In this document: piece after piece, positions 1-64,000 of the stretch
How positions within the stretch are numbered: the stretch's first letter is position 1
Layout: each line of letters starts with the position of its first letter
From: Halomonas stenophila
GTDB lineage: Bacteria > Pseudomonadota > Gammaproteobacteria > Pseudomonadales > Halomonadaceae
NCBI RefSeq assembly: GCF_014192275.1
Contig: NZ_JACHXR010000002.1
Coordinates: forward strand, 1-64,000
Reading direction: 5' to 3'
Length of the DNA stretch: 64,000 nt
Made by a program: the position numbers and the translations under genes
Notes under the pieces: generated by a model
Databases searched by the model: none
Told to the model about the DNA's origin: nothing
Seen by the model: the letters and a program-made list of their open reading frames with translations, nothing else

Positions 1-938
1 GTGGCACCGAATTCCGGCGACATGTTGGCGATGGTGGCGCGGTCGGCCAGGGGCAGGTCCTTGAGGCCGTCGCCGTAGAACTCGACGAACTTGCCCACCA
101 CGCCGTGGCTACGCAGCATCTGGGTCACCGTCAGCACCAGGTCGGTGGCGGTGATCCCCTCGCGCAGCTTGCCGGTGAGCTTGAAGCCCACCACCTCGGG
201 AATCAGCATCGACACGGGCTGGCCGAGCATGGCGGCCTCGGCCTCGATGCCGCCGACCCCCCAGCCGAGCACGCCCAGGCCGTTGATCATGGTGGTGTGG
301 GAGTCGGTGCCGACCAGGGTGTCGGGGTAGGCCAGGGTCTTGCCGTCCTCCTCCCGGGTCCACACCGTCTTGCCCAGGTACTCCAGGTTGACCTGGTGGC
401 AGATGCCGGTGCCCGGGGGCACCACCCGGAAGTTGTCGAAGGCCTGCTGGCCCCAGCGCAGGAACTCGTAGCGCTCCCGGTTGCGCTCCATCTCGATGGC
501 GACGTTGTCCTTGAAGGCGCTGGGGTTGCCGAACTTGTCGACCATCACCGAGTGGTCGATGACCAGGTCCACCGGTGACAGCGGGTTGATGCGCGACGGG
601 TCCTCGCCCAGGGACTCCACGGCCGCCCGCATCGAGGCGAGGTCCACCACCCCGGGGACGCCGGTGAAGTCCTGCATCAGTACCCGGGCCGGCCGATAGC
701 CGATCTCCCGGGTGGAGGCGGCGTCCTGCTGCCAGTCGACCAGGGCCTGCATGTCGTCGCGGGAGACACCCTCCTGGTCGGCGAAGCGCAGCTGGTTCTC
801 CAGCAGGATCTTCAGCGTCATCGGCAGGCGGTCGATGTCACCGAGCGCCTCGGCGGCCTTCGCCAGGCTGTGGTAGTGGTAGGTCGTGCCGTCGGCCTCG
901 AGGGTCTGCAGGGTATCCGGTGTGGATTCGGTACTCAT
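1..938 (-). CDS. acnA: Aconitate hydratase AcnA, N-terminal part (runs off the window)
   Basis: Iron-sulfur enzyme that interconverts citrate and isocitrate in the TCA and glyoxylate cycles; cytoplasmic. About 312 residues of an expected ~900 are present; the 3' part, including most [4Fe-4S] cysteine ligands, lies beyond base 1. Recognisable AcnA/IRP-type stretches are [39 protein letters not shown] and [20 protein letters not shown]. The start is ATG at 938-936 with a perfect AGGAGG SD (complement of 944-949). It is divergent from the CPXCG gene. A symmetrical site at 1009-1023 lies upstream and could be an operator. The family assignment is secure. Confidence 0.95.
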
Positions 939-1008
939 GGTGTCCTCCTGTCGCGGGGGAGTGAGCGAACCATCCTGGTCCTGATGAGATTACATGGTCA
1001 TGATAGAA

Positions 1009-1023
1009 GCCGTTTTCAACGGC
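1009..1023. promoter_or_regulatory. Inverted repeat GCCGTT-N3-AACGGC between acnA and the CPXCG gene
   Basis: A perfect 6-bp inverted repeat with a 3-bp spacer sits in the 174-bp divergent intergenic region. On the minus strand, TTGAAA (complement of 1013-1018) could be the acnA -35 hexamer, so the repeat would overlap it. The symmetry is seen directly; an operator role is inference and no regulator is identified. Confidence 0.3.
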
Positions 1024-1112
1024 TGCGTGACCGGGGCGCGCGGCCGTCCCCTTGAAATGCCGACCGTCACGCCTCATATTCCCAGGCTGTGACACCAGGC
1101 CCGGGAGGTCCC

Positions 1113-1322
1113 GTGCACGAGGAAGAGCTCGACAGCCATACGGTCCGCTGCCCCTACTGCGATACGGCCTTCGACCTGCAGGTCGATGCCTCCCAGGGCA
1201 GTCACGCGACCTGGGAGGATTGTCCGCGCTGCTGTGCGCCGATCCAGTTGCGTATCGAGGTCTCGCCGGTCAGCGGCGAACTCGAGTCGGTGACCCTGGG
1301 CCGCGACGACGACGTGCTGTGA
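1113..1322 (+). CDS. CPXCG motif-containing small zinc-ribbon protein
   Basis: A 69-residue protein with two Cys-Pro-x-Cys knuckles (CPYC near residue 12 and CPRC near residue 38, the latter followed by CAPI), the hallmark of the CPXCG cysteine-rich family. Four cysteines in this arrangement are expected to bind zinc. The molecular function of the family is unknown to me. The start is taken as GTG 1113, preceded by GGGAGG at 1103-1108; an in-frame GTG at 1089 would add eight residues. It is transcribed divergently from acnA and ends about 30 bp before the OxyR-like site of the peroxiredoxin gene. Confidence 0.8.
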   Translation: MHEEELDSHTVRCPYCDTAFDLQVDASQGSHATWEDCPRCCAPIQLRIEVSPVSGELESVTLGRDDDVL

Positions 1323-1352
1323 GCGCCCCTCACCGGGCCATCATCTATCACG

Positions 1353-1413
1353 ATAGTTTTTCACTATCCGCGCCATTGAGTAGTCCTAGTGGCGTGGCGG
1401 GTCGACCTATCCT
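1353..1413 (+). promoter_or_regulatory. Candidate OxyR operator and promoter of the peroxiredoxin gene
   Basis: The tetrad series ATAG-N7-CTAT-N7-ATTG-N7-CTAG occupies 1353-1389. The OxyR consensus is ATAG-N7-CTAT-N7-ATAG-N7-CTAT, so 14 of 16 positions match with exact spacing. A possible -10 (TATCCT, 1408-1413) lies 18 bp downstream, which suits OxyR contacting polymerase at a poor -35. The next gene is a 2-Cys peroxiredoxin, a standard OxyR target. Spacing and tetrads are seen; binding is inferred. Confidence 0.6.
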
Positions 1414-1473
1414 AGCGTAGGTGGCCCTCTTCCCTTCACCATCGGGTATCATCAACCCTCATAGGAGATCTGC

Positions 1474-2076
1474 ATGAGCGTACTGGTTGGACGTCAAGCC
1501 CCTGAATTCGAAGCCGCCGCCGTCCTCGGCAACGGCGAGATCGTCGACAACTTCAAGCTCGCCGACAGCAACGGCAAGCTCCGCGTGCTGTTCTTCTGGC
1601 CGCTGGACTTCACCTTCGTCTGCCCGTCCGAGATCATCGCCCACGACAATCGTCTGGCGCAGTTCAAGGAGCTCGGTGTCGAGGTGATCGGTGTGTCCAT
1701 CGATTCCCAGTTCACCCACCACGCCTGGCGCCTGACCGCACCGGAGAAGGGCGGCATCGGCGAGGTCGGCTTCCCGATCGTGGCCGACGTCAAGCACGAG
1801 ATCACCCAGGCCTACGGCATCGAGCACCCGGAGGCCGGCGTCGCCATGCGCGGTTCCTTCCTGATCGACGAGAACGGCGTCGTCCAGCACCAGGTGGTCA
1901 ACAACCTGCCGCTGGGCCGCAACGTCGACGAGATGCTGCGCATGGTCAAGGCTCTCAAGTTCCACCAGCAGCACGGCGAAGTCTGCCCGGCCGGCTGGAA
2001 CGAAGGCCAGGAAGGCATGAAGGACACCGCCGAGGGTGTCGCCAAGTACCTGGGCAGCCACGCCGAGGCGCTCTAA
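1474..2076 (+). CDS. Typical 2-Cys peroxiredoxin (AhpC/TSA family)
   Basis: Thiol peroxidase that reduces hydrogen peroxide, alkyl hydroperoxides and peroxynitrite, then is recycled by thioredoxin or AhpF. It is 200 residues, normal for the family. The peroxidatic cysteine is C50 in FTFVCPSE with the conserved Thr at 47; the resolving cysteine is C171 in EVCPAGW; R126 in MRGSF completes the active site. No AhpF lies nearby, but thioredoxin reductase follows 144 bp downstream, so thioredoxin is the likely reductant. A candidate OxyR site lies upstream at 1353-1389 and a GC hairpin follows the stop. The start has the SD AGGAG in ATAGGAGATCTGC. Confidence 0.95.
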   Translation: MSVLVGRQAPEFEAAAVLGNGEIVDNFKLADSNGKLRVLFFWPLDFTFVCPSEIIAHDNRLAQFKELGVEVIGVSIDSQFTHHAWRLTAPEKGGIGEVGFPIVADVKHEITQAYGIEHPEAGVAMRGSFLIDENGVVQHQVVNNLPLGRNVDEMLRMVKALKFHQQHGEVCPAGWNEGQEGMKDTAEGVAKYLGSHAEAL

Positions 2077-3174
<1,098 letters not shown>

Positions 3175-3177
3175 AAG

Positions 3178-3264
3178 CGGGAAGAGCGCCGCTTCGCGGC
3201 TGGAAGCAGGAAGTCACCCCGGGAAGCGGTAGTGGCTTCCAGCTTCCAGCTGTCGCGAAGCGAC
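3178..3264. repeat. Dispersed GGAAG/hairpin repeat, copy B1
   Basis: This lies between convergent trxB and slyX and touches the slyX stop codon. It contains small hairpins GCCGC-TTC-GCGGC (3188-3200) and GTCGC-GAA-GCGAC (3252-3264), and the purine arm GCTGGAAGC (3199-3207) matched by the tandem GCTTCCAGC copies at 3235-3250, giving a bigger stem. The same building blocks recur at 45536-45628, 51036-51140 and 55622-55738. It may also serve as a bidirectional transcript end. Confidence 0.6.
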
Positions 3265-3509
3265 TAGTAATGCGGCGGCACCTCATCCTGCGGACGAGGT
3301 GCCGCCGCTTCGTCGTCCTGGCGGGCCAGTTGCTGCTCGCGGATCTTCTCCTGCATCAGCGCGCTGAGGTGCTCGAGATGCATCAGGCGGCGCTCCTGCT
3401 GGGCGACCGCCCGGTCCAGGGTGTCGAGCCAGTCTTCCTGGTGGGCGATGCGGCTCTCCAGAGCCTCCAGCCGGCTGTCAAGGGTGGAGGGCGTGTCATC
3501 TTTGCGCAT
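3264..3509 (-). CDS. slyX: SlyX family protein
   Basis: An 81-residue protein of unknown molecular function, conserved in Proteobacteria. It is almost entirely a predicted coiled coil, with heptad-like runs such as [22 protein letters not shown] broken only in the C-terminal third, and ends in the family hallmark PPHY. The start is ATG 3509-3507 with AAGGA upstream at good spacing. Longer in-frame upstream extensions exist but lack an SD and are not family-like. It converges on trxB. Confidence 0.85.
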
Positions 3510-3654
3510 GATAGAATCCTTATGCTGTGTGCCACCGTTCATCGTGGTACCGGCCTGTCCCGTGCAGTCGGGTCGAGGGCGACGCCAGGCGTCGTCAGGT
3601 ACCTCGGCCCCGAGACTTCCTTTACTTACTATGACAAGAGAGCATCCAAGGTTT

Positions 3655-4119
3655 ATGAATCGAAAGGTCGTGTTTCGCTGCAGTATCATCAGCCTGCTGC
3701 TGGCCGCGCCGGCGCCGCTGCTGATCGCCCTGGGCATCCATCTCACCGGTGGCCAGCTGTCCCGGGAGCTGTTCGCCAGCCTCGAGGTGGGCGGCGTGGC
3801 CGTGGTCTATGTCGCCGTGGCGGTGGCCGTCTTCCTGCTGTTGCTGGTCGCTACCCTGGCGGTCAACGCCCTGACTCCGCAACTGGTCAACCTGGCGGAG
3901 GTCGAGGACGACGACCGCGAGATCGGCGAGGTCAAGTGGTTCAACGTCAACAAGGGCTACGGCTTCATCACCCGCGACAGCGGCGAGGACGTCTTCGTCC
4001 ATTTCCGGGCCATCCGCGGCCGTGGTCACCGCACCCTGGCCGAGGGGCAGAAGGTGAAGTACCACGTGTCGCGTAACGAGCGGGGGCTTCAGGCCGACGA
4101 CGTCACCGTCATTACTTGA
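3655..4119 (+). CDS. Membrane-anchored cold-shock-domain protein
   Basis: A 154-residue protein with two hydrophobic helices (about 7-29 and 45-72), an acidic linker ([10 protein letters not shown]), then a complete cold-shock domain at 90-154 carrying RNP1 KGYGFI (100-105) and RNP2 VFVHF (113-117). Cold-shock domains bind single-stranded RNA or DNA. Here the domain should be tethered to the inner membrane facing the cytoplasm, which is unusual because most Csp proteins are ~70-residue soluble proteins. The start is taken as ATG 3655 (AAGG just upstream); ATG 3631 is an in-frame alternative lacking an SD. A structured repeat follows the stop by 8 bp. Domain calls are secure, function is not. 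Confidence 0.85.
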
Positions 4120-4127
4120 AAACCGGC

Positions 4128-4220
4128 CTGCGCTCGATCATACGGCGTTGGAAGGTCGTCTCGAGGTGCTCATTTAGCAGCCAGTAAACTCCGCTCTCTC
4201 GACGACCTTCCGCCTGTGAC
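4128..4220 (+). repeat. Covarying hairpin element, copy A1
   Basis: This begins CTGCGCTCGATCATACGGCG eight bases after the stop of the cold-shock gene. The long-stem arms are GGAAGGTCGTC (4150-4160) and GACGACCTTCC (4201-4211), a perfect 11 bp. The apex carries the conserved core TGCTCATTTA ... TAAACTCCGC (4168-4194), where TTTA and TAAA can pair. Copies at 31564 and 36318 share the core and left flank but have different arm sequences that remain complementary. Confidence 0.75.
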
Positions 4221-4364
4221 CCACACGGAAGTGGGAAATGCGAAAGCCCGTAGGGAACGGGCTTAGCCCTGATCTTCGCTCGGCACGGTTTTCCGGCTTG
4301 CGTTTGATGATTTGGCAGCAGGCTGCCACCCAACACCGACGCCCCGCTCCGTGCGGGGCGTCGG
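4220..4364. other. String of hairpins ending in a terminator-like stem, no gene
   Basis: No coding gene is seen from 4120 to 4375. After element A1 come CCCAC-N6-GTGGG (4220-4235), AAGCCCGT-AGGGA-ACGGGCTT (4244-4264), TGGCAGC-AG-GCTGCCA (4313-4328) and CCGACGCCCCGC-TCCGT-GCGGGGCGTCGG (4336-4364). The last is a perfect 12-bp stem that can end transcripts of the minus-strand dapE operon and plus-strand read-through. Four consecutive stems in 145 bp could also be a structured RNA; this is inference. Confidence 0.5.
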
Positions 4365-4375
4365 CGTTTCCGGGA

Positions 4376-4762
4376 CTAGCGGCCCGAGTCCGGCCAGTCG
4401 ATGGCGCTCTCGCTGCCGTCCGGCAGGACGCGCAGGAAGCGGTCGGGGTCGTCGCCGGGCTGCCAGCCGCCCAGCGAGCAGCGCACCTCGCAGCCCAGGG
4501 TCGCGGCGGCCGCGCGGGCGAAGTCGGCGTCGGTAGGCCAGGGGGTGTGGGGGCTGTCGAGCCACAGGCTGGCGAAGCCGTCGGCGGCCTGGGCCACCAG
4601 CAGCACCGGGATGTCGTCGTCCCCGCCGTGCCCGCGGGTGCGCCAGCGCTGCTTGCCGGCGGGGGCCAGGGGCTCGGCGCCGAGGGTCTCGCCGAGCCAG
4701 CGGCTCAGCGCCTCGAGGTCGGCGGTGGCCAGGTAGATCTCGATGTCGGGGTAGCGTTCCAT
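4376..4762 (-). CDS. Uncharacterised protein downstream of dapE
   Basis: A 128-residue soluble protein that I do not recognise. It starts MERYPDIEIYLATADLEALS, which looks like the beginning of an alpha/beta domain; residues ~45-110 are rich in Asp, Trp and Gly, and it ends in AIDWPDSGR. No signal peptide, membrane segment or metal-binding cluster is visible (one lone pair of Cys in GCEVRCSLG). It begins 7 bp after the dapE stop on the same strand, so it is almost certainly cotranscribed with dapE, and a strong hairpin (4336-4364) follows its stop. The start is the ATG at 4762-4760; longer upstream readings overlap dapE. Confidence 0.65.
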   Translation of the reverse strand: MERYPDIEIYLATADLEALSRWLGETLGAEPLAPAGKQRWRTRGHGGDDDIPVLLVAQAADGFASLWLDSPHTPWPTDADFARAAAATLGCEVRCSLGGWQPGDDPDRFLRVLPDGSESAIDWPDSGR

Positions 4763-4769
4763 GGCGACC

Positions 4770-5945
4770 TCAGGGGCGCGGCGAATCGGCGGCGAACAGT
4801 CGCGCCAGGATGGCCTCGTAGACCCGCGAGAGGTCATCGAGGTCGGTGGCGCGGACGCGCTCGTTGATCTTGTGGATGGTGGCGTTGACCGGGCCGAGCT
4901 CGACCACCTGGGTGCCCAGGGTGGCGATGAAGCGACCATCGGACGTGCCCCCCGCCGTGGAGAGCGCCGGCCGCCGGCCGAGCACGTCCTCCACGCCGCC
5001 CAGGGCGGCGTCCACCAGCTCGCCCTCGGCGGTCAGGAAGGGTTCGCCATTGAGGGTCCAGTCGATGTGGAAGTCCAGGTCATGGGCCGCGAGGATGGCC
5101 TCGGTGCGGCTTCGCAGCGTCTCGTGGCTGAGCTCGGTGGAATAGCGGAAGTTGAATACCACCTCCACGTCGCCGGGAATCACGTTGGTGGCGCCGGTGC
5201 CCGAGCGCAGGTTGGAGATCTGGAAGCTGGTGGCCGGGAAGAAGGTGTTGCCGCCGTCCCAGTGCTCGCGCACCAGGGCATCTAGGGCGGGGGCGACCTG
5301 ATGGATGGGGTTGCGCGCCAGGTGCGGGTAGGCCACATGGCCCTGAATGCCCTTGACGTGCAATACCCCGCCCAGCGAGCCGCGGCGACCGTTCTTGATC
5401 ACGTCGCCGAGGGCCTCGGTGGAGGAGGGCTCGCCGACGATGCAGTAGTCCAGGCGGTCGTGGGCCTCGCGCAGGTGCTCGACCACCGCGCGGGTGCCAT
5501 CCACCGCCGGGCCCTCCTCGTCGGAGGTGATCAAGAAGGCGATGCGTCCCGGGTGGTCGGGGTGGGCGGCCACGAAGCGTTCCACCGCGGTGAGCATGGC
5601 GGCCAGGCTGCCCTTCATGTCCGCGGCGCCACGGCCGCAGAGCATGCCTGCCGCGTCGATGCGGGGCTCGAAGGGCGGGTATTCCCAGTGCACGTCGGGG
5701 CCGCTGGGGACCACGTCGGTGTGACCGGCGAAGGCCAGCACCGGGCCGTGGTGGCCATGGACGGCCCAGAAGTTCTCCACGTCGCCGAAGGGCAGGCGTT
5801 CCACCTGGAAGCCGAGGCGCTCGAGGCGCTCGATCATCAGTGCCTGGCACCCCAGGTCATCGGGGGTGACCGAGGGGCGGCGCATGAGCTCCATGGCGAG
5901 CTCGAGGGTCGGGGACAGGGCGGTAGCGGTCTCGGGTGAGGTCAT
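4770..5945 (-). CDS. dapE: Succinyl-diaminopimelate desuccinylase
   Basis: Dinuclear-zinc M20-family amidohydrolase that converts N-succinyl-LL-diaminopimelate to LL-DAP and succinate, the step after DapC in the succinylase branch of lysine and peptidoglycan synthesis. It is 391 residues, slightly longer than the E. coli enzyme (375). Metal and catalytic residues are in AGHTDVVP (H75, D77), GAADMKGS (D109) and TSDEEG (catalytic E143 with ligand E144); VGEPSS and GTSDGRF are also present. It lies 52 bp downstream of dapD in the same minus-strand cluster. Confidence 0.97.
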
Positions 5946-5997
5946 GCGGGCGTCCGGCAGGCCGGTCCCCGGCGCCCGCAGGCGCCGGGAACGGGGC

Positions 5998-7023
5998 TCA
6001 GTTGTTGGCGTGCAGCGCTTCGTTCAGGGCGATGGCGCTCTTGTTGGTCAGGCACTCGATGCGGCCGTTCTGGGAATTGCGACGCAGCAGCAGGTCGTCC
6101 TGGCCGGCCAGCTCCCGGGCGGCCACGGTATCGGCGACCTGGCCCTGATCGTCGAGCACGGTGACCTTGGCCCCGGCGGTGATGTAGAGGCCGGCCTCCA
6201 CGGTGCAGCGATCCCCCAGCGGGATGCCGATGCCGGCATTGGCGCCGATCAGGCAGCCCTCGCCGACCTTGATGATGATGTTGCCGCCGCCGGAGAGCGT
6301 GCCCATGGTGGAGCAGCCGCCGCCCAGGTCGGAACCCTTGCCGACCATGACGCCGGCGGAGATGCGGCCCTCGATCATGCCCGGCCCTTCGGTGCCGGCA
6401 TTGAAGTTGACGAAGCCCTCGTGCATCACGGTGGTGCCCTCGCCGAGGTGGGCGCCCAGGCGGACCCGGGCGGTGTCGCCGATGCGCACGCCGGTCGGCA
6501 CCACGTAGTCGGTCATCTTGGGGAACTTGTCGACGCAGTCCACCGACAGGGTGCGCCCCTCCAGGCGGGCCTTGAGGCGCCGCGCCGGCAGTTCCTCGAT
6601 ATCGATCGGTCCCTCGCTGGACCAGGCGATGTTGCGCAGCAGGCCGAACATGCCGGTCAGGTCGACGCCGTGGGGCTTGACCAGGCGGTGGGACAGCAGG
6701 TGCAGCTTGAGGTAGACCTCGGGGGCGCTCTGGGGCGGCAGGTCCTCGCTGAGGAAGGTGGCCACCAGGGGGCGCTGGCTCGCGGCCAGGGACTCGGCGA
6801 GCTCGGCCTGGGCCTCGTGGCCGGCGGCCTTGAGGGCGGCGGCCAGCGCGTCGCACTGTTCCGGCAGGAAGCTCACGGCGGCGTTGCCGGCGGGGGCGTC
6901 GAGGACCCTGGCGGCGGCCTCGACCAGGGCCTCGTCCGGGTTCAGCAGCGGGGCGGGGTAGTAGATCTCCAGCCAGTCGCCCTGGGTGTTCTGGGAGCCG
7001 ATTCCGAGTGCAAAGCTGAGCAT
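5998..7023 (-). CDS. dapD: Tetrahydrodipicolinate N-succinyltransferase
   Basis: Uses succinyl-CoA to succinylate 2,3,4,5-tetrahydrodipicolinate, committing flux to the succinylase DAP pathway. It is 341 residues, matching the longer Pseudomonas-type DapD rather than the 274-residue E. coli form. A left-handed parallel beta-helix of hexapeptide repeats occupies roughly residues 180-290 ([54 protein letters not shown]). The start is ATG 7023-7021 ([12 protein letters not shown]). A 25-residue longer reading begins upstream but is Thr/Pro-rich and lacks family similarity. dapC and an ArsC-like gene lie upstream, dapE downstream. Confidence 0.96.
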
Positions 7024-7072
7024 GGGGGTGTGTCCTCTTGCGTGATGGGGAAGGTCGGGCCCGGTGGGCCGC

Positions 7073-7411
7073 CTAGAGGGTGTCGTAGTGGTCGTCACGG
7101 TAGCCGACGAGGATCTCCTCGCCGGTGTCCAGCAACGGGCGCTTGAGCAGGGTGGGGTGGGCGAGCATCAGCGCCCGGGCCCGATTGGCATCGATGTCCG
7201 CCTTGTCGGCCTCGTCGAGATGGCGCCAGGTGGTGCTGCGCTTGTTGAGCAGGGTCATCATCGGCACCCGCTCGAGGAAGTGCTCGAGCAGCGGGGCGGA
7301 CAGGCCGTCGTCGCGCAGGTCATGGGTCTGGAAGGGCAGGCCCCTGGCCTCCAGGGCCTGGCGGGCGCGACGGCAGGTATCGCAGCTCTTGATCACGAAC
7401 AGCGTCATCAT
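7073..7411 (-). CDS. ArsC/Spx-family reductase-like protein (YffB type)
   Basis: A 112-residue thioredoxin-fold protein of the ArsC/YffB branch. The N-terminal KSCDTCRRARQAL puts a CxxC at C10-C13. The remainder has typical family features (DLRDDGLS, TLLNKRSTTWRHLD, HPTLLKRPLLD). YffB-type members are not established arsenate reductases and a glutathione- or thiol-linked role is suspected. The position between dapC and dapD is also found in Pseudomonas, but a role in DAP synthesis is not shown. An AGGAGG SD lies 8 bp before ATG 7411. Confidence 0.85.
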   Translation of the reverse strand: MMTLFVIKSCDTCRRARQALEARGLPFQTHDLRDDGLSAPLLEHFLERVPMMTLLNKRSTTWRHLDEADKADIDANRARALMLAHPTLLKRPLLDTGEEILVGYRDDHYDTL

Positions 7412-7427
7412 GGGGTCGACCTCCTGG

Positions 7428-8627
7428 TCAGGCGTGGCGTTCGACGTGGCGCCGCAGCCGGCGGGCCGCCTCGGTGGTGGCCTCCAGCTCGTCCACCAGC
7501 GCCAGGCGGATCCGGCCGGCGCCGGGGTTCACGCCGCCGTCCCCGGGGCGGCCCATGTAGCTGCCAGGGAGCACGCTGACGTGCTGCTCGGCATAGAGGT
7601 CACGGGCGAAGGCCTCGTCGTCGCCGCCGGGTACCGCCGGCCACAGGTAGAAGCTGGCCTCCGGGGCGGGGAAGTCCAGCACCGGGGCGAGGATCTCGGT
7701 CACCGCGGCGAACTTGTCGCGATAGGCGTCGCGGTTGGCGCGCACATGGGCCTCGTCGTTCCAGGCGGCGATGGAGGCATGCTGCAGCGGCAGGGACATG
7801 GCGCAGCCGTGGTAGGTGCGATAGCGCCGGAAGGCCGCGATCAGCTCGGCGTCGCCGGCCACGAAGCCGGAGCGCAGCCCCGGCAGGTTGGAGCGCTTGG
7901 ACAGCGAGTGGAAGACCAGGCAGCGCCGGTAGTCGTGTCGGCCGAGCTCGGCGCAGGCCTGCAGCAGCCCCGCGGGCGGCGCGGCCTCGTCCAGGTAGAG
8001 CTCCGAGTAGCACTCGTCGGCGGCGATGATGAAGTCGAATTCATCCGCCAATCGAATCAATTGCTTGAGTTCTTCGGGCGGGGTCACCGCCCCGGTGGGG
8101 TTGCCCGGCGAGCAGGTGAAGACGATCTGCACGTCGCGCCAGGTCTCCACCGGCACGGCGTCGAGGTCGGGGCGGAAGTCGTGCCCGGCGTGGCAGTCCA
8201 GGGTCAGCGGCGTGCCGCCGGCCAGCAGCGTCGCCCCCTCGTAGATCTGGTAGAAGGGGTTGGGCACCGCCACCCGCGCCGGGCGGGTGCGGTCCAGGGC
8301 GGCCTGCACGAAGGCGAAGATCGCCTCCCGGGTGCCGTTCACCGGCAGCACCTGGCGCTCGGCGTCGAGCCCTTCGAGGGCGAAGCGTCGGGCGGCCCAG
8401 GCGGCGATGGCGCCACGCAGCTCAGGCGTGCCCGCCGTGGCGGGATAGCGGGCCATCTCGCCGAGGTGGGCCGACAGCGCCTCCAGGGCGCCGGCATAGG
8501 GCGCATGGCGCGGCTCGCCGATGGTCAGCGGGAGATGCGTCAGCCCGGCGGGCGGCGTCACGCCGGCCTTGAGGGCGGCGAGCTTCTCGAAGGGGTAGGG
8601 CTTCAGAGCGTCGAGATCGGGGTTCAT
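7428..8627 (-). CDS. dapC: Succinyldiaminopimelate transaminase
   Basis: PLP-dependent class I/II aminotransferase that makes N-succinyl-LL-DAP from N-succinyl-2-amino-6-ketopimelate with glutamate as donor. It is 399 residues. PLP-contact motifs are SPGNPTG (173-179), D204 in AADECYSEL, and the Schiff-base lysine K244 in SLSKRSNLPGLRSGF. The function is assigned by its place in the dap cluster (dapD and dapE downstream) as much as by sequence, since close relatives act on N-acetylornithine. The gene starts about 100 bp before the glnD stop on the same strand. Confidence 0.92.
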   Translation of the reverse strand: MNPDLDALKPYPFEKLAALKAGVTPPAGLTHLPLTIGEPRHAPYAGALEALSAHLGEMARYPATAGTPELRGAIAAWAARRFALEGLDAERQVLPVNGTREAIFAFVQAALDRTRPARVAVPNPFYQIYEGATLLAGGTPLTLDCHAGHDFRPDLDAVPVETWRDVQIVFTCSPGNPTGAVTPPEELKQLIRLADEFDFIIAADECYSELYLDEAAPPAGLLQACAELGRHDYRRCLVFHSLSKRSNLPGLRSGFVAGDAELIAAFRRYRTYHGCAMSLPLQHASIAAWNDEAHVRANRDAYRDKFAAVTEILAPVLDFPAPEASFYLWPAVPGGDDEAFARDLYAEQHVSVLPGSYMGRPGDGGVNPGAGRIRLALVDELEATTEAARRLRRHVERHA

Positions 8628-8730
8628 GGGTGTCCAGTAGCGCCGTGCTCGGCGTCGTTGTCGTGCGGTGTCCCGGGCGGGGCAGGACGCCGATTATAGG
8701 GAAGCGCCGGGGGAGCCTCAAACGAGGGCC

Positions 8731-11412
8731 TCAGCCGGTGACGCTGAGGACCTCGATCAGCCGCTCGCGCAGCCGCTGCTGGCGGTCGGGGTCGGTGAGC
8801 GGCCGGCCGGCCTTGTCGGTGATGAAGAAGACGTCCTCCACCCGCTCGCCGAGGGTGGCGATCTTGGCCGCCGAGAGCGCGATATCCTGCTCCATGAAGA
8901 TGCGCCCGACTCGTGCCAGCAGGCCCGGCCGGTCGGGGGCGGTGAGCTCCAGCATGGTCCGCCCGCCCGCGGTGTCCTGCTCGATGGATACCTCGGTAGG
9001 CACCCGGAAGTGCTTGAGCTGGCGCGGGGTGTGGCGGGTGACGATCTGCGGGTAGTCGTCGGGATCGTCGAGCTCCTCCACCAGGTGGCGGCGGATCTCC
9101 TCCAGGCGTCCCGGATCGCGGATGGCCCGGCCGTGGTCGTCGAGCACGATGAAGGTGTTGAGGGTCCAGTCGTTGCTGGAGGTGGCGATGCGGGCATCGT
9201 GGATCGACAGCCCGAGTTGCTCCATGGCCGCCGAGGTGGCGGCGAACAGGTCCTCCACCGAGCGGGTGTGGATGAACACCTTGGTGCCGCCCTCGGCCAT
9301 GTCGTCGGTGGGCGCGTTGAGCAGGATCAGCGGCAGGGAGCTGCCGTCATGGGCCAGGATGCCCTGGGTCTGCCAGGCGATCTCGCTGGGGGCGTATTGC
9401 AGGAAGTAGTCTTCGCCCAGCGATTCCCACAGCCGGTCGACGCGGTCCATGTCGGTGCCCACCGTGGCCAGCAGGGAGTACGCCTCGCTGCGGGTCTCGC
9501 GCACCGAATCGTCGCGCTCCAGGGGGTTCTCGAGGCCACGGCGCAGGGCGCGCTTGGTCTCGGCGTGGAGCTGGCGCAGCAGGGCGGCCCGCCAGCCGTT
9601 CCACAGGGTGGGGTTGGTGGCGGTGATGTCGGCCACGGTCAGCACGTAGAGGTAGTCCAGTCGGGTTTCATCGCCCACCGTGCGGGCGAACTCGCTGATC
9701 ACGTCCGGGTCGCTGATGTCGCGTTTCTGGGCGACCATCGACATCAGCAGGTGGTGTTCCACCAGCCAGGCCACCAGGCGGGTGTCGCGCTGCGTGAGGC
9801 CATGGCGTGCGGCGAAGGCCTCGACGTCCCGGGCGCCGATCAGCGAGTGGTCGCCGCCGCGGCCCTTGCCGATGTCGTGGAACAGGCCGGCGATCCACAG
9901 CAGGTCCAGCTTGGGCAGTTGGTGGATCAGCGAGGCGGCCACGGGGAAGGCCTCCCGGGCCTCGGGCTTGCGAAAGCCGTGGATGCACTTGAGCAGGCGC
10001 AGGGTATGGGCGTCCACGGTGTAGATGTGGAAGAGGTCGTGCTGCATCAGGCCGACGGCCTGGCCGAAGACCGGCAGGTACTTGCCCAGCACCCCGTAGC
10101 GGTTCATGCGCTGCAGCTGGCGGGCGACGTTGCCGCCGGAGCGCAGCAGCGCCATGAACAGCCGCTGGTGGCGCGGGTCGTCGCGGTAGAGATCGTCGAT
10201 CAGGTGGCGATGGTCGCGGATCAGGCGGATGGTGTCGGCGCGCACCCCCTCGATCTCCGGGTGTTCCGCCATCAGCAGGAAGAGTTCCAGCAGCGCCGAG
10301 GGCGACTCGCGGAACACCGCCCGGGAGCGGGCCTGGATGTAGCCGCCCTTGATCTCGAAGCGCTCGTTGAGCGGCACCCGTTCCAGGGCCTCGCCGCCGC
10401 GCAGGATGACCTCGTCGAAGTGCTGCAGCAGCATGTCGTTAAGGCCGGCGAGCGCCGTCACATGCCGGTAGTAGCGCTTCATGAACTGCTCGACGGCCAG
10501 CCGCTCCGGGGTGTCGTGGTAGCCGAACAGCTCGGCGATGGTGGCCTGGTGGTCGAACAGCAGGCGATCCTCGGCACGGCCGGTGAGCATGTGCAGGGCG
10601 TAGCGGACCTGCCACAGGAAGGCCTGACCCTGGCTGAGGATGCGCAGCTCGGCGTCGTTCATGAAGCCGTTGTCGACGATGTCCTCGTAGCGCTGGGTGT
10701 CGAAGTGGCGCTTGGCCACCCAGCCGATCATCTGGATGTCGCGCAGGCCGCCCGGCGAGCTCTTGATGTTGGGCTCGAGGTGGTACTCGGAGTTGTTGAA
10801 GCGGTAGTGGCGGGCGATCTGCTCCTGCCACTTGGCCTCGAAGAAGTGGTCCGCGGGCCACAGCCGCTCCGGGGCGACGCGCGCCTGCATGGCCTCGCGC
10901 AGCCGCTCGGCCCCGGCCAGGGTGCGCGACTCGATGAGGTTGGTGATCACCGTGACGTCGGCGGCCGCCTCCCGCTCGCAGTCGGACAGCGAGCGCACGC
11001 TGTGGCCGATCTCCAGGCCGATGTCCCAGAGGAAGGTGATGAAGGCGCTGAGCGGCTCCCGGTAGGGCGTGTCGTCGTCATGCTCGAGCAGCAGCAGCAG
11101 GTCGACGTCGGAGCGGGGGTGCAGCTCGCCGCGGCCGTAGCCGCCCACCGCCAGCAGGGCGATGCCGTCGTCGGGCCAGTCATGCTGCCGCCAGGCGACC
11201 CTCAGCAGCTGGTCCAGGCACCAGGCCCGGCCGTGCACCAGGTCGCGGATGTCGGTGCCGGCCCGGAAGCGCTCGTCGAGACGGGCCTGGATCTCGGCCA
11301 GCGCCGCCTTGAACGGGGCGATGGGCGAGCGACTGCCGGTCAGCTCGGCCTGGAACGCCTCGACGTCGAACAGTGTCGGGTCGGGCTCGAAACGGTAATG
11401 GTGCAGCAGCAT
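8731..11412 (-). CDS. glnD: Bifunctional PII uridylyltransferase/uridylyl-removing enzyme
   Basis: Glutamine sensor that uridylylates PII (GlnB/GlnK) when glutamine is low and deuridylylates it when high, controlling glutamine synthetase and NtrBC. It is 893 residues, normal length. Domain order: nucleotidyltransferase with [16 protein letters not shown] (89-104), a GlnE-like linker, an HD phosphohydrolase domain with [14 protein letters not shown] in the middle, and two C-terminal ACT domains (one around [20 protein letters not shown], one around [21 protein letters not shown]). It sits between map and dapC; glnD next to map and rpsB is the usual order. Confidence 0.98.
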
Positions 11413-11422
11413 GATGGTCGAC

Positions 11423-12214
<792 letters not shown>

Positions 12215-12272
12215 GGAGTCTCGGAATCAGGGGTGGTGTCGCCGGAACCGGCAGGGAAGGGCGTCGGGCGAC

Positions 12273-12301
12273 TTCATCTCGGAGGGGATCCATGGTATAA
12301 A
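12273..12301 (+). promoter_or_regulatory. Candidate rpsB promoter with GC-rich discriminator
   Basis: TTCATC (12273-12278), a 17-bp spacer, and TATAAA (12296-12301), directly followed by GCTGCGCGC. A strong -10 with a GC-rich discriminator is typical of stringently controlled ribosomal promoters. The -35 is weak, matching 3 of 6 positions. Confidence 0.5.
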
Positions 12302-12450
12302 GCTGCGCGCTTTCCTGCAATCGCCGATCCCGTCTCCGCCCGTGCGGCTCGGTGGCGGTGCCGTCAGGAAGCGTCAATGCTAACGCAACGCCTTGAAAAC
12401 ACACATGCACCGGCACATGGTCCCGGGTGCTGCCGGCGCGTCCGGCGGTC

Positions 12451-12499
12451 GGATCCATGGGGTGCATGGAGGCCTAACCCGATTTTCCAGGAGTCATCC
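12451..12499 (+). promoter_or_regulatory. Candidate S2-binding leader of rpsB
   Basis: Just before the rpsB SD the leader carries GGGT-GCATGGAGGCCT-AACCC (about 12460-12480), in which GGGT can pair with ACCC around a purine-rich loop. This resembles the conserved element of the gammaproteobacterial rpsB 5' UTR through which S2 represses rpsB-tsf (t44/rpsB leader). The match is from memory and was not scored; a covariance-model search would settle it. Confidence 0.45.
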
Positions 12500-13240
12500 A
12501 TGGCACACGTCAATATGCGTGACCTGCTGAAGGCAGGCGCTCACTTCGGTCACCAGACCCGCTACTGGAACCCGAAGATGAGCAAGTTCATCTTCGGCGC
12601 CCGTAACAAGATTCACATCATCAACCTCGAGCATACCCTTCCGGCCTTGAACGAGGCCATCGATGTGGTCGAGAAGATGGCGGCCGCGAACAACAAGATC
12701 CTGTTCGTGGGTACCAAGCGCAGCGCCAGCAAGATCGTCAAGGAAGAGGCCAACCGCGTCGGCCAGCCCTTCGTCAACCATCGTTGGCTCGGCGGCATGC
12801 TGACCAACTACAAGACCATCCGCGTCTCCATCAAGCGCCTGGGTGAGCTCGAGGCGATGCACCAGGACGGCACCTTCGAGAAGCTGACCAAGAAGGAAGT
12901 GCTGATGGCGACCCGCGAGCAGGAGAAGCTCGAGCGGTCCGTGGGCGGCATCAAGGAGATGGGCGGCCTGCCCGATGCGCTGTTCGTGATCGACGTCGAC
13001 CACGAGCGCATCGCCATCAACGAGGCGAACAAGCTGGGCATCCCGGTCATCGGCGTGGTGGACACCAACTCCGATCCGGACGGCGTCGATTACGTGATCC
13101 CGGGCAACGATGACTCCATCCGCGCCATCCAGATCTACGTCAAGGCCGTTGCCGACGCCTGCGCCCGCGCGAAGGAAGGTCGTCCCGACGAGTTCGTCGA
13201 GGTCACCGAAGAGAACCAGAGCGACGCCGCCGCCGAGTGA
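12500..13240 (+). CDS. rpsB: 30S ribosomal protein S2
   Basis: Small-subunit ribosomal protein needed for S1 binding. It is 246 residues, close to E. coli (241), with the highly conserved start [20 protein letters not shown] and motifs [27 protein letters not shown] and [10 protein letters not shown]. The start is ATG 12500, preceded by the SD CAGGAG. It is first gene of the rpsB-tsf unit, with a probable partial terminator before tsf. It ends in an acidic tail ([14 protein letters not shown]). Confidence 0.99.
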
Positions 13241-13305
13241 TCGTCGGCCCGTCCGGGATGGCGGTCGTGCCGCGCCTTGGCGCCGGCCGGTCGCCGGGCC
13301 GGCAT

Positions 13306-13325
13306 AAGGGGGCCCCGGCCCCCTT
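13306..13325 (+). terminator. Intergenic hairpin between rpsB and tsf
   Basis: AAGGGGGCC and GGCCCCCTT (13306-13314 and 13317-13325) form a compact stem followed by CTTGCCCC. A partial terminator between rpsB and tsf is known in E. coli and would set the S2:EF-Ts ratio. There is no real T run, so efficiency is probably low. Confidence 0.5.
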
Positions 13326-13408
13326 CTTGCCCCTCCGGGGCGGGCAAGGTCTCGCCGGGCTGCGGCCCGGCCCCATATTCCAGGTCGAACCATTCAGAGG
13401 TAACTACC

Positions 13409-14278
13409 ATGGCAGCTATCAGCGCCTCCCAGGTCAAGGAACTGCGTGAGCGTACCGGGCTCGGCATGATGGAGTGCAAGAAGGCACTCACCGAAGCCGG
13501 TGGCGACATCGAGACCGCCATCGAGAACCTGCGCAAGAATTCCGGCCTCAAGGCCGCCAAGAAGGCCGGCCGCACCGCCGCCGAGGGCGCCGTCGTCACT
13601 CGCGTCGCCGAGGACGGCCGCTACGGCGTGATGGTCGAGGTCAACTCCGAGACCGACTTCGTCGCCCGTGACGACAACTTCAAGGCCTTCGCCGACAAGG
13701 TCGCCGACGCCTTCTTTGCCGCCAAGAGCGAGGACGTCGCCGCCATCATGGAAGGCGAGCTGGAGTCCGCCCGCGAGCAGCTGGTGCAGAAGATCGGCGA
13801 GAACATCGGCGTGCGTCGCAGTGTCGTCGTCGAGGCGCCGGAAGGCGCCCGCGTGGGCGAATACGTCCACGGCGGCCGCATCGGCGTGCTGACCGTGCTC
13901 AAGGGCGCCACCGCCGAGGCCGCCAAGGACGTGGCCATGCACGTCGCCGCCATCAACCCGGCCGTCGCGCGTCCCGAGGACATGCCCCAGGACAAGCTGG
14001 ACGCCGAGAAGGCGATCATCCTGGCCCAGCCGGACATGGCCGGCAAGCCCGAGCAGATCGCCGAGAAGATGGTCCAGGGCCGCCTGAAGAAGTACCTGGC
14101 CGAGAACAGCCTGACCGAGCAGGCCTTCGTCAAGAACCCGGACCAGACCGTCGCCGAGTTCGTCAAGGCCGCCGGCGGCGAGGTGCTCGGCTTCACCCGC
14201 TTCGAAGTGGGCGAGGGCATCGAGAAGGAAGAGGTCGACTTCGCTCAGGAAGTGATGGAACAGGCCAAGCGCAGCTGA
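13409..14278 (+). CDS. tsf: Elongation factor Ts
   Basis: Guanine-nucleotide exchange factor for EF-Tu. It is 289 residues (E. coli 283). The N-terminal UBA-like domain contains [19 protein letters not shown], followed by the core with the signature [14 protein letters not shown] that contacts EF-Tu, and a C-terminal module. The start is ATG 13409 with AGAGG upstream; longer in-frame readings are not family-like. It is preceded by rpsB and followed by a strong hairpin at 14303-14324. Confidence 0.99.
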
Positions 14279-14302
14279 GGTCGCAGGTTCCAGTGTGAAG
14301 AT

Positions 14303-14324
14303 GGCGTGCGCGAGAGCGCACGCC
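14303..14324 (+). terminator. Hairpin after tsf
   Basis: GGCGTGCGC, loop GAGA, GCGCACGCC form a perfect 9-bp stem 25 bp after the tsf stop, followed by TTCGCG. It probably attenuates transcription into pyrH. Confidence 0.5.
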
Positions 14325-14391
14325 TTCGCGTATCCGGCCGGTGCATCCGGCCACCCCACGTCGCATTCGTCGAGTTCCCGGGAGACACACC

Positions 14392-15156
14392 ATGAGCAGT
14401 GCCGAGCACGCCCCCCTCAAGTCCGACAAGTCCCGCGCCGAGGTGTCGAAGTACAAGCGCATCCTGCTCAAGCTCTCCGGCGAGGCCCTGACCGGGGATG
14501 CCGAGTTCGGCATCGACCCCAAGGTGCTGGACCGCATGGCGCTGGAGATCGGTCAGCTGGTCGGCATCGGGGTGCAGGTCGGGATCGTGGTCGGCGGCGG
14601 CAACCTGTTCCGCGGGGCCGCCCTGCACGAGGCCGGCATGGAGCGGGTCACCGGTGACCACATGGGCATGCTGGCCACGGTGATGAACGCCCTGGCCATG
14701 CGCGACGCCCTGGAGCGCTCCAACATCCGCTCGCGGGTGATGTCGGCGATTCCGATGAGTGGCGTGGTGGAGCACTACGACCGCCGCACCGCCATCCGCT
14801 ACCTGACCTCCGGGGACGTGGTACTGTTCTCCGCCGGCACCGGCAACCCCTTCTTCACCACCGACTCGGCGGCCTGCCTGCGCGGCATCGAGATCGATGC
14901 CGACGTGGTGGTCAAGGCCACCAAGGTGGACGGGGTCTACGACAAGGACCCGGTCAAGCACGCCGATGCGGTCAAGTACGAGCAGCTGTCCTATGATGAT
15001 GCGCTCGACCAGAAGCTCGGCGTCATGGATTTGACCGCCATCTGCCTGGTGCGGGACCATGACATGCCGGTTCGCGTGTTCAACATGAACAAGCCTGGCG
15101 CACTGCTGAACCTGGTGGTGGGCGGCAGGGAAGGCACGCTGATTGATAGAGGGTGA
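14392..15156 (+). CDS. pyrH: Uridylate kinase
   Basis: Phosphorylates UMP to UDP in pyrimidine nucleotide synthesis; hexameric and allosterically regulated by GTP and UTP. It is 254 residues. It shows the amino-acid-kinase fold motifs [21 protein letters not shown], and [14 protein letters not shown] for nucleotide binding. A 20-residue hydrophilic N-terminal extension precedes the kinase core compared with E. coli PyrH (241). The start is ATG 14392 with GGGAGA upstream. It is separated from frr by 4 bp, so the two are translationally coupled. Confidence 0.97.
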
Positions 15157-15160
15157 GACA

Positions 15161-15718
15161 GTGATTGACGACATCAAGAAGGATGCGGAAAGCCGCATGA
15201 AGAAGAGCCTCGAGTCTCTTCACCACAACTTCAACAAGATCCGCACCGGCCGGGCGCATTCCAGCATCCTGGACTCGGTGACCGTGGACTACTACGGCGG
15301 CCAGGTGCCGATCAACCAGGTGGCCTCGGTCAACGTCGAGGACGCACGCACCCTGTCGGTGGTGCCCTGGGAGCAGAGCATGGTGCCCAAGGTGGAGAAG
15401 GCCATCATGACCGCCGAGCTGGGCCTCAATCCGGCCAGTGCCGGCAACGTGATCCGGGTGCCGATGCCGATGCTCACCGAGGAGACCCGCAAGGGCTACA
15501 TCAAGCAGGCGCGTGGCGAGGCCGAGAATGCCCGCGTGGCGGTCCGCAATGTGCGTCGCGACGCCAACGGTGATATCAAGGCCCTGCTCAAGCAGAAGGA
15601 CATCACCGAGGACGAGCAGCACCAGGCCGAGGATGCCATCCAGAAGCTCACCGACAAGTTCATCGGCGAGATCGACAAGGCCCTGGAATCCAAGGAACAC
15701 GACCTGATGCAGGTCTAA
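15161..15718 (+). CDS. frr: Ribosome recycling factor
   Basis: Splits post-termination ribosomes together with EF-G. Starting at GTG 15161 gives 185 residues, exactly the standard RRF length, beginning (V/M)IDDIKKDAESRMKKS. GAGGGTGAG provides an SD just upstream. An in-frame ATG at 15143 would add six residues overlapping pyrH and is less likely. The family signatures RTGRAHSSILD and NVRRDANGDIK are present. A 10-bp stem (15728-15751) follows the stop. Confidence 0.97.
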   Translation: MIDDIKKDAESRMKKSLESLHHNFNKIRTGRAHSSILDSVTVDYYGGQVPINQVASVNVEDARTLSVVPWEQSMVPKVEKAIMTAELGLNPASAGNVIRVPMPMLTEETRKGYIKQARGEAENARVAVRNVRRDANGDIKALLKQKDITEDEQHQAEDAIQKLTDKFIGEIDKALESKEHDLMQV

Positions 15719-15727
15719 GGACGGGCC

Positions 15728-15751
15728 GGCGGCATCGCCCGCGATGCCGCC
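15728..15751 (+). terminator. Hairpin after frr
   Basis: GGCGGCATCG, loop CCCG, CGATGCCGCC form a perfect 10-bp stem 9 bp past the frr stop. No T run follows; this may be a partial terminator before uppS. Confidence 0.5.
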
Positions 15752-15792
15752 GATCATGGAGTGATTCCGCCCCACCCGCCATGCGAGACACC

Positions 15793-16557
15793 ATGACGTC
15801 ACCGCAGTCTCCCCAGCCCCGTTCCGACGGGGATACCCTGCCACGTCACGTGGCCATCATCATGGACGGCAACAACCGCTGGGCCAAGGCCCGGGGCATG
15901 TCCGGCGTGCGCGGCCATCATGCCGGCGTCGAGGCCGTTCGCGCGGTCATCCGGCGCGCCGCCGAGCGGGGCGTCGAGACCCTGACGCTGTTCGCCTTCT
16001 CCAGCGAGAACTGGAAGCGCCCGGCCGCCGAGGTGAATGCCCTGATGGAGCTCTTCCTGATGGCGCTCAAGCGCGAGGTCAAGAAGCTCCACCAGCACGA
16101 TATCCGCCTCTCGGTGATCGGCGATCGCGAGGGATTCTCCGCCTCGATCCAGAAGTACATCGCCCAGGCGGAGGCGTTGACCGGTGACAACCGTGGCCTG
16201 CACCTGGTGATCGCCGCCAACTACGGCGGCCGCTGGGACATCGCCCAGGCCACACGGCGCCTGGCGGAGCGCGTCGCGGCCGGCGAGCTCGCCCCCTCGG
16301 CCATCGACGAGAACGCCCTGGGCGCCGAGCTCAGCCTCGCCGGCGACGCCCCGGTTGACCTGTGCATTCGCACCAGCGGCGAGCGGCGCATCTCCAATTT
16401 CCTGCTCTGGCAGATGGCCTATGCCGAGCTCTATTTCACGCCGACCCTGTGGCCCGACTTCGGGACGGAGGCCTTCGACGAGGCCCTGGCCGACTTCGCC
16501 GGTCGCAAGCGACGCTTCGGGATGACCGACGAGCAGGTCGAGGCGCGGGGTGCTTAA
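15793..16557 (+). CDS. uppS: Undecaprenyl diphosphate synthase (cis-prenyltransferase)
   Basis: Adds eight isopentenyl units in cis to farnesyl diphosphate, making the C55 carrier for peptidoglycan and O-antigen. It is 254 residues from ATG 15793 (an in-frame ATG at 15781 gives 258; neither has a strong SD). The catalytic Asp is D25 in AIIMDGNNRWAKARG. Other family blocks are FAFSSENWKRP, and LCIRTSGERRISNFLLWQ near the C-terminus. It overlaps cdsA by 8 bp, as expected for the uppS-cdsA-dxr-rseP envelope operon. Confidence 0.97.
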   Translation: MTSPQSPQPRSDGDTLPRHVAIIMDGNNRWAKARGMSGVRGHHAGVEAVRAVIRRAAERGVETLTLFAFSSENWKRPAAEVNALMELFLMALKREVKKLHQHDIRLSVIGDREGFSASIQKYIAQAEALTGDNRGLHLVIAANYGGRWDIAQATRRLAERVAAGELAPSAIDENALGAELSLAGDAPVDLCIRTSGERRISNFLLWQMAYAELYFTPTLWPDFGTEAFDEALADFAGRKRRFGMTDEQVEARGA

Positions 16558-17356
16558 GCAGCGCATCCTCACTGCCGCCTGGTTGGCGCCGCTGGCGCTG
16601 GCGGGGCTGTTCGGCCTGTCCGGCGATGCCTTCGTCGTCTTCACCGCGATGGTCATGCTGCTGGCGGCCTGGGAGTGGGCCAACCTGGCCGGGCTGAGCG
16701 AGGGTACCCGGCGCCTGGCGCCGGTCGCCGGCCTGGCCCTGGTGATGGCGGGGCTCCACGCCGCCGGCATGACCCTCTCGCCCTGGCTGCTGTGGCTGGC
16801 GGTCCCGGGCTGGCTGGTCAATCTCTACTGGGTCGTCGGCTATCCCGAGCGGGCCGGCCAGTGGCACGGCACCGGGATGCGCCTGGCCATGGGGCTGTGG
16901 GTGCTGCTGCCCGCCTGGGTCGGCTTCAACGTGCTGCGCGAGGCCGGGGCGGCCTGGCTGCTGTTCGTGCTGCTGCTGGTGTGGGGCGCCGATATCGGCG
17001 CCTACTTCGTCGGCCGGGCCCTGGGCCGGCGCAAGCTGGCCCCGAGGGTCAGCCCCGGCAAGACCTGGGAAGGGGTCGCCGGCGGCGTCGCCGTGACCGC
17101 GCTGCTGGCGGTGGGCTTCGCCACCTGGCAGGGCCTCGGCCTGGTCGCGGGCCTGATGCTGGTGGCGGCCACGGTCGTGGTGACCCTGGCCTCGGTGGTC
17201 GGCGATCTGTTCGAGAGCATGCTCAAGCGCCATCGCGGCCTCAAGGATTCCAGCCGGCTGCTGCCCGGGCATGGCGGGGTGCTGGATCGCGTCGACAGCC
17301 TCACCGCCGCGGTGCCGCTGTTCGCGCTGCTGCAGGCGGGAGTGCTATGGCCATGA
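16550..17356 (+). CDS. cdsA: Phosphatidate cytidylyltransferase (CDP-diglyceride synthase)
   Basis: Inner-membrane enzyme that makes CDP-diacylglycerol from CTP and phosphatidate for all phospholipids. It is 268 residues with about seven to eight hydrophobic helices. The signature S-x(2)-KR-x(4)-KD-x-GxxxPGHGGxxDRxD appears as [20 protein letters not shown] followed by GVLDRVDS at the C-terminus. GTG start at 16550 lies inside the end of uppS; the stop overlaps the start of dxr. Confidence 0.97.
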
Positions 17357-18543
17357 GCGATGCCGCCCCGCGGCGCGTCAGCGTGCTGGGAGCCACCGGT
17401 TCCATCGGGTCCAGCACCCTGGACGTGATCGCCCGTCACCCCGACCGCTACCGGGTCCATGCGCTGACCGCCCATCGCTCCCGGGAGGCCCTGCTGGCCC
17501 TGTGTCGGCGCCATGCGCCGGCCCTGGCGGTGCTCGACCGGGAACGCGATGCGGCCTGGCTGCGCGAGCGGCTCGGCGAGGCGGGGGTGGCGACCGAGGT
17601 GCGTTGCGGCCCCGAGGCGCTGCTCGAGGTCAGCGAGGCGCCCGAGGTCGATGTCGTCATGGCGGCGATCGTCGGGGCCGCGGGCCTGCTGCCGACGCTG
17701 GCCGCGGTGCGCGCCGGCAAGCGGGTGCTGCTGGCCAACAAGGAGGCCCTGGTGATGTCCGGGGCGCTGTTCATGGAGGCCGTGGGCCGTTCGGGGGCGA
17801 CCCTGCTGCCCATCGATTCCGAACATAATGCCATCTACCAGTGTCTACCCGTCGAACATCGCGGCGGGCTCTCCCGTCACGGCGTGACCCAGCTGCTGCT
17901 GACCGCCTCCGGCGGCCCCTTCCGCGGCTGGACGGCGAAGGACCTGGCGGCGGTGACCCCGGAGCAGGCCTGCGCCCACCCCAACTGGTCGATGGGGCGC
18001 AAGATCTCGGTGGACAGCGCCACCCTGATGAACAAGGGCCTCGAGCTGATCGAGGCCTGCTGGTTGTTCGATGCACGTCCCGACCAGGTCCAGGTGGTGG
18101 TGCATCCGCAGAGCGTGATCCATTCCATGGCCGCCTACAGCGATGGTTCGGTGCTGGCCCAGCTGGGCAATCCGGACATGCGTACCCCCATCGCCTATGG
18201 CCTGGCCTGGCCGGAGCGCATCGATGCCGGGGTGGCCGCCCTCGACCTGTTCGAGGTGGCCCGCCTGGACTTCGAGCCGCCGGACGAGGTCGCCTTCCCC
18301 TGCCTGCGCCTGGCCCGGGAGGCCATGGCCGAGGGCGGCACGGCGCCGGCGGTGCTCAATGCCGCCAACGAGGTGGCCGTCGAGGCCTTCCTCGCCGGCC
18401 GGCTGGGCTTCGCCGGCATCGGCGAGCTGGTGGCCCGGGTGCGCGATGCCTGCCCGGTGGAGCCGGCCGGCGAGCTGACAGGCATTCTCGATGCCGATGC
18501 CCGGGCCCGGAAGGAGGCAGTCGCCTGCCTGACGCGCCACTGA
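17347..18543 (+). CDS. dxr: 1-deoxy-D-xylulose 5-phosphate reductoisomerase
   Basis: Second step of the non-mevalonate (MEP) pathway: DXP to MEP with NADPH and a divalent metal. It is 398 residues. The NADPH-binding [14 protein letters not shown] is near residues 15-28; active-site blocks are [32 protein letters not shown] and [16 protein letters not shown] 17347 overlaps the cdsA stop; ATG 17353 (forming ATGA with that stop) is an equally possible start. It supplies isoprenoid precursors to uppS in the same operon. Confidence 0.97.
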
Positions 18544-18577
18544 CGCACCCCCTGTCGCCATTCACGAGGAGACTGCC

Positions 18578-19936
18578 GTGGACCTGATCCAGAACGTGCT
18601 GGCCGTGATCGTGGTTCTCGGCCTGTTGATCACCTTCCATGAGTTCGGCCATTTCTGGGTCGCCCGGCGCTGTGGTGTCAAGGTGCTGCGCTTCTCGGTG
18701 GGCTTCGGCAAGCCGCTGTGGTCGCGCCATGACCGCCACGGCACCGAGTTCGCCGTGGCGGCGATCCCGCTGGGCGGCTACGTCAAGATGCTCGATGAGC
18801 GCGAGGGGCCGGTCGACCCGGCCGAGCGGCATCTCGCCTTCAATCGCAAGTCGGTCTGGTCGCGCATCGCCATCGTGGTGGCGGGGCCGCTGGCCAACTT
18901 CCTGCTGGCCCTGGTCGCCTACTGGGCGCTGTTCGTCGCCGGCACCTCCACCGTCGTGCCGGTGATCGGCGAGGTGGCTCCCGACTCGCCGGCGGCCCGG
19001 GGCGGCCTCGCCGCCGGTCAGGAGATCACCGCCGTCCAGGGCGAGGCGGTGCGCTCCTGGGAGGAGATCAACCTCAAGCTGGTGGCGGCCATCGGCGTCA
19101 GCGGCGAGCTGACGCTGAGCGCCCGGGACGAGAGCACCCCCCGGGCCCGGGAACACCGCCTGCCGGTGGAGGACTGGCTGGTGCGCCAGGATCCCCCGCA
19201 GCCCCTGGCGAGCCTCGGCATCACGCCCTGGCGCCCGCCCATGCCGGCGGTGCTCGACCAGGTGGCCGAGGGCGAGGCCGCCGCGGCCGCCGGGCTCGTC
19301 CCCGGCGACGAGGTGCTGGCGGTGGGCGGCACAGCGGTGGAGGACTGGTCGCACTTCGTCACGCTGGTGCGGGGCCGCCCCGGGGAGCGCCTGACCCTGA
19401 CGGTGGCCCGCGATGGCGAGACCCGCGAGGTATCGCTCACTCCCCGGGCCAATACCCTCCAGGACGGCACCACCGTCGGCTACATCGGGGCCGGCGTCGA
19501 GCCGGTGGCCTGGCCCGACGCCTATCGCCGCGAGATCCGCTACGGCCCCCTGGCGGCCATGGGGCAGGCCGTCTCCCGCACCGGGGAGATGACCGTGCTG
19601 ACCCTCGACGCCATCCGCAAGATGATCGTCGGGCTGATCTCGCCCTCCAACCTCTCCGGCCCCATCACCATCGCCCGCATCGCCGGGGATACGGCGCGCT
19701 CCGGGCTGGAGAGCTTCGTCAGCTTCATGGCCTACCTGTCGATCAGCCTGGGGGTGCTCAACCTGTTGCCGATCCCGGTACTCGACGGGGGGCACCTGCT
19801 CTATTACCTGGTCGAGGCGGCGCGTGGCCGGCCGGTCTCGGAGCGCACCCAGGCCCTGGGGCTGCGCATCGGCCTGGCCCTGGTCGGGACCCTGATGCTG
19901 ATGGCGCTGTATTTCGACCTGATGCGGCTCTGGTAG
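18578..19936 (+). CDS. rseP: Site-2 protease RseP
   Basis: Intramembrane zinc metalloprotease that cleaves RseA after DegS, releasing sigma-E, and removes signal-peptide remnants. It is 452 residues. The zinc site HEFGH is at residues 21-25 in the first membrane helix, the partner LDGG at about 402-405 in a C-terminal helix, with two tandem periplasmic PDZ domains between (VAPDSPAARGGLAAGQEI and EGEAAAAAGLVPGDEVLAVG). The start is GTG 18578 with the SD GAGGAG. It is followed immediately by the bamA promoter region. Confidence 0.97.
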   Translation: MDLIQNVLAVIVVLGLLITFHEFGHFWVARRCGVKVLRFSVGFGKPLWSRHDRHGTEFAVAAIPLGGYVKMLDEREGPVDPAERHLAFNRKSVWSRIAIVVAGPLANFLLALVAYWALFVAGTSTVVPVIGEVAPDSPAARGGLAAGQEITAVQGEAVRSWEEINLKLVAAIGVSGELTLSARDESTPRAREHRLPVEDWLVRQDPPQPLASLGITPWRPPMPAVLDQVAEGEAAAAAGLVPGDEVLAVGGTAVEDWSHFVTLVRGRPGERLTLTVARDGETREVSLTPRANTLQDGTTVGYIGAGVEPVAWPDAYRREIRYGPLAAMGQAVSRTGEMTVLTLDAIRKMIVGLISPSNLSGPITIARIAGDTARSGLESFVSFMAYLSISLGVLNLLPIPVLDGGHLLYYLVEAARGRPVSERTQALGLRIGLALVGTLMLMALYFDLMRLW

Positions 19937-19948
19937 CCGGGCCTCGGC

Positions 19949-19976
19949 TTGTCAGTTACCCGTGCAAATGTATAAG
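19949..19976 (+). promoter_or_regulatory. Candidate bamA promoter
   Basis: TTGTCA (19949-19954), 16-bp spacer, TATAAG (19971-19976), lying 12 bp after the rseP stop and 47 bp before the bamA ATG. This is a good sigma-70-type match (5/6 and 5/6). No sigma-E-like GGAACTT element was noticed. Confidence 0.5.
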
Positions 19977-20023
19977 GTGCCTGTCTGGACAGGACGGCAG
20001 ATCAACGCGAGCGAATCGACTGC

Positions 20024-22369
20024 ATGAAGATCAAGACCATCGGACTGGCGGCGTTGCTGCTCGCCAGTGCCAGTACGGCACAGGCGGAACCCTTCGACGT
20101 AACGGACATACGAGTGGAAGGCTTGCAGCGGGTCTCGGCGGCCTCCGTGTTCAATGCCTTTCCTGTCAGCGCCCGCGACCGGGTCGACGATCGTGAACTG
20201 GCCGCCGCGGCGCGCCAGCTGTTCGACACCGGGCTCTTCGAGGACATCCGCCTGTCCCGGCAGGGGGGCGTGCTGATCATCGAGGTGGTCGAGCGCCCGA
20301 CCATCACCCGCCTCAATATCGAGGGCAACAGCCAGATCCCCGACGAGGACCTGCGTGAAGGGCTGCGCGAGGCCGGCCTCGACGAGGGCCAGGTGCTGCA
20401 GCTCTCCACCCTCGAGGAGATCGAACGCGAGCTGTCCGGGCTCTACCAGTCCCAGGGACGCTACAGCGCCAGCATCGCGACCGAGGTCGAGGAACTCGGC
20501 GAGGGGCGCGTCCAGGTCAATGTCGACATCGACGAGGGCGCGGTCGCCAAGATCCGCCAGATCAACATCGTCGGCAACCAGGCCTTCGCCGACGAGACCC
20601 TGCGTGACGTCTTCGAGCTGGAGGACCGCCCGGGCTGGTTCTTCGGCTGGTTCTCCAGCGACGAGTACTCCCGCCAGGCCCTGGCCGGCGACCTCGAGCG
20701 GCTGCGGTCCTTCTATCTCGACCGCGGCTACGTCAACTTCAATATCGATTCCACCCAGGTCTCCATCGGTCCGGACAAGTCGAAGATCTTCGTCACCGTC
20801 AACGTCACCGAGGGCGAGCGCTATCGCCTCGGCGACATCACCTTCGCCGGGGACCTGCGCATCCCCGAGCGGGAGGCCCGGGAGCTGCTCGAGGTGGAGC
20901 CCGGCGAGATCTTCTCGCGCAGCGAGGTCACCGCCTCGTCCGAGGCGCTGCGTTCACGGCTCGGCGCCGAGGGCTTCGCCTTCGCCAACGTCGACGGCAT
21001 CCCCGAGGTGCGCCAGGGCGGCGATACCGTCGATCTGACCTTCCGGGTCGAGGCCGGGCGCCGGGCCTACGTGCGGCGCATCGAGTTCGTCGGCAACACC
21101 ACCACCCAGGACGAGGTGCTGCGCCGCGAGATGATCCAGATGGAGGGGGCGCCGGCCTCCACCGAATCGATCAGCCAGTCCCGCCAGCGCCTCGAGCGCC
21201 TGGGCTTCTTCAAACAGGTCGAGGTGCAGACCGAGCCGGTCCCCGGGGCGCCGGACCAGCTCGACGTGACCTATACCGTGGAGGAGCAGCCATCCGGGTC
21301 GATCTCGGCGAGCATCGGCTTCTCCCAGAGCGCCGGGGTCATCTACGGCGCCTCGCTGTCCCAGAACAACTTCCTCGGCACCGGCAACCGGGTGAACATC
21401 GGCGCCCAGCGCAGCGACACCTACACCAGCCTCAACTTCGGCTTCACCGATCCCTACTGGACCCTCGACGGCATCTCCCGCGGCTACAACCTCTTCTACC
21501 GCGAGACCGACTACGAGGACTCCGATATCTCGACCTACTCGACGGACGCCTTCGGCGGCGGCATCAACTTCGGCTACCCGATCAATGAGCTGACCCGCCT
21601 GAACTTCGGCGCCGACGTCGAGGACCTTACCATCGAGACCTACAGCGACACGGCGTCCGAGATCCAGCGCTACGTCGACGAGCAGGGCGACAGTGCCCAG
21701 TCGCTGAAGCTGACCGCCAGCTGGACCCGCAACGACCTCAATCGCGGCGTCATGCCCACTGCCGGCAACTACCAGCGGCTCTCGCTGGAGACCGCGGTGC
21801 CGGGCAGCGATGCCGAGTACTACAAGCTGCGGGCGCGGGCCCGCCAGCTCTTCCCGTTCAACGAGGAGCAGACCTGGTCGCTGAAGTTCAGCGGCGAGCT
21901 CGGCTACGCCGACAGCGTCGGCGACGATCCCTACCCCTTCTACGAGAACTTCTTCTCCGGGGGGCTCGGCTCGGTGCGCGGCTTCACCGGCAATACCCTG
22001 GGGCCCGCCACCACGCCCCGCGGCGACGGCGACGACAAGACCCTGGGCGGTAACGTGCTGGTCGAGGGCAGCGCCGAGCTGATCTTCCCCATGCCCTTCG
22101 TCGAGGACAAGCGGTCGGTCCAGCCCTCGCTGTTCCTCGACGCCGGCAACACCTTCCTGACCGACTGCTATCCCGTGCTGGACGAGGATGCCGGCCGCGC
22201 CAACTGCGAGTCGGGCGTGGATCTCGGCGAGCTGCGCTACAGCGTGGGGCTGGGGGTGTCCTGGCTGACGGCGGTGGGCCCGCTGACCTTCAGCATCGCC
22301 GAGCCGATCAATGCCGAGGACGGCGACGACACCCAGTTCTTCCAGTTCTCGCTGGGTCAGACCTTCTGA
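20024..22369 (+). CDS. bamA: Outer-membrane protein assembly factor BamA
   Basis: Essential Omp85-family protein that folds beta-barrel proteins into the outer membrane. It is 781 residues. The signal peptide is about residues 1-22 (cleavage after STAQA), then five POTRA domains (first beginning FDVTDIRVEGLQRVSAA), then a 16-strand barrel starting about residue 410. The VRGF motif on L6 is in GGLGSVRGFTGN, and the protein ends in FSLGQTF with the terminal aromatic residue needed for outer-membrane targeting. The usual next gene, skp, is a remnant here. Confidence 0.98.
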   Translation: MKIKTIGLAALLLASASTAQAEPFDVTDIRVEGLQRVSAASVFNAFPVSARDRVDDRELAAAARQLFDTGLFEDIRLSRQGGVLIIEVVERPTITRLNIEGNSQIPDEDLREGLREAGLDEGQVLQLSTLEEIERELSGLYQSQGRYSASIATEVEELGEGRVQVNVDIDEGAVAKIRQINIVGNQAFADETLRDVFELEDRPGWFFGWFSSDEYSRQALAGDLERLRSFYLDRGYVNFNIDSTQVSIGPDKSKIFVTVNVTEGERYRLGDITFAGDLRIPEREARELLEVEPGEIFSRSEVTASSEALRSRLGAEGFAFANVDGIPEVRQGGDTVDLTFRVEAGRRAYVRRIEFVGNTTTQDEVLRREMIQMEGAPASTESISQSRQRLERLGFFKQVEVQTEPVPGAPDQLDVTYTVEEQPSGSISASIGFSQSAGVIYGASLSQNNFLGTGNRVNIGAQRSDTYTSLNFGFTDPYWTLDGISRGYNLFYRETDYEDSDISTYSTDAFGGGINFGYPINELTRLNFGADVEDLTIETYSDTASEIQRYVDEQGDSAQSLKLTASWTRNDLNRGVMPTAGNYQRLSLETAVPGSDAEYYKLRARARQLFPFNEEQTWSLKFSGELGYADSVGDDPYPFYENFFSGGLGSVRGFTGNTLGPATTPRGDGDDKTLGGNVLVEGSAELIFPMPFVEDKRSVQPSLFLDAGNTFLTDCYPVLDEDAGRANCESGVDLGELRYSVGLGVSWLTAVGPLTFSIAEPINAEDGDDTQFFQFSLGQTF

Positions 22370-22392
22370 TCCCCGACACGGAGTCGATGACC

Positions 22393-22482
22393 ATGCGCCA
22401 GCTCACAGCCGTCCTCCTGCTGGGCCTCGCCGGGGCCGTCGCCCTGCCGGCCCAGGCCACCGAGGTGGCCATGCTCGACTGA
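22393..22482 (+). pseudogene. skp: Remnant of skp/ompH: signal peptide followed by a premature stop
   Basis: An SD (GGAG at 22380-22383) and ATG 22393 open a 29-codon frame: a textbook signal peptide (MRQLTAVLLLGLAGAVALPA), cleavage site AQA, then TEVAMLD and TGA. The ATEVAxxD start is how mature Skp proteins of this group begin, and skp normally sits between bamA and lpxD. Only 33 bp separate the stop from lpxD, so the ~135-residue body of Skp is gone, not merely out of frame. What is seen is the tiny ORF; its identity as a skp remnant rests on position and the N-terminus. Confidence 0.7.
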
Positions 22483-22515
22483 GCGGGCCCTAGACCTTTT
22501 CGATACCGGGTTCCC

Positions 22516-23553
22516 ATGACACAAGATTCTCCAACCCTGACGCTCGCCGAGATCGCCGCGCACCTGGGAGCTGGCCTCCAGGGCGACGGCAATCGGCGGG
22601 TCCGTGGCCTGGCCACCCTGCGGGACGCCGGGCCGGAGCAGGTGAGTTTCCTGGCCAATCGCGCCTACCTCAAGGACCTGCCGGGCACCCGGGCCGCCGC
22701 CGTGCTGCTGCACCCGGACCATGCCGGGGAATGCCCGACCGCCTGCCTGACCCTGGGCAACCCCTACCTCGGCTATGCCGAGCTGTCGCGGTTGTTCGAT
22801 CCTCTCGCCGGCCGAGAGACCGCCGGCGTCCACCCCTCGGCGGTGGTCGGCGAGGGCGTGAGCCTGGGCGAGGGCGTGGCCATCGGCCCCCAGGCGGTGG
22901 TCGAGGCCGGCGTCGTGCTCGGCGGTGACGTCGTCATCGGCCCCGGCTGTGTGGTCGGGGCCGATACCCGGATCGGGGCCGGGTCGCGGCTGCATGCCAA
23001 CGTCACCGTCTACCATGGGGTGGTGATCGGCGAGCGGGGCATCCTGCACAGCGGCTGCGTGATCGGTGCCGACGGCTTCGGCTTCGCCCACGACGGCGGC
23101 GGCTGGCACAAGATCGCCCAGCTCGGCGGCGTGATCCTGGGCGACGACGTCGAGGTCGGCAGCTGCTCGAGCATCGACCGGGGGGCGCTGGGCGACACCG
23201 TGATCGGCAATGACGTCAAGATCGACAGCCAGGTGCAGATCGCCCACAACGTACAGATCGGCGATCACTGCGCGCTGGCCGGCTGTGTCGGTATCGCCGG
23301 CTCCACCCGGGTCGGCCGTCACTGCATGCTGGGCGGCGGCGTGGGCCTGTCGGGCCACCTGACGATCTGCGACGGGGTCCAGGTCACCGGCATGAGCCTG
23401 GTCACCAACTCGATTCACGAGCCGGGAGTCTACTCCTCCGGCACCGGCGCCATGGACAATGCCCAGTGGCGTCGCAACGCGGTGCGCTTCAAGCAGCTCG
23501 ACGAGATCGCCCGTCGCCTGAGCCGGCTCGAGAAAGCCGGACGCGGCGGTTGA
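22516..23553 (+). CDS. lpxD: UDP-3-O-(3-hydroxyacyl)glucosamine N-acyltransferase
   Basis: Third step of lipid A synthesis: transfers a 3-hydroxyacyl chain from ACP to the 2-amino group of UDP-3-O-acyl-GlcN. It is 345 residues (E. coli 341). The N-terminal uridine-binding domain (to ~100) is followed by a long left-handed beta-helix of hexapeptide repeats ([20 protein letters not shown] onwards), the catalytic His in [16 protein letters not shown] and a C-terminal helix. It is separated from bamA only by the skp remnant. Confidence 0.97.
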
Positions 23554-23632
23554 GGCCACCCGCCGGGGCGGTATAATCCCCCGCCCATCCGTCGACCCGG
23601 TGTCGACGGCCATGCTCGCCGTGCGGGGCGGG
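23550..23632 (+). promoter_or_regulatory. Internal promoter and hairpin leader before fabZ
   Basis: TTGAGG (23550-23555, overlapping the lpxD stop), 16-bp spacer, perfect TATAAT (23572-23577). Downstream the leader folds as CCGTCGAC-CCGGT-GTCGACGG (23589-23609), enclosed by CCCGCCC (23580-23586) and GGGCGGG (23626-23632). This suggests independent transcription of fabZ-lpxA-lpxB-rnhB. A regulatory role for the hairpin is speculative. Confidence 0.55.
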
Positions 23633-23659
23633 CATCCTGTCATTTCAGAGGTCGCTACG

Positions 23660-24103
23660 ATGGTAATGGACATCAACGAGATTCGTGAGTATCTGCCCCA
23701 CCGCTATCCCTTCCTGCTGGTGGACCGGGTAACGGAGCTTGCCCTTGGCGAATCCATCGTTGCCTACAAGAATGTCAGCATCAACGAGCCGTTCTTCAAT
23801 GGCCACTTCCCGCACCATCCGATCATGCCGGGCGTGCTGGTCATCGAGGCGCTGGCCCAGGCCTGCGGCATCCTCGGCTTCAAGACCGTCAACAAGCTGC
23901 CCGCCGACGGCTATGTCTACTACCTGGTCGGCAGCGACAACGTGCGCTTCAAGCGTCCGGTGATGCCCGGTGACCGGCTGGAGCTGAGGGCCGACGTCAT
24001 CCGCGAGAAGCGCGGCATCTGGAAGTTCCGTTGCAAGGCCACCGTGGCCGGCGAGGTGGCCTGCGAGGCCGACATCATCTGTGCCGAGAGGAAGGTCGCT
24101 TGA
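23660..24103 (+). CDS. fabZ: 3-hydroxyacyl-ACP dehydratase FabZ
   Basis: Dehydrates 3-hydroxyacyl-ACP to trans-2-enoyl-ACP in fatty-acid elongation and competes with lipid A synthesis for 3-hydroxyacyl-ACP. It is 147 residues, hot-dog fold. The catalytic His is H49 in [12 protein letters not shown] and the catalytic Glu is E63 in [10 protein letters not shown]. The start is ATG 23660 with AGAGG upstream; ATG 23666 is possible. Its stop overlaps the lpxA start codon (TTGA), a tight coupling of fatty-acid and lipid A enzymes. Confidence 0.97.
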
Positions 24104-24867
24104 TTCATTCCACCGCCATCGTAGACCCCGGGGCGCGCCTGGCCGATGACGTCGAGGTGGGGCCCTTCACGGTGATCGGCGCCGACGTCGAGATCGGCGC
24201 CGGCTCGCGCATCGGGCCACACGTGGTGGTCAAGGGGCCCACCGTGCTCGGCGCGCGCACGCGCATCTTCCAGTTCGCCTCGGTGGGAGAAGACTGCCAG
24301 GACAAGAAGTACGCCGGCGAACCGACCCGCCTGGTGATGGGCGACGACAACGTCATCCGCGAGGGCGTCACCCTGCACCGCGGCACCGCCCAGGACCGCG
24401 GCGAGACCACCATCGGCTCGCGCAACCTGTTCATGGCCTATGTCCATGTCGGCCACGACTGCCTGATCGGCGACGACTGCATCCTGGCCAACCAGGTGAC
24501 CCTGGCCGGCCATGTCCAGCTGGGCGACTTCGTGATCCTCGGCGGCCTCTCCGCCATCCACCAGTTCTGCCGGTTCGGCGACCACGCCATGGCCGGGGGC
24601 GGCTCGATCATCACCAAGGACACCCCGGCCTACGTGATGATCAACGGCAACCCCGCCCAGGTGCACGGCCTGAACCTGGTCGGCCTGCGCCGCCGCGGCT
24701 TCGCCAACGAGGCCGTACGGGCCCTGAACGAGGCCTACAAGCTGGTCTATCGCCAGGGGCTGACCGTCGAGCAGGCGCTCACCGAGATCCGCACGCGCTA
24801 CTCGCTGCCCGAGACCGAGGCCTTCGCCGCCTCCATCGAGGCCTCGACGCGCGGCATCGTGCGCTGA
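24100..24867 (+). CDS. lpxA: UDP-N-acetylglucosamine O-acyltransferase
   Basis: First step of lipid A synthesis: moves a 3-hydroxyacyl group from ACP to the 3-OH of UDP-GlcNAc. It is 255 residues from the TTG at 24100 ([14 protein letters not shown]), which overlaps the fabZ stop and has the SD GAGAGGAAGG. A beta-helix of hexapeptide repeats spans ~1-180, and the catalytic His is H119 in [27 protein letters not shown] and TLHRGTAQ match the family. The rare TTG start may limit LpxA output relative to FabZ. Confidence 0.96.
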
Positions 24868-24877
24868 GCCCGGCATC

Positions 24878-26077
24878 GTGAGCACGGGCATGCGTGTCTA
24901 TCTCGTGGCCGGCGAGCTGTCCGGCGACATCCTCGGCGCCGGCCTGATGCGAGCCCTGAAGGCGCGTCACCCGGATATCGCCTTTCGCGGCATCGGCGGG
25001 CCGCGCATGATCGACGAGGGCATGGACAGCCGCTTCCCGCTGGAGATCCTGTCGGTGATGGGGCTGGTCGAGGTGGTCAGGCACCTGCCCGAGCTGCTGC
25101 GGGTGCGCCGCACCCTGAAGCGCGACGCCCTCGACTGGCGGCCCGACATCATGGTCGGCATCGACGCCCCGGACTTCAATCTCGGCCTGGAGCGGGCGCT
25201 GCGCGAGGCCGGCATCACCACCGCCCACTATGTCAGCCCCTCCGTGTGGGCCTGGCGCCAGGGGCGCGTCAAGGGCATCGCCCGCTCGGTGGACGCCATG
25301 CTCACCTTCCTGCCCTTCGAGGCGGCCTTCTATGCCCGCCACCGCGTGCCCGTGGCCTTCGTCGGCCACCCGCTCGCCGACGAGCTGCCGCTGGTCAACG
25401 ACCGGCAGGGTGCCCGGGATGCCCTGGGGCTGCCGACGACGGGACCGCTGCTGGCGGTGCTGCCGGGCTCCCGGGCCAACGAGATCCGCTTCCTCGGCGC
25501 GACCTTCCTCGACACCGCGGAGCGACTGTGCCGCGAGCGCGAGGCGCTGCGGGTGGTCATCCCCGCCGCCACCCCGGCTCGGCGGGCCGAGCTCGAGGCC
25601 CTGCTCGAGGGCCGCGAGGCGCTGCGCGGGCGGGTGACCCTGGTCGCTGGTCGCGCGCGGGAGGCGATGGTGGCCAGCGACCTGGTGCTGCTGGCCTCGG
25701 GCACCGCGGCGCTGGAGGCGATGCTCTGCCACCGTCCCATGCTGGTCGCCTACCGCATGGCGCCCGTGACCCACTGGCTGGCCAGGCGCCTGGTCAAGAC
25801 CGAGTGGATCTCGCTGCCCAACCTGATCGCCCGCGAGACCCTGGTGCCGGAACTGATCCAGGACGCGGCCAGCCCCGTGGCCATCGCCGCCCGGCTCGCC
25901 GCGCTGCTCGACGACGCCGAGGGCCGGGCCGCCCTGGAGGCGCGTTTCGCCGAGATGCATGCCGGCCTGCAGCGCGATGCCAGCCGGCGGGCCAGCGAGG
26001 CCCTCGAGGCCCTGGTGGCGGGCCGGGCGCTGCCCGCCAGCGTCGCCCCCGAGCCGGTCGGGGGGGAGAGCGCATGA
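24878..26077 (+). CDS. lpxB: Lipid A disaccharide synthase
   Basis: GT19 glycosyltransferase that joins UDP-2,3-diacyl-GlcN and lipid X to give the lipid A disaccharide. It is 399 residues from GTG 24878 (ATG 24890 would remove four residues; no clear SD for either). Conserved blocks are [51 protein letters not shown] and [12 protein letters not shown]. The stop overlaps the rnhB start (ATGA). Confidence 0.96.
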
Positions 26078-26685
26078 GGGCCGAGGACTTCCCCCCGCTG
26101 GTCATCGACTACCGGGGGCGCCTGCTGGCCGGGGTCGACGAGGTCGGGCGCGGCCCCCTGGTCGGCCCGGTGGTGGCCGCCGCGGTGATCCTCGACCCGG
26201 CCGCGCCCATCAACGGGCTCACCGACTCCAAGACGCTGAGCGCCGGCCGGCGCGAGGCGCTGGACGCCGAGATCCGCGCCCGGGCGCTGGCCTTCGCGGT
26301 GGCCGAGGCCAGCGCCGCCGAGGTCGACGAGCACAACATCTACCATGCGACACACCTGGCCATGCGCCGCGCCATCGATGCCCTCGCGCCCGCGGCGGAG
26401 TACCTGCTGGTGGACGGCAATCGGCTCCCGGGGCATCATGTGCCCGGCCAGGCCGTGGTCAAGGGCGACGCCCGCCATCCGGCGATCGCGGCGGCCTCGA
26501 TACTGGCCAAGGTGGCCCGGGACGCCGGCATGCGGGCCCTGGATGCCCGCCATCCCGGCTACGGCTTCGCTCGCCACAAGGGCTACCCGACCCGCGAGCA
26601 CCTGGCCGCCCTGGAGCGCCTGGGTGCCTTGCCCGAGCACCGCCGCTCCTTCGCGCCCGTGAAACGCCAGCTGGCCCTGTTCTGA
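26074..26685 (+). CDS. rnhB: Ribonuclease HII
   Basis: Metal-dependent endonuclease that nicks RNA in RNA-DNA hybrids and removes misincorporated ribonucleotides. It is 203 residues. The active site is visible as D22-E23 in [15 protein letters not shown], followed by TDSKTLS, the Asp in LLVDGN and [12 protein letters not shown] 26074 overlaps the lpxB stop. The lpxB-rnhB-dnaE order is standard in Gammaproteobacteria. Confidence 0.97.
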
Positions 26686-26710
26686 CAACTTGCACTCCAT
26701 CGCGGGGCGC

Positions 26711-26803
26711 CGGGGGCAGGCCGTAGAGGAGGTCCTACGCCAGGATGGCGTCGGTAGCGCCCAGGGAGGGGTTCACAGCGCCTCCTCGTAGGCCTGCCCC
26801 CGG
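26711..26803. repeat. 93-bp imperfect palindrome (element C) between rnhB and dnaE
   Basis: Outer arms GGGGGCAGGCC (26712-26722) with GGCCTGCCCCC (26791-26801), then GAGGAGG (26726-26732) with CCTCCTC (26781-26787), interrupted by an unpaired trinucleotide. An inner hairpin ACGCC-AGGAT-GGCGT lies at 26737-26751. I recall near-identical sequences scattered between genes in Halomonas genomes, suggesting a dispersed non-coding repeat. The symmetry is seen directly; the copy number elsewhere is from memory. Confidence 0.65.
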
Positions 26804-26888
26804 ATCAGCTCCGAGCGACAGTGCTGAAGACGGTACTCTGTAGACCCTTCTAGCATCGCCCCACTCACTACCGAACCTCGAGTCCGCC

Positions 26889-30401
<3,513 letters not shown>

Positions 30402-30510
30402 GCATGCGAATGTCACTGCCGGGGGCCGTCCGAGGCATCGGGGCTAACCCGTCGACAGGCCCCGAAGTGTCGGACCATCGCGGGTTGCATGCCTGCGTCA
30501 GTGAGCTGCC

Positions 30511-30538
30511 TTGCGTGGGCGTGTCAGGGTGCGATAAT
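30511..30538 (+). promoter_or_regulatory. Candidate accA promoter
   Basis: TTGCGT (30511-30516), 16-bp spacer, GATAAT (30533-30538), giving a 5' UTR of about 50 nt. Upstream, CGGGGC (30439-30444) and GCCCCG (30459-30464) could form a weak dnaE terminator stem. Confidence 0.45.
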
Positions 30539-30597
30539 GCTTACCGTTTGACGCTTCCCCCCGGTCGCCTCTTCGGCCGACGAGACAAGGCTAGCCC

Positions 30598-31551
30598 ATG
30601 AATCCCAACTACCTAGATTTCGAACAGCCCATCGCCGAACTCCAGGCCAAGATCGAGGAGCTGCGCCTGGTCGGCAACGACAGCCAGGTCAACCTCAGTG
30701 ACGAGATCGGCCGGCTCGAGGAGAAGAGTCGCAAGCTGACCGAGTCGATCTTCAAGGACCTGACCCCTTGGCAGGTCTCCCAGCTGTCCCGTCACCCCCA
30801 GCGGCCCTATACCCTGGATTACCTGGAGCACGTCTTCACCGACTTCGACGAGCTCCACGGGGATCGCCGCTTCGCCGATGACGCCGCGATCGTCGGCGGG
30901 GTGGCCCGACTGGACGACAGGCCGGTGATGGTCATCGGCCACCAGAAGGGCCGCGACGTCAAGGAGAAGGTGCGTCGCAACTTCGGCATGCCGCGTCCCG
31001 AGGGCTACCGCAAGGCCTGCCGCCTGATGGAGATGGCCGAGCGCTTCCGCATGCCGGTGCTGACCTTCATCGACACCCCCGGGGCCTATCCCGGCATCGA
31101 TGCCGAGGAACGCGGCCAGAGCGAGGCCATCGCCTACAACCTGGGGGTGATGTCGCGGCTCAAGACGCCGATCCTCGCCACCGTGGTGGGCGAGGGCGGC
31201 TCCGGCGGGGCGCTGGCCATCGGCGTCTGCGACGAGCTGGCCATGCTGCAGTACTCCACCTACGCGGTGATCTCCCCCGAGGGCTGCGCCTCCATCCTCT
31301 GGAAGAGCGCCGAGAAGGCCTCCGACGCGGCCCAGGCCATGGGCATCACCGCCGAGCGCCTCAAGGAGCTGGGTTTCGTTGACACCCTGATTCCCGAGCC
31401 CCTGGGCGGCGCCCATCGCCAGCCGGCGGCCACCGCCGAGCGCATCAAGACCTCGCTGCTGGCGAGCCTCGACCGGCTGGAGGGGCTGGACACCGAGACG
31501 TTGCTGGCGCGGCGGTATGAGCGGTTGATGAGCTACGGCGCCCCGGTGTGA
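30598..31551 (+). CDS. accA: Acetyl-CoA carboxylase carboxyltransferase subunit alpha
   Basis: With AccD forms the carboxyltransferase that makes malonyl-CoA, the first committed step of fatty-acid synthesis. It is 317 residues (E. coli 319). It starts [20 protein letters not shown] as in the family. Crotonase-fold motifs include [42 protein letters not shown] and [10 protein letters not shown]. An AAGG SD precedes ATG 30598. A covarying hairpin element begins 12 bp after the stop. Confidence 0.98.
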
Positions 31552-31563
31552 TACCGGGCCTGT

Positions 31564-31665
31564 CTGCGCTCGATCAGGCGGTGTTGGAGAAGACCTCATC
31601 CTGCTCATTTACCCGTAGGTAAACTCCGCGGCTTCGGTCTTCTCCGCCTGGCCTGATCGTCGCTC
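31564..31665 (+). repeat. Covarying hairpin element, copy A2
   Basis: The best-formed copy. Outer stem CGATCAGGC (31571-31579) with GCCTGATCG (31651-31659); long stem GGAGAAGACC (31586-31595) with GGTCTTCTCC (31636-31645); apical stem TTTACC (31608-31613) with GGTAAA (31618-31623), loop CGTA. It shares CTGCGCTCGATCA at the left edge and the core TGCTCATTTA/TAAACTCCGC with copy A1, whose stem sequence is different but still paired. It begins 12 bp after the accA stop. Confidence 0.75.
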
Positions 31666-31760
31666 GAAGAGGCCTCTGGGGGGTGGGCTCCTCCAAAGAC
31701 GCTCGCTGCTGGGGCCGCCCCCAGGCGGCATGTAGCTTCCCCTGAGCGGTGTTCCTGCCG

Positions 31761-33053
31761 ATGAGCCTCGAGCCCTCTTCCCTGCAAGCCGTGATCGACA
31801 ACGCCCTGGCCCAGACGCCGCCGGGGCGTTGCGTGTGGGTGGCGCTCTCCGGCGGGCTGGATTCCTGCCTGCTGCTGACCCTCGCCGCGGACGCCTGCCG
31901 CCGCCACCCGCGCCCGCTGCGGGCGCTGCACGTGCATCACGGCCTGCAGGCCGCCGCCGACGACTTCGAGCGCCACTGCCGATGGCTGGCGTCGCGGCTC
32001 GGCGTGCCCCTGGACGTCGACCACGTCGGCGTCGACCCGGCGGCGGGCCGTGGGCTCGAGGGGGAGGCCAGGGCCGCCCGCTACGCCGCCTTCGCGCGGA
32101 GGCTGCGGCCCGGGGAGACCCTGTGGCTGGCCCAGCATCGTGACGACCAAGCCGAGACCTTCCTGCTGGCCGCCCTGCGCGGTGCCGGTCCCCGCGGCCT
32201 CGCCGCCATGCCCGAGGTGCGCGGGCTCGGCAAGGGCCTGACCGGGGCGCGCCTGTCACGCCCGCTGCTCGGCGTCTCTCGGGCCGCCCTCGAGGCTGAG
32301 GCCGGCCGGCGGGCGCTGGCCTGGGTCGAGGACCCGAGCAATGCCGAGGAGGGGCCGGATCGCAACTTCCTGCGCCACCGGGTCCTGCCGCTGCTGGCCG
32401 GGCGCTGGCCCCGGGCGGGAGAGGGCCTGGCCCGCAGCGCGGCGCTGGTCGGCGAGGCCGAGGGGCTGCTCGAGGAACTGGCCGGCGAGGACCTGGCCCG
32501 GCTGGGCGGCGACCCCGGCCGGCTGCCCGTCGCCGACCTGCTGGCGCTGTCGGCACCGCGTCGGCGCCTGCTGGTGCGCCACTGCCTGGCCCGGCTGGAG
32601 CTGCCGCGGCCGCCGGCCCGTCGCCTGGCGACGCTGCTCGCCCAGCTCGGTGCTCCCCGGGATGCCGTGGTGCGGGTGGCCTGGCCCGGCGCCGAGGCGC
32701 GTCGCTGGCGGGAGCGCCTCTACCTGATGGCCCCGCCGCGTCCGCTGGCGCCGGCGTGGCGGGCCGACTGGGATGGCCGGCAGGCCCTGGCGACGCCGCT
32801 GGGCCGGCTGAGGGTGTCTCTCGTCCCCCGGGCGGGCGGGCCGGTGGCGCTGCGCCTGGCCCCGCGGTGCGGCGGGGAGCGTCTGCGGCTGGCCGGTCGC
32901 GGCCAGCGTGACCTCAAGCGGTTGCTGCAGGAGTGGGGGGTGCCGCCCTGGGAGCGCGACCGGCTGCTGGTCGCCTGGCACGGGGATCGCGTGGTGGCGG
33001 TCGGCCAGCCGGGCCGCTGGCTGACCCGTGCCGAGGGCTGGGAGGAGGCCTGA
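31761..33053 (+). CDS. tilS: tRNA(Ile)-lysidine synthase
   Basis: Modifies C34 of the CAU-anticodon tRNA-Ile to lysidine, changing its codon specificity from AUG to AUA; essential. It is 430 residues. The ATP PP-loop SGGLDS is at residues 30-35, followed by LHVHHGLQ and the conserved ARxxRY as EARAARYAAF; the C-terminal domain is Arg-rich. ATG 31761 is chosen; GTG 31749 is in frame and would add four residues. accA-tilS is the usual order. It ends 7 bp from the convergent ppx stop. Confidence 0.95.
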   Translation: MSLEPSSLQAVIDNALAQTPPGRCVWVALSGGLDSCLLLTLAADACRRHPRPLRALHVHHGLQAAADDFERHCRWLASRLGVPLDVDHVGVDPAAGRGLEGEARAARYAAFARRLRPGETLWLAQHRDDQAETFLLAALRGAGPRGLAAMPEVRGLGKGLTGARLSRPLLGVSRAALEAEAGRRALAWVEDPSNAEEGPDRNFLRHRVLPLLAGRWPRAGEGLARSAALVGEAEGLLEELAGEDLARLGGDPGRLPVADLLALSAPRRRLLVRHCLARLELPRPPARRLATLLAQLGAPRDAVVRVAWPGAEARRWRERLYLMAPPRPLAPAWRADWDGRQALATPLGRLRVSLVPRAGGPVALRLAPRCGGERLRLAGRGQRDLKRLLQEWGVPPWERDRLLVAWHGDRVVAVGQPGRWLTRAEGWEEA

Positions 33054-33060
33054 GGCCGGC

Positions 33061-34602
33061 TCAGTGGGTGGTGAGGGTCAGCGGCAGCCCGACCGCCTGC
33101 TGATAGCCGGCCTCCTGCTCCAGGTCGGCGAGTAGCAGGGGCGGTTCGTCGCCCGCGTCGAGGTGCAGATGCAGGGTCTCGCCGTCGGCCTCGAGCACCG
33201 GCAGGGCCGGCGGCTGTTCCGGGCGCGAGTGGTTGAGGGTCACCGCCAGGCGCAGCAGGCGGGCGAGCCGGACATGGGAGCGCTGCTCGGCGGCGGGCAG
33301 GGCCTGCCACTCCTTGGCCGGGAACTTGCGGCGGTGGGCGCGGACCAGGAAGGCCAGCAGGCGCTGCTCCGGTCGCGAGAAGCCGGCCAGGTCGGAGTGC
33401 TCCAGCAGATAGGCGCCGTGGCGATGGAACTGGCTGTGGGAGATGGCCAGGCCGAGCTCGTGGAGGCGACTGCCCCACTCGAGGAAGCGAGCGTGGTCGT
33501 CGTCCAGCTCCCAGGCCTCGCGGACCTGGTCGAGCAGGCCGAGGGCCGTGCTGGCCACGTTGTCCGCCTGGCGGCCATCGACCCCATAGCTCCGCGACAG
33601 GTTGTCCAGGGTCTTGAGGCGGGAATCCTCGGGGCTGTGGCGGCCCACCATGTCATAGAGCACTCCCTCGCGCAGGGCGCCGTCGGCATAGCGCATCTCC
33701 TCCAGCGTGAAGGCCTCGAAGACGGCGCCGAGGATGGCGATGCCGGCCGCGAAGACCCGGGCGCGGTCGGCCTTGAGCCCGGTCATGGCGACCCTGTCCA
33801 GGCGCTTGCACTTGAGCAGCCGCTTGCGCAGGTCGAGCAGCCCCTGGCGGGTGATCACCCCCTCGGGGCCCTTGCCGGCGGCGGCGATCACCGCGGCCGC
33901 GGCCTTGATGGTGCCGCTGGAACCGACCGGGTCGGCCCAGCCGAGGGTGTGGTAGGGGCGTCGGATGTTGGCGAGCTCCGAGAGGGCCGCCAGCTCGGCA
34001 CGGCGCATGCGCTTCTCGGTGATCTCGCCGGTGTCGAAGAAGCGCCGGGTGAAGGTCACGCAGCCCATCCGCAGGCTCTCCAGGGCCAGCGGCTCGAAGC
34101 GCTCGCCGATGATGAACTCGGTGGACCCGCCGCCGATGTCGACGATCAGCCGTCGGCCGTCCTCGGCCACCGCGTGGGCGGCACCCAGGTAGATCAGGCG
34201 GGCCTCCTCGCGGCCGGCGATGATCTCGATGCGGGTCCCCAGCAGGGCCTCTGCGCGCTCGATGAAGGCCTGGCTGTTCTCGGCATCGCGCAGGGCGTTG
34301 GTGCCCACCACCCGCAGGTCGCGGCGGCCGATGCCCTCCAGGAAGGGGGCGAAGCGGGCCAGGCAGTCCAGGGCCCGGGTCATGGCGTCCTCAGCGAGGA
34401 AGCCGTCGTCGTCGAGTCCGGCGGCCAGCTGCACCTTCTCGCCGAGCCGGGCGACCACCTGCAGCCGGTCGTCCCGGTAGTTGGCGACCAGCAGGTGGAA
34501 GCTGTTGGAGCCGAGGTCGATGGCGGCAAGGCGGCGGGGCTCGGGGGCGATCGCGGGTTCGCTCGCGAGGGCGGTGGCGAACCGGTCCGTTGGCGCAGTC
34601 AT
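33061..34602 (-). CDS. ppx: Exopolyphosphatase (Ppx/GppA family)
   Basis: Processively removes terminal phosphates from inorganic polyphosphate and is related to pppGpp phosphohydrolase. It is 513 residues. The ASKHA-fold phosphate loop AAIDLGSNSFHLLV is near residues 27-39 and the second loop is in LIVDIGGGSTEF; a C-terminal HD-like helical domain follows (LHELGLAISHSQFHRHGAYL). The start is ATG 34602-34600 with AAGGA upstream. ppk, which makes the polymer, lies 7 kb away, whereas in many relatives the two are adjacent. Confidence 0.95.
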   Translation of the reverse strand: MTAPTDRFATALASEPAIAPEPRRLAAIDLGSNSFHLLVANYRDDRLQVVARLGEKVQLAAGLDDDGFLAEDAMTRALDCLARFAPFLEGIGRRDLRVVGTNALRDAENSQAFIERAEALLGTRIEIIAGREEARLIYLGAAHAVAEDGRRLIVDIGGGSTEFIIGERFEPLALESLRMGCVTFTRRFFDTGEITEKRMRRAELAALSELANIRRPYHTLGWADPVGSSGTIKAAAAVIAAAGKGPEGVITRQGLLDLRKRLLKCKRLDRVAMTGLKADRARVFAAGIAILGAVFEAFTLEEMRYADGALREGVLYDMVGRHSPEDSRLKTLDNLSRSYGVDGRQADNVASTALGLLDQVREAWELDDDHARFLEWGSRLHELGLAISHSQFHRHGAYLLEHSDLAGFSRPEQRLLAFLVRAHRRKFPAKEWQALPAAEQRSHVRLARLLRLAVTLNHSRPEQPPALPVLEADGETLHLHLDAGDEPPLLLADLEQEAGYQQAVGLPLTLTTH

Positions 34603-35047
34603 GGCGGGTCCTTGAGGGTGACTGGCCAAAGGTTGCGGGCCCCTCCCGGCCATGTCAATTGCGCCATGGCCGGGGACGCCGCGAGGCTTGCGTTTCCTGA
34701 CGGCGTTGACTAATATCGAGGCGTTCGCCTGTTCCGAATGCTTTCCGACCGCTCAAGGCGACTGCGCCGCGGTCATTTCCAAGTCGTCAGATAGCCCACT
34801 GCATCAGCCCGCGATCCTGGCCCTCGGCCACGAGCCGCTGATTCAGGCGAAAACGAACCTGCTCCCTCGCTCCCGAACTGGCCCGGCATCCCTTCTCAGG
34901 CGGTTGTCAGCCCACGGCCATACGATGCACACGACGAGTGGCAGCCTGTCCGGGCTCTGAACGCATCCACGCGGCGTTACCGTCTCGCCTCCTGTCTCAT
35001 ACGGCGCATGACTGCCCGGCTTCCACGAGCAACTTCTGAACACACCG
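34603..35047 (+). promoter_or_regulatory. 445-bp gene-free region: rho promoter and long pyrimidine-rich leader
   Basis: No convincing coding sequence. A promoter is visible as TTGCGT (34688-34693), 17-bp spacer, TAATAT (34711-34716), which would give a leader of about 325 nt before rho. The last ~90 nt are C/T-rich and G-poor (for example CGTCTCGCCTCCTGTCTCAT), the composition of a Rho-utilisation site, consistent with autogenous Rho-dependent attenuation known for E. coli rho. Pseudomonas has trxA at this spot; no CxxC-encoding frame is found here. Confidence 0.5.
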
Positions 35048-36307
35048 ATGAATCTTACCGAACTCAAGCAAAAGCCCGTGCCGGAACTCCTGGAGATCGC
35101 CCGTGAAATGGGCATCGACAACCTGGCACGCTCCCGCAAGCAGGACATCATCTTCGCCATCCTCAAGAAGCACGCCAAGAGCGGCGAGGCCATCTACGGC
35201 GACGGCGTGCTGGAGATCCTGCAGGACGGATTCGGCTTCCTGCGCAGTGCCGACAGCTCCTACCTGGCCGGCCCCGACGACATCTATGTCTCGCCGTCCC
35301 AGATCCGACGCTTCAACCTGCGCAAGGGCGACTCCATCTCCGGCAAGATTCGTCCGCCCAAGGAAGGGGAGCGTTACTTCGCGCTGTTGAAGGTCAGCGA
35401 GATCAACTTCGACAAGCCCGAGAACGCCAAGCACAAGATCCTCTTCGAGAACCTCACGCCGCTGTTCCCCCAGGAACGGCTGCGCATGGAGATCGGCAAC
35501 GGCTCCACCGAGGATCTGACGGCGCGAATCATCGACCTCACTGCGCCCATCGGCAAGGGCCAGCGCGGCCTGCTCGTCTCGCCGCCCAAGGCGGGCAAGA
35601 CGCTGATGCTGCAGAACATCGCCACCTCCATCACCCGCAACAACCCCGAATGCCACCTGATCGTGCTGCTGATCGACGAGCGGCCCGAGGAGGTCACCGA
35701 GATGTCGCGGACGGTGCGCGGCGAGGTGGTGGCCTCGACCTTCGACGAGCCGCCGGCGCGCCACGTCCAGGTGGCCGAGATGGTCATCGAGAAGGCCAAG
35801 CGCCTGGTCGAGCACAAGAAGGACGTGGTGATCCTGCTCGACTCCATTACCCGCCTGGCCCGGGCCTACAATACCGTGGTGCCCTCCTCGGGCAAGGTGC
35901 TCACCGGTGGCGTCGACGCCCATGCACTGGAGAAGCCCAAGCGCTTCTTCGGCGCGGCGCGTAACATCGAGGAGGGCGGCAGCTTGACCATCATCGCCAC
36001 GGCGCTGGTCGACACCGGCTCCAAGATGGACGAGGTGATCTTCGAGGAGTTCAAGGGTACCGGCAACATGGAGGCCCACCTGGACCGCAAGCTCGCCGAG
36101 AAGCGGGTCTACCCGGCCCTCAACATCCGCCGCAGCGGCACCCGCCGTGAGGACCTCATCGCCTCCGAGGACGAGATGCAGCGCATGTGGATCCTGCGCA
36201 AGCTGCTCAACCCCATGGAAGACGTGGCGGCCACCGAGTTCCTCATCGATCGCTTGAAGGACACCAAGACCAACCTCGAGTTCTTCGAGGCCATGAAGCG
36301 GCGCTGA
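35048..36307 (+). CDS. rho: Transcription termination factor Rho
   Basis: Hexameric RNA-dependent ATPase/helicase that terminates transcription. It is 419 residues, identical in length to E. coli Rho. The N-terminal helix bundle and CSD-type RNA-binding domain ([21 protein letters not shown]) come first. Walker A is [11 protein letters not shown] near residues 178-188, followed by Walker [17 protein letters not shown], the Q-loop and the R-loop [21 protein letters not shown] repeat element and then an intrinsic terminator lie downstream, before ubiD. Confidence 0.99.
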
Positions 36308-36317
36308 TGCTGTCCTG

Positions 36318-36490
36318 CTGCGCTCGACGATACGGCGTGGGAGAACAGCGGGTGCGCCAGTCCGATCGGACTGCTCATTGACTAAAGTCAACGCCGCGCT
36401 CGGGGCTCGCGACGTCCCTGTCGCTCGCGCTACGAGCAGCGGAGCTGCCCGAATCGTCCATCCTGACGCTTTGTCGCTGTTTTCCGCCTT
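36318..36490 (+). repeat. Covarying hairpin element, copy A3 (expanded)
   Basis: This begins CTGCGCTCGACGATACGGCG 10 bp after the rho stop. Arms GGAGAACAGCG (36340-36350) and CGCTGTTTTCC (36475-36485) pair over 11 bp with one G-U. The core is TGCTCATTGACTAAAGTCAA, with TTGACT/AGTCAA (36378-36383, 36386-36391) replacing TTTACC/GGTAAA of copy A2. Two insertions enlarge it: a perfect 16-bp palindrome CAGTCCGATCGGACTG (36358-36373) and about 75 bp between core and right arm. Confidence 0.65.
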
Positions 36491-36596
36491 GGCCGCGCGC
36501 CCCGGTCCGCCTGCGCTCGCGACGGACAGCTCTCCACGTCTGGTTTTTGCATCGTGATGACGAGTGCCGTGCGGCGCTTGTCACCGCAGCATCCTC

Positions 36597-36632
36597 GAGG
36601 GGCGGCATGCTATGCTGCCCCTCTTGTTTTTT
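36597..36632 (+). terminator. Strong intrinsic terminator just upstream of ubiD
   Basis: GAGGGGC-GGCAT, loop GCT, ATGCT-GCCCCTC (36597-36623, 12 pairs including one G-U) followed by TTGTTTTTT. This is the clearest Rho-independent signal between rho and ubiD, yet it ends only 25 bp before the ubiD ATG. Either ubiD's promoter lies inside it (TATGCT at 36611-36616 could be a -10) or it attenuates ubiD. Confidence 0.8.
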
Positions 36633-36657
36633 GTCGTTCGGGAAACGGGAAGGCCGC

Positions 36658-38151
36658 ATGAAGTACAAGGATCTGCGCGAGTTCATCGCGGCACTGGAGG
36701 CGCAGGGCGAGCTCAAGCGCATCACCGCCGAGGTCGATCCCTATCTGGAGATCACCGAGATCTGCGACCGCACCCTGCGGGCCGGCGGGCCGGCGCTGCT
36801 GTTCGAGAACGTCAAGGGCCACGACATGCCGCTGCTCGGCAACCTCTTCGGCACGCCGAAACGGGTCGCTCTGGGCATGGGCCAGGACTCCGTCGATGCC
36901 CTGCGCGAGGTCGGCGAACTGCTGGCCTTCCTCAAGGAGCCGGAACCGCCCAAGGGCTTCCGCGATGCCCTGGACAAGCTGCCGGTCTACAAGCAGGTCA
37001 TGAGCATGGGGCCCAAGGTCCTGAAGCGGGCGCCGGTCCAGGAGGTGGTCCTCGAGGGCGAGGATGTCGACCTCGGCCGCCTGCCCATCCAGCATTGCTG
37101 GCCCGGCGATGTCGCCCCGCTGGTGACCTGGCCGCTGGTGATCACCCGGGGGCCGCACAAGAAGCGCCAGAACCTCGGCATCTATCGCCAGCAGAAGCTC
37201 TCTCGTAACCGCCTGATCATGCGCTGGCTGTCCCATCGCGGCGGCGCCCTGGACTTCCAGGAATGGTGCCGGGCCCATCCCGGCGAGCCCTTCCCGGTGG
37301 CGGTGGCCCTGGGCGCCGACCCGGCCACCATCCTCGGCGCGGTGACGCCGGTGCCGGACAGCCTTTCGGAGTATGCCTTCGCCGGGCTGCTGCGCGGCTC
37401 GCGCACCGAGCTGGTCAGATGCGGCCATGCCGAGCTGGAGGTGCCGGCCTCCGCCGAGATCATCCTCGAGGGCTTCATCCATCCGGACGACACGGCCCCC
37501 GAGGGCCCCTACGGCGATCACACCGGCTACTACAACGAGGTCGAGACCTTCCCGGTGTTCACGGTGACCCGCATGACCCTGCGCCGTGACGCCATCTACC
37601 ACTCCACCTATACCGGCCGTCCCCCCGACGAGCCGGCGGTCCTGGGGCTGGCGCTCAACGAGGTCTTCGTGCCCATCCTGCGCCGCCAGTTCCCCGAGAT
37701 CGTCGACTTCTACCTGCCGCCGGAAGGTTGCTCCTACCGCATGGCGGTGGTGACCATGAAGAAGCAGTACCCCGGTCACGCCAAGCGGGTGATGATGGGC
37801 GTGTGGAGCTTCCTGCGCCAGTTCATGTACACCAAGTTCGTGGTGGTCCTCGACGACGACGTGGACGCCCGGGACTGGCAGGACGTGATCTGGGCCATCA
37901 CCACCCGCATGGACCCGGCCCGGGACACGGTGCTGGTGGAGAACACGCCCATCGACTACCTGGATTTCGCCTCGCCGGTGGCGGGGCTGGGCTCCAAGAT
38001 GGGGCTCGACGCCACCGGCAAGTGGCCCGGCGAGACCGACCGCGAGTGGGGCACGCCCATCGTCATGGACGCGGCCGTCAAGGCCCGGGTCAGCGAGCGG
38101 TGGGGCGAGCTGGGTATCGAATCCCCTGACACCGACAAGAGGCATTCATGA
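36658..38151 (+). CDS. ubiD: 4-hydroxy-3-polyprenylbenzoate decarboxylase
   Basis: Prenylated-FMN-dependent decarboxylase of ubiquinone synthesis. From ATG 36658 it has 497 residues, the same as E. coli UbiD. It starts [19 protein letters not shown]; family blocks include [55 protein letters not shown] and the C-terminal DLDATGKW-like segment [17 protein letters not shown]. Its cofactor is made by UbiX (not in this window). It overlaps fre by 4 bp (ATGA), as in the E. coli ubiD-fre pair. Confidence 0.98.
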
Positions 38152-38927
38152 CGGCAAGGACCCTGACCTGCCAGGTCGTCGAGGTCGAGGACCTCACCCC
38201 CGACGTCTTCCGCGTGCACCTGGAGGGCCGCCCCGAGGCCATGGCCCACGCCCCCGGCCAGTACCTCGAGATGCAGCTGGACGACGCGACCTGGGTGCCC
38301 TTCTCCATCGCCAACGCCCACGGCGGCGACGGCCGGCTCGAGCTGCATATCCAGCACTGGCCGGAGCGCAGCAACTCCGCCCGGCTGCGCGAGCTGCTGG
38401 TGGAGGCCCAACAGCTGACCCTGCGCCTGCCCGGCGGCGACTGCGTGCTGGATCCCGACAGCGAGCGCCCCCTGCTGCTGGTCGCCGCCGGGACCGGCTT
38501 CGCCCAGATGAAGGCCATCGTCGAGGCGGCCCTGCACGCCGACCCCTCGCGGCCTGTCGCGCTGTGGTGGGCCGCCCGGGAGCGCCGCGACCTCTACCTG
38601 GAGCGCCTGGCCCGGGAGTGGGCGGAGCGGCACGAGGGCGTGACCTTCCATGGCGTCAGCGAGCAGCCGCTGGAGGCCGGCTTCGATGCCGAACGGGTGA
38701 CCGGCCACCGGGGGCGGATCGACGAGGCCCTGGCCGAGCACCTCGACGACGTCTCCGCCCATGACGTCTACCTCTCCGGCTCGCCGGGCATGGTCTATGC
38801 CTGCGTCGATGTCCTGGCCTCGCTGGGGCTGGTGCCGTCCCGGGTGTTCTCCGACGTCTTCGCCTATGCGCCGCGGGACCCGCTGGTGCCGACCGTGGGC
38901 AGCCTGGTGCGCGAGCGGCAGGCATGA
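38148..38927 (+). CDS. fre: NAD(P)H-flavin reductase (Fre family)
   Basis: Ferredoxin-reductase-fold enzyme expected to reduce free FMN or riboflavin with NAD(P)H, possibly feeding FMNH2 to UbiX/UbiD. It is 259 residues, about 25 longer than E. coli Fre (233). The flavin-binding motif normally RxxS reads WVPFSIAN, so the usual Arg before P-F-S is Val. The pyridine-nucleotide motif [17 protein letters not shown] and the C-terminal [11 protein letters not shown] are intact. It is coupled to ubiD by an ATGA overlap. Confidence 0.9.
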
Positions 38928-39013
38928 GTGCCTCGCTCATCCTGATCCCCGACCCCAACCGCGACGTGACCGGGATCAGCCTGCCGGTCGATGGCGGCCG
39001 GCATCTTCGCTAG
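38924..39013 (+). pseudogene. Possible C-terminal remnant of a short-chain dehydrogenase
   Basis: A 29-codon frame opens with ATG overlapping the fre stop (ATGA). Its second half reads NRDVTGISLPVDGGRHLR, very like the C-terminal tail of SDR-family enzymes, where xxxTGxxLxVDGG is the hallmark. Nothing else of an SDR is present upstream because the fre coding region fills the space. I interpret it as the tail of a decayed SDR; it could equally be an expressed small peptide by translational coupling. Confidence 0.4.
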
Positions 39014-39054
39014 AATGCCGGACATCCTGACGACCACTCCGAGAGGAACATGAC

Positions 39055-39183
39055 ATGGCGGGACACGACGAGAACTTCAAGGACGACAGCGGCCTGCTGG
39101 CGGTCTTCCTGGGCCTGGCGGTGCTGGTGGGCATGAGCGCGCTGCCGGCGACCATCGGCTGGGTGCAACTGGCCACCGGCTGA
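39055..39183 (+). CDS. Small single-pass membrane protein
   Basis: A 42-residue ORF, MAGHDENFKDDSGLL followed by one hydrophobic helix (LAVFLGLAVLVGMSALPATI, about 15-34) and a short tail. GAGAGG lies 8 bp before ATG 39055, an excellent SD, and a TAGAAT -10-like hexamer at 39011 is correctly placed upstream. No family is recognised. The charged N-terminus and single helix suggest an inner-membrane small protein. It stands alone between fre and the aroG leader region. Confidence 0.6.
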   Translation: MAGHDENFKDDSGLLAVFLGLAVLVGMSALPATIGWVQLATG

Positions 39184-39205
39184 GCCGCCGGTGAGCACGT
39201 CGCCC

Positions 39206-39234
39206 TTGCCATCCGCCCCGCGAGACGGCAGGAT
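39206..39234 (+). promoter_or_regulatory. Weak candidate promoter for the aroG leader
   Basis: TTGCCA (39206-39211), 17-bp spacer, CAGGAT (39229-39234). The -35 is good (5/6) and the -10 poor (3/6). It would start RNA about 18 nt before the first leader ORF, as in classical attenuated operons. Confidence 0.3.
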
Positions 39235-39258
39235 GGCAGCAGACCTCAGGAGACGACC

Positions 39259-39408
39259 ATGTCATCGAGCCGACCCATGACCCCGTGCGACCCGCAGACC
39301 GCCCCCGTGGCGGTGACGGCGGCCCGTGGTCAAGGCAGCGTCGGCGGTATCGATCGCTATTGGCCGGGTGACTGGTTTAGCGCCGGCGTGCCGGCGGCCG
39401 TGTCCTGA
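39259..39408 (+). CDS. Aromatic-rich leader peptide 1 upstream of aroG
   Basis: A 49-codon ORF with a strong SD (CAGGAGA, 7 bp before ATG). The first two-thirds are Ala/Gly/Pro-rich; then comes DRYWPGDWFSAG, where codons TAT TGG (39358-39363) and TGG TTT (39373-39378) cluster Tyr, Trp, Trp and Phe. Region 1 of the attenuator (GGCGTGCC, 39385-39392) starts seven bases after the Phe codon, so a ribosome stalled there would cover it. It is interpreted as a regulatory leader peptide, not a functional protein; this is inference from layout. Confidence 0.65.
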   Translation: MSSSRPMTPCDPQTAPVAVTAARGQGSVGGIDRYWPGDWFSAGVPAAVS

Positions 39409-39500
39409 CCCAGCGCCAAGGACCACGCCGCGAGGCACGCCCGCCCAGGGTTGCCTCCGCACACAGAACCCCCGGACGGCAACCCCGCTCGGGGGTTCTG
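39385..39500 (+). promoter_or_regulatory. Candidate transcription attenuator of aroG
   Basis: Segments: GGCGTGCC (39385-39392) can pair with GGCACGCC (39434-39441); GGGTTGCC (39448-39455) can pair with GGCAACCC (39478-39485); and CAGAACCCCCG (39464-39474) pairs perfectly with CGGGGGTTCTG (39490-39500), a terminator-like 11-bp stem. GGCAACCC lies in the terminator loop, so the second pairing traps the 5' terminator arm and should be an antiterminator. No U tract follows the stem, a weakness of the model. Confidence 0.55.
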
Positions 39501-39538
39501 CATTGCAGGCCCCGCAACACGACGACAGGAGACGCCCC

Positions 39539-39703
39539 ATGACCGCACCGCATCGCGCCCACGCCGAGTTCCGCACCCCGGGACGGGACTATTACGGCTA
39601 TGGTTGGCGATTTAGCGATGCGCGGTCGGGCCAGGGCGCCACCTCCGACCGTGAGACTGCCGGTGGCATGACGACTAGCCGATGTTCCCGCTCACGGAGT
39701 TGA
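39539..39703 (+). CDS. Aromatic-rich leader peptide 2 immediately before aroG
   Basis: A 54-codon ORF starting after the attenuator hairpin, with the SD ACAGGAGA. Residues 17-26 read DYYGYGWRFS, with codons TAT TAC GGC TAT GGT TGG CGA TTT AGC (39590-39616): three Tyr, one Trp and one Phe in eight codons. The TGG(CGA)TTTAGCG stretch resembles TGGTTTAGCG of leader 1, and both SD regions are alike, suggesting duplication. The stop is 5 bp before the aroG ATG, so translation may be coupled. Overlapping stems follow the aromatic codons (39624-39667). Confidence 0.6.
   Translation: MTAPHRAHAEFRTPGRDYYGYGWRFSDARSGQGATSDRETAGGMTTSRCSRSRS
39624..39667 (+). promoter_or_regulatory. Mutually exclusive stems after the leader 2 aromatic codons
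   Basis: GGTCGG (39624-39629) pairs with CCGACC (39645-39650); alternatively GCCACC (39638-39643) pairs with GGTGGC (39662-39667). The second stem begins within the loop of the first, so only one can form. Ribosome position at the Tyr/Trp/Phe codons eight or more bases upstream could choose between them. Short stems, so this is a tentative call. Confidence 0.35.
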
Positions 39704-39708
39704 CCCCC

Positions 39709-40803
39709 ATGAACGCCCCCGTTTCCCTTGCCCGCCCTTCACTGACCGACGCGAGCGAAGGCCGTCGCGACGCCGCCAGCCACCTGCCCACCCCCGAGGC
39801 CCTGCACCGAGCGCTGCCGCTCGAGCCAGCCCTGGCCCGAGGCATCGAGGGCCAGCGCCAGGCCATCCGCGAGATCCTCGCGGGCCGCGACGACCGGTTG
39901 CTGGTGGTGGTCGGCCCCTGTTCGATCCATGACCCCGAGGCCGCCCTCGAGTATGCCCGGCGGCTGGCGGCCCTGGCCCCGCATATCGAGGATCGCATCC
40001 TGCCGGTGATGCGGGTCTACGTGGAGAAGCCACGGACCACCGTGGGCTGGAAGGGGCTGGCCTATGACCCGGACCTGGACGGCCGTGGTGACCTGGCCCG
40101 TGGCCTCGAGCTGTCACGCACGCTGATGCGCGAGATCGCCGGGCTGGGCCTGCCCGTGGCCACCGAGCTGCTGCAGCCCATGCTCGCCCCCTATCTGGAC
40201 GACCTGCTGGCCTGGGTGGCGATCGGGGCCCGCACCACCGAGTCCCAGCTGCACCGCGAGATGGCCAGCGGTCTCGAGGCCGTGGTGGGCTTCAAGAACG
40301 CCACCAGCGGCGAACTGCAGGTGGCCATCGATGCCATGCGCGCCGCGGCCCATCCCCACCAGCACTTCGCCATGGCCGCGGACGGCCGGCCGATGGTGCG
40401 CGAGACCCCGGGCAACCCGCATACCCATGTGGTGCTGCGCGGGGGGCACGGCGAGCCCAACTACCGGGCGCCCCAGGTGGTCGCCAGCCGGCGGGCCCTG
40501 GAGGCCGCGGGCCTGACGCCCCGGCTGATGGTGGATTGCAGCCATGCCAATGCGCGCAAGGACCACCGCCGCCAGAGCGAGGTGATGCTCGATGTGCTGG
40601 GCCAGCGGGTGGCCGGCGACACCGCCCTGGTCGGGCTGATGCTGGAGAGCCATATCCACGAGGGCAAGCAGCCCCTGGCCCCCGGCAAGCTGCGCTACGG
40701 GGTCTCGGTCACCGATGCCTGCATCGGCTGGGAGACCACCGAGCACCTGCTGACGACCGCGGCGGAGCGGCTGCGGGAGACGGGCGTCGACGAGCGAGCC
40801 TGA
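39709..40803 (+). CDS. aroG: 3-deoxy-7-phosphoheptulonate synthase (DAHP synthase, class I)
   Basis: Condenses phosphoenolpyruvate and erythrose 4-phosphate, the first step of the shikimate pathway. It is 364 residues from ATG 39709 (GGAG 9 bp upstream; an ATG at 39682 lacks an SD). Conserved blocks are VVGPCSIHDPEAALEYA (68-84), VYVEKPRTTVGWKG, ATELLQP, IGARTTESQ, FKNATSGE and DCSHANA. Which aromatic amino acid inhibits it cannot be told from sequence by eye. The aroG symbol denotes the class I family, not proven Phe sensitivity. It is preceded by two leader ORFs and an attenuator-like hairpin and followed by a 31-bp palindrome. Confidence 0.93.
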   Translation: MNAPVSLARPSLTDASEGRRDAASHLPTPEALHRALPLEPALARGIEGQRQAIREILAGRDDRLLVVVGPCSIHDPEAALEYARRLAALAPHIEDRILPVMRVYVEKPRTTVGWKGLAYDPDLDGRGDLARGLELSRTLMREIAGLGLPVATELLQPMLAPYLDDLLAWVAIGARTTESQLHREMASGLEAVVGFKNATSGELQVAIDAMRAAAHPHQHFAMAADGRPMVRETPGNPHTHVVLRGGHGEPNYRAPQVVASRRALEAAGLTPRLMVDCSHANARKDHRRQSEVMLDVLGQRVAGDTALVGLMLESHIHEGKQPLAPGKLRYGVSVTDACIGWETTEHLLTTAAERLRETGVDERA

Positions 40804-40841
40804 GGCGGGGCGCCCAGCGACGGCGCCGACTGTACGCAGCC

Positions 40842-40872
40842 GGACGATGCCGGGATAATCCCGGCATCGTCC
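40842..40872. promoter_or_regulatory. 31-bp near-perfect palindrome between aroG and the DUF3087 gene
   Basis: GGACGATGCCGGGAT, one central A, then ATCCCGGCATCGTCC: 15-bp perfect arms. It could be the aroG terminator (no T run) or an operator: its centre contains GATAAT, usable as a -10 for the gene at 40894, so a repressor bound there would block it. Confidence 0.5.
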
Positions 40873-40893
40873 ACCCTCCGTCAGGGCCCTCCC

Positions 40894-41406
40894 ATGTCGT
40901 TTCGCTTCGAGTCCCACGACCCCCACGCCTACCGTCGGACCTCACGCCTGGTCGGCCTGGCCATGGCCGGCCAACTGATCGTCTTCGGGCTGGTCTTCAC
41001 CCAGCTGCTCGGCACCGCCTTCACCCCCAGTCTCTGGCTCAATGCCCTGGGCGTGCTGCTCGGGCTGGGCGCCACCGGCCTGGTGCTGGCCGGACTGCGC
41101 GACCGGCCCTGGCTGGGCCCGGTGCGCTACGGCTGGCGGCTCAAGCAACGGCTCTCGACGGTGAGTGGCTACCTGCCCGCCCTGCGCCGGGGCATGGCCG
41201 ACGGGGACGAACGGGCCCTGGCGGTGCTGGCCTTCTACCACCAGGGCATGGCCCAACTGGGCGAGCTCGATGGGCGGACCCTGGACGACGATGCCGAGTT
41301 GCTGGCCGAGCGCCAGGCGCTGCGCCTGGCCCGACAGGCCCGCCGCCTGCCGGAACGGGTCGACGGCCTCGACGAGGCCGACCTCGCCGATTTCAAGCGA
41401 GGCTAG
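40894..41406 (+). CDS. DUF3087-like inner-membrane protein
   Basis: A 170-residue protein: a short hydrophilic N-terminus (SFRFESHDPHAYRRTSRLVG), two hydrophobic helices (about 21-42 and 46-67), then a cytoplasmic helical domain containing RYGWRLKQRLSTVSGYLPAL and LAVLAFYHQGMAQL. This layout and the HAYRR-type N-terminus resemble DUF3087 proteins of Gammaproteobacteria; the function is unknown. It is convergent with ppk (10 bp between stops). A large palindrome lies 21 bp before the start. Confidence 0.7.
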   Translation: MSFRFESHDPHAYRRTSRLVGLAMAGQLIVFGLVFTQLLGTAFTPSLWLNALGVLLGLGATGLVLAGLRDRPWLGPVRYGWRLKQRLSTVSGYLPALRRGMADGDERALAVLAFYHQGMAQLGELDGRTLDDDAELLAERQALRLARQARRLPERVDGLDEADLADFKRG

Positions 41407-41416
41407 GCAACGGGCC

Positions 41417-43609
41417 CTAGGCGCGGGCGGCGTAGGCGTAGAGCAGCGTCTCCTGGGCGCTGATGGGGGCGGCATCGCCCGGGGCCTGCTTGACGTAGGT
41501 GCCGTCGCCCTGCAGCAGCCAGCTCTGGCAGTTGTCCACCAGGTAGGTCTCCAGGTCCTTGCGCACCCGGGCGGCCAGCTTCTTGTCGAGGAGCGGGAAG
41601 CAGGTCTCCACCCGGTGGAACATGTTGCGGGCCATGAAGTCGGCGCTGGACCCCCAGGTCTCGGGCTTGCCGTCGTTGTGGAAGTGGAACACCCGGTTGT
41701 GTTCGAGGAAGCGGCCGATGATCGAGCGCACCCGGATGCTCTCGGAGATGCCCGGCAGCCCCGGGCGCAGGCAGCACATGCCGCGGATGATCAGGTCACA
41801 TTCCACGCCGGCCTGGGAGGCCCGGTAGAGGGCCTGGATCAGCTTCGGCTCGGTGAGCGAGTTGCACTTGATGATCAGGTGGGCGCGCTTGCCCTTGCGG
41901 GCATGCTCGGCCTCCCGGTCGATCATCGCCACCAGCCGCTCGTGCAGGGTGAAGGGGGCGTGCAGCAGCTTCTCGATCTGGCGCGCGCGGCCCATTCCGG
42001 AGAGCTGCTGGAAGACCTTGTGCACGTCGGCGCACAGGGTGGGATTGGCGGTGAGCAGGCTGTAGTCGGTGTAGAGCTTGGCGGTCTTGGAGTGATAGTT
42101 GCCGGTGCCCAGGTGGGCGTAGTGGCGCAGCTGGCCCTTCTCCCGGCGCACGATGTGCATCATCTTGGCATGGGTCTTGTAGGCCATCACCCCGTAGATG
42201 ACGATGGCCCCGGCTTCCTGCAGCCGCGAGGCCAGGGCCAGGTTGTCGGCCTCGTCGAAGCGCGCCCGCAGCTCGATCACCACCGTGACCTCCTTGCCGT
42301 TGCCCGCCGCCTCCACCAGGGCATTGACGATCGGCGAGTCGGCCCCGGTGCGGTAGAGGGTCTGCTTGATGGCCAGCACGTCCGGGTCCCGGGCGGCCTC
42401 GCGGAGCATCTCCTCCACCGGCGAGAAGGACTGGAAGGGGTGGTGCAGCAGGATGTCGCCTTCGGCCACGGCCTGGAGCACGCTGTCGCGCTTGCTCAGC
42501 GCCTTGGGCAGGCCGGGGGTGAAGGAGCGGTAGCACAGCTCGGGACGCTCCACCTCGCCCAGCACCGACATCATGCGGGTCAGGTTCACCGGGCCGTTGA
42601 CCCGGTAGAGGTCGCTCGCCTCCAGCTCGAACTGCTTGATCAGGAAGTCGGCGAGATCCTCGGGGCAGTTGTCGGCGACCTCCAGGCGCACACCGCTGCC
42701 ATAGCGCCGCGACAGCAGTTCGCCGCGCAGGGCCGAGGCCAGGTCCGAGACATCCTCGGGATCCACCGACATGTCGGCGTTGCGGGTCAGCCGGAACTGG
42801 TAGCAGCCGCGCACCGTCATGCCGGGGAAGACCTCCTCGGCATGGGCATGGATCATCGATGACAGGAAGACGTACTCGGTGAAGCCGCCCTCGCAGAGGT
42901 CGTCGGGCAGCGCGATCACCCGGGGCAGCGAGCGCGGCGCCGGCAGGATGGCCATGCCGCCCTCGCGACCGAAGGCATCCTTGCCCTCCAGCTCGACGAT
43001 GAAGTTGAGGCTCTTGTTGACCAGCCGCGGGAAGGGATGGGAAGGATCCAGCCCGATGGGGCTGATCACCGGCATGATCTCGGTCTCGAAGTAGTCGCGT
43101 ACCCAGGCGCGCTGGGCGTCGGTCCAGTCGCCGCGGCGACGGAAACGCAGGCCCTGGGTCTCCAGGGCAGGGATCAGCGCCTCGTTGAGGATGCGGTACT
43201 GGCGTTCCACCTGCTCATGGGCGATCTGGGCGATCTCGGCCAGCACCGAGCGCGGCAGGCGGCCGTCGCTGCCGGTGGTCTCGTCGCCCAGGGCCACCTG
43301 GTTCTTCAGCCCGGCCACGCGGATCTCGAAGAACTCGTCCATGTTGGACGAGAAGATCAGCAGGAACATCAGCCGGTTGAGCAGCGGGTGCGCCTCGTCC
43401 AGGGCCTGCTCCAGTACCCGCACGTTGAACTGCAGGTGCGACAGTTCCCGGTTGAAGTACAGCCCCGGGTCGCCGAGGTCGGCCTCCGGGTCCGGCATCG
43501 CCTTGGGCTTGATGCCGGTGCGGGTCTGGTTGAGTCGCGGGGCGGGGACCTCGCTGCCGGGCGCTATCTCGGGGGCGGAGGGCGTGTCGGGGCGGCGCGA
43601 TTCGTCCAT
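41417..43609 (-). CDS. ppk1: Polyphosphate kinase 1
   Basis: Reversible membrane-associated kinase that polymerises ATP gamma-phosphate into inorganic polyphosphate. It is 730 residues with the N, head, C1 and C2 domains. It begins the core with YFNRELSHLQFNVRVLEQA. The autophosphorylated histidine is in VMAYKTHAKMMHIVRRE, with the second phospholipase-D-like site in LIIRGMCCLRPGLPG. A 40-residue Pro/Asp-rich N-terminal extension precedes the core. It is 42 bp downstream of hemB on the same strand; ppx is 7 kb away. Confidence 0.97.
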   Translation of the reverse strand: MDESRRPDTPSAPEIAPGSEVPAPRLNQTRTGIKPKAMPDPEADLGDPGLYFNRELSHLQFNVRVLEQALDEAHPLLNRLMFLLIFSSNMDEFFEIRVAGLKNQVALGDETTGSDGRLPRSVLAEIAQIAHEQVERQYRILNEALIPALETQGLRFRRRGDWTDAQRAWVRDYFETEIMPVISPIGLDPSHPFPRLVNKSLNFIVELEGKDAFGREGGMAILPAPRSLPRVIALPDDLCEGGFTEYVFLSSMIHAHAEEVFPGMTVRGCYQFRLTRNADMSVDPEDVSDLASALRGELLSRRYGSGVRLEVADNCPEDLADFLIKQFELEASDLYRVNGPVNLTRMMSVLGEVERPELCYRSFTPGLPKALSKRDSVLQAVAEGDILLHHPFQSFSPVEEMLREAARDPDVLAIKQTLYRTGADSPIVNALVEAAGNGKEVTVVIELRARFDEADNLALASRLQEAGAIVIYGVMAYKTHAKMMHIVRREKGQLRHYAHLGTGNYHSKTAKLYTDYSLLTANPTLCADVHKVFQQLSGMGRARQIEKLLHAPFTLHERLVAMIDREAEHARKGKRAHLIIKCNSLTEPKLIQALYRASQAGVECDLIIRGMCCLRPGLPGISESIRVRSIIGRFLEHNRVFHFHNDGKPETWGSSADFMARNMFHRVETCFPLLDKKLAARVRKDLETYLVDNCQSWLLQGDGTYVKQAPGDAAPISAQETLLYAYAARA

Positions 43610-43651
43610 GGGGATTCCTGTCGTGGACCGGAGGCGACTCCCCTCCGGCGG

Positions 43652-44804
<1,153 letters not shown>

Positions 44805-44864
44805 GGTGGCTTCACGGTTACCGGCCCTGTCGCCTATCGGCAGGATACGTTCGAGGAGAAGGAC

Positions 44865-45527
44865 ATGAGCAAACAGGTGGCGGTCATTCTGTCGGGGTGC
44901 GGCGTGCAGGACGGCTCGGAGATCTACGAGACGACCCTGACCCTGCTGCGGCTCGATCAGCTGGGCATCGGCTACCGCTGTTTCGCGCCGGACATCGGCC
45001 AGCACCATGTCATCGACCATCGCAGCGGCGAGGTGGCCGACGGGGAGCGGCGCAACGTGCTGGTCGAGTCGGCGCGCCTGGCGCGGGGCGAGATCGAGCC
45101 GCTGACCGAGCTCGATGCCGATGACTTCGATGCGGTGATCCTGCCGGGCGGCTTCGGCGCGGCCAAGAATCTCTCCAACTTCGCCGAGGCCGGTGCCGAC
45201 ATGGTGATCCAGGGGGACCTGGTGGAGGCCCTGGCCGCCTTCCACGAGGATCGCAAGCCGATCGGCCTGATGTGCGTCGCGCCGGTGATGGTGCCGCGCC
45301 TGCTGGGGCCGGGCATTGCCGTGACCATCGGTCATGACCCGGGCGTGGCCGGGGCGATCAGCAGCATGGGCGGCCTGCACCGCACCTGCAGCGTGGAGGA
45401 CATCGTGGTCGACTTCGAGCACCGCGTGGTCACCACCCCGGCCTATATGCTGGCCACCCGCATCGGCGAGGCGGCCACCGGCATCTTCAAGCTGGTCGAT
45501 CGCATCGACGAACTGATGGACTTGTAA
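44865..45527 (+). CDS. elbB: Isoprenoid biosynthesis glyoxalase ElbB (DJ-1/PfpI fold)
   Basis: A 220-residue member of the ES1/ElbB family. The N-terminus VAVILSGCGVQDGSEIYE places a Cys at 12; the nucleophile-elbow cysteine is in GLMCVAPVM; ILPGGFGAAKNLSNFA and HEDRKPIG are family blocks. E. coli ElbB shows weak glyoxalase activity and was linked genetically to isoprenoid synthesis; the true substrate is uncertain. GAGGAGA gives a good SD. It is divergent from hemB and convergent with tatC, with a repeat between. Confidence 0.93.
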   Translation: MSKQVAVILSGCGVQDGSEIYETTLTLLRLDQLGIGYRCFAPDIGQHHVIDHRSGEVADGERRNVLVESARLARGEIEPLTELDADDFDAVILPGGFGAAKNLSNFAEAGADMVIQGDLVEALAAFHEDRKPIGLMCVAPVMVPRLLGPGIAVTIGHDPGVAGAISSMGGLHRTCSVEDIVVDFEHRVVTTPAYMLATRIGEAATGIFKLVDRIDELMDL

Positions 45528-45535
45528 GTCGAAAG

Positions 45536-45628
45536 CTTGAAGAGCGCGGCTGCGCCACTACAAGAGGGAAGACCGGCACTTCGCGCCTGGAAGAGGGAAG
45601 AAAAGGACATAGCCTGTCTCCTTCTTCC
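45536..45628. repeat. Dispersed GGAAG/hairpin repeat, copy B2
   Basis: This lies between convergent elbB and tatC. It reads TTGAAGAGCGCGGCTGCGCC, then a GGGAAGA tract, GGCACTTCGCGCC, another GGAAGAGGGAAG tract, and a closing stem AAGGACA/TGTCTCCTT near 45603-45626. The reverse complement of copy B3 (51036-51140) has the same order of blocks (GCGGCTGCGCC, GGAAGAACGGC, GCTTCGCGCC), showing true homology. Confidence 0.6.
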
Positions 45629-46405
45629 TTATGCCTCGTCTTCGTCGGCGGCGTCCTTCTCGCGCTTGCGGCGCACCAGTCGCCCGAACAGCAGGCCGAC
45701 CTCGTAGAGCAGGTACATGGGCACCGCCAGCAGGCTCTGGGAGATCACGTCCGGTGGGGTCAGCAGCATGCCCACCACGAAGCAGCCGAGGATGATGTAG
45801 GGGCGCTTCTTCGACAGGCTCTCCACCGTGGTCGCCCCGCTGAGGATCAGCAGGAAGGTGGCGATGGGGATCTCGAAGGCCACCCCGAATGCGAAGAACA
45901 GCTTGAGGACGAAGTTCAGGTACTGGTTGATGTCGGTCATCACCGCCACGTTCTCCGGCCCGGTCTGGGTGAAGAACGCGAACAGCAGCGGGAAGACCAC
46001 GTAGTAGGCGAAGGCCGCGCCGGCATAGAAGAGCAGTATGCTGGAGGCGAGGATCGGCAGCGCCAGGGCCTTCTCGTTGTCGTAGAGCCCGGGGGCCACG
46101 AAGGCCCAGGCCTGGTGGAGCACATAGGGCACGGCGATGAACACCGCCACCACCAGGGTCAGCTTGAAGGGCGCCAGGAAGGGCGAGGCGACCTCGGTGG
46201 CGATCATCTGGGAGCCTTCCGGCAGCAACGCCATCAGCGGCTCGGCGACGAAGCCGTAGATGTCGTTGGCGAAGGCGTAGAGCCCGAGGAAGATCACCAG
46301 GATGGCCACCACGGCCCGCATCAGCCGCGAGCGCAGCTCGATCAGGTGCTCGATCAGCGGGGCCTGGGCCTGCCTGGAGTCCCGGGAATCGTCGGAGTGG
46401 CTCAT
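45629..46405 (-). CDS. tatC: Sec-independent protein translocase TatC
   Basis: Multi-spanning core of the twin-arginine translocase; recognises RR signal peptides of folded substrates. It is 258 residues with six predicted membrane helices. Family signatures are IEHLIELRSRLMRA at the N-terminus and FAFGVAFEIPIATFLLI with the conserved Glu in the central membrane region. It overlaps tatB by 4 bp. The C-terminal tail is charged (RRKREKDAADEDEA). Confidence 0.97.
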   Translation of the reverse strand: MSHSDDSRDSRQAQAPLIEHLIELRSRLMRAVVAILVIFLGLYAFANDIYGFVAEPLMALLPEGSQMIATEVASPFLAPFKLTLVVAVFIAVPYVLHQAWAFVAPGLYDNEKALALPILASSILLFYAGAAFAYYVVFPLLFAFFTQTGPENVAVMTDINQYLNFVLKLFFAFGVAFEIPIATFLLILSGATTVESLSKKRPYIILGCFVVGMLLTPPDVISQSLLAVPMYLLYEVGLLFGRLVRRKREKDAADEDEA

Positions 46406-46824
46406 CGCGCGGCAGAGTCCTTGTGGGCGTCGGCGTCTGGCTCATCGGCGGCCGTCTCGCGGGCCCGGGCCAGGGCATCGTCGAGGCGCTGCTCGGGAGG
46501 CGGCGAGGAGGGCGCCTCCTCGGCGACGTCCCTGGCGGAGGGCTTGGCGGCGTCCCGCGATGGCGTGTCGGCGAGGCCCTCCACGTCACGCTTGACCCGG
46601 TTGACGCCCTCGTCGAGTTTCTTCTGCTGCTCGTCGAGCTTCTGGCGCAGTTCCTCGGCCTCGAGCTGGGCGCTGATCTCGCGCTGCATGCCGGAGACCG
46701 TGCGCTTGATCCTGCCGATCCACAGGCCCAGGGTCCGGGCGGCCTTGGGCAGGCGCTCGGGGCCCAGCACCAGCAGGCCCACTACGCCGATGATCAACAG
46801 TTCGAGGAAGCCGATGTCGAACAT
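46402..46824 (-). CDS. tatB: Sec-independent protein translocase TatB
   Basis: A 140-residue single-pass protein forming the TatBC receptor. It has the N-terminal helix MFDIGFLELLIIGVVGLLVLGPERLPKAAR with the conserved Glu and the GPERLP hinge, an amphipathic helix, then an acidic, disordered Pro/Ala/Asp-rich C-terminus. It lies 6 bp downstream of tatA and overlaps tatC by 4 bp. Confidence 0.96.
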   Translation of the reverse strand: MFDIGFLELLIIGVVGLLVLGPERLPKAARTLGLWIGRIKRTVSGMQREISAQLEAEELRQKLDEQQKKLDEGVNRVKRDVEGLADTPSRDAAKPSARDVAEEAPSSPPPEQRLDDALARARETAADEPDADAHKDSAAR

Positions 46825-46830
46825 GGCGGC

Positions 46831-47088
46831 TTACTTGCGCTCTTCCCGTTCCTCGGGCTTCTGCTCGGCCTTGACGTCGTAGGTATGGCCCTCGTCGTCA
46901 TGGCGCACCTGGGCCTGGGGCTTGTCGTCGGCATCCTCGCCCTTGTCCTCGTCGTGCATGGCCTTCTTGAAGCCCTTCACGGCACCGCCCAGGTCGCCGC
47001 CGACGTTGCGCAGCTTCTTGGTGCCGAAGATCAGGATGATGATGCCGAGCACGATCAGCAGCTGCCAGATACTGATACCACCTAACAT
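46831..47088 (-). CDS. tatA: Sec-independent protein translocase TatA
   Basis: The pore-forming Tat component: 85 residues with one membrane helix ([20 protein letters not shown]), the [14 protein letters not shown] hinge and amphipathic helix, and a charged tail. The start is ATG 47088-47086 with AGAGGAAG upstream; a longer in-frame reading into the hisE spacer is Arg/Pro-rich and rejected. First gene of tatABC, 49 bp after hisE. Confidence 0.96.
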
Positions 47089-47137
47089 AGCGACTTCCTC
47101 TGGTTCGGGTCCGGGGCCTCGCCCGGAAGGGTCGATT

Positions 47138-47473
47138 CTAGCGTTTCCTCGCGGCCTTCTCGTCATGGCCGGAGAGGCCGAAGCGACGCGCGAGCTCGTC
47201 GAGCACTTGATGGTGGTCGAGCCCCAGATGCGAGAGCATCACCAAGCTATGAAACCACAGGTCGGCCGTTTCGGCGATCACTGCCTGGCGCTGCTCCGGG
47301 TCACCGGCCTCGGCATCCTTGGCCGCCAGCAGGGTCTCGGTGGCCTCCTCGCCGACCTTCTCGAGTATCTTGTTCAGGCCCTTGTCATGCAAGCTGGCCA
47401 CGTAGGAGTCCTGGGGGGCCGCCTGGCGGCGCTGTTCGAGCACGTCATGGAGGCGGTCGAGAATATCGCTCAT
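47138..47473 (-). CDS. hisE: Phosphoribosyl-ATP pyrophosphatase
   Basis: Second step of histidine synthesis, hydrolysing PR-ATP to PR-AMP; an all-alpha MazG-like enzyme. It is 111 residues from ATG 47473 (an ATG at 47488 would add five). The metal-binding block [19 protein letters not shown], and later [13 protein letters not shown], define the family. In Pseudomonas hisI precedes hisE here; no hisI is present in this window. It lies between ubiB and tatA on the same strand. Confidence 0.96.
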
Positions 47474-47500
47474 GGGAGAAGGTTCCATTACAGGGGATCG

Positions 47501-49123
47501 TCAGTTCCACGCCAGCAACAGGCCGCCCAGCACCACGGCGCCGAGCACCGGCCAGGGTTGACCGCCTGCCCATTCGACCAGCGGTTGCCAGGTGAGTGCC
47601 ACCGCCACCACAAGAAGGCCCAGGCGCAGCCGGCGGTGACGCCGGCCCTGGCGGTCGAGCTGACGGCGGATGGCGCCGACCGCCTCGACCTGGCGGCGAT
47701 GCTGGTGATGGCCATGCTCGGCGCGGGCCAGGGCCTGGTGGGCCAGCACCGGCAGTTCCGGCAGCTGGCGGGAGAGTTCCGGCGCCTGGCGCTTGAGGGA
47801 GTCCCAGAAGCCGCGGGCGCCGGCCCGCTCCTTCATCCACTGTTCCAGGTAGGGCTTGGCGGTGGCCCAGAGGTCCAGGTCCGGATACAGCTGGCGGCCC
47901 AGGCCCTCGATATTGAGCAGGGTCTTCTGCAGCAGCACCAGCTGCGGCTGGACCTCCATGTTGAAGCGTCGTGCGGTCTGGAACAGACCCAGCAGCACCT
48001 GGCCGAAGGAGATGTCCTTGAGGGGTTTCTCGAGGATCGGCTCGCAGACGGTGCGTACCGCCGCGGCGAACTCGTTGGCCCGGGTATCCTCGCCGACCCA
48101 GCCCGATTCTATGTGCAGCGCCGCCACCTCGTAGTAGTCCTGGTGGAAGAAGGCCAGCAGGTTGCGGGCCAGGTAGTCCTGGTCCTCGCGGGTCAGGCTG
48201 CCGACGATGCCGCAGTCGATGGCGATGTACTGGGGGTTCCAGGGCGTTTCCCGGGAGACGAAAATGTTGCCCGGGTGCATGTCGGCATGGAAGAAGTTGT
48301 CGCGGAAGACCTGGGTGAAGAAGATCTCCACGCCGCGCTCGGCGAGCGTCTTGAGGTCGGTGCCCTGAGCCGCCAGAGCCGCGGTGTCGGCCACCGGCAC
48401 GCCGTGGATGCGCTCCTGGACCATCACCCGCCGGCGGGTCAGTTCCCAGTGGATGCCCGGCACGTACAGCAGCGGCGAGCCCTTGAAGTTGCGCTTGAGC
48501 TGGGAGGTGTTGGCGGCCTCCTTGGTCAGGTCGAGCTCGTCGAACAGGGTCGACTCGTAGTCGCGCACCACTTCCACGGGACGCAGGCGGCGGGCCTCGG
48601 GAATGCGCGCGAGGACGGCGGCGACCCGGTACATCAGCGCCATGTCCTGGCGCATCACCCGGTCGATGCCCGGGCGGATGATCTTGACCACCACCTCCTC
48701 GCCTCCGTGCAGGCGGGCGGCATGCACCTGGGCCACCGAGGCCGAGGCCAGCGGCTCGGGCGCGAAGTCGGCGAAGGCCTCGGTCAGCGGCATGCCGAGT
48801 TCGTCCTCCACCAGGGCGCGGGCCTCGCGACCGGGGAAGGGCGGGACCTGGTCCTGCAGGCGCCTGAGCTCGTCGGCGATGTCCTCGGGGAAGAGATCGC
48901 GGCGGGTCGACAGCACCTGGCCGAACTTGACGAAGATCGGTCCCAGGGTCTCCAGGGCCAGGCGCAGGCGCTCGCCCCGGGGACGGGGCCCGATCGGCAC
49001 CAGGCGCAGTGGCGACAGGGTCAGCGCCAGGCGCAGCCACCAGGGCAGGCGTTCCAGGGGCAGCAGGGTGTCGAGCCGGTAGCGGGTGATCACCCAGCCG
49101 ATGCGCAGGAGGCGCGGGATCAT
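47501..49123 (-). CDS. ubiB: Ubiquinone biosynthesis accessory ATPase UbiB
   Basis: Atypical protein-kinase-like (ABC1/COQ8) ATPase needed for ubiquinone assembly. It is 540 residues. It shows the family KxGQ motif as [15 protein letters not shown], the Ala-rich loop equivalent [13 protein letters not shown], the ATP lysine in [20 protein letters not shown] and IDCGIVG (DFG-like). Two hydrophobic segments at the C-terminus ([10 protein letters not shown] and [16 protein letters not shown]) anchor it in the membrane. ATG 49123 overlaps the ubiJ stop (ATGA). Confidence 0.96.
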
Positions 49124-49761
49124 GCGCGGCCCTCCTGGCCCGTCAGTCGCCGGCGCAGGCGCTCGAGGCGGGCCTCGAGGCGGTCGGTAGCGACCTCCAG
49201 CTCGGTGAGGTGGTCGCGCAGGATCTCGAGCTGGTGGCGGCCCGGCAGCAGCCGGGCCTCCTCGAAGACATACTCCGAGACGTCGGCACACAGCTCCTGG
49301 CGGGTGCGCAGGCCCCAGCGGCCCAGGCTGCGGATGCTCTCGGCCAGGCTGTGGGCGGGAATATCGCCGAGCCAGCGGGCTAGCTCGCCCTCCCAGTCCA
49401 GGTCCAGGTCCAGCAGCAGGTCCCGGGCCGCCTCCAGCAGGTGGATGCGGCCGCGCACCGCCAGCTTGCCCTGGAACATCAGCCGTTCCACGGGGGCGCC
49501 GCCGAGCAGTTCGCCGAGGGTCTCGGCGTCGAGCTCGACGACCACGTCGTAGGCCTCCTCGGGGACCTCGTCCTGGCGCAGCAGGTCCAGGCCCTGGGCA
49601 TGGAAGTGCACGGCGAGCGCCAGCGGCGGATGCTCGAGGCGCAGCAGGATGCGCTGGCCCGCCAGGCGGGCGAGGCGCGCGGGGGCGGCGGGGTCACGGG
49701 CGAGCAGGGCGTTGAGGCTGCGTTCGAGGCCGCCCAGCAGCAGGGTCGGTGTCAGCGCCAT
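49120..49761 (-). CDS. ubiJ: Ubiquinone biosynthesis accessory factor UbiJ (SCP2 domain)
   Basis: A 213-residue lipid-binding protein that holds hydrophobic ubiquinone intermediates in the soluble Ubi complex with UbiK. The N-terminal SCP2-like domain includes [17 protein letters not shown] and [20 protein letters not shown]; a C-terminal helical region with a coiled coil ([19 protein letters not shown]) follows. The start is ATG 49761 with GAGG upstream; the adjacent GTG 49764 is less well spaced. It is cotranscribed with ubiE (7-bp gap) and ubiB (overlap). Confidence 0.92.
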
Positions 49762-49768
49762 CACGACC

Positions 49769-50524
49769 TCACAGCTTGATGCCGCGGTGCAGGGCGACGA
49801 CGCCCCCGGTGAGATTGGTGTACTCGACGCGCTCCAGGCCGGCGGCTTCCATCATGCCCTTGAGGGTCTGCTGGTCGGGGTGCATGCGGATCGACTCGGC
49901 GAGATAGCGATAGCTGTCGGCGTCCCCGGCGACCAGCTCGCCCATGCGCGGCAACAGGCGGAAGGAATACTCGTCGTAGGCGCGGGTCAGCAGCGGGTTG
50001 CCGGGTTTGGAGAACTCCAGCACCAGCAGGCGGCCGCCGGGCTTGAGCACCCGGGCCATGGAACGCAGGGCGGCGTCCTTGTCGGTGACGTTGCGCAGGC
50101 CGAAGGCGATGGTGATGCAGTCGAAGGTGTTGTCGGGGAAGGGCAGGGTCTCGGCATTGGCCTGGACGTACTCGACGTTGCCGCCGACCCCCCGGTCGAG
50201 GAGCTTGTCGCGGCCGACCCGCAGCATGGACTCGTTGATGTCGGCGAGCACCACGCGCCCGCGGGGCCCGACCAGTCGCGAGAACTTCCACGTCAGGTCA
50301 CCGGTGCCGCCGGCGATGTCCAGCACGCTGTGGCCCGGGCGCACCCCGGCACGCTCGATGGTCAGGCGCTTCCACAGGCGGTGGATGCCGAAGGACATCA
50401 GGTCGTTCATCACGTCATAGCGGGACGCCACGGAGTGGAAGACATGGGCCACGCGGGAGGCCTTCTCGTCGACCGGGACTTCCTGATAGCCGAAGTGCGT
50501 GGTGCGCTTGTCGCTGGGGGTCAT
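49769..50524 (-). CDS. ubiE: UbiE C-methyltransferase (ubiquinone/menaquinone)
   Basis: SAM-dependent methyltransferase that adds the C-methyl group in ubiquinone (and, where present, menaquinone) synthesis. It is 251 residues, as in E. coli. It starts with a [22 protein letters not shown] block; the SAM motif is [35 protein letters not shown] and LVLEFSKP follow. First gene of ubiE-ubiJ-ubiB. Confidence 0.97.
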
Positions 50525-50630
50525 GCGAGGGAGGCTCCCGAGTCAGCTGCACATGGGAGGCGGAGCCGGATGGCTCCGCCGATGGGGCGCCATTGTAGCG
50601 TCCTCCGGTCGCCCTTGTCTTGACGCCGCC

Positions 50631-51014
50631 CTACAGCTGCTTGATCTCGATGCCCAGCGGCTCCCGCGAGGCACCGGCCTCTTCCAGCCGCCGCAGGTAG
50701 TCGGCCCAGTTGGCCTCCCGGTCGCGGATCAGCGCATACAGGTAGTCCCAGCTGTAGAGGCCGCTGTCGTGGCCGTCGTCGAAGTGCAGCTTGAGCGCGT
50801 AGCGGCCGGTCTGGGTGATGTTGGCCAGGCCGACGTGCTTCTTGCCGACCTGCAGGGTGGCGGAATCCGGGCCGTGGCCGCGCACCTCGGCGGACGGCGA
50901 GAAGACGCGCAGGTATTCCACCGAGAGGCGGTGGCTCTCGCCGCCCTCGTAGCTCAGCTCCAGTTCGCGGGCCTGCTTGTGGTAGTGCACCTTGACGGGA
51001 ATCGGGGCGGACAT
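50631..51014 (-). CDS. DUF971 (GBBH-like N-terminal) domain protein
   Basis: A 127-residue protein with the DUF971 signature: VKVHYHKQARELELSYEGGE, then LSVEYLRVFSPSAEVRGHG and FDDGHDSGLYSWDYLY. The domain also forms the N-terminus of gamma-butyrobetaine hydroxylases and may bind metal, but the stand-alone protein's role is unknown. GGAGG precedes ATG 51014. In Pseudomonas the homologue also lies beside hslU. Confidence 0.88.
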   Translation of the reverse strand: MSAPIPVKVHYHKQARELELSYEGGESHRLSVEYLRVFSPSAEVRGHGPDSATLQVGKKHVGLANITQTGRYALKLHFDDGHDSGLYSWDYLYALIRDREANWADYLRRLEEAGASREPLGIEIKQL

Positions 51015-51035
51015 AGGCACCTCCGGTGAGAGAAA

Positions 51036-51140
51036 AGACGGAAGAGGGAAGAAGGAAGAAGGAAGCCTGGATCGAGGTTCCTCTTCTCCCTTCAAGGCGC
51101 GAAGCGCCGTTCTTCCTTCTTCAAGCGGCGCAGCCGCGTC
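51036..51140. repeat. Dispersed GGAAG/hairpin repeat, copy B3
   Basis: A purine tract of GGAAGA/GAAGAAG units (about 51040-51065) faces a pyrimidine tract TTCTTCCTTCTTC (51110-51122), allowing a 13-bp stem. Between and after them lie GGCGC-GAA-GCGCC (51096-51108) and GCGGC-GCA-GCCGC (51125-51137). Its reverse complement aligns block by block with copy B2. It lies between hslU and the DUF971 gene, both on the minus strand, and ends at the hslU stop. Confidence 0.6.
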
Positions 51141-52463
51141 TTAGAGAATGTAACGCGACAGGTCCTCGTCCATCGCCAGCTCGCCGAGCTGGGAGTCGAC
51201 GTAGTCGGCATCGATGGTCAACGGGCTGCCGATGTCGGAGCCCCTGAAGGAGGCCTCTTCCAGCAGGCGTTCCATTACCGTGTGCAGGCGGCGGGCGCCG
51301 ATGTTCTCGGTGCCCTCGTTGACCTTCCAGGCGATCTCGGCGATGCGCGCGATACCGTCCTCGGTGAACGTGACCTCGAGATCCTCGGTCTTGAGCAGCG
51401 CCTCGTACTGGCGGGTCAGCGACGCGGAGGGCTCGGTGAGGATGCGCTTGAAGTCGTCCGGCGTCAGCGCGTCGAGCTCGACACGGATCGGCAGCCGGCC
51501 CTGCAGCTCGGGGATCAGGTCCGACGGGCGCGACAGGTGGAAGGCGCCGGAGGCGATGAACAGGATATGGTCGGTCTTCACCATGCCGTACTTGGTGGAG
51601 ACGCTGGAGCCCTCGATCAGTGGCAGCAGGTCACGCTGCACGCCCTCCCGGGAGACCTCGCCACCGCTGGACTGGCCGCTGCCCTTGGCGACCTTGTCGA
51701 TCTCGTCGAGGAAGACGATGCCGTTCTGCTCCACGGCCTCGATGGCCCGCTGCTTGATGTCGTCCTCGTTGACCAGCTTGGCGGCCTCCTCGTCGCGCAG
51801 CAGGGCGAAGGCGTCGCGCACCGCCACGCGGCGGGTCTCGGTCTTCTGCTTGCCCATGCTGGAGAACAGGCTCTGCAACTGGTTGGTCATCTCCTCCATG
51901 CCCGGCGGGGTCATGATGTCGATGCCCTGGCCCTGCTGGGTCACCTCGACGTCGATCTCCTTGTCGTCGAGGTCGCCCTCACGGAGCTTCTTGCGGAAGG
52001 TCTGGCGGGTCGAGCTCTCGGCGCGGGGCTGGTCCTCCTGGCCGCGGGGCGGCGGCAGCAGGGCATCGAGGATGCGGTCCTCGGCGGCGTCCTCGGCCCG
52101 GTGGCGCACCTCGTCCTTGGCCTGCTCGCGGACCAGCTTGATGGCGGCCTCGGCGAGGTCGCGGACGATGGATTCCACGTCCCGGCCCACATAGCCCACC
52201 TCGGTGAACTTGGTGGCCTCGACCTTGATGAAGGGCGCACCGGCCAGCTTGGCCAGGCGGCGGGCGATCTCGGTCTTGCCCACGCCGGTGGGGCCGATCA
52301 TCAGGATGTTCTTGGGGGTGACTTCCTGGCGCAGCTCGCCGTCGAGCTGCATGCGCCGCCAGCGGTTGCGCAGGGCGATGGCCACGGCGCGCTTGGCGTC
52401 CTGCTGGCCGATGATGTACTGGTCCAGGGCGTGGACGATCTCGCGGGGGGTCATCCGGGTCAT
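51141..52463 (-). CDS. hslU: ATP-dependent protease ATPase subunit HslU
   Basis: AAA+ unfoldase that feeds substrates to HslV. It is 440 residues. The Walker A GPTGVGKT is at 57-64, the pore loop GYVGRD in [11 protein letters not shown], Walker B in [14 protein letters not shown] and sensor 2 in [16 protein letters not shown]; an intermediate I-domain lies between. The conserved C-terminal tail DEDLSRYIL docks into HslV. It starts 2 bp after hslV. Confidence 0.98.
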
Positions 52464-52465
52464 GG

Positions 52466-52984
52466 TCAGAGCTCTTCCAGCGTGACGTTGTGGTTGGTGA
52501 ACACGCAGATGTCGGCGGCGATCTCCAGCGACTTCTCGGTGATCTCGCGGGCCGGCAGCTCGGTGTTCTCGAGCAGCGCGCGGGCCGCGGCCTGGGCGAA
52601 GTTGCCGCCGGAGCCGATGGCGATGATGCCGCGCTCGGGTTCCACCACGTCGCCGTTGCCGGTGATGATCAGCGAGGCGTGCTTGTCGGCCACGGCGAGC
52701 AGCGCCTCCAGGCGGCGCAGGGCCCGGTCGGTGCGCCAGTCCTTGGCCAGCTCCACGGCGGCCTTGGTGAGGTTGCCCTGGTGCTTCTCGAGCTGGGCCT
52801 CGAAGCGCTCGAAGAGGGTGAAGGCATCGGCGGTACCGCCGGCGAAGCCGGCCAGCACCTGGCCGCGGTAGAGGCGACGCACCTTGCTGGCGTTGCCCTT
52901 CATCACGGTGTTGCCCAGCGAGACCTGGCCGTCGCCGGCCAGGGCCACCCGGTCGCCGCGACGCACGGAAACGATCGTGGTCAT
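52466..52984 (-). CDS. hslV: ATP-dependent protease peptidase subunit HslV
   Basis: Threonine protease of the HslVU complex, related to proteasome beta subunits. It is 172 residues; removal of Met exposes the catalytic Thr of [44 protein letters not shown] is typical. Last 20 residues include [14 protein letters not shown] sigma-32-like promoter is possible ~85 bp upstream (53071-53100), fitting heat-shock control of hslVU. Confidence 0.98.
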
Positions 52985-53070
52985 GGAGGGGACTCCTTGT
53001 GGAAGCGATAGGCTCCCGATGACTTTCGGCGCCGCGGGTGGCCCGGGCGCCGTGAGTGAACTTCAGGGGA

Positions 53071-53100
53071 GGTGTGGGCGCCCGGGCGGGAATTCAACCG
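53071..53100 (-). promoter_or_regulatory. Weak candidate sigma-32 promoter of hslVU
   Basis: Read on the minus strand: GGTTGAATT (complement of 53091-53099), then a 12-bp spacer and CCCACACC (complement of 53071-53078). The heat-shock consensus is CTTGAA with CCCCATNT, so the match is partial. Location and downstream genes support the idea; the sequence alone does not prove it. Confidence 0.3.
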
Positions 53101-53110
53101 TGGCGAGCCG

Positions 53111-53833
53111 TCATTGCAGCTGGAGCAGCAGCGGCTCGATGCCCTGGGTGACCATCAGGTCCTGGGCGCGGTTGAGCTCGCGACGGTCGCTGTAGGGACC
53201 CACCTGGACCCGGTGCCAGGTGGCGCCGTCGCCGGTCTGGACCTCGCTGATCTTGGCCAGCAGGCCGAAGTCCTGGAGGCGGCCGGCCAGGCGACGGGCG
53301 TCGTCGGAGGCCCGGAAGGAGGCCGCCTGCAGCACGTAGCGCTTGTCGTCTCCGGCGTCGGCGGACGAGGCCGCCTCGGTGGGAGCGCTGTTGGCGGCGA
53401 TCACCTGGGCGATGGGATCGTCCACGGCGACCGCTGGACGGGCCTCCTCCTCGTCGGCTTCGGCGGGTTTCGGCGGCGGGGTGGCCGTGGATTCCGGCAC
53501 CTGGCCGCCCGGGGCGATCACCTCGGACTCGGGCAGCAGGGTGTAGAACTCGAAGGTCGGCATGCGCGGCTCGTCCGGCGTCGGCGCGCTCCCCCGGTCG
53601 CTCGACCCGTCGGACGAGGGCGCGGGCTTGGGCACCACCGTGGCCAGCGGCGTGATCGGCCCGTCCTGCCAGGGCGCCGTGCCGTGCTGGTGCTGGGAGA
53701 TCAGGAAGCCGGCGACCAGGCCGGCGAGCCCCCAGAGCCAGCCCGGCAGTCCGTGCCGCTGGGGCCTGGCCGGGCGCCGCTTGCTGCTGGTGGCGCCGCG
53801 CTTGCGGTTGGCGGGAGGCTTGCGGCTGGCCAT
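53111..53833 (-). CDS. FtsN-like SPOR domain protein
   Basis: A 240-residue bitopic protein: a basic cytoplasmic N-terminus (MASRKPPANRKRGATSSKRR), one membrane helix (about 29-47, LPGWLWGLAGLVAGFLIS), a long Pro/Ala/acidic periplasmic linker, and a C-terminal SPOR domain (about 160-238: YVLQAASFRASDDARRLAGR through RVQVGPYSDRRELN) that binds denuded septal peptidoglycan. The position next to argS and hslV matches FtsN-like genes in Pseudomonas and E. coli (ftsN-hslV). It starts 3 bp after argS, so the two are cotranscribed. Confidence 0.9.
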   Translation of the reverse strand: MASRKPPANRKRGATSSKRRPARPQRHGLPGWLWGLAGLVAGFLISQHQHGTAPWQDGPITPLATVVPKPAPSSDGSSDRGSAPTPDEPRMPTFEFYTLLPESEVIAPGGQVPESTATPPPKPAEADEEEARPAVAVDDPIAQVIAANSAPTEAASSADAGDDKRYVLQAASFRASDDARRLAGRLQDFGLLAKISEVQTGDGATWHRVQVGPYSDRRELNRAQDLMVTQGIEPLLLQLQ

Positions 53834-53836
53834 GGC

Positions 53837-55522
53837 TTACATCTCCTCGGGGGCGCCGACACCCATCAGGTCCAGGCCGTTGCGCAGCACCTGGCGGGTG
53901 GCCAGGCCCAGCGCCAGGCGGGCGTTGCGCCGGGCGTCGTCCTCGACCATCACCTTCACCGCGTTGTAGCAGGTGTGGAACTCGGCGGCGAGATCGAGCA
54001 GGTACTGGGCGATCTGCTGGGGCTCCCGGGCGGCGGCGGCATGCTCGACCACCTCGGGGTAGCGCGCCAGGCGGTTGAGCAGGGTCTTCTCCTGGTCGGC
54101 GTCGAGCAGCGCCAGGCTGTCCATGGCCAGGGCATGGTCGAAGGGCTGGCCCTCGGCCTCGGCCTTGCGCAGCATGCTGCAGACCCGGGCATGGGCGTAC
54201 TGGACGTAGTAGACCGGGTTGTCGTTGGATTGGGAGCGGGCCAGGTCGATGTCGAAGGTCAGCTGCGAGTCGGCGCGGCGGGCCGCGAGGAAGAAACGGG
54301 TGGCATCGCGGCCCACCTCGTCGATCAGGTCGCGCACCGTGACATAGCTGCCGGCCCGCTTGGAGAGCTTCACCTCCACGCCGGAGCGGGTGACCATCAC
54401 CATCTGGTGCAGCACGTAGTCCGGCCAGCCCTCGGGAATGCCGGCCTCCAGGGCCTGCAGCCCGGCGCGCACCCGGGTCACCGTGGAGTGGTGGTCGGCG
54501 CCTTGCTCGTTGATCACGGTGGTGAAGCCGCGCTGCCACTTGTCGAGGTGGTAGGCGACGTCGGGCAGGAAGTAGGTGTAGTCGCCATCGGACTTGCGCA
54601 TCACCCGGTCCTTGTCGTCACCGAAGTCGGTGGTACGCAGCCAGGTGGCGCCCTCGCGCTCGTAGGTATGGCCCATCTCGGCCAGGCGCGCCGCGGTGGC
54701 CGCCACCTTGCCGTCGCGGTACAGCGAGGACTCGAGGGAGTAGACGTCGAATTCCACGCCGAAGGCGCGCAGGTCGAGGTCCTGCTCGCGGCGCAGGTAG
54801 GCCACGGCGAAGTCGCGGATAGCGTCCAGGTCGTCCGGGTCGCCCTCGGCGGTGACGTGGCGGTCGTCGGCGTGGACGGTCTCGCCGGCCAGGTAGGCGT
54901 TGGCCACGTCGATGATGTAGCCGCCGCGGTAGCCGTCGGCGGGCCAGCCGGCGTCCTCGGGGTCGATGCCCTTGGCGCGGGCCTGCACCGAGAGGGCCAG
55001 GTTGCTGATCTGGGCACCGGCGTCGTTGTAGTAGAACTCGCGGGTGACGTCGTGGCCGGTCGCCTCCAGCAGGCGGCACAGGCAGTCGCCGATGGCCGCC
55101 CCGCGGCCGTGGCCGACGTGCAGCGGGCCGGTGGGGTTGGCGGAGACGAACTCCACCTGCACCTTGCGGCCCTGGCCGGTGAGGCTGCGGCCGAAGGCGT
55201 CGCCGTTGTCGAGGACCTGGCGCACCACCTGGGCGGCGGCGTCGGTAGCGGCGAAGAAGTTGACGAAGCCGGGGCCGGCGATCTCCACCCTGGCCACGGC
55301 GTCGCTCTCCGGCAGGGCCGCAACCAGGGCCTCGGCCAGCTCGCGGGGCGTCTTGCCGGCGGGCTTGGCGAGCATCAGGGCCAGGTTGGTGGCGTAGTCG
55401 CCGTGGGCCTTGTCCTTGGTCGGGTCGACCTTGATGGTCGGGGCGAGCTCGGAAGGCAGGACGTCCTGGCGCTTGAGTTCGTCCAGGGCGCCCTCCAGCA
55501 GGGAGATGATGGTGTCTTTCAT
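53837..55522 (-). CDS. argS: Arginyl-tRNA synthetase
   Basis: Class I synthetase charging tRNA-Arg. It is 561 residues. The N-terminal Add1 domain precedes the catalytic core; the HIGH motif reads HVGHGRG in [20 protein letters not shown], and the KMSKS equivalent is [12 protein letters not shown]. The C-terminal helical anticodon-binding domain has the DALRP-like segment [14 protein letters not shown]. The repeat B4 and the priA terminator lie upstream. Confidence 0.98.
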
Positions 55523-55621
55523 GGGGAATCTGATGTCCTGTGGCGCGGGCTTGTGGCGCTCGCCCGTCGGCGGGCATTTGGCCGCACATTATCGACAATT
55601 GCGCGTGGGCTTTAAACCCTG

Positions 55622-55738
55622 CCCGCGGCTTAGCCGCGAGCTGGAAGATCGTCCGCTTCGCGGACGTAAGCCTGAAGCTGGAAGAAAAGCCCAAGACGCG
55701 GGCTTTTGAGGCAAGCTGTTGCCTTCCAGCTTTCAGCT
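55622..55738. repeat. Dispersed GGAAG/hairpin repeat, copy B4, with terminator-like core
   Basis: Blocks: CGCGGC-TTA-GCCGCG (55624-55638), GTCCGC-TTC-GCGGAC (55651-55665), GAAGCTGGAAG (55674-55684) facing CTTCCAGCTTTC (55723-55734), enclosing AAAAGCCC-AAGACGC-GGGCTTTT (55685-55707), a good bidirectional terminator stem. The right arm contains the priA stop codon, so the element has fixed the end of that gene. It lies between priA and argS on the minus strand. Confidence 0.6.
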
Positions 55739-57976
55739 AAGGGTTTGGGGATCGATATCCAGCGACCAGCGTACCCGGCGTGCTGCCGGCTCGGCCTCGA
55801 GCCAGGCGACGAGCCAGGCGCCCGCCTCGTGGAGCCGGCTGCGCTTGTCGGCGCCGAGCATGACCTGCAGGTGATAGCGGTTCTGGCGGCGCTCCATGGG
55901 CGCCGGCACCGGGCCCAGGCAGTCCACCGCCAGCCTGCGCTCGGCGAGGTGCTCACGCAAGGCGTCGGCGGCGCGGCCACCGAGTTCACTTGCCGCCTCT
56001 TCCCGGGGGCTCTCCAGGCGCAGCAGGGCCAGGTGACGGAAGGGGGGCAGGGCCGCGGCGCGGCGCTCCGCCAGCAGCTGCTCGGCCAGGGCATCGTAGC
56101 CGCGGGCCGCCAGCAGGCGCAGGTTGGAGTCGTCGGCATGCAGGGTCTGCACCAGCACCCGGCCGGGATGGGCGGCGCGGCCGGCGCGGCCGGCCACCTG
56201 CTCGAGCAGCTGGGCGCTGTGTTCCAGGGCGCGGAAGTCGCTCGAGTAGAGGCCGGCATCGGCGTTGACCACCACCACCAGGGTGACGTGGGGCAGGTGG
56301 TGGCCCTTGGCCAGCATCTGGGTGCCCACCAGCAGGCAGGGCGCGCCGCGCCGCACCTCGGTCAGGGTCTGCTCCAGGGCGTCGCGGCGCCGGGTGCTGT
56401 CGCGGTCGATGCGATGGACGGGCGTCTCGGGGAAGCGCTCGGCCAGGGTCTCCTCGGTGCGCTCGGTACCGCTGCCCAGGGGGCGCAGGTCGGCGCTGCC
56501 GCAGTCGGGGCAGGCGTCGGGCAGCGCCCGGCGGCGATCGCAGTGGTGGCAGGCCAGCAGCGGCGGCTGGCGGTGCAGGGTCATGCGTGCGTCGCAGTGG
56601 TCGCACTCGGCCATCCACCCGCAGGCGTGGCAGGCCAGGGTCGGGGCAAAGCCGCGACGGTTGATGAACACCAGTACCTGGTGGCCGGCGGCCAGCGTCG
56701 ACGCGATGGCCTCCATGACCGGCGGGATCAGCCCGCCCCGGCGCGGGCGGCCGCGCAGGTCGACCAGCTCCAGGCGCGCCGGCGGGTGGCGGCTGGCGCG
56801 CTGGGTCAGCCGCAGGTGGCGATAGTCGCCGGCCAGGGCCCGCTGCAGCGTCTCCAGCGACGGCGTGGCGCTGCCCAGCACCAGCGGGACCCCATGGCGG
56901 TGGGCGCGAGCCACCGCCAGGTCCCGGGCGTGGTAGCGCAACCCCTCCTGCTGCTTGAAGGAACCGTCGTGCTCCTCGTCGACGATGATCGCCCCGGGGC
57001 GGGCCAGCGGCGTGAAGATCGCCGAGCGGGTGCCGATGACGATGGGCGCGCGGCCGCTGGCGGCGGCCTCCCAGGCGTCCAGGCGCTCATGGTCGGTGAG
57101 CCCGGAGTGCAGCGCGACCACCGGCACCCGGAAGCGGCTGCGAAAGCGCGCCAGGGTCTGCGGCGTGAGGCCGATCTCCGGCACCAGCACCAGGGCCTGG
57201 CGCCCCCGCCCCACCACGGCCTCGATCAACTGCAGGTAGACCTCGGTCTTGCCGCTGCCGGTGACCCCGTGCAGCAGGCAGGGGTGGAAGGCATCGAGGC
57301 GCTCGTGCAGCACGGCCAGGGCGGCGGCCTGCTCCCGGTGGAGCGGCAGGGCCGGCTCGGCCAGCAGCGGTCCCGCCTGGCCGGTCGGCGTGGCGGTCCG
57401 TGGCTCCTCGAGGCGCTCGACCAGCCCCTTGTCGACCAGCGCCTTGAGCTGGTCGCGGCTGAACGACTGGGCGAGCACGGCCTGGGTGACCAGGCCGTGA
57501 GGGTGCTGGCGCAGCATGGCCAGCAGCTCGGCCTGGCGCGGGGCCCGGGCCAGGCCGGGCGGCGGTTCCCGCTCGGCGGCGGGTGTCACCCGCCAGCGCT
57601 CCCGGGTACGGGCCTCGAGGGCCCGCCCCTGGCGCAGCAGGGCGGGCAGCGCCTGATGCAGGGTGTCCCCGGGGGCGTGCTGGTAGTAGCGGGCGGTGAA
57701 GCGGCACAGCCATAGCCAGTCCGCCGGCAGCGGGGCGTCGTCCAGGCAGGCATCGACGGGCTTGAGGGTGGCCAGCGGCAGGGCGCTGTCGTCGCGGCAC
57801 TCGAGGACCACCCCGACCACCTGGCGCCGCCCGAACGGCACCCGGACCCGCAGGCCCGGCCGCCAGCCACCGGCCGGCGTCTCGCCACCGGGGCGGTAGT
57901 CGAACAGGCGGCGCAGCGGCGAAGGGATGGCGACGCCCAGCACGCGGGGGGCGGGCCGGGTGGATGATTCGGACAA
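55733..57976 (-). CDS. priA: Primosomal replication restart helicase PriA
   Basis: 3'-to-5' DNA helicase that reloads the replisome at stalled forks. It is 747 residues (E. coli 732). An N-terminal DNA 3'-end-binding domain ([18 protein letters not shown]) comes first, then Walker [14 protein letters not shown], the DEEH box in [16 protein letters not shown], and a zinc module with paired cysteines ([36 protein letters not shown]). The start is TTG 57976-57974 with GGAGG four bases upstream. The priA SD overlaps the divergent rpmE -35 region. Confidence 0.96.
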
Positions 57977-58005
57977 TTGGCCTCCGGGGGCGGCTCTGCT
58001 AGAAT
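57977..58005 (+). promoter_or_regulatory. Candidate rpmE promoter
   Basis: TTGGCC (57977-57982), 17-bp spacer, TAGAAT (58000-58005). The -35 abuts the priA start codon and its spacer covers the priA SD on the other strand, so the two transcripts overlap at their 5' ends. The rpmE leader would be about 110 nt. Confidence 0.55.
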
Positions 58006-58121
58006 GCGTCGCCTCCGCGTCCCTCCAGGGGGCGCGGGCGACCGGTTCGAACGTTCCGACAACCCGTATGCGGTGCCTGGCAGCAGATCAGGTGGCGGCA
58101 TACCGCTCAACGAGGCTCAAG

Positions 58122-58334
58122 ATGAAACAAGGTATCCACCCGGATTACAAGGCGGTCAGTGCGACCTGCTCCTGCGGCGCCACCTTCGAAGTGGGCTCCA
58201 CCGCCGGCCAGGACCTGTCCCTGGATGTCTGCTCCCAGTGTCACCCCTTCTATACCGGCAAGCAGAAGCAGGCGACCACCGGTGGCCGCGTCGAGCGCTT
58301 CAACAAGCGTTTCGGTGCCGCGCTCAAGCGCTGA
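58122..58334 (+). CDS. rpmE: 50S ribosomal protein L31 (zinc-binding form)
   Basis: 70 residues, [20 protein letters not shown] onward. The cysteines C16, C18, C37 and C40 make it the C+ (zinc-binding) form, which in zinc starvation is often replaced by a C- paralogue elsewhere in the genome. The start is ATG 58122 with GAGG upstream. A long ~110-nt leader precedes it and a strong terminator follows. The priA/rpmE divergent arrangement is conserved. Confidence 0.98.
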
Positions 58335-58380
58335 TGCGTCGTTCGGCGCCGCGACGCCGAAACCGTCGACATCGATGATG

Positions 58381-58412
58381 AAACCCGCCCTGACCGGCGG
58401 GTTTCTTTTTTT
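58381..58412 (+). terminator. Rho-independent terminator of rpmE
   Basis: AAACCCGCC (58381-58389), loop CTGACC, GGCGGGTTT (58396-58404), then CTTTTTTT. This is the best intrinsic terminator in the window. Confidence 0.92.
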
Positions 58413-58445
58413 GTCGAGAGGGGACTAAGGTTAACCAATAAGGGA

Positions 58446-58474
58446 TTGTTTATGGCAAGGGGTGGAAATATAAC
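58446..58474 (+). promoter_or_regulatory. Candidate malic-enzyme promoter in an AT-rich patch
   Basis: TTGTTT (58446-58451), 17-bp spacer, TATAAC (58469-58474). A second possible promoter is TTGAGA (58547-58552), 15-bp spacer, TATACT (58568-58573), next to a run of eight T. The whole 58420-58575 stretch is much more AT-rich than the genome average, as expected of a promoter region. Confidence 0.5.
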
Positions 58475-58612
58475 TTCCGGCAAATAGACGGGATTGTCGG
58501 CGAACGCGCGATGTCTCGAGGGGAGGTCGAGGAAAAGTCGCTCAAGTTGAGAAATGGAAATTTTTTTTATACTCTGGTTGGTCTCAACCCCAATGTGGAC
58601 CGGATCCTGAGC

Positions 58613-59884
<1,272 letters not shown>

Positions 59885-59903
59885 CGCCTGTGGGCGGTCC
59901 ATG

Positions 59904-59941
59904 ACACGACGCCGCCGGCCCTCGGGCCGGCGGCGTCGTGT
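59904..59941. terminator. Bidirectional hairpin between maeB and the DUF481 gene
   Basis: A perfect 17-bp stem: ACACGACGCCGCCGGCC (59904-59920), loop CTCG, then its complement (59925-59941). It sits between convergent genes 19 bp after the maeB stop and just before the DUF481 stop. No T tract, but exceptionally stable. Confidence 0.8.
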
Positions 59942-59946
59942 CTGGC

Positions 59947-60690
59947 CTACCAGTCGAAGAGTACCGAGGCGCTGGTAGTGAGGTCGGTGCGCGCCGTGGC
60001 GGTCTCGGGGGGGCGGGAGTTGTGCTCGATCTCGTGGGACAGCTTGAGCGCCAGGTGGTCGGTGAGGCGCGCCGTCAGCGAGGTCAGCGAGCGGGAGGTG
60101 GTATTGTCGTCGGTGGCCTCGACCGACAGCTCCTGGCTGAAACTCGCGCTGTCGGAGAACTTCCAGCGGTAGTCCATGGCGCCGTAGAGCACGGCGAGCT
60201 GCTCGTCCTCGGCGTCGCGTACGCTGTCGAAGCGATAGCCGGGGCCGGCCTCCAGGGACAGCGACTGGGCGTCGCTGTCGAGGAGCTGCCGGCCGTAGCC
60301 GGCGATGGTGGTGAACTGGTTATCGTAGCCGCTGAAGCGGTCCTTGTCCCAGCGGGCGAAGCCGAACAGGTAATGCGGGCCCTGGATCTCGTAGCGTTCC
60401 CGCATGGCCACCAGGTATTGCTCGGCGCTGGTCTCGTCGTCCTGGGTCACGTGGCGGACCTCACCGCGCAGGCTGTGGGTCAAGGGGCCGGTCAGCCAGA
60501 CGAGGCGCCCCTTGGCGATTAGCGTCTGGCTGTCGGTGTTGCCGGCCAGGTGGGTGAAGCCGAGCTCGCTCTCGCCGCTCCAGGGCGGGGCATCCGGCTC
60601 CGGCGCGGGCGGCGCATAGAAGGGCGAGGCGAGGGCATTGCCGGCCATGGCCAGCAGCCACAGGGTGGCGGAAAGGCGCCTGAGACGCAT
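59947..60690 (-). CDS. DUF481 outer-membrane protein
   Basis: 247 residues. The signal peptide is about 1-22 (cleavage after GNALA), then a short Pro-rich linker and a DUF481 domain made of alternating beta-strands (WSGESELGFTHLAGNTDSQT, then YLFGFARWDKDRFSGYDNQF), ending in SASVLFDW with a terminal aromatic residue typical of outer-membrane barrels. E. coli relatives (YdiY) are described as acid- or salt-inducible; the function is unknown. It is downstream of ponA on the same strand by 86 bp. Confidence 0.85.
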   Translation of the reverse strand: MRLRRLSATLWLLAMAGNALASPFYAPPAPEPDAPPWSGESELGFTHLAGNTDSQTLIAKGRLVWLTGPLTHSLRGEVRHVTQDDETSAEQYLVAMRERYEIQGPHYLFGFARWDKDRFSGYDNQFTTIAGYGRQLLDSDAQSLSLEAGPGYRFDSVRDAEDEQLAVLYGAMDYRWKFSDSASFSQELSVEATDDNTTSRSLTSLTARLTDHLALKLSHEIEHNSRPPETATARTDLTTSASVLFDW

Positions 60691-60776
60691 GGCTGTGTCT
60701 CGCTGTCGTTCGGGAAGTCGGCGAACCGGTTGGCGGACGAGGCGATCCGTCGTTGGCCTCGTCCGCCGGGGCCGGT

Positions 60777-63302
60777 TCAGAAGATGGCCTCGTAGGCGGC
60801 GGTCCCCTGGGAGCCGCTTTCCTGTTCCACCGCCTGGTCGACCCGTCGTGGCTGGAAGTCGGGGAGGTGGTCGGCGCGGAACAGCTCCTCGATGCCGCCG
60901 GACTGGTCGTCATGCAGCAGGCGACCGGTGTCTGGATCGACCCGCCGGCTGACGACGTTCGCCGGGCGCTCGGGGAGCGCCTCGGGGCGGCCGTCCAGCG
61001 CGTGGCCCATGAAGTCGACCCAGATCGGCAGGGCGGCCTGGGAGCCGTACTCGGCGGTGGAGGTGTTGTCGTCCATGCCGACCCAGACGGTGGTCGCCAG
61101 GTCGGTGTTGAAGCCGGCGAACCAGGCGTCCCGCTGGTCGTTGGTGGTGCCGGTCTTGCCGACGATATCGGCGCGCTCCAGCGCCAGGGCGCGGCGGGCG
61201 GTGCCGTGTTCGACCACGTCGCGCAGCATGTCGCGCAGCAGGTAGACCGCGGCCGGCTCGGCCACCCGGGGCGCGACCCGATAGGTCTCGCCGTCGCGTT
61301 CCACGCGGGTCTGGCCTTCGCGGCACTCCCGGCAGGCCACCATGGGGTCGGCCTCTTCCACCGTGGCCTGCTCCTCGCCACGGGTCACCCGCTCGATCAG
61401 CCAGGGCTCGATGGCGAAGCCGCCGTTGGCCAGCACCGCATAGCCGCGGGTCATTTCCAGGGGAGTCAGGCTGGTGCTGCCCAGCGCCAGTGCCAGGCCG
61501 TGGGGCAGGCGCTCCGGGTGGAAGCCGAAGTCCTCGAGGAAGCCGATGGTGTGCTCCAGGCCCAGGGTCTGGAGCAGGCGAATGGTCACCAGGTTGCGCG
61601 ACCGGGCCAGGCCGACGCGCAGTCGGGTCGGGCCGAGGAAGTCGCCGCTGGAGTTGTTGGGGCGCCACAGTTCGTTGCTGCCATCCTCCATCACCACCGG
61701 GGCGTCGTTGACCACGCTGGCCGGGTTGATCTCGCCGCTGTTCAGGCCGGCCAGGTAGATGAAGGGCTTGAAGATGGAGCCGGCCTGACGACGCGCCTGG
61801 GTCGCGCGGTTGAACTTGCTGGCGTCGAAGTCGAAGCCGGCCTGCAGGGCCAGGATGGCGCCGGTGTCGGGTTCCATCACCACCAGCGAGCCCTGGGCCT
61901 GGGGTTGCTGCGAGAGGCGCCAGCTGCCGTCCTCGCGCTGGAGGATACGCACCAGGTCGCCGGGGCTGGCGATCTCGGCGGCGGTGTCCGGTGCCGCTCC
62001 CCGGCTGCGGGCGCTGCGGTAGGGGCGAGCCCACTCCAGACCCTCCCAGCCCAGGGTCCTGACCTCGGCGCCGGGGGCCAGCACGCGCATCTCGCGCCCC
62101 TCGCTCTCTACCACGATGGCCGGCTCCAGGGGGCCGAGAACCGGGGTGCGTTCCAATACCTGCAGCCAGTTGCTGACGTCGCCGTCGATACCCTCGACCT
62201 CGCTCTGGCTGCGCTCGGCGGCGCGTCGTGCGGTGGCCATCACCTCGGGGGACTCGGCGAGCTCCTCCTCGAGCCCCTCGCGGTCGGTGCGTTCCTGAGC
62301 CTCGGCCAGACTGCGGGGGATGTCGGTCTGTTCCGGACCGCGCCAGCCATGGCGGGTGTCGTAGGCGATCAGGCCCTCGGCCAGGGCGCGGCGCGCCTGC
62401 GGCTGCAGCTCGCTGTCCAGGGTGGTGTAGATGTGATAGCCGCCGGTGTAGGCGTCGTCGAAGCGCTCGACGGCGAACTGGCGGGCCATCTCGGCCACGT
62501 AGTCGGCCTGGACCTCGGCCTGGGTGATGTGACGGCGCGCGGTGATCGGGGCCTGGACCGCCTCGTCGTAGGCCGGCTGGTCGATGAAGCCGAGCTTGCG
62601 CATGCGGAACAGGATCCAGTTGCGGCGAATCAGGGCGCGCTCGGCGTTGGCCAGCGGGTTGAGGGCGGAGGGCGCCTTGGGCAGGCCGGCAATCATCGCC
62701 TGCTCGGCCAGGGTCAGCTCCTCCAGCGGGCGGTCGTAGTAGACCTCGGCGGCGGCGGCGATGCCGTAGGCGCGATGGCCCAGGAAGATCTTGTTGACGT
62801 AGAGCTCGAGGATCTCCTCCTTGCTGAGGATCTGTTCCATCTGCAGCGCCAGCAGGATCTCGCGGACCTTGCGAGTGTAGGTGCGGTCCAGCGTCAGCAG
62901 GTAGTTGCGGGCCACCTGCATGGTGATGGTCGAGCCGCCCGACTGGATGTCGCCGCCGCTGGCCGCCAGTTCCACGGCGGCACGGGCCAGGCCCTTGGGA
63001 TCGACGCCACGGTGATCGAAGTAGCCGGCGTCCTCGGCCGCGAGCAGGGCCTGCACCATCTCCTCGGGAATCTCGTCGAACTCGACCGGCAGGCGCCGCT
63101 CCTCACCGAACTCGCCGATCAGCTTGCCGTCCTGGGTGAAGATGCGCAGCGGCGTCTGCAGCTCGAAGTCCTGCAACTGGCGGACATCCGGCAATCCCGG
63201 GGCGAAATAGAGGGCGGCGCCGATCACGGCCAGCAGTGTGGCGGCAGAGAGCGATGCCAGCAGCCACAGGGCCGAGAGAGCCAGTTTTCTGATGAACGTC
63301 AT
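60777..63302 (-). CDS. ponA: Penicillin-binding protein 1A
   Basis: Bifunctional class A PBP that polymerises and cross-links peptidoglycan. It is 841 residues. It has a membrane anchor (about 8-34), a GT51 glycosyltransferase with catalytic E90 in LLAAEDAGYFDHRG and GGSTITMQVARN, an OB-like insert rich in Glu/Arg (about 310-420), and a transpeptidase with Ser in AGSIFKPF, SRN in GLARSRNLV and KTG in IVGKTGTTND. A CRECRE cysteine pair lies just before the C-terminal third of the transpeptidase. It is divergent from pilM, as in Pseudomonas. Confidence 0.97.
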   Translation of the reverse strand: MTFIRKLALSALWLLASLSAATLLAVIGAALYFAPGLPDVRQLQDFELQTPLRIFTQDGKLIGEFGEERRLPVEFDEIPEEMVQALLAAEDAGYFDHRGVDPKGLARAAVELAASGGDIQSGGSTITMQVARNYLLTLDRTYTRKVREILLALQMEQILSKEEILELYVNKIFLGHRAYGIAAAAEVYYDRPLEELTLAEQAMIAGLPKAPSALNPLANAERALIRRNWILFRMRKLGFIDQPAYDEAVQAPITARRHITQAEVQADYVAEMARQFAVERFDDAYTGGYHIYTTLDSELQPQARRALAEGLIAYDTRHGWRGPEQTDIPRSLAEAQERTDREGLEEELAESPEVMATARRAAERSQSEVEGIDGDVSNWLQVLERTPVLGPLEPAIVVESEGREMRVLAPGAEVRTLGWEGLEWARPYRSARSRGAAPDTAAEIASPGDLVRILQREDGSWRLSQQPQAQGSLVVMEPDTGAILALQAGFDFDASKFNRATQARRQAGSIFKPFIYLAGLNSGEINPASVVNDAPVVMEDGSNELWRPNNSSGDFLGPTRLRVGLARSRNLVTIRLLQTLGLEHTIGFLEDFGFHPERLPHGLALALGSTSLTPLEMTRGYAVLANGGFAIEPWLIERVTRGEEQATVEEADPMVACRECREGQTRVERDGETYRVAPRVAEPAAVYLLRDMLRDVVEHGTARRALALERADIVGKTGTTNDQRDAWFAGFNTDLATTVWVGMDDNTSTAEYGSQAALPIWVDFMGHALDGRPEALPERPANVVSRRVDPDTGRLLHDDQSGGIEELFRADHLPDFQPRRVDQAVEQESGSQGTAAYEAIF

Positions 63303-63373
63303 GAAAGGGCGGTATCCATGCTGAGAACGGGAACGATGACGGGACGAGGCGCGGGTCTCGGGACGCGCCGGCC

Positions 63374-63518
63374 ATTATAGGAATCCGGCTCGACGACCAC
63401 CAGCGTTGACACTTGGCGACACTCGGGCCGTGTGAGATTTGGAAATATCATGTAACCTCGAATTACAGGCCCTGGCCTGCTGGTACCTTCATCCAGTGGA
63501 GAAGTGGGGCATTATAAC
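63374..63518. promoter_or_regulatory. Divergent ponA/pilM promoter region
   Basis: On the minus strand a perfect TATAAT (complement of 63374-63379) lies 72 bp upstream of the ponA ATG, with a poor -35. On the plus strand TTGACA (63406-63411) has no good -10 at 17 bp, while TATAAC (63513-63518) lies 41 bp before the pilM ATG without a clear -35. The stretch 63430-63470 is AT-rich (GGAAATATCATGTAACCTCG). Assignments are tentative. Confidence 0.4.
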
Positions 63519-63558
63519 GAGCGGCTCGCCGCCAGCTTCAGTCGGGGGCATGATCTAG

Positions 63559-64000
63559 ATGCGAATCGGGACATCCGGTAAAGGGCTTATCGGGGTCGAT
63601 ATCACCTCGGCCACCGTCAAGCTCATCGAGCTCAAGCGGGTCGGGGCCGGCTATCAGGTCGAGAGCTATGCCGTCCGTCCGCTGCGGGAAGGGGCCGTCG
63701 TCGAGCGGCGGATCCGTGACATGGGCGAGGTGGTCGATGCCCTCAAGCGTGCGGTGGATCATGCCCGGCCCTCCAGCACACGGGCGTCGGCGGCGGTGCC
63801 GGCCAGCGCCGCGATCACCAAGACCCTCACCTTACCCGCCTCCCTCGCCGATGACGAGATCGAGGGGCGAATCCAGCTCGACTCCGACAAGCATATCCCC
63901 TTTCCGTTCAGCGAGGTGGCCTTCGACTTCCAGCGCCTGGGGCTCAATTCCCGCTATGGTGACCAGCAGGACGTGCTGCTGGTCGCCTGTCGCAACCAGG
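63559..64000 (+). CDS. pilM: Type IV pilus assembly protein PilM, N-terminal part (runs off the window)
   Basis: An actin-like cytoplasmic ATPase that binds the N-terminal peptide of PilN and organises the inner-membrane alignment complex of type IV pili. About 147 of ~350 residues are present, starting MRIGTSGKGLIGVDITSATV; GVDITSATVKLIEL is the phosphate-1-like loop of FtsA-type proteins. LPASLADDEIEGRIQLDSDK and the PFPFSEVAFDFQ block match the family. GGGGG lies 13 bp upstream as a distant SD. It is divergent from ponA; pilNOPQ are expected beyond base 64000. Confidence 0.92.
   Translation, partial: MRIGTSGKGLIGVDITSATVKLIELKRVGAGYQVESYAVRPLREGAVVERRIRDMGEVVDALKRAVDHARPSSTRASAAVPASAAITKTLTLPASLADDEIEGRIQLDSDKHIPFPFSEVAFDFQRLGLNSRYGDQQDVLLVACRNQ

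Follow-up and report, generated by a model that had tools for sequence, protein, structure and literature searches.

Two short reading frames precede a DAHP synthase gene

In the window (the whole stretch of 64,000 nucleotides analysed here), positions 39709–40803 encode a type I DAHP synthase, aroG (aroFGH type; PF00793, E 1.1e-78; TIGR00034, E 5.4e-130), the enzyme that opens the shikimate pathway. A second DAHP synthase, 51% identical to this copy, is also encoded in the genome, and an excerpt of PMC6435475 describes two type I-alpha DAHP synthases in P. aeruginosa. Ahead of aroG and its Shine-Dalgarno sequence (SD; GGAG, 39696–39699) come two short open reading frames (ORFs), each preceded by AGGAG, as an earlier note made from the sequence alone had pointed out. 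Leader 1 (39259–39408; ATG 39259, TGA 39406–39408) has 49 codons plus TGA (MSSSRPMTPCDPQTAPVAVTAARGQGSVGGIDRYWPGDWFSAGVPAAVS). Its C-terminal part reads ...YWPGDWFSAGVPAAVS, and the putative stall codons are TAT at 39358, TGG at 39361, TGG at 39373 and TTT at 39376. Leader 2 (39539–39703; ATG 39539, TGA 39701–39703) has 54 codons plus TGA (MTAPHRAHAEFRTPGRDYYGYGWRFSDARSGQGATSDRETAGGMTTSRCSRSRS), with an aromatic part reading ...DYYGYGWRFSDARS... and a putative stall run TAT TAC GGC TAT GGT TGG CGA TTT at 39590–39613. Both leaders, aroG and all pairing segments described below lie on the forward strand.

Neither leader matched any family in NCBIfam or Pfam. A scan of 38800–40000 gave no sigma-70 promoters and no strict terminators (threshold, five T in eight), and the sole match to the Rfam amino-acid leaders in 38800–41000 was His_leader on the opposite strand, at 18.8 bits vs. 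a gathering score of 49. Nor did any other Rfam family come close to its gathering score there. Models of the two leaders found one place only in the window's genome and no further copies, the side matches of the leader 2 model having E values of 1.39–7.55.

Conservation of the leaders among orthologous loci

We gathered 185 orthologous loci: 30 from the nearest genomes, the best 80 of 593 relatives in named genomes, 15 among the family-search matches listed, which covered the genera of higher identity, and 60 taken by coordinates. The named genomes belong to Halomonas, Vreelandella, Chromohalobacter, Billgrantia, Cobetia, Salinicola and other Halomonadaceae, and to Pseudomonas, Stutzerimonas and Halopseudomonas. 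With duplicates and short sequences removed, 171 unique upstream regions remained for counting. The signature of leader 1 and its terminator (an aromatic-rich ORF end, then a GC hairpin) was present in 165 of them and was followed by a second aromatic ORF in 133, the corresponding figures for controls shuffled in 50-nt blocks being 8/855 and 1/855. A model search for leader 1 left ten of the 185 loci without a match, among them L023, an incomplete sequence, and L043, which bears leader 1 by eye. The Pseudomonas versions are recognisable as well (leader 1, ...FYFGYWFSHWRA; leader 2, MNYATYYRYD...AWRFS). Upstream of paralogous DAHP synthase copies, neither the leader 1 signature (0/20) nor the second ORF (0/20) was found, and we rejected on this ground the idea that the signature is a general habit of DAHP synthase genes.

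Leader 1 occurs without a detected WRF (Trp-Arg-Phe) leader 2 at L197, L200–L202, L204 and L205, all of family f43, and in Salinicola at L049–L052. Given these loci with leader 1 alone, leader 1 is the more widespread part of the arrangement.

All three aromatic amino acids occur within the last 20 residues of leader 1 in 161 of 163 loci, and the frame begins with ATG or GTG behind an SD pattern in 137. Aromatic codons amount to 5.95 per 15 in frame 0 vs. 0.73 and 1.82 in the other frames (n=163), and the aromatic run changes length in frame among relatives. Frame bias and in-frame length changes together argue for leader 1 being a translated ORF. Leader 2 has an ATG or GTG start with an SD pattern in all 159 loci examined and shows a similar bias (5.77 aromatic codons per 15 in frame 0; 0.38 and 0.97 in the others; n=159). 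Its TGG-CGA-TTT is nearly invariant, the arginine of Trp-Arg-Phe being CGA in 160 of 161 unique loci and CGC in one. The stall sites of both leaders keep codons that are less used in aroG: TTT serves for 82% of the Phe residues among the last 20 codons of leader 1 (4% in aroG) and TAT for 85% of the Tyr residues (27% in aroG), and CGA, the arginine codon of leader 2, makes up 4% of the Arg codons of aroG. The aromatic content claimed for both peptides in the earlier note is thus as described, the frame bias and the signature count exceed chance, and the aromatic codons proved to be conserved in relatives, an SD pattern being present at the counts given above.

Two smaller features of the codons may be mentioned. 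Leader 1 of the window reads GDW (39370–39372) where its nearest relatives (L002, L003 and L111) read GYW, so that the stall run of the window has an Asp codon in place of one Tyr codon. A second CGA lies near the end of leader 2 (39679–39681 and equivalent positions), as CGA TGT in many Halomonas and as CGA ACA in many Pseudomonas, and recurs despite the low share of this codon in aroG.

A chain of exclusive helices after leader 1

The region 3' of the leader 1 stall codons contains four pairing segments and a hairpin. Segment A (GGCGTGCC, 39385–39392) lies just beyond the stall codons and starts, as had been noted, at the seventh base after the Phe codon. Its candidate partner, when the ribosome is upstream of A, is segment B (GAGGCACGCC, 39432–39441), by way of GGCACGCC (39434–39441). 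The TGCCTC of B may instead pair with the GAGGCA of segment C (GGGTTGCCTC, 39448–39457) in a B:C hairpin (39432–39437/39452–39457). C, in turn, may pair through GGGTTGCC (39448–39455) with segment D (GGCAACCC, 39478–39485), and this C:D helix is the proposed antiterminator. D is situated in the apex of the terminator hairpin E (39465–39499; AGAACCCCCG..CGG/CCG..CGGGGGTTCT, arms at about 39465–39479 and 39485–39499). As read from the sequences, A:B, B:C, C:D and E form one chain, in which B:C shares strands with both A:B and C:D and so links the outer pairings. The earlier note had regarded it as a weakness that its 1:2 and 2:3 pairings were merely adjacent; the B:C hairpin, which overlaps both, removes this objection.

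Covariation was assessed in an alignment (A1) of 53 Halomonadaceae sequences out of 75 non-redundant ones (of 175); 17 Pseudomonas-type sequences, in which the register of A:B differs, were omitted, and five Halomonadaceae (L048, L122, L137, L162 and L164) were dropped by hand as divergent or badly cut. In A:B, 97.6% of cells were paired and 33 had changed on both sides (26 at one pair); the figures were 95.8% and 16 (11 at one pair) for B:C, 95.5% and 14 (13 at one pair) for C:D, and 87.6% and 21 (12 at one pair) for E. The two-sided counts of each helix were matched in none of 500 shuffles, so that the stems called for in the earlier note, including the terminator-like one after leader 1, do covary. 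A single pair of A:B reads UA, CG, GU, UG, AU and GC in different species. The compensatory changes are mostly confined to one or two pairs of each helix, and the number of pairs per helix with two-sided changes was reached in 42, 94, 97 and 258 of 500 shuffles for A:B, B:C, C:D and E, respectively. As to register, C:D slid by −3 had a covariation score of 0.161 vs. 0.157 in the true register, and E slid by −1 was 90.8% paired vs. 87.6%. Both middle pairs of C:D are absent in 25 of the 38 sequences in which C is GGGTCGCC. Independent contrasts on the aroG tree, summed over 11 hand-picked varying pairs, came to about 13.4 in the same way, 0.0 in the other way and 12.6 with the partner unchanged; for single pairs such contrasts are too few for significance. 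Folding of 39373–39502 gave z=−3.07, one of 200 shuffles being as good. A further pairing, stem 0, between CGCCA and the UGGCG of the stall codons, was 97.2% pairable, the same as its shuffles, and we make no claim for it.

The window has a poor U tract (TTCTGCATTG, five T in the 10 nt after the G run). Among relatives the mean is 5.94 T in Halomonadaceae (n=108) and 8.89 in Pseudomonas-type loci (n=55), whose tract is U-rich, vs. a background of 2.07. The statement in the earlier note that no U tract follows the stem therefore needs correction. With its covarying GC stem and the T-rich tail in relatives, E has the features of an intrinsic terminator between leader 1 and aroG.

Predicted dependence of the helices on ribosome position

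The leader 1 switch was modelled by folding in 163 loci and 489 shuffled controls. The front edge of the ribosome was set 12 nt away from where the awaited codon begins, and the transcript used for B:C had its 3' end 12 nt from the start of C. B:C was predicted in 162 of the 163 loci for a ribosome waiting at the leader 1 stop and in 12 for one on the aromatic codons; in the window, the expected number of paired bases was 9.92 at the stop and 0.96 when stalled. This pattern (high at the stop, low when stalled) was found in 151/163 real vs. 139/489 shuffled sequences, a comparison to be read with the fact that trimming at the stop takes A away by construction; B:C forms in 260 of the 489 shuffled sequences when the ribosome is at the stop.

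When the transcript includes D, C:D was predicted to be higher in the stalled state in 99 of the 163 loci and lower in two. At equilibrium the window has C:D in both states (7.98 stalled vs. 7.87 at the stop), and 88 of the 163 loci retain a predicted C:D even when the ribosome has reached the stop. Once complete, E wins in every ribosome state (mean 4.60–4.93 of 5 bases). Since C:D appears in both states and completed E always wins, control by leader 1 must be kinetic, i.e. a matter of the order of events. The models thus predict a mutually exclusive antiterminator that depends on ribosome position (in the window, only as long as the transcript does not yet include D), and the predicted sign of the switch is the expected one, with shortage leading to read-through. 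In the state without a ribosome, B:C was predicted in 83 of 163 loci and amounted to 1.6 bases in the window, so that termination without translation is not predicted there. The proposal that leader 1 is a trp-type attenuator is well supported by its conserved aromatic codons, the terminator, the covarying exclusive helices and the predicted sign, and it is very probably an amino-acid-sensing on/off switch for transcription.

The leader 1 element and the small RNA P15

The original paper on the small RNA P15 is said to be that of Livny in 2006. Rfam files this RNA under RF00627 as "Gene; Pseudomonas sRNA". The family matched all seven Pseudomonas-type loci tested, at 85–136 bits, over a span running from the leader 1 aromatic codons through the terminator; the five Halomonadaceae loci tested, the window's included, gave no match at the gathering score of 70 bits. 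Judged by these matches, the leader 1 element of Pseudomonas is the RNA that has been catalogued as P15. Of 293 genomes of the order, 27 had a P15 match (14 over the cut-off), and in 26 of these 27 an aromatic-rich ORF is present and the downstream ORF reads as DAHP synthase by eye. Among 369 genomes of the class there were seven with a match (one over the cut-off). Both matches in family f207 (69.8 and 43.5 bits) come with an aromatic-rich ORF ahead of DAHP synthase.

The classification as a gene in Rfam raises the question of whether leader 1 RNA might act in trans as a small RNA, the ORF being incidental, and a terminated leader would presumably appear as a small RNA on a blot. The consistent position of the matches ahead of DAHP synthase (26 of the 27 in the order and the two of f207), each with its aromatic-rich ORF, is at odds with this, as are the frame bias and the in-frame length changes of the aromatic run, which speak for translation. 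We consider a trans-acting role very improbable, and an attenuator far better suited to these data; if so, the P15 "sRNA" belongs among the cis-regulatory leaders. As for the literature, an excerpt of PMC2375449 merely lists P15, and excerpts of PMC2965389 and PMC2864571 had nothing on DAHP synthase.

The P15 matches that do not precede DAHP synthase (L209, L240 and L241) are all weak, at 28–34 bits. One of them, L209 (G000:C5:304558-304647; 33.9 bits, E 5.4e-5), is in the window's own genome and has no aromatic ORF or DAHP synthase beside it; we take it as a chance match.

Leader 2 and its crossing helices

From just 5' of Trp-Arg-Phe, 85 leader 2 sequences of two families gave an alignment of 90 columns that needed no gaps and in which ten bases (TGGCGATTTA) are invariant. 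This alignment (A2) was made from 174 loci, 25 of which failed a regular expression designed for the pseudoknot; 13 of the remaining 98 non-redundant sequences were then dropped by hand, some for being without the element. Two helices cross each other here. Helix P, (G)CGGTCGG/CCGACCG(T) (39622–39629/39645–39652), and helix Q, GCCACC/GGTGGC (39638–39643/39662–39667), are each 96.9% paired in A2, percentages that are biased upwards by the selection with the motif expression and by hand. P has 30 cells changed on both sides, 25 of them at the outermost pair, and Q has six, two at each of three pairs, each total being matched by 0/500 shuffles. Because two slid versions of Q give more two-sided cells (8 and 14, at 40.0 and 47.1% paired), the covariation of Q is weaker evidence than that of P. 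Over six pairs of P and Q, the aroG-tree contrasts summed to 6.5 in the same way, 0.3 in the other way and 3.1 with the partner unchanged. RNAalifold picked P together with a weak invariant helix, and not Q. In the window the first loop has 8 nt, the junction 1 nt and the last loop 9–10 nt, so that, as far as sequence can tell, P and Q would have either the geometry of an H-type pseudoknot or that of two alternative helices making up a switch.

So tight an alignment, with its invariant bases and crossing helices, is also what a ligand riboswitch might look like, in which the P/Q pseudoknot would bind a metabolite and the aromatic codons would be secondary. The distribution of the element tells against it. 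Of 293 genomes of the order, 12 have P/Q: eight of the 12 genomes listed for the window's family, the other four of which lack it, and four of one genus of the P15-bearing family; P. citronellolis-type and Stutzerimonas-type loci and members of family f43 keep the aromatic WRF leader without the element. Moreover, the stretch between the 3' strands of P and Q is variable, and leader 1 would be left unexplained. We regard metabolite binding as quite improbable, and leader 2 as more probably an aromatic sensor in its own right.

The position of a possible pseudoknot shortly 3' of TTTAGC resembles the arrangement at programmed frameshift sites, where in this case leader 2 would be fused to aroG. 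Leader 2 stands in no constant frame relative to aroG (the three frames account for 78, 44 and 39 of 161 loci), and only 25 of the 161 have an aroG frame that stays open as far back as WRF. We rejected such a fusion on these grounds and give it hardly any credence.

Leader 2 and the aroG Shine-Dalgarno sequence

A third helix of this region, R (CCGTGAG/CTCACGG, 39649–39655/39691–39697), could occlude the aroG SD; it uses the 3' strand of P and so competes with that helix. In 82 Halomonadaceae the mean duplex energy of R was −12.5 kcal/mol with the sequence's own SD region, −10.3 with SD regions of other species and −9.8 with shuffled ones; two Halomonas clades gave a clear result in this test, and others, e.g. 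Chromohalobacter, a weak one. Leader ORFs located upstream of a helix able to bury the SD of the next gene are found in translational attenuators of the ermC and cat type. Leader 2 and R resemble these in that respect and differ in the aromatic codons, the crossing helices, the overlap with the SD and the lack of a clear predicted switch. In nested folds of 77 Halomonadaceae, the mean unpaired fraction of the SD was 0.26, 0.20 and 0.41 with the ribosome edge at W+12, W+24 and W+42, i.e. predicted access to the aroG SD depends little on the position of the ribosome in leader 2.

Of 99 Halomonadaceae, 86 have a leader 2 that extends across the SD of aroG, an overlap seen in none of 54 Pseudomonas-type loci. 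No terminator was recognised after leader 2. For this reason, and given the crossing helices and the SD overlap in Halomonadaceae, control at the level of aroG translation is more likely than a second attenuator and appears to be the likeliest role of leader 2. The earlier proposal of two serial attenuators accordingly stands for leader 1, and the second attenuator is not borne out.

Plain translational coupling is a simpler account of the same overlap: ribosomes leaving leader 2 would restart at aroG, and the aromatic codons would tune their flow. As such coupling would have it, 85 of 99 Halomonadaceae have the end of the leader 2 stop between −12 and +6 relative to the aroG start; in all 54 Pseudomonas-type loci it lies 37–50 nt upstream. 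Stalling would, besides, be expected to lower aroG expression under amino-acid shortage, which is the wrong direction. Coupling alone thus seems to us a somewhat unlikely explanation, although a weightier contender than metabolite binding, and we favour leader 2 as a regulatory sensor.

A model for control of the entry into the shikimate pathway

The reading that we favour, with a probability of about 0.82, is that leader 1 is a transcription attenuator sensing charged tRNAs and that leader 2 is a second translated aromatic sensor. From the ORFs, codons and helices seen in the sequences, and from the modelled direction of the leader 1 switch, we infer how the system would respond to amino acids and when read-through would take place. 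Leader 1 would sense, through the ribosome, the charged tRNAs of all three aromatic amino acids. When any of them is short, the ribosome would stall on Tyr-Trp-Pro-Gly-Asp-Trp-Phe, A:B would pair and C would be left free to pair with D in the terminator apex; E could then not close, and the polymerase would go on to transcribe leader 2 and aroG. With an ample supply of all three, the ribosome would reach the stop and cover A, so that B:C would pair and leave D unpaired by C; the terminator E would form and transcription would end near 39500. Leader 2, whose whole mode of action we likewise infer, would act on the transcripts that get past the terminator, most likely by adjusting the translation of aroG, since its end overlaps the SD and P and Q compete with the SD-burying helix R. 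A more specific version, in which the entry into the shikimate pathway of Halomonadaceae and Pseudomonas is gated twice, by the P15 attenuator and then by a pseudoknot that controls translation and is set by stalling at the aromatic and CGA codons, is offered tentatively; the odds are somewhat against it.

Attenuation by leader peptides is a classical mode of control. Its general scheme is treated in an excerpt of PMC1183508. Like the E. coli-type attenuators of the trp, pheA and his operons, leader 1 has control codons for the products of its own pathway, a terminator, exclusive helices and a predicted path from stalling to read-through. It differs from their 1:2, 2:3 and 3:4 pairings by an extra helix in the chain (A:B, B:C, C:D and E), whereby stalling permits the first hairpin instead of blocking it. 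Its codons also cover all three aromatic amino acids, it would control entry into the common pathway, at its first step, and a second aromatic leader follows.

Corynebacterium glutamicum, in which a related case has been proposed, belongs to another phylum. A predicted leader peptide with Phe-Tyr-Phe before its DAHP synthase gene aroF was put forward there as an attenuator, a single leader being named in the excerpt of PMC4046766 vs. two here. In the open-access literature we recognised no description of leader peptides before DAHP synthase genes of Pseudomonas or Halomonas, and earlier descriptions of the tandem leaders, the identity with P15, the B:C link or the crossing helices of leader 2 did not turn up. 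If the model is right, control of the first shikimate enzyme by charged tRNAs is a widespread trait of Halomonadaceae and Pseudomonas, and metabolic engineers would gain a removable block on aromatic production in these bacteria. Leader 2 would also be a natural system for the role of a conserved pseudoknot just past a stall site.

Sequences flanking the leaders and aroG

On its upstream side leader 1 is adjoined by a short ORF at 39053–39183 (MAGHDENFKDDSGLLAVFLGLAVLVG...). Several relatives share a reading of the same DNA in a different frame, which makes the region look conserved. Directly 3' of aroG, an inverted repeat (GACGATGCCGGGAT/ATCCCGGCATCGTC, 40843–40871) is probably the terminator of the gene; it gave a match to FinP at 19.7 bits, far under the cut-off. 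A DUF3087 protein (PF11286) is encoded after it at 40894–41406.
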